Shown piece after piece: positions 1 through 55,410 of a stretch of DNA of 55,410 nt. Under the pieces are notes generated by a model. The model was not told the origin of the DNA, made no database searches, and saw only the letters and a program-made list of their open reading frames with translations. The DNA lies in contig NEWT02000039.1 in the NCBI GenBank assembly GCA_002869925.2, positions 62,887 through 118,296 of the forward strand. The letters run 5' to 3'. Both the position numbers and the translations under genes were made by a program. Numbering within the stretch: position 1 is the stretch's first letter; every line of letters begins with the position of its first letter. The DNA comes from Nitrospira sp. CG24A. GTDB lineage: Bacteria > Nitrospirota > Nitrospiria > Nitrospirales > Nitrospiraceae.

Positions 1-79
1 TGCGCGCATCGGACGAGCACATTCTTATCGTGCGCGTTCTGCGAGCAAGAAGGGCGCCTGGCCGCTCCCTATCCCCTCT
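1..79. repeat. Edge fragment of GC-rich intergenic repeat (module 2)
   Basis: The first 55 bases match, in reverse orientation, the inner module seen at 15380-15430 and 52425-52480 (GCGCGCATCGGACGAGCAC, then ATTCT and a GTGCGCGTT block). The fragment is cut by the window edge and runs up to the stop codon of the HEAT-repeat gene on the minus strand, the same placement relative to a stop codon as other copies. Confidence 0.6.
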
Positions 80-1159
80 TCAGCTGAACTGATCCCACGT
101 ATCGCATTGTTTGATCGCCCAGAACACCGCTTCTTTGAGCTTCTTCAACGGCACGTTCTCCGGATCGCGCAGAGTTGCCAGCTTCTTGTCGAGATCGTAG
201 AGCGGTTGGATCGATCGTTTATCCGGGATCTTGCCCAATGCCCAGGCCACTTCCGTCAGCACAGACCAGTCTGTCTTGGGATCTCCCAGCTTGGCAAGCA
301 ACGGCAGCACTACAGACGCATCGCCGTGCATTCCACCCAATTGTCCCAGACCTTTGGCCGCCACAGCCTGTAATTCGACTTGTGGAGACGTGTTCATGAT
401 GTCGACGAGCAGCGGGATGCCCTCTTTCCCGAGATTGCTCATGGCCCCAATCGCTTGCCTCGCCAGATCACGATCTTTGAGCGCCTCCCTCAACTTCGGC
501 AAAGCTTCATCGGCTTGCATCTCGCCTAAGAGAGAAAGAATTTTGATCTTTTTGGCCTGCGGCGTATCGGATCGATCGAGTACCTTCAGCAGGCGCTCCG
601 GCTGGCCCCATTCGGCAGCCAACAACAAGGGAAACTCGTACGTTTCGAGCGCCTCCCTCAATTTGCTCATCGCATAGGTTCCAGGATCTGCCGCGTTGGC
701 CGATTGCGCGGCTTGTCCAGCATCTTCAAACTCGGTTCGCACTTCTTTTTGCCATTTCACCTTCATGTTGCCGAGAAGATAGGTCATCTGGCAGGCGGGG
801 CCTTTCCACAGCCGAGACGGGGCATCTGGCAAATCCGCATCGCCACCGGAAGCCGTCGTGCCTTCCCATATTTTCCGCTGTTCGCATTTGACTTTGATCA
901 CCACGTCATGGGGTGTGCTGGCTTCGCCCACGGCCGCGTATCCCAATTCGCCCATACGGCGGGCGACAAGCTCGGCAATCGGCGCAGCATCGACAGCTCC
1001 CTGGTCTGTGAGGGCGATCGCGTCAATGCGCAGGGTCTGGATCTTATCCAGCAGCGCTTTCTGTTCGGGCGAGAAGTAGTCGCGATAGGCCCATGAGGGA
1101 GGAGAGAGGAGCGCCACAATACCTATCGCCAGAATCGAAAGCAGTAACGCCCTACGCAT
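80..1159 (-). CDS. Exported HEAT-repeat protein
   Basis: A 359-residue protein beginning with a signal peptide (MRRALLLSILAIGIVALL, then a cleavage-like PSWA). The C-terminal two thirds is a run of HEAT/PBS-lyase-like helical repeats, visible as recurring LLGEMQADEALPKLREAL, AIGAMSNLGKEGIPLLVDIM and AAKGLGQLGG units and ending in a KIPDKRSIQPL unit. Such repeats form protein-binding solenoids. The N-terminal 150 residues match no family I recognise. I chose the ATG at 1159, 11 codons inside the longest frame, because the signal peptide begins there and an AAGAGG ribosome-binding site lies just upstream. It is probably periplasmic. A second exported HEAT-repeat protein lies at 6570-7370. The role is unknown. 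Confidence 0.8.
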   Translation of the reverse strand: MRRALLLSILAIGIVALLSPPSWAYRDYFSPEQKALLDKIQTLRIDAIALTDQGAVDAAPIAELVARRMGELGYAAVGEASTPHDVVIKVKCEQRKIWEGTTASGGDADLPDAPSRLWKGPACQMTYLLGNMKVKWQKEVRTEFEDAGQAAQSANAADPGTYAMSKLREALETYEFPLLLAAEWGQPERLLKVLDRSDTPQAKKIKILSLLGEMQADEALPKLREALKDRDLARQAIGAMSNLGKEGIPLLVDIMNTSPQVELQAVAAKGLGQLGGMHGDASVVLPLLAKLGDPKTDWSVLTEVAWALGKIPDKRSIQPLYDLDKKLATLRDPENVPLKKLKEAVFWAIKQCDTWDQFS

Positions 1160-1511
1160 GGTGCACCTCTTCACGGATACGCCGACGATCACATCTGTTG
1201 CCTGATTATACTCCTCATTGAAGGTTGAGATTCACCCACCTGGCAGGTAGCCATGCGGTGAAGCCGTGGGGCGCCATTTCACCTGCATCGGGCACAGAAG
1301 CTTCTACGGTAACCGCCGACATGACGCCCTTGTCCTGAATCAACGGGACAACGTATCTTCAGGTCGGAACTGTCGCAAAACCCCTGATACATGACACCTT
1401 CCGCAGTGCACTCCGCGGTATCGAGGGGGAGGAGCATTATCCCAGGTCGAGAAGAATGCTAACCGTCCTGGGACGCCACGAACACACACGTCCACCCTGC
1501 AGGAGTATGGG
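1160..1511. other. Intergenic region, no gene seen
   Basis: No convincing coding frame. The only structure noticed is a short inverted repeat TTGTCC / GGACAA at 1330-1351. Predicted frames here have no recognisable motif. Confidence 0.6.
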
Positions 1512-1541
1512 TTGACAGTGACATGCATCCAACGGTACAAA
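1512..1541 (+). promoter_or_regulatory. Sigma70-type promoter upstream of tRNA-Leu
   Basis: A consensus -35 TTGACA (1512-1517), an 18-bp spacer and a -10-like TACAAA (1536-1541). It lies about 70 bp before the tRNA. The last 12 bases, ACGGTACAAAAT, are also found in the promoter of the peroxiredoxin gene at 50659-50688. The leader holds a small hairpin GACAGG-AA-CCTGTC followed by TTTT (1547-1564). Confidence 0.55.
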
Positions 1542-1612
1542 ATACAGACAGGAACCTGTCTTTTCGTTCCTGTGCATATCGTGCTGAAATCAACTCCTGC
1601 ATGCCCCACCCT

Positions 1613-1695
1613 GCGAGAGTGGCGGAACTGGCAGACGCGCGAGACTTAGGATCTCGTGGGTAACCGTGGGGGTTCAAGTCCCCCCTCTCGCACCA
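1613..1695 (+). tRNA. tRNA-Leu(UAG)
   Basis: A complete class-II tRNA. The acceptor stem GCGAGAG (1613-1619) pairs with CTCTCGC (1685-1691), followed by discriminator A and an encoded CCA. The anticodon stem CGAGA/TCTCG closes a CTTAGGA loop with anticodon TAG, reading CUA-type leucine codons. A variable arm (TGGGTAACCGT) and the T arm GGGGGTTCAAGTCCCCC are present. The gene immediately precedes tig. Confidence 0.97.
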
Positions 1696-1772
1696 GGCCA
1701 CAACCGGTAATCCGGCAACGGCTCGGCGGTACGCGCAAGGCATCTTACAAAGAACAAGGGTGTGCACCAGCT

Positions 1773-3086
1773 ATGAAAATGGAAATGACTGAACTCGGAC
1801 CAATGAAGCGGGCCCTCAAGATTGAGGTGCCTGCAGAGGAAGTGACGCAACGGATTACCCGTGCCTATGTCGACCTCAACCGCCAGGTCAGCATCCCTGG
1901 ATTTCGCCCCGGCAAGGTACCCGTGGCCCTGCTGGAGAAACGATACGCCAAATCCGTGGAAGAGGATGTGATCCGAGCCCTCGTGCCGGACTTCTATGAG
2001 AAAGCCGTCCGCCAAGCGGGAATTGTCCCGGTCCACGTTGAAATTCCGCCGCTGGACCGAGTCATGATTAAGAAGAATGAACCCTTTACGTTTACTGCAA
2101 CCGTCGAGATCAGGCCGAATATTGAGTTGCGGGATTATAAAGCGCCAAGCCCCATCTCACTCAAGCCGGACACACGTACCGTCACCGACGAACAGCTTGA
2201 CCGGGGTCTGGAGGTCTTGCGCGAACAGCAGTCCCGCTTGGAAGCCACGCCTCCAGGGCACACCATCGTGGACGGGGACTATATCGTATTGGATCTACAG
2301 GGCACGCTCGACGGATCCCCGCTGGAAGGCACGAAGAAAGAAGGTCAACTGCACAAGGTCGGATCGCATGCGGCGGTCTTAGGCTTGGAAATTGACTCAC
2401 ATATCGGAGGGAAAAAAGAGGGCGACGTGCTCGAAATTCCCCAGCCATATCCAGCCGGCCATCCCGATCCTCGCGTGGCCGGCAAGACTGTCCTGTTTAC
2501 GCTGACGATCAAATCCGTCAAGGAAAAGAAACTGCCGGCCCTGGACGATGAATTTGCCAAAGACTGTGGTCCCTACACCTCGCTCCAGGAAATTAAAGAC
2601 AAACTGCGCGAAGGGATGGAGCAGGCGCTGAAGCGCGAGATCGAAGACAACTATAAAGATACGATCGTCAAGCGGCTCATGGACACCCATCACTTCGACC
2701 TCCCGGAAACCCTGGTGGAGCGTGAGCTGGAGGCCATCATCCGCCAACACGTGCAGCAACAACAGCAGCGGAAAGGTAGCGCTCAGGAACCACCTGCCAC
2801 GGAGGATGTCGCAAAGCTTCGCGAAGAGCATCGGGAAGAGGCGGCACGTCGTGTGAAGGTCAGTCTGGTCCTAGAGACGATCGCCGAGAAAGAGGGACTG
2901 ACAGTCACGCAAGATGATTTCAATTCCGAAATCATGCGGTTGGCATCGGAACTCAAAATGCCGGCTGCCGATCTCGTCAAGATGATCAAATCCGGAGGAC
3001 AAGAGTCCATCGACGATTTACGCACCAGAATTTTGGTGGATAAGGCCTTGGATTTCGTATACCGCAATGCAGTGATTCAGGGATAG
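1773..3086 (+). CDS. tig: Trigger factor (ribosome-associated chaperone / PPIase)
   Basis: A 437-residue trigger factor. It binds the ribosome next to the exit tunnel and assists folding of nascent chains. The N-terminal ribosome-binding domain has the signature FRPGKVP at residues 44-50 after an IPG. A central FKBP-type peptidyl-prolyl isomerase domain follows (GDYIVLDLQGTLDG region), then a long helical C-terminal chaperone domain ending in LVDKALDFV. The frame is open upstream into the tRNA, but the family start is MKMEMTEL at 1773. The ribosome-binding site is weak (AAGGG about 12 nt upstream). clpP and clpX follow in the usual order, but a 124-bp palindromic repeat separates tig from clpP, so they may not share one uninterrupted transcript. 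Confidence 0.96.
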   Translation: MKMEMTELGPMKRALKIEVPAEEVTQRITRAYVDLNRQVSIPGFRPGKVPVALLEKRYAKSVEEDVIRALVPDFYEKAVRQAGIVPVHVEIPPLDRVMIKKNEPFTFTATVEIRPNIELRDYKAPSPISLKPDTRTVTDEQLDRGLEVLREQQSRLEATPPGHTIVDGDYIVLDLQGTLDGSPLEGTKKEGQLHKVGSHAAVLGLEIDSHIGGKKEGDVLEIPQPYPAGHPDPRVAGKTVLFTLTIKSVKEKKLPALDDEFAKDCGPYTSLQEIKDKLREGMEQALKREIEDNYKDTIVKRLMDTHHFDLPETLVERELEAIIRQHVQQQQQRKGSAQEPPATEDVAKLREEHREEAARRVKVSLVLETIAEKEGLTVTQDDFNSEIMRLASELKMPAADLVKMIKSGGQESIDDLRTRILVDKALDFVYRNAVIQG

Positions 3087-3151
3087 GCTGAGCAGTGTGA
3101 TCAGGCCGAGTTTCATCGGTCAGGCTGCGTTGAATAATAGAGGCACCTCAC

Positions 3152-3275
3152 GCGGGATGCTCAAAAAGGCCGTCCAGCAAGGCCGCAGCGAGCGAAGAGG
3201 CGAGGCGTACGCTTCGGTACGTTGAGCCTCTGAGCGATGCGAGAACGCTGCTGGAGGACTTTTTCAGCATCCCGC
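3152..3275. repeat. Composite palindromic repeat, copy 1
   Basis: Perfect inverted termini GCGGGATGCT / AGCATCCCGC enclose an imperfect 124-bp palindrome. From the left it carries the B end (GGATGCTCAAAAAGGCCG, then TCCAGCAAGGCCGCAGCGAG), a central CGTACGCTTCGGTACG hairpin, and the A end GGACTTTTTCAGCATCC. It separates tig from clpP, and the clpP ribosome-binding site begins directly after it. Confidence 0.9.
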
Positions 3276-3298
3276 TAAAGCGGAAAGGAACGACCTGC

Positions 3299-3934
3299 AT
3301 GCTAGTTCCCATTGTTATCGAAACGACGAACCGAGGCGAACGGGCGTACGACATTTATTCCCGCCTTCTAAAAGATCGGATCATCTTCCTCGGCGCGCCG
3401 ATCGACGATATCTTTGCCAACCTGATTATTGCCCAGCTCCTATTCCTCGAAGCAGAAGATCCTGAAAAGGATATCAATCTCTACGTCAATTCCCCCGGGG
3501 GAAGCGTCACGGCAGGATTGGGGATTTATGACACCATGCAGTATGTCAAACCCCCGATCAACACCATCTGCCTGGGCCAAGCCGCCAGCATGGGAGCCTT
3601 TTTGCTCACGGCCGGAACGAAAGGCAAGCGATTCGCCCTGCCGAATGCGAGGGTCATGATTCACCAGCCCATGGGTGGATTTTCAGGGCAAGCCACAGAA
3701 ATTGATATTCATGCCAGAGAAATTTTGAAAATCCGCGAACGTCTCAATGAGATCATGGCTAAACATACCGGCCAGCCTCTGGAGAAGATATCCCAGGACA
3801 CTGAGCGGGACTACTTCATGTCGGCAGAAGAAGCGAAACGGTACGGTCTCATCGACGAAGTCATCACCAGGCCCCCGAAGCTACTCAAGGCCGTCACTGG
3901 CGACACAGGAAAAGACGCGGCGAAGGACAAGTAA
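3299..3934 (+). CDS. clpP: ATP-dependent Clp protease proteolytic subunit ClpP
   Basis: A 211-residue serine peptidase forming the two-ring chamber that degrades substrates unfolded by ClpX. The catalytic triad is visible: Ser97 in GQAASMGA, His122 in MIHQP and Asp171 in DTERDYFM. The oligomerisation and substrate-groove motif NSPGGSV is at about residue 64. The ATG at 3299 is preceded by GGAAAGGA at a 9-nt spacing. clpX follows 13 nt after the stop, so the two are co-transcribed. Length and motifs are typical, and no propeptide is evident. Confidence 0.97.
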
Positions 3935-3947
3935 CAGAGGAGGACTC

Positions 3948-5204
3948 ATGGCGAAGCCGGATAAGATGGACCGACATCTCCGTTGCTCGTTCTGCGGGAA
4001 AAGCCGCGACGAGGTCCGTAAATTGATTGCCGGGCCCACCGTCTACATCTGTGACGAATGTGTCAATCTCTGCAACGATATCATTGCTGAAGATTGGGAA
4101 GAGGCCAAAGAAGAGATCTCGTCGAAACTCAAAAAGCCAGTGGAAATTAAACACCACTTGGATCAATACGTCGTGGGACAGGAGCGCGCAAAGAAAATTC
4201 TTTCAGTGGCCGTTCATAACCACTACAAACGAATTTCATCCAAAGACAAAGACGTTGATGAGGTGCAACTCCAGAAGGGCAACATCCTCATGCTGGGGCC
4301 CACAGGCACGGGGAAAACGCTGTTGGCCCAGACTCTGGCGAAATACTTGGACGTCCCCTTCACACTGGCCGATGCCACGACCCTCACGGAAGCAGGGTAT
4401 GTCGGCGAAGACGTCGAAAACATCATCCTGAAGCTTTTGCAAGCAGCCGACTACGATGTGGAGCGGGCCGAGCGTGGCATTGTCTACATCGATGAAATCG
4501 ACAAGATCAGCCGCAAGAGCGATAGTCCATCCATCACACGCGACGTCTCCGGCGAAGGGGTACAACAGGCGCTACTCAAGCTCATTGAGGGAACTGTCGC
4601 CAACGTGCCGCCTCAAGGCGGGCGCAAGCACCCGCACCAAGAGTTCATTCAAGTCAATACGAGCAATATCCTGTTCATCTGCGGCGGGGCGTTCGTCGGG
4701 CTGGAGCACATTATCGAGCAACGCCTCAATCGAAAGGCGATGGGATTCGGAGCCGAAGTTCGCGGACGGGGCGATGTGCGGCTCGGCGAACTGTTCGCAA
4801 GAGTCCAGCCGGAGGATTTTCTCAAGTACGGATTGATACCGGAGTTCGTCGGTCGGCTGCCGGTCGTCGCCACCCTGGAAGAGCTGGATGAACGCGCCCT
4901 CATTCGAATCTTGACCGAGCCGAAAAATGCGCTCACGAAGCAGTATGAAAAATTGCTCTCCTTTGAGAGGGTGAAGCTCAAATTCACGGATGGCGCGCTC
5001 GTGGCAATCGCACGGAAAGCCTTTCACCAGAAAACAGGCGCTCGAGGGCTCCGTGCCATCCTTGAAGACGTGATGCTGGATGTGATGTATGATGCTCCTT
5101 CCCAGAAGCAGATCAAGGAGGTCCTCATCACTGAGGATGCTATCCTCGGCAAACACGCCCCTATCCGAATCTTCGAACAAGATAAGGATGCGAAGACCGC
5201 CTAA
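3948..5204 (+). CDS. clpX: ATP-dependent Clp protease ATPase subunit ClpX
   Basis: A 418-residue AAA+ unfoldase that recognises substrates and threads them into ClpP. The N-terminal zinc-binding domain has four cysteines at 13, 16, 35 and 38. Walker A GPTGTGKT is at 117-124, Walker B is in the VYIDEIDKI segment, and a sensor-2 [10 protein letters not shown] motif lies near the C terminus. The open frame extends upstream over clpP, but the real start is the ATG at 3948, preceded by AGAGGAGG at good spacing. It ends in a strong hairpin at 5253-5281. Confidence 0.97.
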
Positions 5205-5252
5205 GTTATTATAATTATAGATTTTTTCAAGCTGGTCTTCTTACTGAGAATA

Positions 5253-5281
5253 CGCCAGGCCAGGGTCTCACTGGCCTGGCG
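5253..5281 (+). terminator. Hairpin after clpX
   Basis: A perfect 11-bp stem CGCCAGGCCAG / CTGGCCTGGCG with a 7-nt loop lies 48 nt after the clpX stop. No T-run follows, so it may work as a Rho-assisted terminator or as an mRNA 3' end stabiliser. Confidence 0.6.
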
Positions 5282-5370
5282 ATGCCTTCCCCATCTTCAG
5301 TTTTCGAATACGCCCCAGCTCAGTTTTCCTCTCTAGACCGTGGCGATACCGATCAGCTCTACGCTTTCTC

Positions 5371-5398
5371 TCGACAAGATGAAAAGCTGCGCTATACT
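5371..5398 (+). promoter_or_regulatory. Promoter of the first PilZ-like gene
   Basis: -35 TCGACA (5371-5376), a 16-bp spacer and -10 TATACT (5393-5398). The predicted transcript would start about 22 nt before the GTG at 5427 and would include its GGAGGA ribosome-binding site. Confidence 0.5.
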
Positions 5399-5426
5399 TG
5401 CGGTACCGACTGAACCTGGAGGACCT

Positions 5427-5933
5427 GTGAAATTTCCCGTATCGTCAAGCCTTCGGCATAAAGGGAAGGCCTTCGACCTTGACGCAGCCCGTGAAGTGGT
5501 CACTCTTCTGGGAATCAACGGCGAACCCATCGGCAGCCTGTCCTGGGATTTTATCATCGACCAGATTCTGGCCTATCGCAAACCTCAGGCAAGCCGGGAA
5601 ACCAGGAATGATCCGCGCGTGACGGTCACGTTCGGTGTCAAATACGTAGCCCCGGAAGGTCAACAGTTTGAAAGTCGCGCGAGCGGCATCGGCGGAGGGG
5701 GGCTCTTTATCGAAAGCCTGAGACCGCTACCAGTCGGCACCAAGCTTGCCCTTGAATTTTCTCTGCCAGAGCACCCATCGGAATGGTTGCCGGCAAAAGG
5801 GCTCGTGGCCTGGGTCTGTCCGAAAGCAGACCAATACACGTTTAGCCCAGGCATGGGGGTGCGCTTTACAGAGATTAACCCCGATATTCGTACCCGTGTA
5901 CTTGAACTGGTGAAATCCATCCAGCCCGTCTGA
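5427..5933 (+). CDS. PilZ-like domain protein (first of tandem pair)
   Basis: A 168-residue cytosolic protein. An N-terminal region of about 55 residues (MKFPVSSSLRHKGKAFDLDA, ending near SWDFIIDQILAY) precedes a PilZ-like beta-barrel with DPRVTV, a GIGGGGLFIESL segment, and PGMGVRFTEINPD. The classic c-di-GMP RxxxR motif is not clear, so binding is uncertain. I chose the GTG at 5427 rather than the longest frame (ATG 5340). GGAGGA precedes it at 4 nt, a promoter lies just upstream, and the resulting N terminus, MKFPV, matches that of the downstream paralogue exactly. The two genes probably arose by duplication. Confidence 0.8.
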   Translation: MKFPVSSSLRHKGKAFDLDAAREVVTLLGINGEPIGSLSWDFIIDQILAYRKPQASRETRNDPRVTVTFGVKYVAPEGQQFESRASGIGGGGLFIESLRPLPVGTKLALEFSLPEHPSEWLPAKGLVAWVCPKADQYTFSPGMGVRFTEINPDIRTRVLELVKSIQPV

Positions 5934-5997
5934 CAGCCAGCCTCGTGACAAGCCAATCATACGAAGATCTTCCCTCTCCCGACATAAGGATCTCACG

Positions 5998-6516
5998 ATG
6001 AAGTTCCCTGTGATCATGACGGAAGGGCATCAGGGTAAGCTCCTTGAAATGGATGCCGACCAGGAAGGAATCACGCTTCGTAGCGCTGCGGGAAAACTGC
6101 TGGGTATTCTGTCGTGGGGAGCAATCATTGAGCAGATACTTGCCAGTGACGAAGACGTGAGATTCACCCATGCGCGCTTTCACCCAAGAGCCCCCCTCTC
6201 GATGAAGATCCGCTACACGACCCCTGAGGGCAAACAATTCGACAGCCTAACCGGCGGCATCGGTGCAGGAGGATTGTTCATCGAAAGCAGCGCCCCGCTG
6301 GCTCCTGGCACCGAGCTGTCAGTCGAGTTTTCACTACCAGACCACCCACGGAAACACTATACGGCAACAGCGAAGGTCGCCTGGACACGCACCAAGCCTG
6401 AACGACATCTCTTCTTTCCTGGAATGGGTGTCCAGTTCACAAATATCGATGAAAAAGCCCGCAAAGATTTGCTGGAGCTTGTCGACGCATTGAATCGTGC
6501 CCGAGCAATAGATTAA
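5998..6516 (+). CDS. PilZ-like domain protein (second of tandem pair)
   Basis: A 172-residue paralogue of the preceding gene with the same layout. MKFPVIMTEGHQGK opens a regulatory-looking N terminus ending in LSWGAIIEQILAS. The barrel follows (APLSMKIRYTTPEGKQF, GIGAGGLFIESS, PGTELSVEFSLPDHP, PGMGVQFTNIDE). The ATG at 5998 has AAGGA at 8-9 nt upstream. The gap to the first copy is 64 nt, so they are likely one transcript. PilZ-type proteins usually connect c-di-GMP to surface behaviour, but the ligand-binding arginines are not obvious in either copy. Confidence 0.8.
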   Translation: MKFPVIMTEGHQGKLLEMDADQEGITLRSAAGKLLGILSWGAIIEQILASDEDVRFTHARFHPRAPLSMKIRYTTPEGKQFDSLTGGIGAGGLFIESSAPLAPGTELSVEFSLPDHPRKHYTATAKVAWTRTKPERHLFFPGMGVQFTNIDEKARKDLLELVDALNRARAID

Positions 6517-6534
6517 CCGGCATCACGCCTCTGT

Positions 6535-6552
6535 CGGTTCAGGGGTGAACCG
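6535..6552. terminator. Bidirectional hairpin between convergent genes
   Basis: A perfect 7-bp stem CGGTTCA-GGGG-TGAACCG sits midway between the stop codons of the PilZ gene (+) and the HEAT lipoprotein gene (-). No T-run is present on either side. Confidence 0.55.
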
Positions 6553-6569
6553 GGTCAGCCTGATACGGA

Positions 6570-7370
6570 CTACGTCCCCCGTTTCGCCCAGCGGCGCACC
6601 CCACTATCTGGATCCTTCTCGACCGCAGTGTTGAGCGAAACCCTTGCCTCAGGGTCAGCAAGCAATCCGAGACGATAGGCTGCTTCTGCTCGCACCCCAG
6701 GTGAAGGATCTTCAGCTAAACGCGCTCTGATCCAAGGGGACGCCGTTACCCCTCCCCATTCACCCAACGCGGCCACAATCCCCTGACGCACCTCCGCATC
6801 AGCGTCACGCCCTGCGGCGATAAGCGCCGGCACTGATCGGCTTGAGTCAATTTGTAGTAATGCCCGCACCACCGCTCGCCTAATCGTCGGATCCGAAGAC
6901 CGCAGTAACCCCACAACAGGCTGCAGTAATCGAGGATCTGGTTCGACTTCTCCGATCGCGACGACCGCGGCCTGCCGAACCGATTCGTCAGCATCCTCCA
7001 AGGCCAGCGCCAATAGAGCCACCACTCCCTCAGTCGCTGTGGGTTTCAAGCGCCCTACCGCCACCACCGATGCTTCACGAACCATTGCGGCTGGATCGTG
7101 CTTGAGAGGGAGGATGGAGTCCACAGCTCGTGGCTCACCAATCTTGCCCAGAGATTCTGCTGCCGTCCGCCGCGTTTCTGGCGTCTCATCCCGGAGTAAT
7201 TCCAACAAGAGCGAGACCGTGCGCTCTTTTGAGGAAGCTGGAGAATCTTGAACACAACCGGCGAGACAGAGCACCGACAGGAGGATTGCGCACACGATGG
7301 TGCGAGAAGAAGTACGACAGAACCAGGCATCAACATTGGGGAGGCTGACACGAACCATACCACGACTCAC
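6570..7370 (-). CDS. HEAT-repeat lipoprotein
   Basis: A 266-residue protein with an N-terminal hydrophobic segment ending in a lipobox LCLAGC (Cys39 of the longest frame), so it is predicted to be lipid-anchored outside the inner membrane. The rest is a HEAT/PBS-lyase repeat array of about six units, each with a TRRTAAESLGKIGEP- or REASVVAVGRLKP-like sequence. The GTG at 7370 overlaps the TGA of the upstream TatA-like gene (GTGA), which suggests translational coupling. An ATG at 7358 is the alternative start, and neither has a clear ribosome-binding site. HEAT arrays are protein-interaction scaffolds, and some act in phycobilin or quality-control assemblies. No specific function can be assigned here. 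Confidence 0.8.
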   Translation of the reverse strand: MSRGMVRVSLPNVDAWFCRTSSRTIVCAILLSVLCLAGCVQDSPASSKERTVSLLLELLRDETPETRRTAAESLGKIGEPRAVDSILPLKHDPAAMVREASVVAVGRLKPTATEGVVALLALALEDADESVRQAAVVAIGEVEPDPRLLQPVVGLLRSSDPTIRRAVVRALLQIDSSRSVPALIAAGRDADAEVRQGIVAALGEWGGVTASPWIRARLAEDPSPGVRAEAAYRLGLLADPEARVSLNTAVEKDPDSGVRRWAKRGT

Positions 7371-8176
7371 GTATGCTTAGGAGGCTCTTCGTGTAAGACA
7401 GGCAGTTCTTTGGCTGATTCGATGGATTGCTGGAACTCCTTCTGAGCAGAATCCATCTCGGCTTGGATGGTCCGGATCTCGGGATCGACTGAATTGCGGA
7501 CATCGGCAACGGCCTGCTTGAACGTCCGCAACGCATCCCCCAGCCCCGCCCCCAAGGTCTGCATATCCCCCGGGGAAATATCGGCAGACTGCGCAGCTCT
7601 CGCCTTCATCGATGCCTGCTGCGCTTGCACACGGGCCACAGCATCTTTGTTGACAATGGCCGACGGGCGTTTTGCCACCGGCTTTGTTTGGGCGCTGGCT
7701 GGAAGAGGCGGGTACTGTGCCTTCAGGACGGGCGTGGGAGCAGCCGCTCGCTCTTCCATCGTTGGAGGCTGTTGGCCCTGCCCCGCCGATTGGGTTGGCG
7801 CTGACCGGGCGACGCTGGAAGTCAACGGCCGAACTGGCTGGGGTGCAGCCGCTATATTGTGCATCAAAGCCGCGGTGGTCCCAGGAGTCAGTTCCGGCCC
7901 AGGCGTATAGGGTGCGGTGGGCTTGGGAGCGGCAGAGGCCTGTCCCTGCGTCATCGCCGGTGCAGTCTGAGGCGTAGATTGAGCATGCATGGGCGCCGGT
8001 TGATTCGCTTCGGACGGCGCCGCATCCGGCGGAGGGATATCGTTGACCTCTTTCTTGAACCCTCGAAGCGCCTTCCCGACCCCTTCACCGATTTGCGGAA
8101 GCTTCCCCGCTCCAAAAATGATCAGAACAATGACAAGGATAATGATAAGTTCCGAGATCCCCATGGTACCGAACAT
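7367..8176 (-). CDS. tatA: TatA/B-family translocase protein with long C-terminal extension
   Basis: A 269-residue protein. Residues 7-21 form a single membrane helix (ISELIIILVIVLIIF) followed by the Tat signature FGAGKLPQIGEGVG and an amphipathic helix GKALRGFKKEV. The family forms the twin-arginine pore, and typical TatA has 60-100 residues. Here a Pro/Ala/Gln-rich linker of about 150 residues follows. Then a second segment at 208-227 (LGAGLGDALRTFKQAVADVR) closely imitates the first amphipathic helix, followed by a charged coiled region. I chose ATG 8176 because AAGGA precedes it; ATG 8164 is possible. The 3' end overlaps the HEAT lipoprotein gene by 4 nt. No tatC is visible nearby. Confidence 0.85.
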   Translation of the reverse strand: MFGTMGISELIIILVIVLIIFGAGKLPQIGEGVGKALRGFKKEVNDIPPPDAAPSEANQPAPMHAQSTPQTAPAMTQGQASAAPKPTAPYTPGPELTPGTTAALMHNIAAAPQPVRPLTSSVARSAPTQSAGQGQQPPTMEERAAAPTPVLKAQYPPLPASAQTKPVAKRPSAIVNKDAVARVQAQQASMKARAAQSADISPGDMQTLGAGLGDALRTFKQAVADVRNSVDPEIRTIQAEMDSAQKEFQQSIESAKELPVLHEEPPKHT

Positions 8177-8195
8177 GGCGCGAATCCTTATCCCT

Positions 8196-8363
8196 GGCAG
8201 GATGCTGAAAAAGCCCGCCAGCTTCGTTCTCACATCGCTCAGAGGCTCAACGTACCGAAGCGTACGCCTCGCCTCTTCGCTCGCTGCGGAGGCGTAGCCT
8301 CTGGGCTACGTTGAGGATGCTTTCGAGGGGAGAACGCCGCTGGCGGGCTTTTTCAGCACCCTG
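8196..8363. repeat. Composite palindromic repeat, copy 2
   Basis: It begins with the A end (GCAGGATGCTGAAAAAGCCC) and closes with GGCGGGCTTTTTCAGCACC, so both termini are A-like and the copy looks like a fusion of two units. It contains the CTCAACGTACCGAAGCGTACG core and an extra GGCTACGTTGAGGATGC segment. It lies between the M24 peptidase stop and the tatA start. The peptidase stop codon (8364-8366) directly abuts it. Confidence 0.88.
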
Positions 8364-9572
8364 TTAGAAGAGTGAGACGATCTCGCTCTGCAACGGCAAC
8401 CCGAACACCAACGCCTCACGCTCAGCAAGATACACGTCCAGTTCACTCCTGATCCCAAACTCGCCGGGCAGATACACTCCTGGTTCGATAGAAAAGCAGG
8501 TCCTTGGCATCAGACGTCGAGTATCCTGTGTCTCCAAGCCATCGATGTTGGCGCCGTTGCCATGCACTTCTTCGCCGATTGAATGCCCTGTGCGATGGAC
8601 GAACTGATCTCCATAACCGCTCTGCTGAATGACCTGTCGGCAGGCATCGTCAACTTCCCACCCGAAGGGGCGATGGCCTGCTGCTGTTTCTGACCGGACG
8701 AAGTCCAGGGCCGCATCCCGACCCCGCCGGACCACATCGAAGACCTCACGATGTTTCACCGGCACCGTCCGGCCAACGTAGCCGGTCCAGGTAATATCGG
8801 CATAGACTGAACCGGGCTCTGCTTGTTTTGCCCAAAGATCGATCAAAAGCAAGGCATCGCGGGTGACATCGGCTGCCCCCCTCTCCGTTGGACCATAATG
8901 GGGATCGGCACTGTGGGCATCGACGGCAGCAATCGGTGCACTCGACGTGACCATCCCTGCCTCCTGTATACGAGCCAGAATAAACTGCTGCACCCCATAT
9001 TCCGTCAGCGTTCGTCCCTGCGCAACCACCGCTTGCACATGACTGAATGTCTCATCAACGATGCGCCGCAACGCCACGGCGGCATACTGGTGCGATTCGA
9101 GTTGACGGTCTGTCCAGCGCGCTTCAAACGTCTGAATCAGATCCGCTGAACTCACCACTTCGACCTGGTAACTTCTGATCAACTCGATCGTCCCGGCATC
9201 CACACGCGACACATAGGGCACGGCATTCAGGGGGGAATACTGCATCGCGACACGGAGACCACCGGTCAATAGACGCGCAAGGAGCGTCCGTTGCTGTTCC
9301 CACGACACATAACAGTCGGTCTGTCCCGGCAACGCATCCAGCACATGCGGCTCGATGCGATGCAGCACCTTGACAGGAACCCCGTGGGCTGGAATCCAGT
9401 AGTACCATCGGCGCGTCACATGGATAGTCGGATCGAGTTGGAGTATGCGATAGGCAAGAGGATCGCTGCCGCGAAAATCGTAAAAGAGCCAACCGTCGAT
9501 CTCAGCCTCACGCAGAGCCTGCTGAATCTCGCTGACACGCACATGTAGATCTATGGTCATAGTGGAGGGCAT
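8364..9572 (-). CDS. M24-family metallopeptidase (Xaa-Pro aminopeptidase type)
   Basis: About 402 residues. The N-terminal creatinase-like domain (IDGWLFYDFRGSDPLAYRIL) precedes a pita-bread M24 catalytic domain. Metal-ligand motifs are visible: LLIDLWAK in the first Asp region, HRTGHSIGEEVHGNGAN with the ligand His, CFSIEPGVYLPGEFGIRSE with the Glu, and a final Glu near RSELDVYL. It is expected to be a cytosolic two-metal hydrolase removing N-terminal residues before proline; substrate preference cannot be told from sequence. The start is uncertain: MPSTMTIDLHV at 9572 or the internal ATG at 9560, neither with a strong ribosome-binding site. The longest frame would run into the divergent gene's start. 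It is divergent from the 9643 gene. Confidence 0.85.
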   Translation of the reverse strand: MPSTMTIDLHVRVSEIQQALREAEIDGWLFYDFRGSDPLAYRILQLDPTIHVTRRWYYWIPAHGVPVKVLHRIEPHVLDALPGQTDCYVSWEQQRTLLARLLTGGLRVAMQYSPLNAVPYVSRVDAGTIELIRSYQVEVVSSADLIQTFEARWTDRQLESHQYAAVALRRIVDETFSHVQAVVAQGRTLTEYGVQQFILARIQEAGMVTSSAPIAAVDAHSADPHYGPTERGAADVTRDALLLIDLWAKQAEPGSVYADITWTGYVGRTVPVKHREVFDVVRRGRDAALDFVRSETAAGHRPFGWEVDDACRQVIQQSGYGDQFVHRTGHSIGEEVHGNGANIDGLETQDTRRLMPRTCFSIEPGVYLPGEFGIRSELDVYLAEREALVFGLPLQSEIVSLF

Positions 9573-9642
9573 CTTATCGTCGCACTGCCAAGCCGTCAAT
9601 AAGACGGCCCTTGAGACCGGCGATCGTGGTAGACTAGCAGCC

Positions 9643-10107
9643 ATGGCCGTTGAGCATGCACCAGCCCTCTCCCAGTTTCGCGTGACCCTGTTTGTTGGAC
9701 CGCAACCAATGGAGGAAAGACCGTCCGCCTACTCATGTGTCTTTAACGTCAAGAAACGGAGTTGGAAGGGTGGGATCCAGGTCGCTGTCGTTCTCACCCG
9801 AAGTGACATCGATCACCTCAGCGCCGATATCGATTTTCCCCATTGGCTGACGCTGGCCCTCGTGGATCTCGCGGAGGAAGATCGTCTCTCGTATCAGGAG
9901 CGAGCCCATGAGCTGTTTATTGAGGCCGTGTGTTGGTGCAAGCTGGACCTCGCGTTGCAAGCCGGCATCACTCATGAAAACCAATGCCTCTCAGATGACA
10001 CAGAGATCGCAGATGTCAGAAACGCCGTCATCAATCGGAGGAACTTCATCACATCGTACGTGGCATCAGAGCTGGACCTCGCCCTGAGAGACGTGACCGC
10101 CCTATAA
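9643..10107 (+). CDS. Hypothetical protein, 154 aa
   Basis: I do not recognise the family. From the ATG at 9643 the product is an acidic soluble protein with no signal or membrane segment. The N terminus is a beta-rich region (FRVTLFVGPQPMEERPSAY, then FNVKKRSWKGGIQVAVVLT). A helical half follows with HWLTLALVDLAEEDR and AVINRRNFITSYVASELDLA. The longer frame from 9553 overlaps the divergent peptidase start, so the internal ATG is preferred. A small hairpin CCGCGT-GA-ACGCGG follows the stop at about 10113-10126. Confidence 0.6.
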   Translation: MAVEHAPALSQFRVTLFVGPQPMEERPSAYSCVFNVKKRSWKGGIQVAVVLTRSDIDHLSADIDFPHWLTLALVDLAEEDRLSYQERAHELFIEAVCWCKLDLALQAGITHENQCLSDDTEIADVRNAVINRRNFITSYVASELDLALRDVTAL

Positions 10108-10133
10108 GATACCCGCGTGAACGCGGCAGGGGT

Positions 10134-10186
10134 TTGCATTCAGAGACGAATTTGTTATAACCGCACTATGACTCACTCATGAGTGA
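10134..10186 (+). promoter_or_regulatory. Promoter with 14-bp palindromic operator
   Basis: -35 TTGCAT (10134-10139), a 16-bp spacer and -10 TATAAC (10156-10161). They are followed by the perfect palindrome TCACTCATGAGTGA at 10173-10186, covering the predicted transcription start. The placement and half-site size resemble operators of TetR-type repressors. No TetR gene is in the window. Confidence 0.55.
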
Positions 10187-10243
10187 ATATCTGAGACTGA
10201 CCACTACCGCTCAGCTCGCTCTGCCGAAAAAGGAGGAAGATTC

Positions 10244-10684
10244 GTGAACATCTATTCGTCTCCATCCAATCGCTCTTGTAAGGTTTCCAGATTCAAACTG
10301 GTGACGGTCTTCCTGCTCCTGGCTCTGTGCATCGTCACCATAGTGCCATCGGCCTGGAGTCAGGAAAGCGCACCTCCCTCTTCGACGGGGAACACCGAAG
10401 GTGGAACCCCGTCAAGCGCGGGAATGCAGGCCGCTGCCGCCGTCTCCACGATCCTTTATTTCCCCTTTAAGGCCGCATTTGCGATAGGGGGAGGAATCGT
10501 CGGCGGATTAGCCTATGCCTTTTCAGGAGGAAACGAACAGGCGGCGAAGAGTATTTGGGATACCAGCCTCCGCGGCACCTACTACATTTCTCCCGATCAC
10601 CTCCAGGGCAATCGGCCCATCCGATTCCTGGGGGTCGCAGATTCTGACGATGCGCCAACCCCTGCCCCGGAGCCCATCCGCTAG
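10244..10684 (+). CDS. Small exported / membrane protein, unknown
   Basis: A 146-residue protein. A signal peptide-like N terminus (FKLVTVFLLLALCIVTIV, then PSAWSQ) precedes a Ser/Gly-rich spacer. A second hydrophobic, glycine-rich helix follows (FPFKAAFAIGGGIVGGLAYAF) and a C-terminal region with DTSLRGTYYISPDHL. The GTG at 10244 is well supported by AAGGAGG at 10230-10236. I do not recognise a named family. The operator-like palindrome upstream suggests inducible expression. The next gene starts 3 nt after the stop and is probably translationally coupled. Confidence 0.75.
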   Translation: MNIYSSPSNRSCKVSRFKLVTVFLLLALCIVTIVPSAWSQESAPPSSTGNTEGGTPSSAGMQAAAAVSTILYFPFKAAFAIGGGIVGGLAYAFSGGNEQAAKSIWDTSLRGTYYISPDHLQGNRPIRFLGVADSDDAPTPAPEPIR

Positions 10685-10687
10685 CCG

Positions 10688-11437
10688 ATGAAACCGATCA
10701 TCGGGGTCACGCCAGACTTCAACGCCGGTGACCGGAAAGAGTGGGGCGGACCCGAGCCCACTTATTTTTTGCGCGCACGGTATATTCGTGCCATCGAAGA
10801 GCTCGGTGGCATCCCGTTGGTTCTTCCGCTTTACGCAGACCGGGCCACAAGACGGCATATTCTCCACAACCTCGACGGACTCCTCATCACCGGAAGCGGG
10901 CCGGACCTTCCACCGTCATTATACGGTGAACGTCAGCGCTATCCTTTTGGAACCGTGAGCGAACGCCGCGCAAACTTCGAACTGGACATGGTTCACCTGG
11001 CAAGGCAGGCGGATGTCCCGCTGCTCGGGATCTGCGGAGGCATGCAGGCCATGAATGTCGCCTGCGGCGGCAGCCTGTTTCAGGACATTCCATCCCAAGT
11101 TTCGGAACCTCTTCAACATCGACAACGAACTCCGGCGACGAATCTGAGTCACTCGATCACCGTCACACCAGGCAGTTTGCTCCGTCGCATCGTGCGGTCG
11201 GTCTCGATGCGAGTGAATAGCTCTCACCATCAATCGGTCAAAGCCGTTGCACCGTCATTGATCGCCAGCGCCCTGGCCCCCGATGGTATCGTGGAGGCCA
11301 TCGAGTCTCCGACCCATCGCTTCTTTCTCGGCATCCAGTGGCATCCGGAATTTCTCTTCGACCGGCACCCCCTCCAGCGGCGACTGTTCGAAGCGTTTCT
11401 TCGCGCCGCCCGTGCAACAGATCGTGCGGGACGGTGA
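10688..11437 (+). CDS. Class-I glutamine amidotransferase-like hydrolase (peptidase C26, PuuD-like)
   Basis: A 249-residue cytosolic hydrolase of the gamma-glutamyl-gamma-aminobutyrate hydrolase family. The nucleophile Cys116 is in LLGICGGMQ, and His219 and Glu221 are in GIQWHPEF, completing the triad. The N terminus MKPIIGVTPDF is typical. Known members cleave gamma-glutamyl amide bonds, for example in putrescine degradation. No other putrescine genes are adjacent, so the substrate is open. The start is 3 nt after the upstream small exported protein gene, and an APC amino-acid transporter gene follows, a plausible functional link (inference). Confidence 0.88.
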   Translation: MKPIIGVTPDFNAGDRKEWGGPEPTYFLRARYIRAIEELGGIPLVLPLYADRATRRHILHNLDGLLITGSGPDLPPSLYGERQRYPFGTVSERRANFELDMVHLARQADVPLLGICGGMQAMNVACGGSLFQDIPSQVSEPLQHRQRTPATNLSHSITVTPGSLLRRIVRSVSMRVNSSHHQSVKAVAPSLIASALAPDGIVEAIESPTHRFFLGIQWHPEFLFDRHPLQRRLFEAFLRAARATDRAGR

Positions 11438-11566
11438 GCCCGTCGAACCGTGAAACGCGAGCCATGCTCAACGAGTGGACATCGCCTGCTATACTTGCCC
11501 CAGATGGAACAGAAGCCTGTTGATGCCAACGTGCACTTCGCCATTCTCGCGGCCTGAGGACATACG

Positions 11567-13012
11567 TTGATCCGCCGACTCTTCAGAACAAAATCTATTG
11601 AACAGATCCTCGCGGATGCAGACCACCCTCAACATCGTTTAAAGAAAACCCTCACGGCCTGGGATCTCACCGCGCTCGGCATCGGGGCGATTATTGGCAC
11701 CGGCATCTTCGTCTTGATCGGCACTGCCATCGTCGGCGATGCCCACCGGCCAGGAGCAGGGCCTGGAATCGTGCTGTCCTTCGTACTCTCCGGCCTCACG
11801 TGCGCGTTCGCGGCCCTCTGCTATGCAGAGTTCTCCACCATGATTCCCGCGGCCGGCTCTGCCTATACTTACTCCTATGCCACGTTGGGAGAATTCCTGG
11901 CCTGGATCACCGGCTGGAACCTCATTCTCGAATACGGCGTGGCCTGTGTTGCGGTCGCCATCGGCTGGTCCGGCTATTTCAATAATCTGCTCAGGCTGGC
12001 CGGAATCGAATTGCCGCACTGGGCAACCCATCCACCCGGAGGACCTGACGGGGGCGTCGCAAACTTCCCCGCCGCCATTATTGTGCTCCTCGTCACCATC
12101 ATCCTTGTCGTTGGGATTAAAGAAAGCGCCCGCGCAACCGGCTTTATCGTGTGCTTAAAGCTCGCGGTCATCCTGTTCTTCATCGCCGTAGGCACGCCAG
12201 CCGTGAATAGCGACAACTGGACACCTTTCATGCCGCAGGGATTCGCCGGGGTCGGCGCCGCTGCAGCGATTGTCTTCTTCGCCTATATCGGATTTGACGC
12301 CATCTCGACGACCGCCGAGGAAGCCCAAAACCCTCAGCGGGATTTGCCGATCGGGATCATTGCCTCGCTCAGCATCTGCACCGTGCTCTACATTGCTGTG
12401 GCTGCGGTTTTAACCGGCTTAGTCCCCGTTGCACAAATCGACATTCATGCGCCGGTGGCCGAAGCGCTCAGTAAGGTGGGCTTCAAGTGGGGAGCGGCAA
12501 TTGTGGCGATCGGAGCCGTAGCCGGAATTACCAGTGTGCTTGTTGTCATGATGCTGGGACAAATCCGTGTATTCTTTGCCATGTCGCGCGATCACCTCTT
12601 AAGCCCGTGGCTTTCAACCGTACATCCGCGTTATGGCACCCCTCACTATGCCACCATTCTCACCGGTGTCGCTGTAGCTACACTCGCTGCGCTGATCCCT
12701 ATCGGCGATGCGGCGGACATGACGAACATCGGCACTCTCTTTGCTTTTGTCTTAGTCTGTATCGGTGTCGTAATTTTGCGCTATACGAAACCCAACCAAC
12801 TTCGCCCGTTCAGACTTCCGTTCATGCCGCTCGTCCCCATTCTTGGCATGCTGGCCTGCCTCGGCCTCATGAGCTTCCTCCCATGGTTAACCTGGATTCG
12901 ATTCGGCGTCTGGACTGCCATCGGCATTGCAGTCTATTTGGGATATGGCTTGAAGCATAGCAGGCTAGCCGGCCTATCCCCCGATAGTCATCTTCCAAAA
13001 CGTTCGCTGTAA
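11567..13012 (+). CDS. APC-family amino acid permease
   Basis: A 481-residue inner-membrane transporter with about 12-13 hydrophobic helices. The first helix has the substrate-site signature GIGAIIGTGIFVLIGTA, typical of cationic amino-acid transporter-like APC members. The conserved region FFAYIGFDAISTTAEEAQNP follows helix 5-6. The start is TTG at 11567, giving MIRRLFRTKSIEQIL. TGAGGA sits 6 nt upstream and no ATG in a suitable place competes. The substrate cannot be fixed from sequence. The preceding gene encodes a gamma-glutamyl hydrolase-like enzyme. A palindromic repeat begins 62 nt after the stop. Confidence 0.92.
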   Translation: MIRRLFRTKSIEQILADADHPQHRLKKTLTAWDLTALGIGAIIGTGIFVLIGTAIVGDAHRPGAGPGIVLSFVLSGLTCAFAALCYAEFSTMIPAAGSAYTYSYATLGEFLAWITGWNLILEYGVACVAVAIGWSGYFNNLLRLAGIELPHWATHPPGGPDGGVANFPAAIIVLLVTIILVVGIKESARATGFIVCLKLAVILFFIAVGTPAVNSDNWTPFMPQGFAGVGAAAAIVFFAYIGFDAISTTAEEAQNPQRDLPIGIIASLSICTVLYIAVAAVLTGLVPVAQIDIHAPVAEALSKVGFKWGAAIVAIGAVAGITSVLVVMMLGQIRVFFAMSRDHLLSPWLSTVHPRYGTPHYATILTGVAVATLAALIPIGDAADMTNIGTLFAFVLVCIGVVILRYTKPNQLRPFRLPFMPLVPILGMLACLGLMSFLPWLTWIRFGVWTAIGIAVYLGYGLKHSRLAGLSPDSHLPKRSL

Positions 13013-13073
13013 AGACAAATACAAGTCAGTTTGCAGGATATTGACACAGGAGATAACGAAACCACATCGCCTG

Positions 13074-13267
13074 GCAGGCTGTTCAGAAAGGCCATCCAGC
13101 AAGGCAGCAGCGAGGGAAGGCCCGAGGCGTGCCCTCTGGGGCGCACGGTGCGACGAATAAGGAGCACCACGTCTGTGCGCGCCGCCGAGTTAGTGAGGCG
13201 GCCGGGTCCCCGTTGAGGATCTGACCGATGCGAGAACGCCGCTGGCGGACTTTATCAACAGCCTACT
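13074..13267. repeat. Composite palindromic repeat, copy 3 (divergent)
   Basis: The B end is degenerate (GGCAGGCTGTTCAGAAAGGCC, with GTCCAGC changed to ATCCAGC). The element closes with CGCTGGCGGACTTTATCAAC followed by AGCC. A 60-bp insertion in the core carries GGGGCGCACGGTGCGACG and GTGCGCGCCGCC. It lies between convergent genes and reaches the stop of the 13266 gene. Confidence 0.8.
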
Positions 13268-13694
13268 ACCCGGATTTGTCTGCAGGCTGAGCCGCTAAAG
13301 CTGGAGCAGTGGCCGGTGTGGTGTCAGGAGAAACCGCGGGAGAGGCGACAGGCGCGATAGGCTGACCCGTCGGTGCTGGTGCCGCAGCTGCAGCGGTAGG
13401 TTTAGGAGCGGCAGGCGGCTTGGGAGGAGCAGGCTTTTCAGGTTTAATGCCTCCTTCCCATGAGGGACCGGAGTACATATCTGCCGAGAGACCCTTGGTT
13501 TTCCACTTATCTTCGAAGTCTGCAGCGGCCTTATTCGGCGTCTCGCCACTCCCTACAACGTCATTCCACGGATAGGCTTTCGGGCCGATCTGGCATCCAG
13601 TCTCCGTCCTCTTTAAATACAAGGAGATCGGATTTCCACGGTATGGTCCAAGGTAAATATGGAGGGAACCAACAAATTCAAGCAAATGTGCCAT
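13266..13694 (-). CDS. Hypothetical protein with Pro/Ala-rich tail
   Basis: A 142-residue protein whose first 85 residues form a compact domain (HLLEFVGSLHIYLGPYRGNP, SLYLKRTETGCQIGPKAYPW and a FEDKWKTKG segment). The rest is a low-complexity tail rich in Pro, Ala and Thr, like that of the TatA-like protein. I chose ATG 13694 because GGAG precedes it and the domain begins there. The frame stays open for 32 more codons into repeat DNA. The family is not recognised. There is no signal peptide, so it is probably cytosolic. Confidence 0.65.
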   Translation of the reverse strand: MAHLLEFVGSLHIYLGPYRGNPISLYLKRTETGCQIGPKAYPWNDVVGSGETPNKAAADFEDKWKTKGLSADMYSGPSWEGGIKPEKPAPPKPPAAPKPTAAAAAPAPTGQPIAPVASPAVSPDTTPATAPALAAQPADKSG

Positions 13695-13744
13695 CCCCTT
13701 CTCCAAAGACGGGCATGATGCCATAAGAGGCGAGAAGAGGGCAA

Positions 13745-13796
13745 GGAGGTTGCTCCCCTTGCTCGCGCAACGCGCGCAGTCAGGGAGCAAACCTCC
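13745..13796. repeat. Inverted repeat related to module 2
   Basis: GAGGTTGCTCCC pairs with GGGAGCAAACCTC around a core TTGCTCGCGCAACGCGCGCA that resembles the inner module of repeat copy 4. It lies between the minus-strand 13266 gene and rimO. Confidence 0.6.
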
Positions 13797-13918
13797 TCGC
13801 CCTCTGAGGAAATAGAGGAGATGAGAATTTCAGGAGGCTTCCCCGGAATGACGGCCTGAGACTAACGGCTTTGGTACTTGCCCAACACAACATCACCAAC
13901 ACGCCCTTGCTCATAAGA

Positions 13919-13948
13919 TTGACAGGCTTTTGAACCGTCCCGTAGACT
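13919..13948 (+). promoter_or_regulatory. rimO promoter, apparently leaderless
   Basis: A consensus -35 TTGACA (13919-13924), an 18-bp spacer and -10 TAGACT (13943-13948). The rimO ATG begins at 13955, only 6 nt after the -10, where transcription would be expected to start. No ribosome-binding site is present. Confidence 0.55.
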
Positions 13949-13954
13949 GGCCTG

Positions 13955-15334
13955 ATGCCTTCGCGATTAATTACCCCCACTCGCTCACACAGCAAGAAAA
14001 CCACCATCGGTTTCGTGAATCTCGGTTGTTCCAAAAACCAGGTCGACTCCGAGGTGATGCTAGGCACCCTGGTAGCGGACGGGTTTGCCTTGACCGATAA
14101 CCCGAAGAAAGCCGAAGTGGTCATCATTAATACCTGTGGCTTTATCGAAGAGGCCAAACAGGAGTCGATCGATACGATCATTGCGCATGGCAAACTGAAA
14201 GAGACAGGATCCTGCCGGGTATTGATCGCCGCCGGCTGTCTGGCACAACGATATCAAGGGGACCTCCTCAAGCAATTGCCGGAACTCGACGGCGTGGTGG
14301 GGACCGGGGAGTTTGGGAAGATTGCGGAGATTTGCCGGGACCTATTGGCGCCAAAGAAGCGGCAACAACGGCTCTGGATCAGCGAGCCCCCCTATCTGTA
14401 CGAGGCGGACGCCCCGCGCCTCCGTCTCGGAAAGGCCCATAGCGCCTATGTAAAAATCGCCGAAGGATGCAACCGCAATTGCGCGTTCTGCGCGATCCCC
14501 TTGATGCGGGGCAAACAGCGAAGCCGCCCTGTGGAATCGATCGTAGCAGAAGCCACGCGCCTCGCCGCTGAAGGCGTGAAAGAAATCAACCTCATTTCCC
14601 AGGATACAGTGAATTATGGCGTCGATCTTGGCCTGCGCCACGGCCTCGTCACGCTGCTCCGTGAGCTAGTCACGGTGAAAGATCTACGCTGGATCAGACC
14701 ATTCTATCTCTATCCGCAACAGGTATCGGACGCGCTGTTGGATCTCTATGCCGGCGAAGAAAAAATTACCAAGTATATCGACATGCCACTGCAACACATC
14801 AACGATCGGATGCTCAAGAAGATGCACCGGCTGGGCGATCGCGCCGCCATCACCTCCCTCGTCGATCGGATCAGAACCCGCATTCCCGGCGTGACCTTTC
14901 GCACGGCCTTCATTGTGGGGTTTCCAGGCGAGACGGAGCAGGCATTCGACGAGCTGCGAGGCTACGTGGCAGAGGCTCAGTTCGATCGGGTGGCAGTGTT
15001 CTTGTATTCTGACGAGGAAGACACCCCGGCCGTCGGGTTTGACGATAAGGTTGAGAGGCCGGTCATGAACGAACGACGGAATGAACTCCTGGCTGTACAG
15101 GAAGACATTGCAGCGGCACGGGGCAAGGACCGTATCGGCTCCGTGATGGAGGTCCTGGTTGAAGGCGTCTCCGAAGAGACAGATCTCCTGCTTGAAGGAC
15201 GCCATGAAGGCCTGGCCCCTGAAATCGACGGCGTGGTGTATATCAATGATGGATCAGCCACAGCAGGGGAACTCGTCAAGGTCGAGATTACCGATGCGGC
15301 CTTGTATGATCTCGTAGGCCACATCGTCACATAG
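13955..15334 (+). CDS. rimO: Ribosomal protein S12 methylthiotransferase RimO
   Basis: A 459-residue radical-SAM methylthiotransferase that modifies Asp in ribosomal protein S12. The N-terminal UPF0004 domain holds three cluster cysteines: Cys25 (NLGCSKNQVDSE), Cys61 (NTCGFIEEA) and Cys95 (AAGCLAQRY). The radical-SAM triad is Cys172, 176 and 179 in EGCNRNCAFCAIP. A C-terminal TRAM domain (EVLVEGVSEETDLLLEGR) completes the enzyme. The NLGCSKNQVDSE sequence and a LISQDTVNYG segment favour RimO over MiaB. It probably initiates without a leader, from the ATG 6 nt after the -10 box. Confidence 0.95.
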   Translation: MPSRLITPTRSHSKKTTIGFVNLGCSKNQVDSEVMLGTLVADGFALTDNPKKAEVVIINTCGFIEEAKQESIDTIIAHGKLKETGSCRVLIAAGCLAQRYQGDLLKQLPELDGVVGTGEFGKIAEICRDLLAPKKRQQRLWISEPPYLYEADAPRLRLGKAHSAYVKIAEGCNRNCAFCAIPLMRGKQRSRPVESIVAEATRLAAEGVKEINLISQDTVNYGVDLGLRHGLVTLLRELVTVKDLRWIRPFYLYPQQVSDALLDLYAGEEKITKYIDMPLQHINDRMLKKMHRLGDRAAITSLVDRIRTRIPGVTFRTAFIVGFPGETEQAFDELRGYVAEAQFDRVAVFLYSDEEDTPAVGFDDKVERPVMNERRNELLAVQEDIAAARGKDRIGSVMEVLVEGVSEETDLLLEGRHEGLAPEIDGVVYINDGSATAGELVKVEITDAALYDLVGHIVT

Positions 15335-15503
15335 CAGGATGCTGAAAAAGAGGGGACGGGGTAGCTGGGACGATCCCCGTGCTCGCGGAACGCGCACGAT
15401 CGGAATGTGCTCGTTCGACGCGCGCAGTTGGGATCATCCCACCCACCCCTTATAAAGTGATAGCTCGCTGCGGCCTTGCTGGACAGCCTTTTTGAGCATC
15501 CGG
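15335..15503. repeat. Composite palindromic repeat, copy 4, with nested module 2
   Basis: The A end GCAGGATGCTGAAAAAG starts at the rimO stop. The B end (CGCTGCGGCCTTGCTGG, then ACAGCCTTTTTGAGCATCC) closes it. The usual central hairpin is replaced by module 2 (GCTCGCGGAACGCGCACGAT, then GTGCTCGTTCGACGCGCGCA) and a CCCACCCACCCCTTATAAAG segment that recurs inverted in copy 8. Confidence 0.88.
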
Positions 15504-15613
15504 CTTGATATATCGCTTCTCGAATAGTGCAAAAATAATTCCGCGACCCGCCGGGATCGTTGCCTGCCTGCTACACTTGAATTAACCACTCTCATCGAAA
15601 AGATAAACCCACG

Positions 15614-16477
15614 ATGGCACCGCGAAAAGAATCTGTCGTTCTCCTGATTCATTGCAAGGATCGCAGAGGTATTGTGGCACGGGTCTCAGGGTTCATTCAC
15701 GACTTCGGTGGAAACATTCTCGATTCAGATCATCATACCGATGAAGAGACGAACGAGTTTCTCATGCGTACGGAGTTTGCTGCAGAGGGTTTGCAGATTC
15801 CGTCCGATGAGATTGCCGCCGCGTTCGCCCCGGTCGCGAAAACCTTCGAGATGCGCTATGAGGTTCGTCCTTCAAGTCGCCGAACGAGAGTTGCGATGTT
15901 GGTTTCTAAGCAGGATCACTGTCTGGCAGATCTGCTCCAACGGCACAAGCGAGACGAGTTGCACATCGACATCCCCGTGATTATTTCCAATCACGATACT
16001 TGCGCCGGATGGGCCGAGCTGTTCAAAATTCCCTTCTCCGTCTACCCCGTGACCAAGGAGACCAAGCCACAGCAGGAACAACAAGTCCTCTCTCTACTGA
16101 AAGACCTCCGTATCGAGCTTGTAGTCATGGCCCGCTACATGCAAATCCTCAGCGGCACCTTCCTCTCGCAGGTCGGCTGTCCAGTCATCAATATTCATCA
16201 CTCTTTCTTGCCGGCTTTCATCGGCGCCAATCCCTATCGGCAGGCCTACGACCGGGGCGTGAAAATCATCGGGGCCACTGCACACTATGCCACAGAAGAT
16301 CTGGACGAAGGCCCCATCATCGAGCAAGACGTGATGCGTGTGGGCCACCGGGATACTGTCGATGACCTCGTGAGGAAGGGGCGGGATCTCGAAGAAATTG
16401 TGCTAGCCCGCGCCGTGCGCCGCCATGTCGAACGGCGCGTGTTGGTGTACGGCAGAAAAACCGTTGTGTTCGATTAG
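15614..16477 (+). CDS. purU: Formyltetrahydrofolate deformylase
   Basis: A 287-residue cytosolic enzyme hydrolysing 10-formyl-tetrahydrofolate to formate and tetrahydrofolate, supplying formate and balancing one-carbon pools. An ACT regulatory domain occupies residues 1-80 (LLIHCKDRRGIVARVSGFI). The formyltransferase fold has the catalytic His region INIHHSFLPAFIGANPY and the Asp segment ATEDLDEGPIIEQD. Length and motifs match PurU. The glycine cleavage P-protein gene in this window also serves one-carbon metabolism, but it is not adjacent. Repeat copy 5 begins at the stop codon. Confidence 0.94.
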   Translation: MAPRKESVVLLIHCKDRRGIVARVSGFIHDFGGNILDSDHHTDEETNEFLMRTEFAAEGLQIPSDEIAAAFAPVAKTFEMRYEVRPSSRRTRVAMLVSKQDHCLADLLQRHKRDELHIDIPVIISNHDTCAGWAELFKIPFSVYPVTKETKPQQEQQVLSLLKDLRIELVVMARYMQILSGTFLSQVGCPVINIHHSFLPAFIGANPYRQAYDRGVKIIGATAHYATEDLDEGPIIEQDVMRVGHRDTVDDLVRKGRDLEEIVLARAVRRHVERRVLVYGRKTVVFD

Positions 16478-16600
16478 CCGGATGCTGAAAAAGCCCGCCA
16501 GCATCGTTCTCGCATCGTTCAGACCCTCAACGTACCGCAGGGGTACGATTCGGGCCTTCACTCGCTGCGGCCTTGCTGACGAATTTTTTGAGCATCCGGC
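16477..16600. repeat. Composite palindromic repeat, copy 5
   Basis: Perfect inverted ends GCCGGATGCT / AGCATCCGGC, 124 bp. The A end (GGATGCTGAAAAAGCCCGCC, then AGCATCGTTCTCGCATCG) overlaps the last base of the purU stop codon. The core is CTCAACGTACCGCAGGGGTACG and the B end follows. This is the cleanest copy. Confidence 0.92.
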
Positions 16601-16943
16601 GGGATCTACACCTATTGTCCAGACGCGCAGGCCAGCGAGATTTCGGCTTTCCCACAGAGCTTTTCCGTCGCTTGCGCGGAGAGACAGGGCGATTTCACGG
16701 CTATCTTCCCAGATACCAGGCACTCAGTCCGTTATCATTTTTTTCAAGCACATCGATCATCATGGCGGCTGGATTGAAGCCGGGCTGCTCTCAGCGTGGC
16801 TGACAAAGAATCAGAACACCCCAGCGTAGGTCCTGCCTCGAGCTGCACAGGCTGCGCACCGAGACGGAGACGCCAGCCGCATGCTATACGCAAACACAAC
16901 CAGGCCGTGTAGGCTCTGCTGCGCGGTGGCGAGCCTTGAACCC
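16601..16943. other. Intergenic region, no gene seen
   Basis: Short frames on both strands have no recognisable motif, ribosome-binding site or family resemblance. It may be the decayed downstream flank of the minus-strand remnant that ends at 16944. Confidence 0.5.
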
Positions 16944-17280
16944 TTACGGCAGCGAATAGGTCAAGTTCGGCCAATGTGCACTTCCGTAGATCTCGCCCTC
17001 TTTCTGCCCTTCAATAAAGATACTGGCGACGAACGGCGTCGTCCCTGTTATGCTCTTAAATCCGCCCTTTCCCCAGACCCACGTCATCTCGCCCTTGCAT
17101 TCGCCCGTCTTTCCAGCACATCGGATTTCTCCGTACGCGAGGTCCTTGCCTTGATGAGCCCTCCAGATGCAGAGGATCGTCTTCTGTCCCCGACATTCTT
17201 ACTATCACTGACTTAGGTTTCCTGCATACACATGGCTCATCTCCCTGTTCAAATATTAAGTGGGGTACAACACGCGACAT
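16944..17280 (-). pseudogene. Probable frameshifted small Cys-containing protein gene
   Basis: Between 17198 and 16944 the minus strand has an 84-codon frame with protein-like composition but no usable start codon. It includes WRAHQGKDLAYGEIRC, KTGECKGEMTWVWGKGGFKS, and ends FIEGQKEGEIYGSAHWPNL plus TYSLP. In another frame, an ATG at 17280 overlaps the stop of the upstream metallo-beta-lactamase gene (TAATG) and encodes MSRVVPHLIFEQGDEPC, continuing to VIVRMSG near 17190. Joining the two frames by a single shift near 17190-17198 would give a protein of about 110 residues coupled to the upstream gene. The family is not recognised. A sequencing error or real decay is equally possible. Confidence 0.45.
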
Positions 17281-19205
17281 TAGGGAGCGTCCGCCTTCAT
17301 GCCTTTGTTAGGCAGGGGATGCTGCAACTGTGGCGTTCCATGCTGGATAGACTCCGAGTACACAATAACCTTGAAGGGGCTGAGCTCTTGGTATTTCTCT
17401 TTCTGCTTCAAGAAAGCAATCTTCCTAAGCTCCTGCAACTTACCACTGGACGGATATTGAGTCAGTGCCCATGTCGTTGTGCGTGCCGCGAGTGCGTGGT
17501 CGCCGCTCTCCAGCATGTTTTCAATAGCACTAACCAGCTGTTGTTCTGAACGCTCTAAGTAGTGCGTCAATAACAAACCGAACTCTTCCTGACTAAGATG
17601 GTCCATGCCTTGAAGGTCGGGCTGCCAGTAGCCGATGTTCTGATCGTATATTCGGTTGATGACATTCTCTCGCATGACGAGGAAGGGGAAGTGCACCTCG
17701 GGATTCTGATGGATGAATGGCGGCATCAGATTTTGATGATGGATCGCCGCTCGGCTCATGCCATTCCGGGTAGCCTTCAGAGTTTCTTGGTAAAGCCATT
17801 CGAGATGGATTTTGAGCTTTGCGAGCATGCCCCCAGTACTCCAGATCCGCGTGAGCGGCTCATGCCCGTGGAGCAGGTGCTTAGCGTTTAAGGAGACGAC
17901 GACATCAATGGCGGCTAAGAGTCCCGGGACGTCGCCCTCTTCAACGAAGGGAGCGCCGAGATACGGCATGATGAAATCACCGACGAACAGCGTGTCATGC
18001 TCAGGTACATGAATAAAGAGTCCATCGATCGTTTCTCCACCGGGAACTGGAATGAGGGCAAAGCGAGTCCCTCCTACGGTGATGTCAGTACGCGTGCCGA
18101 CGGTGATATCGGGCTTGAAATCAGAAATGAAATCATCTTTAAAATCGTCGCCAAAAAAGTAGCGAAATCCTCGCGTGCCTGGGGCAACGATCTCCAACTC
18201 CTGACGATAGTTGTCTCTGGCGTAGAACTTTACATGCCCCAAACCGTGGAAATAACGGTGCCCGCCAATATGGTCCCAGTGGCTATGAGTCACAAATACC
18301 GTCGTCAATGGGGGGAGGTCAGGGACGCGATGTCGCAGAAACTCGTAAGCGGCCTGGGCCGCGTCAGGCCGGGTGCCAGCGTCGATGGATATCAGCTCCT
18401 TGCCGTCCTTTGACACGATGAAGTAATACTCGGTGAACTCAAAACCCGACAGATTAAAGATCTTGCCGGGAACGATTTCTCTTAATCGCTTAGGATGGAA
18501 CGTAAAGCCTTTGGTGGCATTAACCGCATACGGCGTCGTCAGTGTAAGTGGTTTGTTGAAGCCGTCATGGCCGCTTAGTTGCAAATAGGCTTGCGCCTGT
18601 TGTGAATCTTTGGCCCGATCGTATAGCGCGGCCAGGTGATAGTACGGCTCGCGCAGCCAACCGACATGAGGTGCCTTCGCGATGTTGTCCACACACCATT
18701 TGAGATCGGTCAAGGCGGCGTCGGCCTTGTCGAATCGCTCGGGGAGCTGCGCATAGACAACGCCGATCATCCATCGTACGAGAAAGTAGTCGTTCTTGGT
18801 GAGAGTCCGCGCCTGCTCGAGAATCTCGATCGTCTTATTCACCCAAGCGATTCGACTCAATAGGGGCACCTGATTGGCATAGGAGGCGCGCAGGACGCCC
18901 AAGGCGCTCAAATATAGCCCTGTTTGCTCGGGAGAAAGCTGTCCTCCGTGCTTTTGCAGGAAGGATTCGTAGAACGCGATGCCGGCGTGCAGCTGATTGG
19001 CATTCATGAACTGCTGCATCAAGAAGGCGACGAGCTGAGGCTCAGTAACAGGACCAGCCTGATGCAGCGATTTCAGATACTCCAATTCGGCGTTGTACGT
19101 TTGAGATGGAGAAGGGGAAGTGGTTGCACAGCCGCTTCCGAGCAGGATAGCCGCAATCAGAGAAATGGTAGTAATCGCGAGAGAGCATCTATTAGGTCTT
19201 AGCAT
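17280..19205 (-). CDS. Exported metallo-beta-lactamase-fold hydrolase
   Basis: A 641-residue protein with a lipoprotein-like signal (SLIAAILLGSGC, Cys26; Leu sits at -4 rather than -3, so the lipobox is imperfect). Residues 40-230 are helical and TPR-like. A metallo-beta-lactamase domain follows with HSHWDHIGG near residue 308, a DTLFVGDFIMP segment with the metal Asp, and HLLHGHEPL with the last His. The C-terminal part is helical. The layout recalls alkylsulfatase-like MBL enzymes, but the substrate is unknown. The start has AGGAGG at good spacing. It lies downstream of the DUF169 gene with a 239-nt gap. The last residues, PNKGMKADAP, are encoded by an attC-like sequence. Confidence 0.85.
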   Translation of the reverse strand: MLRPNRCSLAITTISLIAAILLGSGCATTSPSPSQTYNAELEYLKSLHQAGPVTEPQLVAFLMQQFMNANQLHAGIAFYESFLQKHGGQLSPEQTGLYLSALGVLRASYANQVPLLSRIAWVNKTIEILEQARTLTKNDYFLVRWMIGVVYAQLPERFDKADAALTDLKWCVDNIAKAPHVGWLREPYYHLAALYDRAKDSQQAQAYLQLSGHDGFNKPLTLTTPYAVNATKGFTFHPKRLREIVPGKIFNLSGFEFTEYYFIVSKDGKELISIDAGTRPDAAQAAYEFLRHRVPDLPPLTTVFVTHSHWDHIGGHRYFHGLGHVKFYARDNYRQELEIVAPGTRGFRYFFGDDFKDDFISDFKPDITVGTRTDITVGGTRFALIPVPGGETIDGLFIHVPEHDTLFVGDFIMPYLGAPFVEEGDVPGLLAAIDVVVSLNAKHLLHGHEPLTRIWSTGGMLAKLKIHLEWLYQETLKATRNGMSRAAIHHQNLMPPFIHQNPEVHFPFLVMRENVINRIYDQNIGYWQPDLQGMDHLSQEEFGLLLTHYLERSEQQLVSAIENMLESGDHALAARTTTWALTQYPSSGKLQELRKIAFLKQKEKYQELSPFKVIVYSESIQHGTPQLQHPLPNKGMKADAP

Positions 19206-19444
19206 GGTGCTTCCTCCTGAATGGGGTTGAAAGGGTGAGCTTCATAGGCCAGGGTCCGGTAAAGAAGGGTGTTCCTCCTCTTTCTCTCCTTGCAAAGATC
19301 ACAGAACAGGCCAAGACCCGTCCGTTCACCTTTCTATATTCTGCGAAAGACGAACAGCAGAACCAGGCTGTTGCTCTCCGAAGCGTTCTGCTGAATCGGC
19401 CAGTTTCGTTTCAAGTGTAATATGGTGAGATGAAGATCTCGACG

Positions 19445-20206
19445 TTATCCAGCTGACAGAGCGGAGAGAGATTCTTTTACCGTCGGGTGGTTCCCAGCTT
19501 CCGACTCGCGGCGGCGAATTGCGTGGAATTTGGTCAGAATATAGTTCGCCTTTGCAAGAGCCTCGACACGTGCTGTAAACGCAACGAGCGTTGCTGCCGG
19601 AATGGCGTAGAGAGCCATATCGGGAGTCAACAGATCAAGATAGGCCCGCGCGCCACAGCATCCCAAACTCAACGCAGTTCTCCCCGTGTTTATTGCTTGC
19701 GGGATCACGGCACAGGCAGGACGGCCCAGTGCTGGGGGCACACCCTGTTCCAATTGCTGCGACGCTTCCGAAAGAATAAGTGCCTGGTCTGACTTGACGA
19801 ACAACAGGACGACATCCGGTGCCACCGGTATCGATTCGAGTGGACCATACAATACTACTTTTGCCTCACGCTTCAATACTGGGATGAACGGCATGTCCTC
19901 GGGTCGAACGTAGGTCAGATCGCCGAGTACTTTTAACGTGTCTTGGAGATCGGTCTGAACTCCCGCCGAGCGTTCTAGATTGTGGGTGTAGACGCCAATA
20001 GAACACATCTCGTGGTCACGCGCCACGGTCGCAAACACATGGCTGGTTGCTTCCTGCCAAAGTCTGCAGCCTGCCGGAACTTGGCCATCAAACGTGCTGA
20101 CGCCAGCCGGCACAGAGTCGACAAACGCCATTGCAACCGGAGGCACGGTGAGCTGCAGTGCAGTGGTGAGCGTTCTTGCCAGATCGACGGGTGGAATTGC
20201 GTTCAT
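19445..20206 (-). CDS. DUF169 family protein
   Basis: A 253-residue soluble protein of the DUF169 family (uncharacterised, COG2043-like). It carries family hallmarks: an early PPVAMAF segment, a conserved Cys in AGCRLWQEA, Cys in HEMCSIGVYTHN, and a CSLGCCGAR-like Gly/Cys stretch (ALSLGCCGARAYLDLL). The conserved cysteines suggest a metal or redox role, but this is not shown. I chose ATG 20206 because GAAGGAGATACG precedes it. It lies 96 nt downstream of the Ldi-family gene on the same strand and is probably in that operon. Confidence 0.82.
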   Translation of the reverse strand: MNAIPPVDLARTLTTALQLTVPPVAMAFVDSVPAGVSTFDGQVPAGCRLWQEATSHVFATVARDHEMCSIGVYTHNLERSAGVQTDLQDTLKVLGDLTYVRPEDMPFIPVLKREAKVVLYGPLESIPVAPDVVLLFVKSDQALILSEASQQLEQGVPPALGRPACAVIPQAINTGRTALSLGCCGARAYLDLLTPDMALYAIPAATLVAFTARVEALAKANYILTKFHAIRRRESEAGNHPTVKESLSALSAG

Positions 20207-20302
20207 CGTATCTCCTTCATGGATCACATTGAGTGAGCCGGGGAGCCGGCATACTGAGGCGATGCGAACAGCACACTTTCACGTATCGTATACTTCTCAA
20301 GA

Positions 20303-21964
20303 CTAGCAGCAGCTGCAGCCACCTTGAGAAGAGAGGTGTAGGCTCGCGCTTGCCAACGCATTCGCTGCCGTCGTCGTGCTGACAGAGGATGATTGGGCTT
20401 TTGCAGTGCCCGGTGCGGCAACACGAACTGTTCCTCTCCAACCCGTTTCAATGCGGAACCGATGTACCTCGACATTGGTGCGGATTTCGATGGCGTCAGT
20501 ACCGCTGACCGACCATCCACGGAATTCGGTATCGTCCATCGTGACTCGGACCGCAGCGGGATTCGGAAGTCCGCTCACCCGAAAGGTCGTTGCCACTCCA
20601 CGTTTGGAACTCGTCGCACAATAGGTCTCCACCCACAACGTGCCACTAGTCGGATCGTTCCAACATTGCGAAATACCAAGTGTCGGGTAGTCCACGCCTG
20701 AAACAGTTGGTTCCAAGAATTTTGTAAGATTCGGCTGATTGAAGACACGCGTCCACGCGCCGGGCTCACCCAGCTCGCTCAGCACCATCAGGCTGGAGAG
20801 TTGTCCACGGGGCCAGCTCTCGCCGAATTTAAAAAACCACCCGAAGTGATTGCCATCTGGACCAAAGAATTTCGGTTCAAAGGAGGCTTCTGCTACCTGA
20901 CGAAGACGTGTCTCCGTCACGGTGTCCCCCAGCTCGCGTGCCGTAAAAATGGCCAGCGCGAGCCAGCGTGGATCGGGATGGAGCTGAAGCAAGGGCTTCT
21001 TCGGATCATTCCAACCAAGTTTTCGCACTGCCATGTCGTACAGCTGTGTGCCGAATGCACGGTTCTGCGGCAGGACATAGAGCGTAATGGCAATGGCGGC
21101 ATAGGCGCTCACGTCGTCACGAAACGTACAGATTGACCGCGCGAGCGGATCGTAGTAGAACGCGAACCAGTCGAGATTCCCCTTCTGGTCGAGACCCATG
21201 TAATGCTTCCGGGCGTACTCGACCCAGCGCTGATAGACCCAGCTGGTGTGTGTGCCGTGCAGCCCATCATAGAGCTGCAGGCTAAGGCCAGCGCAGCTCA
21301 CACAGAACGGCCATATTTTGGTGTTCTCGCAGTGGATCCCCTGAGGGCGCTCAGCCCACTGGTCATGCATGAAGCTGACGAGCCGATGGTGATCCCAGTC
21401 GAATAACCGATCCTGGCAGCCCACGACCTTGAACGGTTGCTCCCATTTATCGTTCCCAGAGACGTAGCGGTAGAAACACAGGAGCAGATTGAAGAAGGCG
21501 CGATGAAAATTATTTCCATCCGCTCCGATCGGATCGGGTTGCAGGCCCCAGGGTTTCACACCATTTGCTGTCCAGCCTGGCGCGTCGTAGCGCCCGCGCA
21601 GATGCTCAGGGAGGTACACCAGCCATTCCGGAGGATAACGGTGTTGATCGGGGTCATGGCCGATCATGGTAATCCAATCGATGGCTGCCCAGAATGTGGT
21701 ATGGCGGGCCACAAGTTCGTCAGCAATTCGTGTATAGGCTTCGCGCCAAGCCGGCGTCATGTCGCACATGACCGGGAGGGCGTACCCCGTTTCGTATAAA
21801 TCGAAGCGCACCAAACTACACATGGGTGGGGTGCTGTACCGATCCCACCAGGGATGCGGTTCGCCGTTGATGCTCCAATCATCCGGAGTCGTGGCCTTAT
21901 CCCAAATGAATCGCAACCAGCCCCGCGCGCGTTCATCAAGACGGGGAAACGAGTTCAATTGCAT
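20303..21964 (-). CDS. Linalool dehydratase/isomerase-family protein
   Basis: A 553-residue soluble alpha-barrel protein. HCENTKIWPFC (Cys212, Cys221) followed by LSLQLYDGLHGT aligns with the CEPDNYFVQC and LSLWVYDRLHGT segment of Castellaniella linalool dehydratase-isomerase as I remember it, including the two active-site cysteines nine residues apart. DPIGADGNNFHRAFFNL aligns with DPIEKENIMYKGHLNL, but the His and Met used by the terpene enzyme are replaced by Phe, so the substrate probably differs. There is no signal peptide, although the Castellaniella enzyme is exported. The C terminus ends in a Ser/Thr/Ala stretch and GGCSCC. The start at 21964 follows AAGGAGG. The SCP2-like gene lies 36 nt upstream and DUF169 downstream. 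Confidence 0.85.
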   Translation of the reverse strand: MQLNSFPRLDERARGWLRFIWDKATTPDDWSINGEPHPWWDRYSTPPMCSLVRFDLYETGYALPVMCDMTPAWREAYTRIADELVARHTTFWAAIDWITMIGHDPDQHRYPPEWLVYLPEHLRGRYDAPGWTANGVKPWGLQPDPIGADGNNFHRAFFNLLLCFYRYVSGNDKWEQPFKVVGCQDRLFDWDHHRLVSFMHDQWAERPQGIHCENTKIWPFCVSCAGLSLQLYDGLHGTHTSWVYQRWVEYARKHYMGLDQKGNLDWFAFYYDPLARSICTFRDDVSAYAAIAITLYVLPQNRAFGTQLYDMAVRKLGWNDPKKPLLQLHPDPRWLALAIFTARELGDTVTETRLRQVAEASFEPKFFGPDGNHFGWFFKFGESWPRGQLSSLMVLSELGEPGAWTRVFNQPNLTKFLEPTVSGVDYPTLGISQCWNDPTSGTLWVETYCATSSKRGVATTFRVSGLPNPAAVRVTMDDTEFRGWSVSGTDAIEIRTNVEVHRFRIETGWRGTVRVAAPGTAKAQSSSVSTTTAANALASASLHLSSQGGCSCC

Positions 21965-22000
21965 GGCTAGCCCTCCTTGGGGTAGGTCAAGTTTGTGCAC

Positions 22001-22588
22001 TCACCAGAGCGGAACTGATTCACCGGCCGAACCACGAGGCATCACCATCTTGGCACGCTGTTGGTGGGCCAACGTCCAGGTGGGGTCTAGTTCCGCCATC
22101 GGCGGCTCGCGCAGAATGCGTCCGGCGACCTTGCTGTCTGGATCCGGTGCAATGTACGCGTCCGGCGGCACGTCACGCAGCGGTCCCATTCTGCCGATCG
22201 GCAACACGAATCGCGTGAGACCATAAAACCAGAGTAACAACACCGCATTGCCTTGATACTCCGCGGTCCCATCGAGAAGCGCACGAACAAACTTGCCGAC
22301 TGCATGAGGCGAGAGCAGGGTGAGCGTGCCCTGATGGGCATTGTCAAAGCACAGGCTTAAGGTAGGAGTAGGTGCCGGACCAGGACGAGATGTGACGGTG
22401 CGTGGCGTGAAGACGTAATGGTGAAAGGCACCGTCTGCACTCCCGATTTGGATCGTCAGCTCGCGTGTGACTTGCCGGCGGAATGCGTCGCTCAGCCGGC
22501 ACGCCACTTCCATGCCTGTGCCCAAGATCGCGAGAAGTAGTCTGAAGAGACTCCGCACTATCCAGCCGCTGGGATTGGACGAAATCAT
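22001..22588 (-). CDS. SCP2 / sterol-carrier-like protein
   Basis: A 195-residue protein. A hydrophobic N-terminal segment (IVRSLFRLLLAILGTGM) precedes a domain with the feel of an SCP2-type lipid-binding fold: TIQIGSADGAFHHYVF, TPTLSLCFDNAHQGTLTLL and a FVRALLDGTAEYQGNAVLLL segment near the expected hydrophobic tunnel. SCP2-like proteins carry or present hydrophobic substrates. AGGAGGGGACAAA precedes the ATG at 22588. It is the first gene of the minus-strand arm facing the MarR gene, with the Ldi-family gene 36 nt downstream, so it may deliver a lipid or isoprenoid to that enzyme (inference). Family assignment is moderate. Confidence 0.65.
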   Translation of the reverse strand: MISSNPSGWIVRSLFRLLLAILGTGMEVACRLSDAFRRQVTRELTIQIGSADGAFHHYVFTPRTVTSRPGPAPTPTLSLCFDNAHQGTLTLLSPHAVGKFVRALLDGTAEYQGNAVLLLWFYGLTRFVLPIGRMGPLRDVPPDAYIAPDPDSKVAGRILREPPMAELDPTWTLAHQQRAKMVMPRGSAGESVPLW

Positions 22589-22717
22589 TTTGTCCCCTCC
22601 TGATGGTTACCGAGGCGAGGCTGTTGGTCGATAGGTACCAATGCGAGTATGTGTAGACATGAGTTGTTGCGAGATCGCGCCACGATCACGTTGCATTCAA
22701 CCTCCTGTACATAACGA

Positions 22718-22747
22718 GCATATGCCCGTATATATGTGCATATGCCC
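22718..22747. promoter_or_regulatory. Twin GCATATGCCC operator-like sites
   Basis: GCATATGCCC occurs at 22718-22727 and 22738-22747, exactly 20 bp apart (two helical turns). Each contains the palindrome GCATATGC. They lie in the divergent region between the SCP2-like gene and the MarR gene, and are likely MarR-binding sites. Confidence 0.6.
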
Positions 22748-22858
22748 TCATTATACACACGAGCCCAATCGAGGTCAATACTCGGAAAAGCATAGAAACC
22801 AGTGTATACTGACTTTGCGGTCGCGTTGAGTTGTCCTAATGTTGGAAGAAAGGGTGAT

Positions 22859-23302
22859 ATGGGGAACCGAGTCGCGCAACAATCTCCGTGCTACTGCTCC
22901 ATCTTGAGAAAGGCCGTCCGCCGTGTCTCGACACTTTACGATGCGCATCTTCGACCTAGCGGACTGAAGTCGACTCAGCTCGCGCTGCTGGGAGAACTTA
23001 GCCAACACCGATCGGAACCTCCGACCGTGAATGAATTGGCGGACTATTTGGTGATGGATCGCTCAACTCTCGGGCATAATTTGAGACCGCTTCTGCGAAG
23101 AGGCTTGGTAGCGTTAGAGCCGGATGAGACAGATGGAAGAACTCGGCGAGTCATCCTGACCGTAAAGGGGGCAGCCAAGTGTACTGATGCCGAGAAACTG
23201 TGGCGGAAAGCCCAGCAGGAGTATGAATCCATAATGGGAAAGACTGCCGCGGTAGCCTTGCGCAATGCCCTGCAGAAACTCGCCACGTCCGAGGCGCTTT
23301 AG
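22859..23302 (+). CDS. MarR-family transcriptional regulator
   Basis: A 147-residue winged-helix regulator. The N terminus CYCSILRKAVRRVSTLYDAHL, then LRPSGLKSTQLALL, is typical of MarR proteins with a Cys pair near the start. The DNA-binding helix region is TVNELADYLVMDRSTLGHNL and the wing is LEPDETDGRTRRVILT. MarR dimers usually repress divergent operons and are released by phenolic or lipophilic ligands or by Cys oxidation. I chose ATG 22859 because GAAAGGG lies upstream and the family N terminus starts there. It is divergent from the SCP2/Ldi/DUF169 genes and probably controls them through the twin sites at 22718-22747. Confidence 0.88.
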   Translation: MGNRVAQQSPCYCSILRKAVRRVSTLYDAHLRPSGLKSTQLALLGELSQHRSEPPTVNELADYLVMDRSTLGHNLRPLLRRGLVALEPDETDGRTRRVILTVKGAAKCTDAEKLWRKAQQEYESIMGKTAAVALRNALQKLATSEAL

Positions 23303-23785
23303 GGGAAATAGACGATTCGGTGGCCACCTTTGTTAGATACGTTTTATCGAGGTCCCTCGTAACCGCCCGTTGTGGTTAACAACATAAGAGGATCAGAACA
23401 ACAGAGGAGACGGCCCTCCTGCTGCTCTCCCAATCGGGAGAGCATAAAAATCCGAGAGAGGCTGCGCCAAGCACCTTGATGGAACTCTACCTGTGGACAA
23501 ACACTCGTCTCCCCACAGAAGAGCCAGCTGTAGGATCTCTTAGCCCTTCTGCAACACAACAACGACCTTCTAGTAATCCATCGCTTCGTTCTTGCATTTC
23601 GCACCTCTTGGCACAGAGTAGCAGGTGGAGCTCGTCATGCTGGACGGCTGCGCTCACACCCTTCGAATCCAGAAATTCGACCACAACCGATCGGTTGTTG
23701 CACATCCGGTTCATGCTCCCTGTCTGGCCCGTCACGGATGAGCGAGAGGTTGTTCTCTCCATTTACTCAAGAAAAATAAGGGTCA
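23303..23785. other. Intergenic flank of the insertion element
   Basis: No convincing gene. It holds the hairpin at 23424-23443 and short frames without recognised motifs. The left inverted repeat of the IS begins at 23786. Confidence 0.5.
23424..23443. terminator. Hairpin downstream of the MarR gene
   Basis: A perfect 8-bp stem GCTCTCCC / GGGAGAGC with a 4-nt loop, followed by ATAAAAATCC. It lies about 120 nt past the MarR stop. Confidence 0.45.
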
Positions 23786-24719
23786 AGTTGGACTTCCCAG
23801 GCTTTAACGGACACCTTTGGGGTGATCGTTGAAACTTGGGAGGGTCTATGGGGAATCAGCGCCGATCGCAGCCTGTCCGACTGAAGTACACCTTCATCAA
23901 AGCCCATCGCCAAGAGTTCGAGACGGCCGTCATGTGCCATCTCCTCGACGTGTCGCGCAGCGGGTTCTATGCCTGGGTGCGCAAACCCCTCTCTGACCGA
24001 GCGGTGGAGGATCAGCGATTGCTCGGCCTCATCCGCGCGGCGTATGCGGCGAGCCATGGCGTCTACGGTGCCCCGCGTATCTTTCTTGATTTGCGCGAAG
24101 CAGGTGAGACCTGTAGTACGCATCGTGTTGCCCGAATTATGCGGGCCAATAACCTGAAAGCCCTACACGGCTACCGAGCTCCCCGGTACGTCAGAGGCCA
24201 CACCCCCTCACTCCTGACGCCCAATACGCTGCAACGAAGGTTTACCGTCCAACGACCGAACACCGCCTGGGTCACCGACATTACGTATGTACGCCCGTGG
24301 GAAGGCTGGCTCTATTTGGCCGTCGTGATGGACCTGTACTCCCGCCGTATTGTCGGCTGGTCCACCAAGCCCACGCTGGCTCAAAACCTCGTGTTGGACG
24401 CACTCCTCATGGCCGTGCGCCGACGCACGCCCAAGCATGTCCTGATTCACTCCGATCAAGGTTCCCAATGTGGCAGCGATGCGTGGCGGCGCTTCTGCCG
24501 AGCGCATCATCTGGAACCCAGTATGAGCCGACGTGGCAATTGCTGGGATCACGCCGTAGCCGAATCATTTTTTAGCAGCGTGAAGAAGGAGCGGATCAAG
24601 AAGCGCATTTACACAACCCGGGCGATGGCCACGGCCGAGATCGACGAGGACATACAGCGCCGTCAATCCCGGGCATGAGGGGGAAACAGAGCGTCGGTGA
24701 GTAAAATAAGTGTCCAACT
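23786..24719 (+). mobile_element. Remnant IS3-family insertion sequence
   Basis: AGTTGGAC at 23786-23793 and its complement GTCCAACT at 24712-24719 flank a lone OrfB. The IS ends could extend a few bases outward. The upstream helix-turn-helix OrfA, normally about 300 bp, is absent: only 50 bp lie between the left repeat and OrfB. OrfB is short at its C terminus. No target duplication was found. The element is likely dead. Confidence 0.7.
23836..24678 (+). pseudogene. Truncated IS3-family transposase OrfB
   Basis: 280 residues. The N-terminal HTH_21 region (EFETAVMCHLLDVSRSGFYAW, HGVYGAPRIFLDL) precedes an integrase-core DDE domain. The catalytic Asp is in WVTDITYV, the second Asp in IHSDQGSQ and the Glu in HAVAESFFSSVKKE. 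All three are intact. After the Glu, the usual C-terminal segment (a YIxxFYNxxRRHSxLG-type motif) is missing. The frame instead ends in EIDEDIQRRQSRA, about 25 residues short, suggesting a frameshift or end deletion. With OrfA also absent, transposition is unlikely. The element separates the Ldi cluster from the aldehyde dehydrogenase block. Confidence 0.8.
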
Positions 24720-24854
24720 CTAGTCTGTTGAGACTCGCATGCGCCGATCGCAAGACACCCCGTGTGCTCCTTGACAGCTTTTTTAATAGGTATCCACGAT
24801 TATTTCCTGCCCCCGAACAGAACAACGCAGTCACTCCAGATACCATTCCCCTGA

Positions 24855-26261
24855 TCACTTGGTCGCAACTGGCCCCCAGAGCGGAGAGCCGGCAGGTGCG
24901 ACATTAATCAGTTTTCGGTTTACAAACTCGCCGAAGCCGAGTTCCGACAATTCTCGCCCGAATCCTGAATTCTTGATCCCGCCGAACGGCAATTCTGGCG
25001 CGGTCCATGCGGGCTGATTGACAAAGACCATGCCGCTGTCGATCCGCTCGGCTACTAGCCGACCGTGCTCCACATCCGCCGTAAAGACGGAGGCCCCAAG
25101 ACCGAAGGGAGTCGCGTTCGCAAGCTTGATCGCCTCTTCCTCACTGTCCACCACGTAGTAGGATGCAACCGGTCCAAATAATTCCTGCGAATAAATGGGG
25201 TTGTTCTCGTCAATGTCCGTAAGAACCGTGGGCTCAATATAGAAGCCGGGCCGATCAATTCGCTCACCGCCAAGCACCACGCGCGCGCCGCCTGCTTTTG
25301 CGACATCTATCTGTTTCAGCAGGAGGTCCATCGCTCTCTCGGACGATATTGGGCCGAGTGTTGTCGCCGGATCTTCTGGATTGCCGGCCTCGAGGGCTGC
25401 CATTCTTTGGACAAACCCTTCGAGGAAGGCCTTGCCGCGTTCCTTCCCAATCACGATGATACGCTTCGAGGATACGCAACTCTGGCCTGTATTAAACATC
25501 CGTCCAAAGATCGCCGCGTCTATGCTCGCCTCCAGTGGGGCGTCTTCGAGAACGAGAAACGGATCACTGCCTCCGAGTTCCATCACCGACTTCTTGAGAT
25601 TACGTCCGGCGCGTTCCGCAACCGCGGCGCCCGCACGCTCACTTCCCGTCACGGTCACCCCGCATACTCTGGGATCTTCAATCACGCGGCCGATTTGCTT
25701 GAGACTGGCAAAGATATTGGTATAAGCGCCGGGCGGCGCGCCGGCCAATTCGAAGAGCCGCGCGAACGCGAGGGCGCATTGCGGGACATTTTCCGCATGT
25801 TTAAGGAGAAGAACATTGCCAACCATTAGCTGCGGTCCGGCGACTCGCGCAATCTGATAATACGGAAAGTTCCATGGCTCGATGCCTAAGATAATTCCGA
25901 GCGGCCGTGTTTCGAGAATGGCGCCGGGAGACTCAGGAATTGCCCGCGGATTCAGGAACGCTTCGGCATGTGTGGCATAGTAGTCCAGAATATCCGCAGA
26001 TAACGAGACTTCCGCTCGCGCCGTGCCGATGAGCTTACCCATTTCGAGAGTGATGTACCGGGCATGCTCCTCCGCATGTTCTCGCAGCTTCGTCGCCGCG
26101 CCTGACACGATTCGTGCACGGTCGGCGACTGAGCGATGACGCCAATCGGTCTCATAACAAGCTTGCGCTGTGGCGAGCGCCTTTTCTAAATCGGTGTCGG
26201 ATATTTCCGGGTACGTCTTTACGGTCAGGCCGGTGGCTGGGTTAATGGTTTGATAGGTCAT
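24855..26261 (-). CDS. NAD(P)-dependent aldehyde dehydrogenase (succinate-semialdehyde type)
   Basis: A 468-residue cytosolic aldehyde dehydrogenase. The oxyanion Asn131 is in EPWNFPYY, Glu228 in VMELGGSDPF and the nucleophile Cys262 in FNTGQSC. The sequence MTYQTINPATGLTVKTYPEI and overall length resemble GabD-like succinate-semialdehyde dehydrogenases. The specificity of this superfamily is hard to read, so another short aldehyde is possible. A strong inverted repeat (26424-26468) separates it from the tautomerase gene on the same strand. The pair may act in catabolism of an unsaturated or aldehyde compound (inference). Confidence 0.88.
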   Translation of the reverse strand: MTYQTINPATGLTVKTYPEISDTDLEKALATAQACYETDWRHRSVADRARIVSGAATKLREHAEEHARYITLEMGKLIGTARAEVSLSADILDYYATHAEAFLNPRAIPESPGAILETRPLGIILGIEPWNFPYYQIARVAGPQLMVGNVLLLKHAENVPQCALAFARLFELAGAPPGAYTNIFASLKQIGRVIEDPRVCGVTVTGSERAGAAVAERAGRNLKKSVMELGGSDPFLVLEDAPLEASIDAAIFGRMFNTGQSCVSSKRIIVIGKERGKAFLEGFVQRMAALEAGNPEDPATTLGPISSERAMDLLLKQIDVAKAGGARVVLGGERIDRPGFYIEPTVLTDIDENNPIYSQELFGPVASYYVVDSEEEAIKLANATPFGLGASVFTADVEHGRLVAERIDSGMVFVNQPAWTAPELPFGGIKNSGFGRELSELGFGEFVNRKLINVAPAGSPLWGPVATK

Positions 26262-26423
26262 GATCTTCGCCTCCGATTGTAAAACACGTCGGTCAGCTCA
26301 CTTCGATATTGTCAACATATCTGGTCGTGAATAGCACCATGTCAGACCCCATATGCGCCAGCATGCTTGACTTCGACGCCAGATACCTGAACCTGGGAAG
26401 GCGTCTTTGCAGGTAGAAATGTG

Positions 26424-26468
26424 GCCCAAGAGAGATGACGTTGCCATGTTGGTCATCATCTCTCTTGG
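26424..26468. promoter_or_regulatory. Long inverted repeat between tautomerase and dehydrogenase genes
   Basis: A perfect 14-bp inverted repeat CCCAAGAGAGATGA / TCATCTCTCTTGGG with a 17-nt loop. No T-run follows on either strand, so it could be an operator for a dimeric regulator or a processing hairpin rather than a simple terminator. Confidence 0.5.
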
Positions 26469-26523
26469 GTACGACTCCACCGACACAGGCCCCTCCCAAC
26501 CCTCACAGCAGCTAAGCCGAAAC

Positions 26524-27003
26524 CTAACGGTCCGCTACTCCCGGTGCGAGGATGAGATTGACAGGAATCTTTTCTGCAATGGTGTAGGGACTCGCCTTAT
26601 TTTCCTTCACCCATCGCTTTTCAGCGACAGATTCAAACGGTGGAGCAAGTTCCCCTTGAAGAGACCATAGATCAACCGGCGTCTCGTCAATGGAGATCTC
26701 CCAATCATACCCCCTATCCTTGACGTAGGGAGCAATGACCGCATCGAGCGTCCTGATCCACCATTCTCTGAGGACCGGACCAGGCAAGGTCCTCGCAATA
26801 TGGTCGACCTTGAACCTGACAAATTTGTTGTTCAGCTCGCCACCGACAAAGCAGGAGTCCTTGACTATCTCCTCGTAGATGAACACGACATAAAATTTTG
26901 GGATCGGAACCATCGCATACACTTCAGTCACCCGCTTGGCCAACGCCTTTTTATCTTCAGCAGAGAATGCTCCGACTGGATGATATACTTTCCATAACGG
27001 CAT
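26524..27003 (-). CDS. Tautomerase-superfamily protein (cis-CaaD-like)
   Basis: A 159-residue protein. Pro2 follows the initiator Met (MPLWKVYHP), as expected for the catalytic N-terminal proline of this superfamily. Length and the FVGGELNNKFVRFKVDHIAR region resemble the Tautomerase_3 / cis-3-chloroacrylic acid dehalogenase group, which forms trimers. EISIDETPVDLW is close to the family's IWVYFGEMP segment. The substrate is unknown, and dehalogenase activity should not be assumed. It is probably co-oriented with the aldehyde dehydrogenase downstream and the SDR upstream on the minus strand. Confidence 0.78.
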   Translation of the reverse strand: MPLWKVYHPVGAFSAEDKKALAKRVTEVYAMVPIPKFYVVFIYEEIVKDSCFVGGELNNKFVRFKVDHIARTLPGPVLREWWIRTLDAVIAPYVKDRGYDWEISIDETPVDLWSLQGELAPPFESVAEKRWVKENKASPYTIAEKIPVNLILAPGVADR

Positions 27004-27214
27004 AGGTGGTCCCTCCTCATTGGTTCAGCATTTGCTGTATTGGGGTTGTCCGAAAAATAGAGGCGTCTAGTTTTGTCTAACTCCGAGTATTCCATGTCAA
27101 CTTTTTCTGGGCTCATGACCCCCCCGGTTAGTCCTCCTTTCTTATCAGGAATCCGAGTTGCTATTCGTCACGTCGCTCTCAGGAGAGAACGCAGCGTCAT
27201 CCGCATGGTCTGCC

Positions 27215-28037
27215 TCATTGCTGGAGTCCAAATTTCGCTTTCATCCCCCCTATAAATGATGCATCGTCCAGCCTTCTTCGATCAGCAACCATTTCTTTAG
27301 CGGTTTCACCAGCGACATATCGAAGCTGGTCAGTGCCGTCGGTTGCGGCTTGATAAATGACCTGTGCCACCACGATTGGATCAGAGAAGGTATGCGAGAG
27401 AGATTCCAGAGCTTTGAATAACTTACCGACCAAGCCCTGGTATTCAACCAGGCTTACGTCGTTGCTAAAGTCAAACGAACGCCCCTTGAAGTCAGTATTG
27501 GTCATGCCGGGTTCAACGATCTTTGCCTTGCAGCAGATTTGCTCCATTTCAAAACTCAGGGCCTCTGAAATCCCTTCCACTGCGAATTTAGTTCCGTGAT
27601 ACTAAGGAGCCTAAGGGGAAGGCCATTTTGCCGGCGATTGATGAAACATTGATCACCATGCCATCCTTGTTTTGTCTGAAATGTGGAAGAATCGCCTTGG
27701 TTACGTCCAAAAGGCCTATGACATTCACATCAAATTGCCTTCTGATCTTTTCAATTGACGTTGCTTCTAACGGGCCATACGCGCCGTATCCAGCATTATT
27801 CAAAAGAACATCTATTTTGCCGAATCGTTTAATCCCTAATTGGACCGCGTCATGGATTGACGTGTGGTCCTGAACATCCAGCCTGGCAACCAGAACATTT
27901 TCAAGAGCCGTTAGCTCTCTCTCTTTCTCTGGCGTTCTCATGGTGGCAATGACGTTCCAGCCTTTTTCATGAAATAGTTTTGCCGTAACTTTTCCTATCC
28001 CACTGCTTGATCCTGTAATCAGAATTGTCTTCGGCAT
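27215..28037 (-). pseudogene. Short-chain dehydrogenase broken by a one-base insertion
   Basis: The N-terminal part (28037-27603) starts MPKTILITGSSSGIGKVTAK with the Rossmann TGxxxGIG motif and has NNAG and NVSSIAGKMAFP. It then runs out of frame to SRN and a stop. The C-terminal part continues in the next frame (GISEALSFEMEQICC onward, to KAKFGLQQ). Removing one base at 27602 restores the sequence LYHGTKFAVEGISEAL, which contains the catalytic YxxxK motif. The intact protein would be about 273 residues of the classical SDR type. AGAGG precedes the ATG. It is divergent from an HxlR regulator. Either real inactivation or a base-calling error. Confidence 0.85.
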
Positions 28038-28075
28038 GATAAAAGGCTCCTCTAGCCAGAATGTGCAACTGCGTT

Positions 28076-28124
28076 ACTTGCATTTCGAAAGCTATAATAG
28101 GCCAGTCTATTGCAAAATGCAAGT
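28076..28124. promoter_or_regulatory. Inverted operator-like pair in SDR/HxlR divergent region
   Basis: ACTTGCATTT (28076-28085) and its exact complement AAATGCAAGT (28115-28124) are 39 bp apart start to start, with further TTGCAT/ATTGCA-like motifs nearby. They are likely binding sites for the HxlR dimer controlling the divergent SDR gene. Confidence 0.55.
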
Positions 28125-28202
28125 GACTGTATTACATTATTGCATATCACTCCGCCATCCCTAAATAGGCAGGTGGTGAGTACTATCGGACGAATGGGAA
28201 CA

Positions 28203-28550
28203 ATGAAAAACAAAATGGCATTTAAGCGATCAGGCTGCCCGATCACCAATTCGCTGGATATCCTTGGAGATAAATGGACGCTGTTGGTTATTCGAGATCT
28301 GGTCTTTGGGAAAAAACGCTATCAGGAATTCATGGCCTCTTCGGAAAGAATCGCCTCAAACATCCTTGCGGATAGACTGAAGCAATTGGAGGCTTCCCGC
28401 CTTGTTACCCGAAGGGCCTACCAGCAAAAACCCGCACGCTACGAATATGTTTTGACAGAGAAGGGCGAGGGCCTAAAGCCGGTATTGAGGGCTTTAGTCG
28501 TATGGGGGAAGGCGTATTTCTCCATTACGAAGATCACCCCTACCATCTAG
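28203..28550 (+). CDS. HxlR-family transcriptional regulator
   Basis: A 115-residue winged-helix regulator. The family signature is clear: GCPITNSLDILGDKWTLLVI, then RDLVFGKKRYQEFM, ASNILADRLKQLEASRLVTR and RYEYVLTEKG. The N-terminal Cys in RSGCPI is the usual redox or aldehyde-sensing residue. I chose ATG 28203 (MKNKMAFKRSG); an ATG at 28194 adds three residues. HxlR proteins commonly control a divergent oxidoreductase, which fits the frameshifted SDR at 27215-28037. It converges with the sensor kinase gene and shares a hairpin with it. Confidence 0.9.
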   Translation: MKNKMAFKRSGCPITNSLDILGDKWTLLVIRDLVFGKKRYQEFMASSERIASNILADRLKQLEASRLVTRRAYQQKPARYEYVLTEKGEGLKPVLRALVVWGKAYFSITKITPTI

Positions 28551-28552
28551 CA

Positions 28553-28581
28553 ACGTTAAGGGACGGTAGAACCCTTAACGT
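28553..28581. terminator. Shared hairpin between convergent HxlR and kinase genes
   Basis: A perfect 10-bp stem ACGTTAAGGG / CCCTTAACGT with a 9-nt loop. It begins 2 nt after the HxlR stop, and the kinase stop codon (28575-28577) lies in its right arm. There is no T-run. Confidence 0.6.
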
Positions 28582-30029
28582 CCCCGATGAGAGGACGGCG
28601 AAGAGGAAATGGGCGGTCGTTTAGCCGCTACGGGAGCGGGGGCCAGCGGCAGTATCGCCGTAAATGTTGAACCTTCTCCGACTTTGCTCTGAACCTCGAT
28701 ACGCCCGCGATGGGATTCGACAATCCAGGCGCAGATGGCCAGCCCAAGTCCTGTACCTTTCTTGGTATGGGCTCGTGCATTATCGGTGCGATAGAACCGG
28801 TCGAAAATCCGAGACTGATCTTCTTGCGCAATCCCAATCCCGTGATCGGTCACGGACAGCCGTGCGTGAGTATGCTCAATGGTCAACGCGATGTCGACGA
28901 CGCCACCGGAACGAGAGTATTTCACTGCATTGTCGAGAAGATTCAGAAACAGTTCGCGCAAACGCAGCTCATCTCCCAATACCACTGCCGGTGCAGTAGC
29001 ACGTAGCACAACCTGGATGTCCCGTTCCTGCCCCAACAGTGAGGCTTGCCGGTGAAGGTCCTCGACAAGCGTGTCCAGCGGGACCGGCAGATGTTCCATT
29101 TTCACCTCGCCCATATCGGCCCGAGATAGAAACAGCAACTCATCCACAATGCGCGTCATCCGGTCGATTTCTTCGAGATTGCTCTCCAGGACGATTTTGT
29201 AGTCGTCAGTTTCGCGTGGGCGCCGGAGTGCAAGTTCGGTTTCCCCTTTCATGACCGTCAAGGGCGTGCGCAATTCGTGCGAGGCATCGCTGCTGAACTG
29301 GCCGATCTGTCGAAAGGACGTTTCCAGCCGATCGATCATGTTATTAAACGTGTTCGTCAGGCGACCGATTTCGTCGGCTGAGGCCGGAACTGTGAGCCGT
29401 TGCGTGAGATCGCCTCCGGCAATGCGTTGGGCTGCCAGCGTGATGGCATCGACCGGGCGCAGGGCTCGGCCGGCCATGAACCAGCCGCCGGCAAGCGACA
29501 CGACCAGCGCGATGGGGATACTGACCAGCAGCACGAGCAGGAGCCGGTTCAGGGTCTGCTCGACTGAGTCCATCGAGGTGCCGACCTGGATGATGTAGAG
29601 CAGGTTGCCTCGATAGATGATGGGAACTGAAATGAGGCGTAACGGCGGCTCCTTGGGGTATCTGGCAAACTCGAGCAGCGTGTGACCTGAGTACGCCACT
29701 TCCAACGCCTGGCGACTCAGAGGCATCTCATGCTGTTTCATGTTCGGCGAGCGAATCGTAATGGTGCCGGAGGGGCTGAAGATCTGGAAAAACTTATCGA
29801 TGCGGGCCAGTTCCGGGAACTGCGACAGAAGTTCGTCTTCGTCGATCAGCGGAAGGAACCCCCGTTCTTCCAGCGACCGAACGGCCGCCTCAGCCGTTTC
29901 CCCCAGCGATTCATCGACCGCGTCGCGGAGGCTTCGAGCCGTTACCAGGTACAAGATGGTGGAAAAGATGATGAGGATGAGTGCGAGCGCGGTGCCGTAC
30001 CAGAGCGTGAGCCGGACGCGAAGCGGCAT
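28575..30029 (-). CDS. Sensor histidine kinase
   Basis: A 484-residue inner-membrane kinase. Transmembrane helices lie at about 11-30 and 161-184 and enclose a periplasmic sensor of about 130 residues. A HAMP linker follows (GRALRPVDAITLAAQRIAGG). The phosphoacceptor is His251 in SSDASHELRTPL. The ATPase domain has the N box LFLNLLDNAVKYS, G1 DHGIGI, F box IFDRFYR and G2 GTGLGLAI. The start at 30029 overlaps the response-regulator stop by one base (TGATG), which shows translational coupling. Overall it resembles heavy-metal sensor kinases such as CusS, but no metal ligands are evident and the cus operon is 8 kb away. Confidence 0.93.
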   Translation of the reverse strand: MPLRVRLTLWYGTALALILIIFSTILYLVTARSLRDAVDESLGETAEAAVRSLEERGFLPLIDEDELLSQFPELARIDKFFQIFSPSGTITIRSPNMKQHEMPLSRQALEVAYSGHTLLEFARYPKEPPLRLISVPIIYRGNLLYIIQVGTSMDSVEQTLNRLLLVLLVSIPIALVVSLAGGWFMAGRALRPVDAITLAAQRIAGGDLTQRLTVPASADEIGRLTNTFNNMIDRLETSFRQIGQFSSDASHELRTPLTVMKGETELALRRPRETDDYKIVLESNLEEIDRMTRIVDELLFLSRADMGEVKMEHLPVPLDTLVEDLHRQASLLGQERDIQVVLRATAPAVVLGDELRLRELFLNLLDNAVKYSRSGGVVDIALTIEHTHARLSVTDHGIGIAQEDQSRIFDRFYRTDNARAHTKKGTGLGLAICAWIVESHRGRIEVQSKVGEGSTFTAILPLAPAPVAAKRPPISSSPSSHRGR

Positions 30030-30700
30030 CAGTCGACCTTCAGCATATATCCGCTTCCGCGAATCGTGTGAATCAGCTTCTTTGAGCGTCCTCTGTCGAT
30101 CTTGTTCCGGAGATAGTTCACATACACGTCGATGACGTTCGTGAACGTGTCGAAATCCTGATCCCACACATGCTCTGAGATCATCGGGCGGGTCAACACG
30201 CGCCCGGTATGGCGCATCAGATACTCGAGCAGCGCATACTCCTTCAAGGTGAGATCGATCCGCTGGCCGCCTCTGGTCACTTCGCGCGTCGCAGGGTTCA
30301 ACGCCAGATCGTCGATTTGGAGCACACCGGGACTTTCAGTGGAGCCACGGCGAAGCAGAGCACGAATGCGGGCAAGCAGTTCGTCGATCGCAAAAGGCTT
30401 GGTAAGATAATCGTCCGCTCCCGCATCGAGGCCCTTGACGCGCTGATCCACTTGCGATTGGGCGGTCAGGATCAGAATGGGGGTTTGAATCCTAGCCTGG
30501 CGGACGCCCTTGAGAATTTCCAACCCGGACAATGACGGCAGCATCAAGTCGACGATTAGCAAATCGTAGTTGGTGTGGAGCGCCATCTCAAGCCCCTTCG
30601 CACCGTCTTCACAGAGGTCGACGGCATAGCTCTCCTCTTCAAGCGCGCGCTTGATGAAGCAGCCAACCTTGGTTTCATCTTCAATGACGAGTATGCGCAT
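30029..30700 (-). CDS. OmpR-family response regulator
   Basis: A 223-residue regulator. The receiver domain has Asp8, phospho-acceptor Asp51 (LLIVDLMLP), a Thr/Ala switch in ILTAQSQ, and the conserved Lys in DDYLTKPF near 101. The winged-helix DNA-binding domain includes LTLKEYALLEYLMRHTGRVL and a terminal VDVYVNYLRNKID and IRGSGYML. It partners the kinase encoded directly downstream. Repeat copy 6 starts 4 nt upstream of the start codon, leaving no room for a classical promoter between, so the promoter must lie within or beyond the repeat. Confidence 0.95.
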   Translation of the reverse strand: MRILVIEDETKVGCFIKRALEEESYAVDLCEDGAKGLEMALHTNYDLLIVDLMLPSLSGLEILKGVRQARIQTPILILTAQSQVDQRVKGLDAGADDYLTKPFAIDELLARIRALLRRGSTESPGVLQIDDLALNPATREVTRGGQRIDLTLKEYALLEYLMRHTGRVLTRPMISEHVWDQDFDTFTNVIDVYVNYLRNKIDRGRSKKLIHTIRGSGYMLKVD

Positions 30701-30703
30701 GGC

Positions 30704-30828
30704 AGCCTGTTAAAAATCCCCCCAGCTTCGTTCTCAGTCGCTCAGACTCCTCACGTACCCAACCGCGTACGCTCCCCGGGGTCTTCGCTCCCTGCGGCCT
30801 CGCTGGAGGGATTTTTGATCAACCTGTA
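30704..30828. repeat. Composite palindromic repeat, copy 6 (divergent)
   Basis: It begins CAGCCTGTTAAAAATCCCCC and ends GAGGGATTTTTGATCAACCTG, so the terminal motif has drifted from GGATGCTGAAAAAG. The interior keeps AGCTTCGTTCTCAGTCGCTCAG, CACGTACC...GCGTACG and a TCGCTCCCTGCGGCCTCGCTGG segment. It is the only copy placed at a gene's 5' end. Confidence 0.8.
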
Positions 30829-31132
30829 TGGTAACACATACCAGCCTACTGAGATTGAAAAGCTGGCAGCTCTCTCTCAAGGCGAAGAACTTCTGCCCTA
30901 GCAGGGAAGATTATCTTAGCTTCAAACGTGACCAGACCTCAATCACGTTTACCCTTCGGACGATTTTCCTGATTAGAATTTCAACTCTGTAGCAAGCAAT
31001 TAACCCAGCCAGGTCCGGATGAACATTTTAGAGAATCTGCGCCAGTTGAGCGCGTGAAAGTTGGGCACCCTGGAATGTTGATTCCGTAGATGAACACGCA
31101 ATACAAATGGGTACATGCAGACATGTGGGGTA
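30829..31132. other. Intergenic region with one hairpin
   Basis: No gene was seen. A perfect 8-bp inverted repeat AAACGTGA (30924-30931) / TCACGTTT (30943-30950) lies downstream of the minus-strand flavoprotein gene and may terminate it. The rest shows nothing notable. Confidence 0.5.
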
Positions 31133-32788
31133 CTACTTCGGTTGGAATCGCGTCAGCGCAACAGGAGCATACTGTATGACCGGTCCGTCAGGTGTTCTAG
31201 TCGCTAACGTATGCTTGAGCCATTGCACATCGTCCCGCTTCGAAAAATCCGATCGGTAATGGGCTCCGCGACTTTCCTGCCTGGCAAGGGCGCTGGTGAC
31301 GATGGTCTCCGCCACATCGAGAAGAGACTGGAGCTCGAACGCTTGCACAAGATCCGTATTAAATACCCGCCCTTTGTCCTGCACCATGACGGAAGCCGCG
31401 CGATGGGTCAGTGCCGTGAGTGCCATGAGCGCAGCGGACATGGATTCGTGCGTCCGGACGAGGCCAAGGTTGAGGCTCATCAACTGGCCGAGTTCTTCAC
31501 GAATCTGCCAGGCTCGGACCGGTCCCTCCTGTGCCAGTATACGCTGAACACGATGCTGCTCGATCGCAAGCTGGTCTGTTTCGAAGGCCTGTCGTGCGAT
31601 GGTTCGAACATACTCTCCGGCTCGGACTCCGGCGCGACGGCCGAACACAATGGTTTCAAGAAGAGAGTTGCCTCCGAGCCGATTGGCCCCGTGCACACTG
31701 ACACAGGCGCATTCCCCAGCCGCATAAAGGCCTGCAACGCCGGTTTCAGTCCATTGATTGGTCCGGACACCGCCCATCTGATAGTGCGCGCCGGGGCGAA
31801 CAGGAATGGGTGTTTCGATAGGGTCGAGGCCGGCGAACTCAATTGCGAGTTCTCTGATCTGAGGAAGCCGTTCGAGAATGCGCTGGCGGCCAAGATGTCG
31901 TAAGTCCAACAACACACACCCGTCAACCCCGCGGCCTTCGACAATCTCTTGCCCGATAGCTAATGAAACAACGGAGCGTGTGGCCAGTTCCATCTGCTGC
32001 GGGGCATAGGTCTTCATAAACCGTTCGCCCAGTGTATTCAGGAGGTACCCTCCTTCTCCGCGGGCGCCTTCGGTGATGAGAATACCTGTGCCCTTGAGCG
32101 TCGTGGGATGGAACTGGACGAATTCCATGTCTGCGAGTGGAGCACCCGCGCGATAGGCGAGCGCCATGCCATCACCGGTGTTGATCACCGCATTCGTGCT
32201 CGTCAGGAAGACGCGCCCGCTGCCTCCCGTGGCCAAGATGACGGCTTTTGCCCCGATCGCGTGCAACCCTCCACGGATGAGATCCCAGGCCACGACGCCT
32301 CGACAGGCGCCATCTTCGATGATCAACGCCGTGACATACCACTCTTCGTACACAGCGATCCGCCGTTTGAGTAGCTGTTCATACATGGCGTGAAGGATGG
32401 CGTGGCCGGTACGATCGGCGGCATAACAGGTTCGAGGAAAACCTGCTCCACCAAACGGGCGTTGGGCGATTCGCCCCTGATCATCGCGACTAAAGATGAC
32501 CCCCAAACGTTCTAATTCGTGGATGTCTTCAGGAGCTTCGCGGCACATCGCCTCAATCGCATCCTGATCGCCCAGATAGAGCCCACCCTTTGTGGTGTCG
32601 AATGCATGGGCTTCCCAGGAATCGTTCTCTCCCAATGCCGCATTGATCCCCCCCTGTGCAGCGACAGAGTGGCTGCGTACCGGATGGACCTTGGATATCA
32701 CGGCGACATCTAGATCCGACGGTGCGGCAACCGCAGTCCGCATCCCCGCTAGACCGGCTCCGACGATCAGAATGTCGTGTAGTTTCAT
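31133..32788 (-). CDS. Succinate dehydrogenase/fumarate reductase flavoprotein subunit (orphan)
   Basis: A 551-residue FAD flavoprotein. The N-terminal dinucleotide fold is [20 protein letters not shown] carries His40, the covalent-FAD position of SdhA/FrdA. Active-site segments include [20 protein letters not shown] and [13 protein letters not shown]. The C terminus [20 protein letters not shown] is typical of SdhA/FrdA and argues against L-aspartate oxidase. It would catalyse succinate/fumarate interconversion, and in Nitrospira the fumarate reductase works in the reductive TCA cycle. No iron-sulfur or membrane subunit is adjacent, so partners must be encoded elsewhere. I used ATG 32788; a TTG 5 codons upstream is possible. 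Confidence 0.88.
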
Positions 32789-32810
32789 GGCCTGCACGTC
32801 CAATTCGTGA

Positions 32811-32881
32811 GACGTAAAACGTCAAAGGTGAAAGGTTTCGGCGATCCTACGATTCACCTTTCACATCATTCCTTTTACGTC
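32811..32881. repeat. Nested inverted repeat upstream of the flavoprotein gene
   Basis: The outer arms GACGTAAAA (32811-32819) / TTTTACGTC (32873-32881) enclose inner arms AAAGGTGAA (32824-32832) / TTCACCTTT (32853-32861). This would fold as a two-step hairpin in the minus-strand gene's leader or promoter. Confidence 0.65.
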
Positions 32882-32956
32882 TATGACGTTCGCACTCATA
32901 CGTGACTCAGGGTTTAAAGGCAAGTCTATGCGCGCATGGGGACTGGGTCAGTTTGA

Positions 32957-33292
<336 letters not shown>

Positions 33293-33432
33293 TCAAATTG
33301 ACCCACTACTCGCGCTCACACGACTCTTGGAGAATTTGGGTTCAGCATGATATTCTTCTGCCCGCAGATGAGTCTGTCGATACACCGAGGCCCTCAACCG
33401 ATTAAATACATCCAAAGGACAACACGAACGCC

Positions 33433-36315
33433 ATGGTCACACCGGACTTTCTGAGCCCGACCGATACGTTTATCCATCGCCATATCGGCCCCACCGACGC
33501 TGAGACCCACGACATGCTGGCGACGCTCGGCATGCAATCGCTGGAAGAGCTGAGCAAGGCCACGGTCCCCGCCGACATTCGTATGCAGAAGGAATTGGAT
33601 CTGCCCCTTCATCGCGGTGAACAAGCCGTGCTGGAAGAAATCCGCTCCATCGCCTCAGAAAACCTGGCCTACCGTTCATTGATCGGCATGGGCTATTACG
33701 ATTGCCTGACACCCGGTGTAATTCAGCGCAATATTTTCGAAAACCCGTCCTGGTACACCCAGTACACACCCTACCAGGCTGAGATCGCCCAGGGCCGCTT
33801 GGAAGCCCTCGTGAATTTCCAAACCGTCGTCACCGACCTGACCGGCTTGCCTCTGGCCAATGCCTCACTCCTGGATGAAGCGACGGCGGCGGCAGAGGCC
33901 ATGGCCATGTGTCTCGCCTTTTCCCGTTCGTCAGGCCATGAACGAACAGAATTCTTCGCCTCGCAAGACTGTCATCCCCAGACCATTGCCGTGATGCACA
34001 CACGAGCTGAACCGCTCGGCATGACACTGCGCACAGGACGCGCAGACACCATCGACTTTTCTAATCCCCAACTCGCCGGCATTCTGCTCCAGTATCCGGC
34101 CACCGACGGCTCTGTCGGAGATTACAGCGCGCTGGTGACTCGGGCCCACGCAGCCGGAGTTCTGGTGGTGGTCGCCACCGATCTGTTAGCCTTGACTCTT
34201 TTGCGCGCACCGGGAGAGTTCGGCGCCGATATCGCCGTGGGCTCCAGCCAGCGATTTGGTGTTCCACTTGGATTTGGCGGCCCTCACGCTGCATTTCTTG
34301 CCACCGCTGAGACATTCAAACGGCAGATGCCTGGACGCATCGTCGGGGTATCCAAGGATGTCACAGGCAAACCCGCCTACCGGCTTTCTCTGCAAACCCG
34401 CGAACAGCACATCAGACGTGAAAAGGCGACGAGCAACATTTGTACGGCGCAGGTGCTCTTGGCCATTATGGCCAGCATGTACGCGGTCTACCATGGACCG
34501 GAGGGTCTTCGGCGGATTGCTGAGCGCGTGCATGGCTTAGCCGTGGTGCTGGCAACGGGATTGCGGAAGCTCGGATTCGAAATCGCAACAGACACCTACT
34601 TCGATACGATTCGGATTCGTCTCACAAAGATACAATCCGACTCCATTTTCATCCGGGCCAACGAAGCCGGCATCAATCTTCGCCGGCATGAGGACCACGC
34701 GATCGGCATTACGCTGGATGAAGTGAGCACGGAACACGAAATCCGACGCCTCATGGAAATTTTCAGTGGCCTGGATCGGTTACCTTTTGAAGTGCAGGCC
34801 TTGAGCCACAGCGCCCACACACGTTTCCCGGCAAGCCTCACTCGAACCAGCGCGTACCTGACCCACGAGGTGTTCAATCGCTATCATTCGGAGCATGAGA
34901 TGCTGCGATATATCCACCGCCTTGAGGCAAAGGATCTGTCGCTCGTCCATTCGATGATCCCGTTGGGATCCTGCACCATGAAGCTGAACGCGACCTCCGA
35001 GATGTTGCCCGTCACCTGGCCGGAGTTCTCACGGCTGCATCCGTTTGCGCCGGTCGAACAAACCAACGGGTATCGAAAATTGTTCCATCAGCTGGAGACG
35101 TGGCTGGCTGAGATCACAGGACTCTCAGCCGTATCCTTGCAACCGAACGCCGGCTCGCAGGGCGAATATACGGGGTTGATGGTGATCCGTGCGTTCCACA
35201 AAAGCCAAGGGGAAGAACATCGAGATGTCTGCTTGATTCCCTTGTCCGCACACGGCACAAATCCAGCCAGTGCAACGATGGTCGGCATGACGGTGGTGAC
35301 CGTCGCCTGCGATCGACAGGGTAATGTCGATGTCACCGATCTTGAAGCCAAGGCCACTCAGCATCGTGATCGGCTGGCGGCGCTCATGTTGACCTACCCC
35401 TCAACCCACGGTGTCTTCGAAGCAGACGTACGACGCATCTGCCAGATCATCCATACGCACGGCGGACAAGTCTATATGGACGGCGCCAACTTGAATGCCC
35501 AGGTGGGGCTCTGTCGGCCAGGAGACATCGGCGCGGATGTCTGCCATCTCAATCTTCACAAAACATTCTGTATTCCCCATGGCGGCGGCGGTCCTGGGAT
35601 GGGACCAGTCGTTGCCGCGCGGCACTTGGCTCCGTTTCTTCCCAGCCATCCAGTGATGCACTTGGGAGAACAAGACGCCATCGGCGCCGTATCGGCAGCG
35701 CCGTACGGCAGCCCTAGTATCGTCACGATTTCCTGGGTCTATATCGCCCTGATGGGACGCGACGGCCTCACAAAGGCGACGCAGATGGCGATCTTGAGCG
35801 CCAATTACATGGCCAAGCGGTTGGAGAAGTACTATCCCATTCTCTATACGGGAACGTCCGGATTCGTGGCGCACGAGTTCATTCTCGACCTCCGTCCGTT
35901 CAAGGAGACGACGGGAGTTGAAGCGATGGATGTGGCGAAGCGATTGATGGATTACGGGTTTCATGCGCCGACGGTCTCGTTCCCCGTTCCTGGAACACTC
36001 ATGATCGAACCGACGGAAAGCGAAACGAGAGAAGAATTAGATCGATACTGCGAGGCGCTGATCTCGATTCACGGAGAGATACAAGACATCGTCGAGGGCC
36101 GCCAGCCGCGCACGAACAATCTCCTGAAGAATGCGCCTCATGCGGCACAAGTGGTGACGGCGAACGAATGGAGCCGACCCTACAGCCGCGAACAGGCTGC
36201 CTTTCCTGCTCCATGGGTACGCCACCATAAATTCTGGCCTAGCGTGAGCCGCATCGACGAGGCCTTTGGGGATCGGAATCTCATCTGCACGTGCCCACCG
36301 ACCGACAGTTACTAA
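33433..36315 (+). CDS. gcvP: Glycine dehydrogenase (decarboxylating), P protein
   Basis: A 960-residue PLP enzyme of the glycine cleavage system, releasing CO2 from glycine and passing the aminomethyl group to the H protein. It is the full-length form, equivalent to fused GcvPA and GcvPB: residues 1-450 carry [20 protein letters not shown] and [14 protein letters not shown], and the second half has the PLP lysine in [20 protein letters not shown] near residue 709. It begins [13 protein letters not shown]; the ribosome-binding site is weak and distant (AAAGGA, about 15 nt). gcvT and gcvH are not in the window. Repeat copy 7 abuts its 3' end. Confidence 0.96.
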
Positions 36316-36316
36316 G

Positions 36317-36442
36317 TCGGCTGCTGAAAAAGGCTCTCAACGTCGTTCTCGTCTCGCAACCATCCTCAACGTACCCCAGAGGGTACGCTTCCGGTGATTG
36401 CTTCGCCTGCGGCCTAGTTGCGAAGCCTTTTTGAGCAGCCTC
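36317..36442. repeat. Composite palindromic repeat, copy 7
   Basis: The A end GTCGGCTGCTGAAAAAGGC starts one base after the gcvP stop. The core has CTCAACGTACCCCAGAGGGTACG, and the B end is GCGGCCTAGTTGCGAAGCC then TTTTTGAGCAGCC. Compensating GGCTGC/GCAGCC changes in the two ends keep the outer stem paired, which supports conservation of structure over sequence. Confidence 0.88.
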
Positions 36443-36681
36443 TGAAGAGAATGCCATCCGACGTAATCCCGCTTGCTCACCATAGCAACGAACGACGCTG
36501 GTTGCCGCGCTACGAAAGGCAACGAGAGCAGGTCACTGCATGTGGAGTTCTGGCCCAGGGTGAAGTAACCGGACACGACTCATCGTGAGGAAGCTGTCCA
36601 AGCCGCGAACACACGGACGGAACATCGTCATCAGTGATTCTGCCTATCTCTCCTTTTTCTTCTCCCCCTCATCTTCCTCGG

Positions 36682-37863
36682 TTAGGTGTCAGCTCCTTCT
36701 TGGCCAAGTAGTGAGTCTAAAGCCTTCACAGCTTCAGTAATCACTCTACGCCCTTCGGCCATGCTCTGCAGGATCTCGTCCAACACCTCTGTCGTATCGC
36801 GTTTTGCTCGATTGAGCAGAGAAGTCATCCTTGGCAACCTAAATACTGTTCCACGGAATGATTCAATCGAATCATAGGCTCCTCCAATCGCGGCAACTAA
36901 TTGAGTCAGGCTAGTCCTCGCTGAACAAACTTGAGTTCTGTCTGTAGAATTCATCTCAATTGTCATCAAGACTGTGCGAGCAGTCGCAGCAGCCCCTTTA
37001 CTGAGCGCCTCGCGAAAAAGTGGGAGCTCGGCGCGAACGCGAGCCACATAGTGATTCATATCCACCGCCGCTTTTTCGATGAGCGTCCTTGCTTCACGGC
37101 GATCGATCTCGCCACCGGTTTGTTTCTGTGCCGCATTAATTTCAGAGGTGCGTTCAGTCATCCTTGTCCCTAGGGTGGAGGTTTCGACGCCAATTCTCAT
37201 GATAATCTCGTTGAGATCGGCAAAGTGCCCTTCGACAAGATCAAGAAGATCAAGTAGCCCTAGATCATCATCGGATGCAGAATCTTGCTGATTGGGCACT
37301 ACAACTGCAGGCATTACCGGTCGATCTTCCTGATTAACCGATTCTTGAATCTGCCTCGCGAGATGAAGGCGAATCAACCGCTCAAACTCGTCAAGGGAAG
37401 CGAAACTCCAATATAAGGACCCCTCTGCCCCCAGAGACTCGCGAAAACGAAGAACTTTTGCCAGTTGATCCGGATTGATCCGACTTGGCACTAGGGGTGC
37501 GTCCTTGAAGTAGAACATGATCTTGATAGACCCTGGGCGTGACCGGAACCGCTCCAATGCGCGCGTATACTCTTCTTCCGTACCCGAACCTGCTCGCCCC
37601 GTTGGAGTACCGTATCGCCCCCACATCAATCCAACAAATATATCGTAGTCCCCCGGCAGCTCATGGTTTAGCACGTCTTGAGCATCTTCACCGATGCCAG
37701 GGAAACCGTGAGTTTCCCACCGTACGAGATCAAGTCGAGCACCCAATGAACGACTCCAAGTCACATTAAGCTCTCGGATAACCTCCTCCAGTCGATTACG
37801 TTCCGGGTCCAAGTCAGACGGTGAGGCTACGAAGACGACAATCACACGCTCGTTTCTTGGCAT
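36682..37863 (-). CDS. DUF4062-domain protein
   Basis: A 393-residue protein. Residues 1-110 match the DUF4062 domain (VFVASPSDLDPERNRLEEVI, DIFVGLMWGRYGTPTGRAGSG), a TIR/STALD-like fold usually found at the N terminus of NTPase or NLR-like defence proteins. Residues 190-390 are helical and coiled-coil, with DLLDLVEGHFADLNEIIMRI and a Lys/Arg/Glu-rich end. No NTPase or protease domain is attached, so it is a short variant. It has no close neighbours on either strand. An effector or signalling role is plausible but unproven. Confidence 0.72.
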   Translation of the reverse strand: MPRNERVIVVFVASPSDLDPERNRLEEVIRELNVTWSRSLGARLDLVRWETHGFPGIGEDAQDVLNHELPGDYDIFVGLMWGRYGTPTGRAGSGTEEEYTRALERFRSRPGSIKIMFYFKDAPLVPSRINPDQLAKVLRFRESLGAEGSLYWSFASLDEFERLIRLHLARQIQESVNQEDRPVMPAVVVPNQQDSASDDDLGLLDLLDLVEGHFADLNEIIMRIGVETSTLGTRMTERTSEINAAQKQTGGEIDRREARTLIEKAAVDMNHYVARVRAELPLFREALSKGAAATARTVLMTIEMNSTDRTQVCSARTSLTQLVAAIGGAYDSIESFRGTVFRLPRMTSLLNRAKRDTTEVLDEILQSMAEGRRVITEAVKALDSLLGQEGADT

Positions 37864-38019
37864 TCAGCACTCCTAGACGGGTTTCTAGATTGAAGAAATC
37901 GCTGGACTCGAGTATCAAAAAGTCTCTGAAGCCTAATTCGATTCACCTAAGGTGTCAATGCACTGAGCTAGCCCCACTTTTGTGGATACTCTCAAAAAAA
38001 GACACCAGCCTCTTTCCCA

Positions 38020-41000
38020 TCACCACGGTTCGGATGACGTGGGGCTGGCTGCGGGTCTGTCGATCTGAGAGTCTGAACTCATAATCCTGCTCTTCCAGAC
38101 ATAGTACAAGATTGGAATAACAATCAGCGTCAGGATGGTTGAACTCACCATGCCGCCGATCATCGGGGCGGCAATGCGTTTCATCACGTCGGCGCCCGTG
38201 CCGGTGGTCCACATGATCGGGAGCAAGCCGCCCATGATCGCGGCGACCGTCATCATCTTGGGCCGCACTCGCTGAACTGCGCCTTCCATGATCGCCTCAC
38301 GCAGGTCTTGAACCATCGTCATGCGGCCTTCGCGTACCCGACGCTCATAGGCCTCGTCGAGATAGACGAGCATGACCACGCCCGTCTCTGCTGCTACGCC
38401 GGCCAGGGCGATGATGCCCACCCAGACTGCCACGCTCAAGTTATAGCCCAGATAGTCGAGATACCAGATGGCTCCGATCCCGGCGAAGGGGACGGACAAG
38501 AGCACGATGAGGGATTTCGCCAGCGAACGGAAGTTGAGATAGAGCAGCAAGAGGATGATCCCAATGGTGACGGGGACGACCAACTTTAACCGCTCTTCGG
38601 CCCGCACCAGATGCTCGTATTGACCGGTCCAGATCAGCCGATAGCCGGATGGTAATGTCACTCGGTCTTGCACCGCTCGTTGGGCGTCTTGGACATAGCC
38701 GCGAAGATCGCGGCCGCTGACCGCGACCGAGACCAAACCGGCCAGCGATCCCGCTTCATCCGCGATCGACGGCGGCCCTTGAGTAATGACCATCTCTGCG
38801 ATTTGTCCGAGTGGAATCTGCGCGCCGCTTGGCGTGGGAATCAGCACCCGCTTGAGCCGGTCGGGATCATCGCGCAGTTCGCGCTTGTAGCGCACATTGA
38901 CCGGATACCGCTCGCGTCCCTCAACTGTGGTTGTCACGGTCTCGCCGCCGATGGCGGTGGTGATCACCGCTTGCACGTCTCCCACCGTCAGACCATAACG
39001 GGCCGCTTCACGTCGGTTCACAGTGAGATCCAGGTAATAGCCTTCATTCAACCGTTCGGCAAACGCGCTTTTGGTGCCAGGCATGTTTGCCAAGACTTGC
39101 TCGATCTCCAAGCCGATCTTCTCAATGATCTTTAGATCCGGTCCTAGGACTTTGATGCCGACCGGGCTTCGCACACCGGTTGTGATCATTTCGGTGCGAG
39201 TCTGAATCGGCATCCACCAGATGTTTGGAAATCCTGGAATGCGCAGCTTGGCATCCATTTCATCCAACAATCGGTCCCAGGTCATGCCGGGCCGCCATTG
39301 CGATTCTGGTTTGAGGGTGACTGTGATTTCTGCCATTCCGACAAAGGCCGGATCGGTGGCCGTCGGGGCCTTGCCCATCTTGCCGAACACTCGTTCTACT
39401 TCAGGGAAGGTTGTGAGCAACTGATCCTGAATCTGTAGAACCTTGGCTGATTCAGGAATCGAGAGGCCAGGCACAGTGGTCGGCATGTAGAGAATGGTGC
39501 CCTCGTTCAGCGGCGGCATGAATTCCGCGCCGAGACGGGAAAAGATCGGCGCCGTCAATCCCACGACTACCACCGCCACTGCAAGCGTCAGCCACCGGAC
39601 GCGCAACGCGCCGGCGATGATGGGCCGATACAGCGCGACCAACAGCCAATTCAGAGGATTCTTGGCTTCTGCCCGGATGCGTCCTCGTATAAGCAGAACC
39701 ATCAGTACGGGAGCCAAGGTCACCGAAAGCGCGGTGGCGAACAGCATCGAGAAGGTTTTGGTGTAGGCCAACGGCGTAAATAGCCGTCCCTCCTGCGCTT
39801 CCAGTGCGAAGATCGGCAGGAAGGACACAGCGATTACCAGCAGAGAGAAGAACAAGGGACGGCCGACTTCTTTGGCCGCCGCGATGATGGTTTCAACCCG
39901 GTCTGCAGTTGGTGCCTGTTCCAATCGCTTGTGCGCGTTCTCCACCATGACGATGGCCGCGTCCACCATCGCGCCGATGGCAATGGCGATGCCGCCGAGC
40001 GACATGATACTGGACGTGATATGCAAGTAGGCCATCGGGATGAAGGCGAGCAGCACGGCTACAGGGAGAATAAGAATTGCCACCAGGGCACTGCGCAGAT
40101 GAAACAGAAATACGATGGCGACCAAGCTGACGATGATACTCTCCTCCACAAGCTTCTCGCGGAGCACAGCAATGGCCCGATGAATGAGATCGGATCGGTC
40201 ATAGGTGGGAATAATACGAACACCCTTCGGCAGGGCCGGCGTGATCTCTGCCAGCTTGGCTTTGATCCGCTCGATTACGGCGAGCGCATTCTCACCGGCC
40301 CGCATGATGACGATCCCGCCGACCGTCTGGCCCTTGCCGTCTAATTCGGCCACACCGCGCCGCTGGTCTGGCCCGATGTGGACATGGGCGATGTCCCGGA
40401 TCAGGATGGGCGTCCCGCGCCCATCGGTCCCGACCGGGATCAGCTCAATATCATCAATCGAGCGTAGATAGCCTTTCCCGCGAATGATGTATTCCGTACC
40501 AGCCATTTCCAAGACACGGCCGCTCACCTCCGCATTGCTGTTCCGAACCGCTTCGATGATTGTCTTGATCGGTAACCGGTAGGCAGCCAACGTGGTCGGG
40601 TCCACTTCGATTTGGTACTGCTTGACGAAACCACCGACCGCCGACACTTCTGCCACACCGGGCACACTTTCCAGTTGGAAACGCAGGTACCAATCTTGAA
40701 GACTGCGCAGCTGCGCCAGGTCATGTGCGCCCGACTCATCGACCAGCGCATACTGATAGACCCATCCAACCCCGGTCGCGTCCGGGCCTAGAGTCGGGGA
40801 GACTCCGGAAGGCAACTTCCCGGTCAGCTTTTGCATGTATTCCAGCACGCGACTGCGTGCCCAGTACAAGTCGGTCCGGTCTTCGAAAATCACGTAGACG
40901 TACGAGACCCCGTATTCCGAGACGCCCCGCACTCGTTTGACTTTGGGCCCAGCCAGCAGGGAGGTGACGATCGGATAGGTCACCTGGTCTTCAATCAATG

Positions 41001-41175
41001 TGGGGCTGCGCCCCTGCCACTCGGTATAGATGGTCACCTGAACATCGGACAGGTCCGGCACCGCATCCAGTGGAACCTGAAATCCCGCCCACAGGCCCCA
41101 ACTTGCTAACAGCACCACACAGAGGATGACCAGAATCGGATTGCGGGCGCTTCCATCAATGAGTCTTGCGATCAT
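38020..41175 (-). CDS. cusA: CusA-type RND heavy-metal efflux pump
   Basis: A 1051-residue inner-membrane proton-driven RND transporter of the HME family. The N terminus MIARLIDGSARNPILVILCVV is typical. VFGKMGKAPTATDPAFVGM, RPGMTWDRLLDEMD and RTEMITTGVRSPVGIKVLG carry methionines at or near the Cu/Ag-binding Met triad of E. coli CusA, pointing to monovalent copper or silver rather than Zn/Co. About 12 transmembrane helices are visible. It is the last gene of the operon; cusB ends 6 nt upstream. Confidence 0.93.
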   Translation of the reverse strand: MIARLIDGSARNPILVILCVVLLASWGLWAGFQVPLDAVPDLSDVQVTIYTEWQGRSPTLIEDQVTYPIVTSLLAGPKVKRVRGVSEYGVSYVYVIFEDRTDLYWARSRVLEYMQKLTGKLPSGVSPTLGPDATGVGWVYQYALVDESGAHDLAQLRSLQDWYLRFQLESVPGVAEVSAVGGFVKQYQIEVDPTTLAAYRLPIKTIIEAVRNSNAEVSGRVLEMAGTEYIIRGKGYLRSIDDIELIPVGTDGRGTPILIRDIAHVHIGPDQRRGVAELDGKGQTVGGIVIMRAGENALAVIERIKAKLAEITPALPKGVRIIPTYDRSDLIHRAIAVLREKLVEESIIVSLVAIVFLFHLRSALVAILILPVAVLLAFIPMAYLHITSSIMSLGGIAIAIGAMVDAAIVMVENAHKRLEQAPTADRVETIIAAAKEVGRPLFFSLLVIAVSFLPIFALEAQEGRLFTPLAYTKTFSMLFATALSVTLAPVLMVLLIRGRIRAEAKNPLNWLLVALYRPIIAGALRVRWLTLAVAVVVVGLTAPIFSRLGAEFMPPLNEGTILYMPTTVPGLSIPESAKVLQIQDQLLTTFPEVERVFGKMGKAPTATDPAFVGMAEITVTLKPESQWRPGMTWDRLLDEMDAKLRIPGFPNIWWMPIQTRTEMITTGVRSPVGIKVLGPDLKIIEKIGLEIEQVLANMPGTKSAFAERLNEGYYLDLTVNRREAARYGLTVGDVQAVITTAIGGETVTTTVEGRERYPVNVRYKRELRDDPDRLKRVLIPTPSGAQIPLGQIAEMVITQGPPSIADEAGSLAGLVSVAVSGRDLRGYVQDAQRAVQDRVTLPSGYRLIWTGQYEHLVRAEERLKLVVPVTIGIILLLLYLNFRSLAKSLIVLLSVPFAGIGAIWYLDYLGYNLSVAVWVGIIALAGVAAETGVVMLVYLDEAYERRVREGRMTMVQDLREAIMEGAVQRVRPKMMTVAAIMGGLLPIMWTTGTGADVMKRIAAPMIGGMVSSTILTLIVIPILYYVWKSRIMSSDSQIDRPAASPTSSEPW

Positions 41176-41181
41176 GACGGA

Positions 41182-42984
41182 TTACATGCCTCCCCGGGCG
41201 ACCGAGAACTGAAACTTTTCGGCAATGGGCGGTCGCCCCGGTACCGTCACATTGACCGTCACGACCCAGGTTCCGCCCATACCGAACAACACGGCACCTT
41301 CATAGAGCCCATCCTTCGTGTGGCGAGCCGCCGCCTTCGAATCGGTCATACCAGGCATCGGCATCGTATAGACGAAGAGGACTTGCGCATTGGCCACCGG
41401 CTTGCCGACCTGATCTGTCAGCTTGAGCTTGAGCAGCACGTTACCGGCAGTGGGTTTCTCCGGCGCTGTATTCAACGTGAGGGTGAGCCCGGCGACCTGA
41501 CGGGTCCCGGCCTCTGTCGTCTCTTGCTTGCTCCCCATCTCCATACCCGGCATGTTTTCCATTCCCTTCATATCTCCCATGCCTTTCATTCCTTCCATGC
41601 CCTTCATATCCCCCATCGGCATGCCTTTCATGTCGCCCATCCCTTCCATCTTGCCCTCGTGCGCGCCGCGCATCTGCCAATCGCCCATCCCGATTCGGCC
41701 CATCATGGCCTGCATGCTCGAAGCCGACGTCAACTTGCTCTCCGCGTCTAATAGGAAATTGGCTGAGATGACGATTCGATCTCCTTCTTTGAGTCCTTCC
41801 ATCACTTCCACTTCATCCTGGTTTCGGCGACCCAGTTTGACCAATGTTTGCTCATACCGGCCTTGCCCACGATCCATGAACACGAGTTGACGAAGCCCAG
41901 TCTCCAGGACTGCCTCCTTGGGCACGACCAAGGCCTTGGCTGCATCCGTCTGTAGGGTCACGTTCCCATACATACCGGGCTTCAACTTTAGCCCAGGATT
42001 CGGCAATTCAAACCGCACACGCACCGTGCGGGCTTCTGCGTTCAACGAGGGATAGATATAGGCCATGTTCCCGCGAAAGGTTTCTCCTGGATAGGCGGCG
42101 AAGGAGACTGAAATCGGTTGGTCGAGCTTTACCGATGCAACTTCGGACTCATAGATATCGGCAGAGATCCACACCGTGGAGAGATCCGCGACTTCATACA
42201 GTGTCGTGCCTGGTTCCACATATGTGCCCGGCAAGGCCTCCCGCTTGAGGACGATCCCGGATGATGGGGCATAGACCGTGAGCACCGGTTCTGCCTTCCC
42301 TCGACGCTCCAGCGCCGTAATTTGCCCGTCGGTCAGATCCCACAGTCGTAAACGCTCCCGCGCACCGGCCACAAGGGAAGCCGCATTGGTTTTGGCTTCG
42401 TCGAGTGGGCTCGTAGCCAGTCGGGCCTGTGTTCGTAAGGCCAATAAATATTCATCCTGCGTGGCCAGGAGATCCGGTGAGTACAAGGTGAAGAGTGCTT
42501 CGCCTTTGTGTACCGGCCTGCCGATCGAATCGACAAAGACTTCGCGGACCCATCCGGAGATTTTCAGGGTGACCTGAGTCAGGCCTCGTTCGTTGTAGCC
42601 GACCGTGCCGACCGTGCGAATCTCTTGCGTCAACGTCGTGTAGGCAGCTGAGGCGCTCCGCACTCCGATCAACTGTCTTGCCACAGCGGGAACGACGACG
42701 GCTCCCAAGGGCGCTCCAGACATGCCAGGCATGCCCTGCATGGCACCGTCCTTCATCTCCATCTGTTTCATGCCAACCAGCTCACCCGCCTGCCCTGCAG
42801 GCACCTCGATGCCCGCCTTACCCATTTCACCCATCCGCTCTGGAGCTGCCAAAACAACTCCTGTTCCGATGATCATGTCACCCATCGTTCTGTGAGCGAG
42901 GAAGAAGCCGGCAGCGATTCCGGTAATCACTCCGATCGCCCCGACGCCAATCACGAAACGTTTCTTGTATGTCTGCTGCTTCAT
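41182..42984 (-). CDS. cusB: CusB-type membrane fusion protein with Met-rich linker and YtkA-like domain
   Basis: 600 residues, longer than usual CusB (about 400). An N-terminal membrane anchor (FVIGVGAIGVITGIAAGFFL) is followed by Met-rich MKQMEMKDGAMQGMPGM, then the periplasmic adaptor core (GTVGYNERGLTQVTLKISG, APSSGIVLKREALPGTYVEPG). Residues about 444-482 are almost entirely MKGM/MGDM repeats, an expected Cu(I)/Ag(I) thioether-ligand tract. The last 100 residues form a YtkA-like domain (LTLNTAPEKPTAGNVLLKLK, VTVPGRPPIAEKFQFSV). ATG 42984 follows AAGGAGG. It lies 22 nt downstream of cusC. Confidence 0.9.
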   Translation of the reverse strand: MKQQTYKKRFVIGVGAIGVITGIAAGFFLAHRTMGDMIIGTGVVLAAPERMGEMGKAGIEVPAGQAGELVGMKQMEMKDGAMQGMPGMSGAPLGAVVVPAVARQLIGVRSASAAYTTLTQEIRTVGTVGYNERGLTQVTLKISGWVREVFVDSIGRPVHKGEALFTLYSPDLLATQDEYLLALRTQARLATSPLDEAKTNAASLVAGARERLRLWDLTDGQITALERRGKAEPVLTVYAPSSGIVLKREALPGTYVEPGTTLYEVADLSTVWISADIYESEVASVKLDQPISVSFAAYPGETFRGNMAYIYPSLNAEARTVRVRFELPNPGLKLKPGMYGNVTLQTDAAKALVVPKEAVLETGLRQLVFMDRGQGRYEQTLVKLGRRNQDEVEVMEGLKEGDRIVISANFLLDAESKLTSASSMQAMMGRIGMGDWQMRGAHEGKMEGMGDMKGMPMGDMKGMEGMKGMGDMKGMENMPGMEMGSKQETTEAGTRQVAGLTLTLNTAPEKPTAGNVLLKLKLTDQVGKPVANAQVLFVYTMPMPGMTDSKAAARHTKDGLYEGAVLFGMGGTWVVTVNVTVPGRPPIAEKFQFSVARGGM

Positions 42985-43006
42985 CTGTTCCTCCTTGATG
43001 ATTGCG

Positions 43007-44296
43007 TTAGCTCTGCCGATCGAGCGTGATACCGACGACCTGCTCGAGTTCAGCCAGTCGATGCTGCCGGTCCACGAGCGCTTTGAAATACTCAAGCTGA
43101 AATCCTCGCCAGGCTCGCTGGGTATCGATCAGATCCAGAAACCCGCCTTTGCCTGCACGATAGCCGACGCGCGCCGATTCCAGGCTCTGCTCAGCCTGTG
43201 GCAAGATCGTGGTGCGGTACAACGTGGCCACCTGATCAGTTGCCTGAAACTTGGCCAGGAGGTCGTTGATCTGAAATCGGGTCATGTTTTCTAAGGTATG
43301 CTGCTGCGCCTGCGCGACCGCGACTGCAGCCTCTGCTTCCTGTACTCCTGCGTCGTACTTCGGTTTGGTCCAAAACGCGAACGGGATGCTCATCGCCACG
43401 TAGGCGCCGAATCCGTCGTTGGCCTGATAGTTCTGAAAGCGTTGAACCGCCACGTTGAAATCCGGGTAGTATTGACGCTGGGCCAGCGCGCGGGACTGCT
43501 CACTCCGTTGCACATCCAGCTCGGCGGCTTTGATCTCCGGTCTGTCGTTGAGCGCGAAGCCATGTAGATCATCAAGGGGCGTCTCGATCGGCGCTTGAGA
43601 GGGTTCTTGCGCGATGCCCAAGGGTGATGAAGTATCCCGATCGAGCAGCGTATTCAGCATCGCTTCGGCAGTCTTGCGACGCTGTCCCAAGACGGGAAGA
43701 TGTTGGAACAGCAGGGACAGCTCGACCTGGGCTTTGAGGACATCGGCCTGGCTTCCTTTGCCTGCGCGGAACTTCGAGTGTGTAATCTCCACAAACTGTC
43801 TGAGCAGCTCGACCTGTTCATGATGAATCTGGACCGCCTTCTGCGTAAGAAACAAATCGTAGTAGGCCTGCTTCAGGCGAGCGACCAGTTCCCGTTCCTT
43901 CGCGTGGACCGCTTGCTCGGTCATGCCGGCAGAACGACTGGCGACTTCGCCTTTGAGTCCGAGTTTGCCGGGGAAGGGGAGATTCTGTGAGAGACCGAAG
44001 ATATGGTTTTCCGTCCGCGCGACATTGAAGGGTTGGGGGACATTCCACAATTGGAGGGACAGAATTGGGTCATCCAATGACCGCACCTGCGCAATCCGAC
44101 TCGTAGCGGCCTCCCATTGCTTGCGTGTCGCCGCCAGCTCGGGATTGCGAGCCAAAACCTCTTGGATCAATTCCGGCAGCACCAGCCTGTTGCGTAATAC
44201 GGAGTCGCTATCTTGTGCCCACAACAGTCCGGTACTGAAAAACATCACCAGCACTAACGCGACAATGACACACCGATGCTGTCTATTCCTCTTCAT
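43007..44296 (-). CDS. cusC: TolC-family outer-membrane efflux channel (CusC-like)
   Basis: A 429-residue outer-membrane factor. A signal peptide (VIVALVLVMFFSTGLLWAQ) precedes two OEP repeats with typical ARNPELAATRKQWEAA, QTHSKFRAGKGSQADVLKAQ-type and RVGYRAGKGGFLDLIDTQRA segments. GGGAGGTC precedes ATG 44296, supporting this start over the 22-codon-longer frame. It completes the CusCBA tripartite pump. The small cysteine-containing gene lies 157 nt upstream in the same direction. Confidence 0.9.
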   Translation of the reverse strand: MKRNRQHRCVIVALVLVMFFSTGLLWAQDSDSVLRNRLVLPELIQEVLARNPELAATRKQWEAATSRIAQVRSLDDPILSLQLWNVPQPFNVARTENHIFGLSQNLPFPGKLGLKGEVASRSAGMTEQAVHAKERELVARLKQAYYDLFLTQKAVQIHHEQVELLRQFVEITHSKFRAGKGSQADVLKAQVELSLLFQHLPVLGQRRKTAEAMLNTLLDRDTSSPLGIAQEPSQAPIETPLDDLHGFALNDRPEIKAAELDVQRSEQSRALAQRQYYPDFNVAVQRFQNYQANDGFGAYVAMSIPFAFWTKPKYDAGVQEAEAAVAVAQAQQHTLENMTRFQINDLLAKFQATDQVATLYRTTILPQAEQSLESARVGYRAGKGGFLDLIDTQRAWRGFQLEYFKALVDRQHRLAELEQVVGITLDRQS

Positions 44297-44453
44297 AGAG
44301 ATGACCTCCCGGAGTTTCCAGACGTTCGACGCCCTGTCTGTGCTCCGGCTATACGTGGCCAAGAGAGCTAGACGGCAGGCCGAGCGCTGAAACTACACGT
44401 CGAACGACACATGTGATGACAAAGAAGCGATTGCGAGGTATGGAAGGGGAAGA

Positions 44454-44825
44454 TCAGATGCGAAGCACGGAAATCTTGAGCAGGAGATCCTGGGGAGGGC
44501 TCACTGTCGGATGATCGGATAAGCGGCTGTTGTATGAAGTGAGGATAACAAGAAGCGCGAGCGAGGCAGTATCTTTTGGGCAGAGGGCCTGATAGTCACT
44601 GTTGAGGAGAAGTTTATCGGCAGCTTGCACGCCAAGCGTCTTAAATGCATCGCAGAACTGAGAGACGGGTTGTTCGTCTGGAGTCGAGCAGCCGTCCCCC
44701 ATTGCTCCTGCCGTGACACCATTCACCGGCAGAAGACAGGCATAGGCGTTAAAGCTCAACGCAAGAAAGAGCACGATGAGCGTGCACGCGAGAACAGCAA
44801 TGACACGATGAGAACGTATTCGCAT
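44454..44825 (-). CDS. Small exported cysteine-containing protein of the cus operon
   Basis: A 123-residue protein with a signal peptide (VIAVLACTLIVLFLALSFNAYA) and a short mature domain. Four cysteines are in ACLLPVNG, GDGCSTPDEQP, SQFCDAF and ALCPKD. I do not recognise a named family, but such small periplasmic proteins often head metal-efflux operons. A CusF-like chaperone role is an inference, since it lacks the CusF fold signature. A promoter-like TTGACG-N18-TAGAGT lies 7-36 nt upstream, so the gene may be leaderless and lead the cus operon. Confidence 0.7.
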   Translation of the reverse strand: MRIRSHRVIAVLACTLIVLFLALSFNAYACLLPVNGVTAGAMGDGCSTPDEQPVSQFCDAFKTLGVQAADKLLLNSDYQALCPKDTASLALLVILTSYNSRLSDHPTVSPPQDLLLKISVLRI

Positions 44826-44831
44826 AGAGCC

Positions 44832-44876
44832 ACTCTATTCCTTGCCCATCCCAGTCGTCAACGGTAATTCTAATTA
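44832..44876 (-). promoter_or_regulatory. Candidate cus-operon promoter and operator
   Basis: Read on the minus strand: -35 TTGACG (44861-44856), an 18-bp spacer and -10 TAGAGT (44837-44832). The ATG of the small gene is 6 nt after the -10. Directly upstream of the -35 is the inverted repeat TAATT-CT-AATTA (44865-44876), a possible activator or repressor site. Confidence 0.45.
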
Positions 44877-44956
44877 GGCTGTGAAAAAATTATCGTGGCA
44901 CTCTAGAAATTCGATGGCCCGTCTAAGAGAGGCACCAACAGAAGAACTTTACGCAG

Positions 44957-45330
44957 GATGCTCAAAAAGGCTGTTCAGCAAGGCCGCAGCGAGCTGTCAC
45001 TTTATAAGGGGTGGGTGGGATGATTCCAACTGCGCGTGTCTTCCTAATTCATCGTTTCATTTTCAAGGGTAGCCTGGTCGATCCTCGAGTGCGCGCGTCG
45101 AACAAGCACATTCTCCTAATCAATCAATGCTCCTTCCAAGCTCGCTTGTTTGGCTCTCCCAGGAATGGCACCCGTGTTGGTCCCACTGCGGCCGTCGAAC
45201 GAGCACATTCTGATTGTGCGTGTTCCGGGAGCAAGGGATCGGCACGGGTGTCATTCCATCCTCTGATCGTGCGCGTTCCGCGAGCAGGAGGACGGCTAGG
45301 TTACCCTTCCCACCATTTTTCAGGATCCTG
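44957..45330. repeat. Composite palindromic repeat, copy 8, expanded by module 2
   Basis: It starts with the B end (GCAGGATGCTCAAAAAGGC, then GCAAGGCCGCAGCGAGC) and closes with the A end (TTTTTCAGGATCCTGC) against the PBP stop codon. Between them lie a TTATAAGGGGTGGGTGGGAT segment, inverted relative to copy 4, and three partial module-2 units around 45085-45120, 45190-45240 and 45260-45290. No gene was found here. Confidence 0.85.
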
Positions 45331-47718
45331 CTAGAGTGCTCCTTCGGGGATTTGATCAAGCTTATAGAAATCTACCGGGTCCAGTCGGCGCTGAGTTGCT
45401 TGAGTCGGTTCGCTGCCTTTGGTAAAGAGCTCGACGGTGCTCGCTTGCCCTTCCTGCTCATCCTCAAGAAGCCCCGTCGACGGATCGACCTTGACGAACG
45501 TGACGCCCTCTGGAATGGTAAAGGCCACGACCGGAAGCGGCTTGAGCGCGGCCTGCATGAAATTGATCCAGATAGGCAGCGCGGCATGCGCCCCCGATTC
45601 CGTTTCGCCGAGTGACCGTCGATCGTCAAACCCGACATAGATGCCTGCAACCAAGTTCGGCGCACCGCCGATAAACCAGGCATTGATAAACTCATCGGTG
45701 GTTCCGGTTTTCCCTGCAACCGGCCGCCCGATCCCTTTCGCCGCCTGCGCGGTCCCCTTTTGAACCACGTCTTCCATCATGTTGGTAATCAAGTATGCCG
45801 TTTCTTTCGAGATGACTGGAATGGCTTGCGACTCCGCCTGTTCAAGCACCTGTCCCGCGTTGTCCTTCACGGACAGGATCCCATGGGGTTCTGTGCGATT
45901 CCCCTGGTTCAGAAACACACTATAGACGGAGGTCAGTTCCATCAGCCCGACGGACGATGAGCCCAGCCCCAAGGACAGATCCGCCGCCAATGGACTGGTG
46001 ATCCCAACCGTTTTCGCAAACTCGATGACACTCTTGACGCCAACTTTATCCAGTAAGCGAACCGTCGCGAGGTTGTGCGAATGGGCCAGCGCGTCCCGCA
46101 AACTCACCATGCCATGGATCTTTCTTCCATAGTTCTCCGGCTTCCACGTTTTCTCATCCTGTTCCTGCGCATAGACGACCGGCGCATCGAGGATCACCGA
46201 CCCGGGACTCATCCCCTGATTCATGGCCGTCGCGTAGATGATCGGTTTAAACGCGGACCCGGGCTGACGATGCGCCTGCACCGCCCGATTGTATTCACTG
46301 CGACCGAAATCGTAGCCGCCTACCATGGCTCGAATCTCGCCTTTGGCTGGCTCCAGCGCAATCAATCCTCCCTCAATCAGAGGAGTCTGTTCCATTTGCA
46401 CGTGGACCATGTCACGATCCAGTTTCTTCACCATGACCTCAATGACATCACCGGGCTTGAGTATGTGCTTAAGATTCTGATTGACGACGACATCTTTCGC
46501 CAAATCCGGCCCCGTCAGACGGCGCTTCGCCCATGCCATATCGTCAAACGCAAGTTTTGTCACCATCGAGCCAACCTGCACCAGAAAATGGTCCTTCCCC
46601 ACTCTGGTGACGAACCCTTCGCGATAATCCCCCACCTTCAGAATCAAATCCCCCTCTGCGACAACAGGGAACGGGGCTGGCGCAGTCACATCGACCGTCC
46701 GAAGCGGACCACGCCACCCTTGGCGCTTGTCCAATTCGCGCAGGCCAGCCGCGAAAGCCGCTTCAGCAGCCTTTTGCATCTCCATGTTCAACGTCGTATA
46801 GACTTTAAGCCCGCCCTTGTATACGGTCTCTTCACCATACTTCGCGACGAGCAACTGTCGGATATATTCCACAAAGTACGGCGCAGCCTGTTCAATACCC
46901 GGACGACGGAAATTGAGGATCTCCGCCGCAGCCTGTTCACGTTCTGTCGGAGTAAGGAACTTCGCCTCTTCCATGCGCGCCAGGACATGCTCCTGTCGCT
47001 TTTTTGCGCGGTCGTAGGCCTTGAAGGGCGAATAATGGTTCGGCGATTTCGGGAGTCCCGCCAGAAATGCGGATTCTCCAACCGTGAGAGCGGAGAGATC
47101 TTTTCCGAAATATGTTTGCGCCGCCGTCGCGACCCCGTAGGCGCCTTGCCCGAAGTAAATCTGATTCAAATACAGCTCAAGAATTTGGTCTTTCGTCAGG
47201 ACCAATTCCATTTTATAGGCCAGAATGAGCTCACGAACCTTGCGGTCGAAGGTACGTTCGGACGACAGGAACAACGATCGCGCCAATTGTTGGGTAATCG
47301 TGCTGGCTCCTTCGACCTTGCTCCCTCTGCGCACATTCGTCCAGGCCGCGCGAAGCATGCCGATGTAGTCGAGGCCGGGATGCTCAAAGAACCGGACATC
47401 TTCAACCGCGATGACCGCACGCCGCAACCGTTCAGGAATGTTTGCCCCCGTAGTTAGAATGCGCCGTTCGATGAAAAATTGACCGATGAGCTTCTGATCA
47501 GCCGAATAGACCTGCGTCACCAGGCTGGGCTGATAGGTCCCCAATTGGTCCAACGCGGGAAGGTCTTTTGAGAAGTGCCACAGCAACCCGCCCGCTGTCA
47601 GCCCACCGATCAAGGCGATCGCACCCAGGCTCAGCAGCACAATCTGCCACCAGCGCCAGGGGCGTCGAGGTGGCGGTTGACGAGACGTATCAGAGAGTTG
47701 TACGGGCCGATCTATCAT
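45331..47718 (-). CDS. mrcA: Penicillin-binding protein 1A
   Basis: A 795-residue bifunctional peptidoglycan synthase. A membrane anchor (VLLSLGAIALIGGLTAGGLL) precedes a GT51 glycosyltransferase domain with catalytic Glu106 in AVEDVRFFEHPG and the GASTITQQLARSLFL, ELYLNQIYFGQGAYGV motifs. An OB-like insert follows (about residues 340-460, HFLVQVGSMVTKLAFDD). The transpeptidase has the nucleophile Ser near 488 in RQPGSAFKPI, an SHN motif (AHSHNLATV) and KTGTT. It is divergent from typA, and repeat copy 8 abuts its stop. Confidence 0.95.
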   Translation of the reverse strand: MIDRPVQLSDTSRQPPPRRPWRWWQIVLLSLGAIALIGGLTAGGLLWHFSKDLPALDQLGTYQPSLVTQVYSADQKLIGQFFIERRILTTGANIPERLRRAVIAVEDVRFFEHPGLDYIGMLRAAWTNVRRGSKVEGASTITQQLARSLFLSSERTFDRKVRELILAYKMELVLTKDQILELYLNQIYFGQGAYGVATAAQTYFGKDLSALTVGESAFLAGLPKSPNHYSPFKAYDRAKKRQEHVLARMEEAKFLTPTEREQAAAEILNFRRPGIEQAAPYFVEYIRQLLVAKYGEETVYKGGLKVYTTLNMEMQKAAEAAFAAGLRELDKRQGWRGPLRTVDVTAPAPFPVVAEGDLILKVGDYREGFVTRVGKDHFLVQVGSMVTKLAFDDMAWAKRRLTGPDLAKDVVVNQNLKHILKPGDVIEVMVKKLDRDMVHVQMEQTPLIEGGLIALEPAKGEIRAMVGGYDFGRSEYNRAVQAHRQPGSAFKPIIYATAMNQGMSPGSVILDAPVVYAQEQDEKTWKPENYGRKIHGMVSLRDALAHSHNLATVRLLDKVGVKSVIEFAKTVGITSPLAADLSLGLGSSSVGLMELTSVYSVFLNQGNRTEPHGILSVKDNAGQVLEQAESQAIPVISKETAYLITNMMEDVVQKGTAQAAKGIGRPVAGKTGTTDEFINAWFIGGAPNLVAGIYVGFDDRRSLGETESGAHAALPIWINFMQAALKPLPVVAFTIPEGVTFVKVDPSTGLLEDEQEGQASTVELFTKGSEPTQATQRRLDPVDFYKLDQIPEGAL

Positions 47719-47856
47719 GATTGCGCGGGATAACCCTTGAGGGCAGCCGAATTCCTGAGAAGATTCTCACGGCCACCATACCGTGGAGGCCCTCAAAACT
47801 CAAGATTCAAGCCGGTGTCAGCGACGCGCTGCCTGTGTCGCTTCTCCTAACATCGC

Positions 47857-47922
47857 TTGTGTAGGCCTCGCCCTTCGGGTATACTACTGTCCGACGCCTG
47901 GGTTTCTGGGCGTCTTTTTTTT
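47857..47922 (+). promoter_or_regulatory. typA promoter followed by an intrinsic-terminator-like hairpin
   Basis: -35 TTGTGT (47857-47862), a 17-bp spacer, -10 TATACT (47880-47885). Transcription would start near 47892, at the base of GACGCC (47893-47898) / GGCGTC (47909-47914) followed by eight T residues (47915-47922). This is a textbook terminator fold sitting 20 nt before the typA ATG. Confidence 0.65.
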
Positions 47923-47941
47923 GGAGCATGCAGCAACATCT

Positions 47942-49828
47942 ATGGATCAGACAGCCACAACGGAATCTCCCGTGACCACTCAACTCGAACCGAAAGAACG
48001 CCGGAGCGATATACGAAATATCGCGATCATCGCCCACGTCGACCATGGCAAGACGACCCTGGTCGACGCCGTGCTCCGACAGACCCATGTCCATCGCAAG
48101 ATCGACGATATGGGCGAACGGATCATGGACTCGATGGACCAGGAACGTGAGCGCGGGATCACCATCAGGGCCAAGAACGCCAGCGTAATCTACAAAGGCG
48201 TGAAGATTAATATCGTCGATACACCGGGACACGCCGACTTCGGCGGTGAAGTCGAACGAACGCTACGCATGGTGGACGGCGTCCTCATCTTGATCGACGC
48301 GAAAGAGGGCCCCATGCCGCAGACAACCTTCGTGTTGCGGAAGGCCTTAGCGCTAGGCCACAAGGCCATCGTGGTCATCAACAAGATCGACCGCCCTGAC
48401 GCGGTCATCGATGACGTGGTGAACCGGACCTTCGACTTGTTTGTCCATCTCGGCGCCACGGACGAGCAGCTCGATTTCCCAATCGTCTACACGGCGGCGA
48501 TCAAGGGTACGGCCACGCTTGATATCAATAAGCCCGGCACGGACATTACGCCGCTCCTCGATACCGTACTTGAAAAGATCCCGGCGCCGGCCATCAACAC
48601 CGATGCGCCGCTCCAGATCCTGGTCCTCTCCCTGATTCAGGATCTCTACAAGGGCAAGATGGGTGTGGGGAAGATTCAATCCGGATCGATCGCCCGCAGG
48701 CAGAACGTGGTCGTCATCGGAAAGGATGGCGCACAGTTCTCCGGGAAAGTATCAGACCTCGCCGTCTACTCCGGCCTCGAACGGACAGATACGGAACAAG
48801 CTCAGGCAGGAGAAATTGTCGCAGTCGCCGGCCTGGACGAGGTGAGCATCGGCGATACGATTGCCGACGCGGAACATCCGGTCGCACTGACCCGAGTCAC
48901 GGTCGATGAGCCGACCGTCCAAATGACCTTTTCCGTGAACAATAGCCCGTTCGCCGGACGGGAAGGCAAATACCTGACCTCGCGGCATTTGCGCGATCGG
49001 CTCTTCAAAGAACTCGAAACCAACGTGTCGTTGCGCGCACAGGCAACGGACAGTGCGGATAAGTTCCTCGTCGCCGGCCGTGGCGAACTGCATCTCGGGG
49101 TCTTGATCGAACAAATGCGCCGGGAAGGATACGAACTGCAAGTCTCACAACCGGAAGTGATTGTCCACCGGGATGGAGACAAGGTCCTCGAACCCTACGA
49201 GGAACTGACCATCCAGGTTCCGGAAACCTATCAAGGCACCGTAATTGAAGAACTCGGCAAACGCCGCGGCGAGTTACGCCACATGCGGCTAATCCATTCC
49301 GATGCCGGGCCGAGCGAAATGCACCTGGAATACCACATTCCCACCCGTGGCATCATGGGGCTCAAAAATCTCTTGGTCGCCAAGACTCGCGGGACCATTA
49401 TCATGCACCATGTGTTCGTCGCATATGAACCGGCGGAGGAGCGCGACCTCGTGGTGGCGACACATGGGTCACTCGTGGCACACGAAGACGGCGTCAGCAC
49501 CGGCTATGCCATCTTTATGACCCAAGAACGGGGCACCATGTTTATCGGCCCTGTCGTGGACGTCTATCGCGGAATGGTGGTCGGCGAGAACAGCCGGGAC
49601 GAAGATATGGACGTCAACGTCTGCAAAGAGAAACACCTGTCCAACATGCGCGCATCAGGCACCGATGAGGCATTGGTTCTCACGCCGCCACGGGAAATGG
49701 GCTTAGAGTTCGCACTCGAATATATCGGCCCGGACGAGCTGGTTGAGGTGACCCCGAAGAGTCTGCGTATCCGCAAGCGACTCCTCAACCCGGATGACCG
49801 CCGCAAGGCCAGAAAATCCAGTAAATAG
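47942..49828 (+). CDS. typA: Translational GTPase TypA/BipA
   Basis: A 628-residue ribosome-binding GTPase involved in stress and cold adaptation and 50S assembly. G1 is AHVDHGKTT at 31-39, the switch II region is [15 protein letters not shown], and NKIDRPDA is G4. The EF-Tu domain II and EF-G-like C-terminal domains are present ([29 protein letters not shown] and [13 protein letters not shown]). The frame extends 53 codons upstream, but the family start is ATG 47942, since the leader contains a promoter and hairpin. There is no strong ribosome-binding site. Confidence 0.94.
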
Positions 49829-49842
49829 GCTCGCGCGCCACG

Positions 49843-50598
49843 ATGAGGATCAAAAAGAAAACTCCCAAGCCTTCTTCCCGCCGTCCTCCGCTCTACTTTA
49901 TCGGCTATCGGGGAGTCGCGCCGGGCACTGACGAGCTGAAGACCTGGTACGACAAGGAATACGGCGGGCCGCTGACCATTCACCACGAAGCAGGCTCGAC
50001 GGAATCCTGGCAAGCGACTCACGGCCCCTGGTCGGCCCATGTTGTGATGCCGCTGCCGATGAGCCACGTCGCCGATGTGATGAAGCAGTTGGCGTGGGAG
50101 CACGACGTGATGGGGGCCGTCGCGCCCTCTCTTGTCTCCCCGCGCGACACGCCGGACACCATACTCTTTGCCGCGCGACTGGCCAAAGGCCTCACGCTCC
50201 TCTCGCAAGGCACAGCCCATGACATCGTCACCAACCAGTACGTCAACCCTTCGGATTGGCAAGATCGCTCTCTCGCCCACTTCGTCTCCGCCGATCACAT
50301 CCCCATCGCGCAGGGCGAAGATGAACAGAACCATCGGACCTGGTGTTATACGCTCGGCCTCAGTAAATTCGGGGTCAATGAACTGGAAATATTCCTCTCC
50401 TCCGGTCTCCCGGACCAACCTGCGCGCGATCTGCTGAGAGGAGCGGCAGACGAATTGACGAGGATCGGCCAGTCGCCAAAAGTAGGAAGCCGCATCCGCC
50501 TCGAGCTCTCGGGTCAGAACATTGAGATTGCCAATCACCGCACCGCAGCCCCAGCCGGACGCATGCTAAGTTTTCGAGAAATTCGTTTGCTAGCATAG
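49843..50598 (+). CDS. Conserved hypothetical protein, 251 aa
   Basis: A soluble protein with a basic N terminus (MRIKKKTPKPSSRRPPLYFI). A repeated alpha/beta feel is seen in AHVVMPLPMSHVADVMKQLA and the C-terminal YTLGLSKFGVNELEIFL, which resembles a motif in DUF4261-like proteins. I am not sure of that assignment and give no function. The gene starts 14 nt after typA on the same strand and may be co-transcribed; no clear ribosome-binding site precedes ATG 49843. A peroxiredoxin gene with its own promoter follows. Confidence 0.75.
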   Translation: MRIKKKTPKPSSRRPPLYFIGYRGVAPGTDELKTWYDKEYGGPLTIHHEAGSTESWQATHGPWSAHVVMPLPMSHVADVMKQLAWEHDVMGAVAPSLVSPRDTPDTILFAARLAKGLTLLSQGTAHDIVTNQYVNPSDWQDRSLAHFVSADHIPIAQGEDEQNHRTWCYTLGLSKFGVNELEIFLSSGLPDQPARDLLRGAADELTRIGQSPKVGSRIRLELSGQNIEIANHRTAAPAGRMLSFREIRLLA

Positions 50599-50658
50599 TC
50601 TGCCTTCTTTATCAGTTACTTATGGGTCATCTAGGCCTCCGTTAGGTCTTCCGGCCCG

Positions 50659-50688
50659 TTGACAAGGTTCTAAGTCGCACGGTACAAA
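50659..50688 (+). promoter_or_regulatory. Peroxiredoxin promoter
   Basis: A perfect -35 TTGACA (50659-50664), an 18-bp spacer and -10 TACAAA (50683-50688). The spacer end and -10 read ACGGTACAAAAT, identical to the promoter before tRNA-Leu at 1512-1541. Confidence 0.55.
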
Positions 50689-50742
50689 ATTGTAGCTGAC
50701 AGTATCAGAGGCCGGATTAAACCCAGTGAAGGAGGTTCAGAG

Positions 50743-51213
50743 ATGAGTGACGTAGCAGCAGAAATTAAAGTGGGCGATACCGCACCGGACTTTAACTTAA
50801 AAGACCAGGACCAAAAGGACGTGAAGCTGAGCGACTTTCGTGGCAAGAAGAATGTCGTGCTCTGCTTTTATCCGCTGGACTGGAGCCCTGTCTGTCAAGG
50901 CGAGAACAAGTGTTTGACCGACGACTTCCCCAAGTTCCAATCGGCCAACGCGGAACTGTTCGGCGTCAGCTGTGACAGCTTCTTCTCGCACAAGGCTTGG
51001 GCTGATTCCATGGACCTGAAGCATCGGCTGCTGTCAGACGTGCATCGGACCACGGCAAAGGGCTATGGCCTCTACTTTGAGCCATTGAACTGTTCGAAGC
51101 GTGCGACCGTCATCGTCGACAAGAACGGCAAGGTCGCCTATGCGAAGGTGCAGGACATCAAGGTAGCGCGAGAGGACAAGGACATCCTTGCAGCTCTCGC
51201 AAGTCTCAGCTAA
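50743..51213 (+). CDS. Peroxiredoxin (AhpC/TSA family)
   Basis: A 156-residue thiol peroxidase. The peroxidatic Cys51 is in [11 protein letters not shown], where Ser48 replaces the usual Thr of the PxxxTxxC motif. Further cysteines occur at 57 and 77 and near 117, so a resolving partner is possible but its position is atypical. It reduces H2O2 or organic peroxides with thioredoxin-type donors. A very strong AAGGAGG lies upstream of ATG 50743. The thioredoxin-like gene downstream is an obvious candidate reductant. Confidence 0.92.
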
Positions 51214-51289
51214 TTTTCAGTTCTGAGCGCTGGGTGCTGAGGGCCAAGTTTTTGGCTCATTCAGCACTCAGCACGCAGGTCTTTCAATC

Positions 51290-51622
51290 ATGCCTGGAAT
51301 CGTTGAAGACGTCAGAGACGAAAATTACAAAGAGTTCACCGACGCGCCCGCGTCGATCGTCGCCTACGGCCTCGCCACCTGCGAGCCCTGCATTGCTTAC
51401 GACCCAATCCTGGTAGAGACCGCCGCCAAGTTTCCCGACGTGAAAGTCGGCAAGGCCAAGATGCATGTCCCAGGCCGCTGCCGGGAGATTAAGAAGAGCC
51501 ACACCTTCGAGACCTACCCCACAACGCATTTCTTTTCCAACGGCAAGCTGCTCCTCACCCGCGAAGGGGTGGTGGAGCCCGCCGAACTCGCCGCGCTGAT
51601 TTCGGATCACTTGCTGAAATAG
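51290..51622 (+). CDS. Thioredoxin-like protein (CEPC active site)
   Basis: A 110-residue protein with a thioredoxin fold. The redox motif is Cys31-Glu-Pro-Cys34 in GLATCEPCIAYD, unlike the usual WCGPC; the Trp is replaced by Ala/Thr. A cis-Pro segment TYPTTHFFSNGKLLLTREG is recognisable and a later Cys is in GRCREIKKS. It may serve as electron donor to the peroxiredoxin encoded 76 nt upstream. The intergenic region holds an imperfect inverted repeat (GCTGGGTGCTGA / TCAGCACTCAGC, about 51226-51280). Confidence 0.85.
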   Translation: MPGIVEDVRDENYKEFTDAPASIVAYGLATCEPCIAYDPILVETAAKFPDVKVGKAKMHVPGRCREIKKSHTFETYPTTHFFSNGKLLLTREGVVEPAELAALISDHLLK

Positions 51623-51713
51623 AAAAACGGTTAGCCAAGTCAATCCGCGCTCGCGGAATGCACGACTTCAGAATGATGCAAAGGAGCAGGTCTTTCGCAC
51701 GGCACCGAGGGAG

Positions 51714-51926
51714 TTACTCTCCCGCAACAAGTTCCGCTTCCAACGGATGGTCTTTGCTGAACCGACTGACACCGAGCACGCTGAATCCCAGGACATGCCC
51801 CTGTTCATCAACCCGCTCCATCACGGCATCATGTGCCGTGGCTCGCATGAAGCCCGGAGCCTCACGGAACTGTACTTCGAGGTAATCTGCTTCCGAATCA
51901 AACCAGACTTTTACTTTTGCCGCCAT
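51714..51926 (-). CDS. DUF2283 protein (putative antitoxin)
   Basis: A 70-residue protein of the DUF2283 family: KVWFDSEADYLEVQFREAP with the typical YDxEADxLYIxF-like strand, and a GFSVLGVSRF tail. Members are commonly paired with small RelE/BrnT- or PBECR-type genes. Its start overlaps the 3' end of the upstream gene by 16 nt, so both are co-translated. Antitoxin assignment is an inference from the arrangement. Confidence 0.78.
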   Translation of the reverse strand: MAAKVKVWFDSEADYLEVQFREAPGFMRATAHDAVMERVDEQGHVLGFSVLGVSRFSKDHPLEAELVAGE

Positions 51927-52222
51927 ATCGTTTCTCCCGCCTTGAGCTGGTCAGTTAAATAGGCAGTCACCACAAAGGCATCATCAGGAGGATACTTTAC
52001 CACGACACAGAGCCACTTCCCACCAACACGCGTCCTCGCGTAATACTCATAAAAAAGCTTCACCGTCTCATCCGAACGAGAGACACGCACCTCGGCAGGA
52101 GCCGCCAAGACCAGGCTGATCTCCTCTTCCATTCCAACCAATTCCAGATGTTGAAGAATGTGTGCGATCCGTTCATCCGTCATCCTGACCGAACGCCCGA
52201 AGCAATCGCGTATAATTTTCAT
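51911..52222 (-). CDS. PBECR2-like nuclease-fold protein (putative toxin)
   Basis: A 103-residue protein. CFGRSVRMTDERIAHILQHL, EVRVSRSDETVKLFYEYY, GGKWLCVVVKY and VVTAYLTDQLKAGETIW fit the phage-Barnase/EndoU/ColicinE5/D-RelE-like nuclease domain (PBECR2, often annotated DUF4258-like). It is the upstream partner of the DUF2283 gene with a 16-nt overlap, a toxin-first module. A weak ribosome-binding site precedes ATG 52222. Nuclease activity is inferred from the fold only. Confidence 0.7.
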   Translation of the reverse strand: MKIIRDCFGRSVRMTDERIAHILQHLELVGMEEEISLVLAAPAEVRVSRSDETVKLFYEYYARTRVGGKWLCVVVKYPPDDAFVVTAYLTDQLKAGETIWRQK

Positions 52223-52661
52223 GGCATTCCACGGGCACGCAACGAGAACTGGACTTGCTAAGGTAATCGCTCAAGAAACAACGGGCGCAGGATACATTGG
52301 GACAACAATTTTGGGAAGTGCCTGTTCGCGCAAGGGATGGGTGGGACGTCGGCCCGTTGATCTCCTGCGCTCACGCAACGCGCGGCCTGAGAAAGGGGGA
52401 GACGGTGCAGCCTGGCCGTCCTCCTGCTCGCGGACGCGCACGATAGGAATGTGCTCGTTCGACGCGCGCAATCGAGGATCGACCAAGCCGCCCCTTGGAC
52501 AGAATAGCAAGCGAGATTCGAGAGATCATTCCGGACTCAGTCTCGCTGAGTCCGCCCCAGAACACTGTTCTTGACTCCAACTTCTTGAATAATAAGCACC
52601 CTTCCAATTTATTAAATCTCAGATACATTTAATGAAGCTTGGTTCTTAGTGTGGGGGCGCT
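52223..52661. repeat. Repeat-rich intergenic region with module 2
   Basis: No gene was seen. From about 52320 to 52505 it holds TCGCGCAAGGGATGGGTGGG, GCGCTCACGCAACGCGCGG and a clear module 2 (GCTCGCGGACGCGCACGATA, then GTGCTCGTTCGACGCGCGCA), as in copy 4, but without the outer A and B ends. It is a degenerate or isolated inner module. Confidence 0.7.
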
Positions 52662-53304
52662 ATGAGAATTTCTCTCTACATCACTATCCTATGGCTGCTT
52701 AGCATCTTCAGCGTGCACCCTGCCTTTGCAAGCACCTTCGAAGGAACCGTTAAGAGCAGTATTATGTCCAATGGAAGGACCGCAGAAGCAACATCGTATT
52801 TTAAGGGGGCCCGTGCACGAGGTGAGGTTTCAGTTTCTGGAACTCAATGGCTCACTCTCATTATTGACACCGAAGCCCAGATTGCGACTACTAACCGACC
52901 ATATCAAAAAGAAGGCTTTCCGCTACACATTTGCTGAATGGAAGGCTATTGCCGCAAAGAAGCCAAAAAGGAAGAGCGGGCCGCTAACTAAGACGGGACT
53001 GAAATCGGAAATCGCGGGCTACCCTGTGGAGCAGTACGTTCATATCCACAAAGATGGTACCACAGGAGAGTCATGGGTTACTTCCCAACTACCTCTCTCG
53101 CCTCTCCTCTTACAAACCATTGGCGACCTTTGCAGCGGACAGCCCCTGGATGACCAGGTTGCCCAGTTTGTGAGGCAAGGTTTGGTGACAATGAAAACTG
53201 TGCGGAAATCTGCAGATGGATCAGTGGTATTTCAAAACGAGATTACGGAAGTCAGATCCCAATCACTTAGCGAAGACCTATTCAAAGTTTCTGACCCAAC
53301 TTAA
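52662..53304 (+). pseudogene. Frameshifted exported protein gene
   Basis: The first frame (52662 on) encodes a signal peptide (MRISLYITILWLLSIFSVHP, then AFAS) and a beta-rich start: STFEGTVKSSIMSNGRTAEA. After IIDTEAQIATT it diverges. From about 52895 another frame carries TDHIKKKAFRYTFAEWKAIA and continues to a natural C terminus. Dropping one A at 52893-52894 joins them into a protein of about 213 residues. Features such as a processed N terminus and EQYVHIHKDGTTGESWVTSQ resemble DUF4412-like periplasmic proteins, but this is uncertain. It may be a sequencing error or a real pseudogene. Confidence 0.75.
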
Positions 53305-53331
53305 GTCTTATTAGCCAACCGCTACTAACCC

Positions 53332-53808
53332 CTATTTCACCGGTCGCGTTTTGGAACAATGCTCATGCTGGATGAGCCAGGTTGGGCCTTCTTTGCGCAG
53401 GATGGTGGTGCATTGCCCGGAGTCCTGCCCTTCAAGTTCGCCTTTCCTAACTGCTTGAAACACATAGTCGTAGGTCGCCCAAGCGGTTGGGCCAGGAATT
53501 CTGACACGCAGGTTTGACACGACATTGATGAAACGCAGCGTGTTCCCCTTATTCAGTTCAGACTCATAGTCTGAAAACCACTTCTCGATGGACTCACGCG
53601 TTTCCGTCTCACCATCCTGAATACCGACATAGTCTTTGGTATAGAGCTTCAACACAGCTTGCTTGTCTCTGATTTCAGAGTAGGTCGCGGATGCCATGGC
53701 GGCTTCCTTGACGACCTTCTCAATCGCCACTCCTTCATCTGCAGACCAGGCCACGACCGTCCACGAGAGGCAGGCCATCAATCCTACAAGGGCGAGCAGG
53801 CTTTTCAT
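53332..53808 (-). CDS. Exported SnoaL/NTF2-like protein
   Basis: A 158-residue protein. An N-terminal signal (LLALVGLMACLSWTVVAWSA) precedes a domain with AVLKLYTKDYVGIQDGETE, ESIEKWFSDYESEL and AWATYDYVFQAV, typical of the SnoaL/DUF4440 NTF2-like fold that forms small-molecule-binding cones. I chose ATG 53808; a TTG 7 codons upstream is possible and no clear ribosome-binding site is seen. It converges with the frameshifted exported gene, with only 27 nt between the stops. The two exported proteins may be related in function, but no evidence shows it. Confidence 0.78.
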   Translation of the reverse strand: MKSLLALVGLMACLSWTVVAWSADEGVAIEKVVKEAAMASATYSEIRDKQAVLKLYTKDYVGIQDGETETRESIEKWFSDYESELNKGNTLRFINVVSNLRVRIPGPTAWATYDYVFQAVRKGELEGQDSGQCTTILRKEGPTWLIQHEHCSKTRPVK

Positions 53809-53832
53809 ACGCGGCGTCCAATAGAACAAACA

Positions 53833-54585
53833 TCAACCGGCATAATCGAACGTGAGATCGCGAGACTGGACGAGGTGAACGTTGGCCAGTCGACCCGACG
53901 AGATACCGGACACAAGCAACGTCCAGATTCGTTCGGCGAGCTGCCCGCCTGTGACAGACTCAGCGTCGAAGACATGGCGCAGATCCTGGCGATCGAATGC
54001 CTTCACAACCTTCTCCTGCACCACACGATCCAGGGCGCCGATATCCGTCACCATCCCCGTCACCGGGTCGATGGTGCCATGCACCGTCACGAAACAGTCC
54101 CATTCGCAACCATGATTGCTATTCGACAGCGCCATGAACGAGTAACGCCGCGTCACGCTGGCGACATCGAGGCCCGCCTCTGCCGTGACTTCGGCATACA
54201 GGTCTTCATCCTCATACAACCGAATGGCGTGGAGCGTCCCGATATCTTTCTGCTCGTCCAGCTTACCCCAGAGCACACGGGCCAGATTTTCCGACGTGGG
54301 AATCTGGTCCTTGAAGTAGGGCATATCGAGATTCAGGTTCTTATGGTCGAATTCTTCGAGTACCTTGAGCAAGGCGAGCTTCAAGTCGAAGAGATTCACA
54401 ACCATGCCGGTCTTCGAGTCCACCTCGCCTAAGACCGTCACCTCGATCATGTAATTATGCCCGTGTGCCGGTGGGTTATAACAGAGACCGAACACAGCCC
54501 GGTTCTTGGCCTCATCCCATTCAGGTTTGATATACCGATGCGCCGCGGCAAACTCGAGGCGCTTTGTCAGCAAGACGGTAGACAT
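53833..54585 (-). CDS. Two-domain 6-pyruvoyl-tetrahydropterin synthase-like protein
   Basis: A 250-residue protein with two PTPS/QueD-like domains. The first has a full zinc site and catalytic Cys: His16 (FAAAHRY), Cys35 (GLCYN), His41 and His43 (AHGHNYMIEVTV), plus a PTSENLARVLW motif with the conserved Glu. The second (residues 145-250) has NHGCEWDCFVTVHG in place of CGRxHGHNY and lacks the first His, so its zinc site is altered. Known single-domain members make 6-carboxytetrahydropterin for queuosine or 6-pyruvoyl-pterin for BH4. The fusion suggests an asymmetric dimer-like enzyme. The ATG is at 54585. Confidence 0.85.
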   Translation of the reverse strand: MSTVLLTKRLEFAAAHRYIKPEWDEAKNRAVFGLCYNPPAHGHNYMIEVTVLGEVDSKTGMVVNLFDLKLALLKVLEEFDHKNLNLDMPYFKDQIPTSENLARVLWGKLDEQKDIGTLHAIRLYEDEDLYAEVTAEAGLDVASVTRRYSFMALSNSNHGCEWDCFVTVHGTIDPVTGMVTDIGALDRVVQEKVVKAFDRQDLRHVFDAESVTGGQLAERIWTLLVSGISSGRLANVHLVQSRDLTFDYAG

Positions 54586-54701
54586 AATGAAAATTTTTAA
54601 TTGTACATGTTCAATGTTGAGTGTACGAGGCGTCTGTAAATATTATTCAATTCACCCTTCAGCACTAAACATTCAACATTTGCCTCGGCGCTTACATGCT
54701 C

Positions 54702-54830
54702 AGCAGGATGCTCAAAAATGCTGTCCAGCAAGGCCGCAGCGAGGGAAGATCCGGAGGCGTACCCTCTGGGGTACGTTGAGGATCTGAGCGATGCGAGAAC
54801 GCCGCTGGCGGGTTTTTCAGCTTCCTGCTA
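54702..54830. repeat. Composite palindromic repeat, copy 9
   Basis: The B end (GCAGGATGCTCAAAAATGCT, then GTCCAGCAAGGCCGCAGCGAG) starts it, the core is GGCGTACCCTCTGGGGTACG, and it closes with GGTTTTTCAGCTTCCTGC. Read on the minus strand, the A end supplies the stop codon and the last residues (LAGS) of the DUF3501 protein. Confidence 0.9.
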
Positions 54831-55404
54831 AATCAGAGAGCCACTCCTCCCGCATACTCCCGGGAACAGGCGCCTCAGCGTGATACTCGCGATGGTGCAC
54901 CGTCAATATCACCGGCTGGCGCAAGTCGGCGAACGCGGCGGTCATTGATGCGGTCGGCCGGAATCGGACGAAATGCACCGCACTGATTTTTGTTTCATGA
55001 CTGTGGCCACCCTCGAACTGCCCGAATACGTGCTCACTTCCGGCTCGAATCGCAACTTTTTCACCATGATCGAGCCCCATGAACATGTCGAGCCATTCTT
55101 TCATCCGATCCTGTTCCGTAATTTCTATGAGCAACGTGGCGCTCAACTCTCCGGTTCCCGGCATGAGGGCATTATACACGTCCAACTCATCCTGGATTTT
55201 GCGGGGATCGAGAATATGCTCGACCCGGATCATTTCCTGAGTCTGAAACCGCAACGTCTCGCGATTTTCAAAGACGAGCGTGAGCAGCGGCCCGAGGAAC
55301 ATCCTGCGCCGCTGCTTGAGCGCGATGATCTGCGAGCGGAACTGCTCCCGCTGGCGTTCATACTCTGCCATGGCCAAGAGATCATGGGGGGCCAAGAGGT
55401 TCAT
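54817..55404 (-). CDS. DUF3501 family protein
   Basis: A 195-residue cytosolic protein of the DUF3501 family. The signature YERQREQFRSQIIALKQRRR, then MFLGPLLTLVFENRETLRFQ, QEMIRVEHI and GELSATLLIEITE is clear. In other genomes the family is often next to rubrerythrin and Fe-S or thiosulfate-related genes, but its function is unknown. ATG 55404 lies at the window edge, so any partner upstream is out of view. The last codons and the TGA are provided by repeat copy 9. Confidence 0.9.
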   Translation of the reverse strand: MNLLAPHDLLAMAEYERQREQFRSQIIALKQRRRMFLGPLLTLVFENRETLRFQTQEMIRVEHILDPRKIQDELDVYNALMPGTGELSATLLIEITEQDRMKEWLDMFMGLDHGEKVAIRAGSEHVFGQFEGGHSHETKISAVHFVRFRPTASMTAAFADLRQPVILTVHHREYHAEAPVPGSMREEWLSDLAGS

Positions 55405-55410
55405 CGCGGT

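Follow-up and report, generated by a model that had tools for sequence, protein, structure and literature searches.

The typA locus

The window, that is, the whole stretch of 55,410 nt of Nitrospira sp. CG24A DNA analyzed here, carries the gene of the translational GTPase TypA (BipA) behind a short leader in which a promoter, a hairpin and a run of T residues follow one another (Table 1). All 61 relatives that were searched have a TypA-like match, weak paralogues included, and the named relatives among these are Nitrospira.

Table 1. Features of the typA leader and its surroundings (window positions), with the thiC riboswitch used for comparison (positions in L178)
Feature	Position	Strand	Remarks
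Divergent neighbor, class A penicillin-binding protein (pbp1A-like)	45331..47718	-	Pfam Transgly, Transpeptidase and PCB_OB over cut-off
-35-like hexamer TTGTGT of the typA promoter	47857..47862	+	GCTTGT block conserved in 85 distinct leaders
TTCGGG block directly 5′ of the -10	47874..47879	+	conserved beyond ordinary spacer
-10 hexamer TATACT	47880..47885	+	from sequence and conservation
Predicted transcription start, 7-8 nt past the -10	47892..47893	+	from spacing
Terminator-type hairpin (arms 47893-47901 and 47906-47914, loop 47902-47905, core CGCC/GGCG)	47893..47914	+	
T8 run (U-tract) adjoining the stem	47915..47922	+	from sequence and conservation
GGAG, possible Shine-Dalgarno, long 15-nt spacing	47923..47926	+	weakly conserved outside the genus
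typA (bipA), translational GTPase, 628 aa, ATG 47942-47944	47942..49828	+	
TPP riboswitch with hairpin + T8 terminator, before thiC	L178 15392-15543	-	

The promoter, TTGTGT-17 nt-TATACT (47857-47885), agrees with the sequence-only reading, including the length of its spacer. It matches 8 of 12 consensus positions, the -35 being weak (3/6), and was absent from our strict promoter scan because the cut-off there was 9/12. Conservation across leaders (below) supports the predicted promoter. Seven nucleotides separate the -10 from the hairpin, GACGCCTGG-GTTT-CTGGGCGTC. A GACGCC/GGCGTC hairpin near +1 had been proposed; its predicted position stands, but the stem is of 9 bp rather than 6, the inner pairs being partly G-U. 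The eight T residues expected after it are there (TTTTTTTT, 47915-47922), and they end 19 nt before the ATG, not 20. With 9 bp, a predicted -14.9 kcal/mol in context and T8 directly after, the stem has the sequence of an intrinsic terminator, and a terminator scan, a loose and permissive one, lists it first (9 pairs).

Ahead of its ATG the typA frame stays open across the hairpin, as far back as a GTG at 47783 (47783-47941). It is as RNA and not as protein that the leader is conserved, and we have therefore taken the ATG at 47942 as the start. Further upstream (47774-47804), the block CACCATACCGTGGAGGCCCTCAAAACTCAAG is conserved across the genus. Its minus strand reads TTGAGT-17-TATGGT, likely the promoter of the divergent penicillin-binding protein.

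Conservation in Nitrospiraceae

The leader set started from 142 Nitrospiraceae loci, of which seven were set aside (five without the N-terminus and two truncated). The remaining loci gave 105 distinct 150-nt typA upstreams, identical ones being counted once since the genome sets overlap. A hairpin lies a few nucleotides past a TATA-type -10 in 103 of the 105, and at the expected place 89 have at least seven T's, so that the conservation asked for by the sequence-only reading is present in the family. One more leader (L107), which brings the count to 90, has promoter, hairpin and T7 further upstream (1277-1320), about 200 nt from typA; it could be an insertion or a different leader. In L028/L114, from the same genome, the hairpin and T8 are retained and the promoter is replaced by sequence resembling the neighboring gene, the result of a rearrangement, a deletion or an assembly chimera. 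The T-run is of five or six in 11 distinct leaders, several with an A ahead of the T's, and shorter than five in three (L083, L084 and L236), where the hairpin is retained. Since three leaders lack a T5 run and 11 have T5-6 alone, the T-run is dispensable in places. An eroded run (ATTTTT or broken) beside a retained stem was seen in L070, L072, L074, L076, L080, L083, L084, L236 and L237; such subclades offer a natural test of the function of the stem vs. that of the T-run.

A profile was made of 85 distinct leaders. Rows had to contain TATA[CG]T and CGCC/GGCG, which 104 out of 108 did, and the conservation of these two elements in the profile is therefore by construction; the T-run, the -35 and the TTC block were unselected. 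Information is concentrated in GCTTGT, TTC-GGG-TATACT, CGCC, GGCG and the T-run, whereas most positions of the spacer, of the discriminator and of the sequence following the T-run carry less than 0.5 bits. The TTCGGG block (T in 85/85 and C in 80/85 at two positions) is unlike a TGn extended -10. The distance from the -10 to the base of the stem is 5-8 nt in 73 of the 85 leaders and 11 nt in the other 12. In most leaders the stem would thus be placed at about +1 to +3, where a 5′-terminal stem-loop is expected.

Covariation of the stem

The covariation alignment had 76 of 77 distinct segments (L028 was left out, and L077 and L093 were dropped beforehand). Five of the nine stem pairs show compensatory change on both sides and the four core pairs are invariant, CGCC/GGCG being identical in all 76 rows. 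Paired cells amount to 90.2%, vs. 82.8 in shuffled alignments and 43-58 (maximum 57.9) when the pairing is slid, and the covariation score was reached by none of 500 shuffles. RNAalifold, unprompted, gives the same helix two pairs shorter. On a tree of typA coding sequences (93 rows; L028, L114 and L246 left out), three variable pairs go through no fewer than 19, 15 and 18 changes of state, mostly staying paired, and the class of the T-run changes 8 times.

Occurrence outside the family

In f2, a family of the same order, three of seven loci (L031, L036 and L037) carry, behind a -10-like box, a hairpin with T6-7 whose sequence is unrelated, and the upstream neighbor is a divergent transglycosylase gene, as in Nitrospira. 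The other four have no hairpin element ahead of typA. At the level of the order, the element is absent from nine of ten loci of families f3 and f4, L041 alone having a weak one. Twelve loci (L261-L272) represent other orders of the class, and 11 of them have a hairpin with T5-T9 before typA. Some lie behind a co-directional gene (L272 by Pfam, L263 by ORF) and could therefore be 3′ terminators; among the 12, Pfam suggests a divergent neighbor in L264 (below cut-off), L269 and L270 alone. In L265, a gene for a BrnT-type ribonuclease toxin (543-839, 73 bits) lies beside typA. In other classes a strong hairpin was found in five of 20 loci, and in at least one of them (L286) the preceding gene runs in the direction of typA. 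Across the wider phylum the majority of the loci sampled are without the element, and the upstream stretch of E. coli bipA that was compared has no such hairpin and T-run. The absences in f3/f4, in four of the seven f2 loci and in most of the wider phylum mean that typA does not generally depend on the element, which is either old or recurrent, and not universal.

Rarity in the genome

Runs of at least seven T's number 38 in 400 kb of contig C29 and three in the window. Only two in these 455 kb, one in each, adjoin a hairpin of -12 kcal/mol or better; five first-order random sequences, each as long as contig stretch and window together, had 0, 1, 0, 0 and 0 in the same scan. The two are the element of the typA leader and, on C29, a hairpin with T8 that serves a TPP riboswitch (RF00059, 70.5 bits) as terminator and expression platform. 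The ORF 3′ of the riboswitch we take, from its sequence, to be thiC. The pattern TAWAMT-N20-42-T7 has a single match in the 3.36-Mb genome, at typA; the reversed control pattern has five. A 134-nt segment folds no better than its shuffles (z 0.45), and the folding energy of the whole leader is therefore no evidence for the element. On contig C27 (69685-69703, minus strand) the genome also has a run of 19 T's, far longer than the other T-runs seen in it, which could be real or an assembly artefact.

We considered whether the element is one of many. Among the best 150 first-look candidates per genome, the R1 model has one match each in 21 of 23 family genomes, and the two missed, G006 and G013, are also without a full typA match. 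Among the same candidates there was no match away from typA, and a regulon of like elements was rejected on this ground. Sequence searches agree: GGCGTCTTTTTT has two other sites in the genome, neither with a like hairpin, and of the two sites of TTCNGGTATACT the second is without one. A known Rfam element was likewise rejected, as no family reaches its gathering score in the leader.

A probable terminator at the start site

Of the three roles proposed at the outset (attenuation, thermosensing and 5′ protection), attenuation is the best supported, the T-run being conserved like the stem and the TPP riboswitch terminator being comparable. We lean toward the view that an intrinsic terminator abutting the start site attenuates typA and that the same hairpin caps the mRNA that is read through. 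Here we infer promoter use at +1 (about 47892-47893), termination and its regulation. The transcript would begin with a complete terminator, its first 22 nt or so making the hairpin and the next eight the U-tract, with the start codon some 19 nt past it. A share of the polymerases would release an RNA of about 30 nt; the others would read through and make typA mRNA with the hairpin as its 5′ end. With a terminator at +1, the polymerase would only just have entered elongation, and termination may or may not be efficient at that stage.

Since the T-run and the stem are conserved together and the TPP attenuators of the clade are alike, termination is the likeliest role. In 25 loci these attenuators are mostly a hairpin with T5-T8 (L221 and L226 have none by our scan, and in L227 and L228 the element is interrupted or weak), and the thiC riboswitch should make a useful positive control for attenuation in the clade. 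Ordinary 3′-end hairpin terminators number three in 400 kb of C29 (L165-L184), as far as rough gene calls tell. A rho gene is present, and this genome may rely mostly on Rho for termination.

Alternative readings

The main rival of attenuation is a protective 5′ hairpin. On that account, the stem at +1 shields the mRNA from 5′-end-dependent decay, there is little termination, and the U-run serves as a single-stranded landing site for the ribosome (S1). That the hairpin of most leaders starts around +1 to +3 fits this as well as it fits attenuation, the stem is retained in three distinct leaders with a broken T-run, and 5′ UTR stem-loops stabilize several bacterial mRNAs (PMC7509114). But 89 of the 105 distinct leaders have at least seven T's abutting the stem, more than a protective hairpin needs, and the only other strong hairpin with T8 in 400 kb of the genome is a riboswitch terminator. 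We regard a purely post-transcriptional cap as a serious though rather unlikely explanation. Attenuation and 5′ protection may also operate both at once.

The stem could also be read as DNA: GACGCC-N10-GGCGTC over +1 to +22 would be a repressor site and the T-run incidental. The core, invariant in all 76 aligned rows, would suit an operator. G-U states are however frequent (27 G-U at pair 19/39 and 50 U-G at pair 24/34 of the 76 rows); as intermediates these mean nothing for a DNA palindrome, and they point therefore to RNA. Conservation extends to the T-run, the stems of other families are unrelated in sequence, and neither the R1 model (best 150 candidates per genome) nor GGCGTCTTTTTT gave a second copy. 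An operator is thus improbable.

Scarcely more credible, and if anything a little less so, is an ordinary 3′ terminator of an upstream gene or of a small RNA. The element does look like one, and the best sub-threshold Rfam match, over 47863-47929, is to the small RNA suhB, weak at 19.4 bits against a cut-off of 41. But the penicillin-binding protein gene upstream is divergent, so the hairpin is not its 3′ terminator; the neighbor is divergent in f2 too, and the hairpin keeps a fixed distance to a conserved promoter that abuts it.

An RNA thermometer controlling translation of typA had been suggested, and BipA does matter at low temperature in E. coli, as passages of one study describe (PMC8313970). 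Temperature by itself, however, is predicted to leave the stem folded, at -22.2 kcal/mol at 4°C, -13.5 at 37°C and -8.7 at 55°C; only at 85°C does its energy come close to zero. The ribosome-binding site lies outside it. On the stability and the position of the stem, thermosensing by melting was rejected as very improbable indeed.

Chance or a sequence artefact has nothing to recommend it beyond the permissiveness of the terminator scan and, given the single TAWAMT-N20-42-T7 match, the covariation, the family-wide conservation and the rarity of hairpins with T7, its probability is negligible; on these comparisons, the leader element is not chance.

Possible control without a sensor

Leader terminators are common, and they normally sit behind a sensor. 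In the typA leader the hairpin begins at the predicted +1, and we found neither a sensor nor an alternative antiterminator fold of the kind that riboswitches and classical attenuators have. Since no RNA would lie 5′ of the hairpin, a classical competing antiterminator would be impossible, and since no sensor fits there, control, if any, would come through initiation or a factor acting in trans. Three routes can be envisaged: the kinetics or start-site choice of RNA polymerase, abortive RNAs with the sequence of the 5′ arm, or a trans factor. A cold-shock protein is a candidate for the last, and the genome has one gene with a cold-shock domain. CspA-family proteins are reportedly antiterminators, going by the title of work by Bae from 2000. 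For E. coli CspD, one study describes a weakening of intrinsic termination, in leaders such as tnaC among others, and a rise of thiM, not of thiC (PMC9765468). E. coli BipA is needed for maturation of the 50S subunit at low temperature, in the passages of the study already mentioned (PMC8313970). Purely as speculation, control by a cold-shock protein would fit that role of BipA in 50S assembly.

In its strongest form the proposal is that initiation itself sets typA expression, because the 5′ arm of the terminator is the initially transcribed sequence. Starts 1-2 nt into the stem would weaken the terminator, as would pairing of abortive RNAs with the 3′ arm or binding of a cold-shock protein to the arm as it emerges; moving the start 2 nt into the stem changes its predicted energy from -14.7 to -9.5 kcal/mol. 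We consider such a sensorless attenuator an unlikely possibility. If true, TypA output would be coupled to nucleotide levels, escape kinetics or cold without a riboswitch.

The attenuator that we favor deserves attention on more general grounds. A family-wide, covarying start-site terminator before one gene only would, if true, be a minimal attenuator, where control could act only through initiation or trans factors. The element would also provide a handle on the control of a cold and stress translational GTPase in nitrifying bacteria.

Comparison with known systems

The open-licence PMC literature held nothing joining typA, Nitrospira and a terminator, nor anything on Nitrospira transcription start sites together with attenuation. 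Nitrospira and intrinsic terminators met there only in unrelated work, and, judged by title, it had no study of a bipA-leader terminator.

One close parallel is the 5′ UTR of IspZ/ispU in E. coli, also with an intrinsic terminator, which has a 6-bp stem and eight U's, and, in the sections that deal with it, gives little read-through and a short RNA, a known sRNA sponge detected by RNA-seq (PMC7815308). The typA hairpin itself begins at the predicted +1 and is known from its sequence alone, whereas the IspZ short RNA has been detected (PMC7815308, same sections). Within the clade, the thiC TPP riboswitch attenuator resembles the typA leader in having a GC-rich hairpin of similar stability followed by T5-T8. 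But thiC has an aptamer 5′ of its terminator; the typA leader leaves no space for one, and no Rfam family matches it at gathering score.

The T7 phi10 leader, known for tiny abortive RNAs, reportedly has a terminator hairpin near the start site, as Lee, Nguyen and Kang are said to have described in 2010. The likeness extends to a 5′ arm that can equal abortive transcripts; the polymerase there is that of a phage, and the typA element has been read from DNA only. Stabilizing stem-loops of the ompA type, said to have been described by Emory in 1992 (cited in PMC7509114), likewise lie right at the 5′ end and leave few nucleotides unpaired there. A conserved U-tract is reportedly not part of them; typA has one. 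Finally, in pyrC and pyrD of E. coli, switching of the start site alters a hairpin at the 5′ end and thereby controls translation. In typA, too, the choice of start would change the 5′ hairpin, but what it would control is termination.
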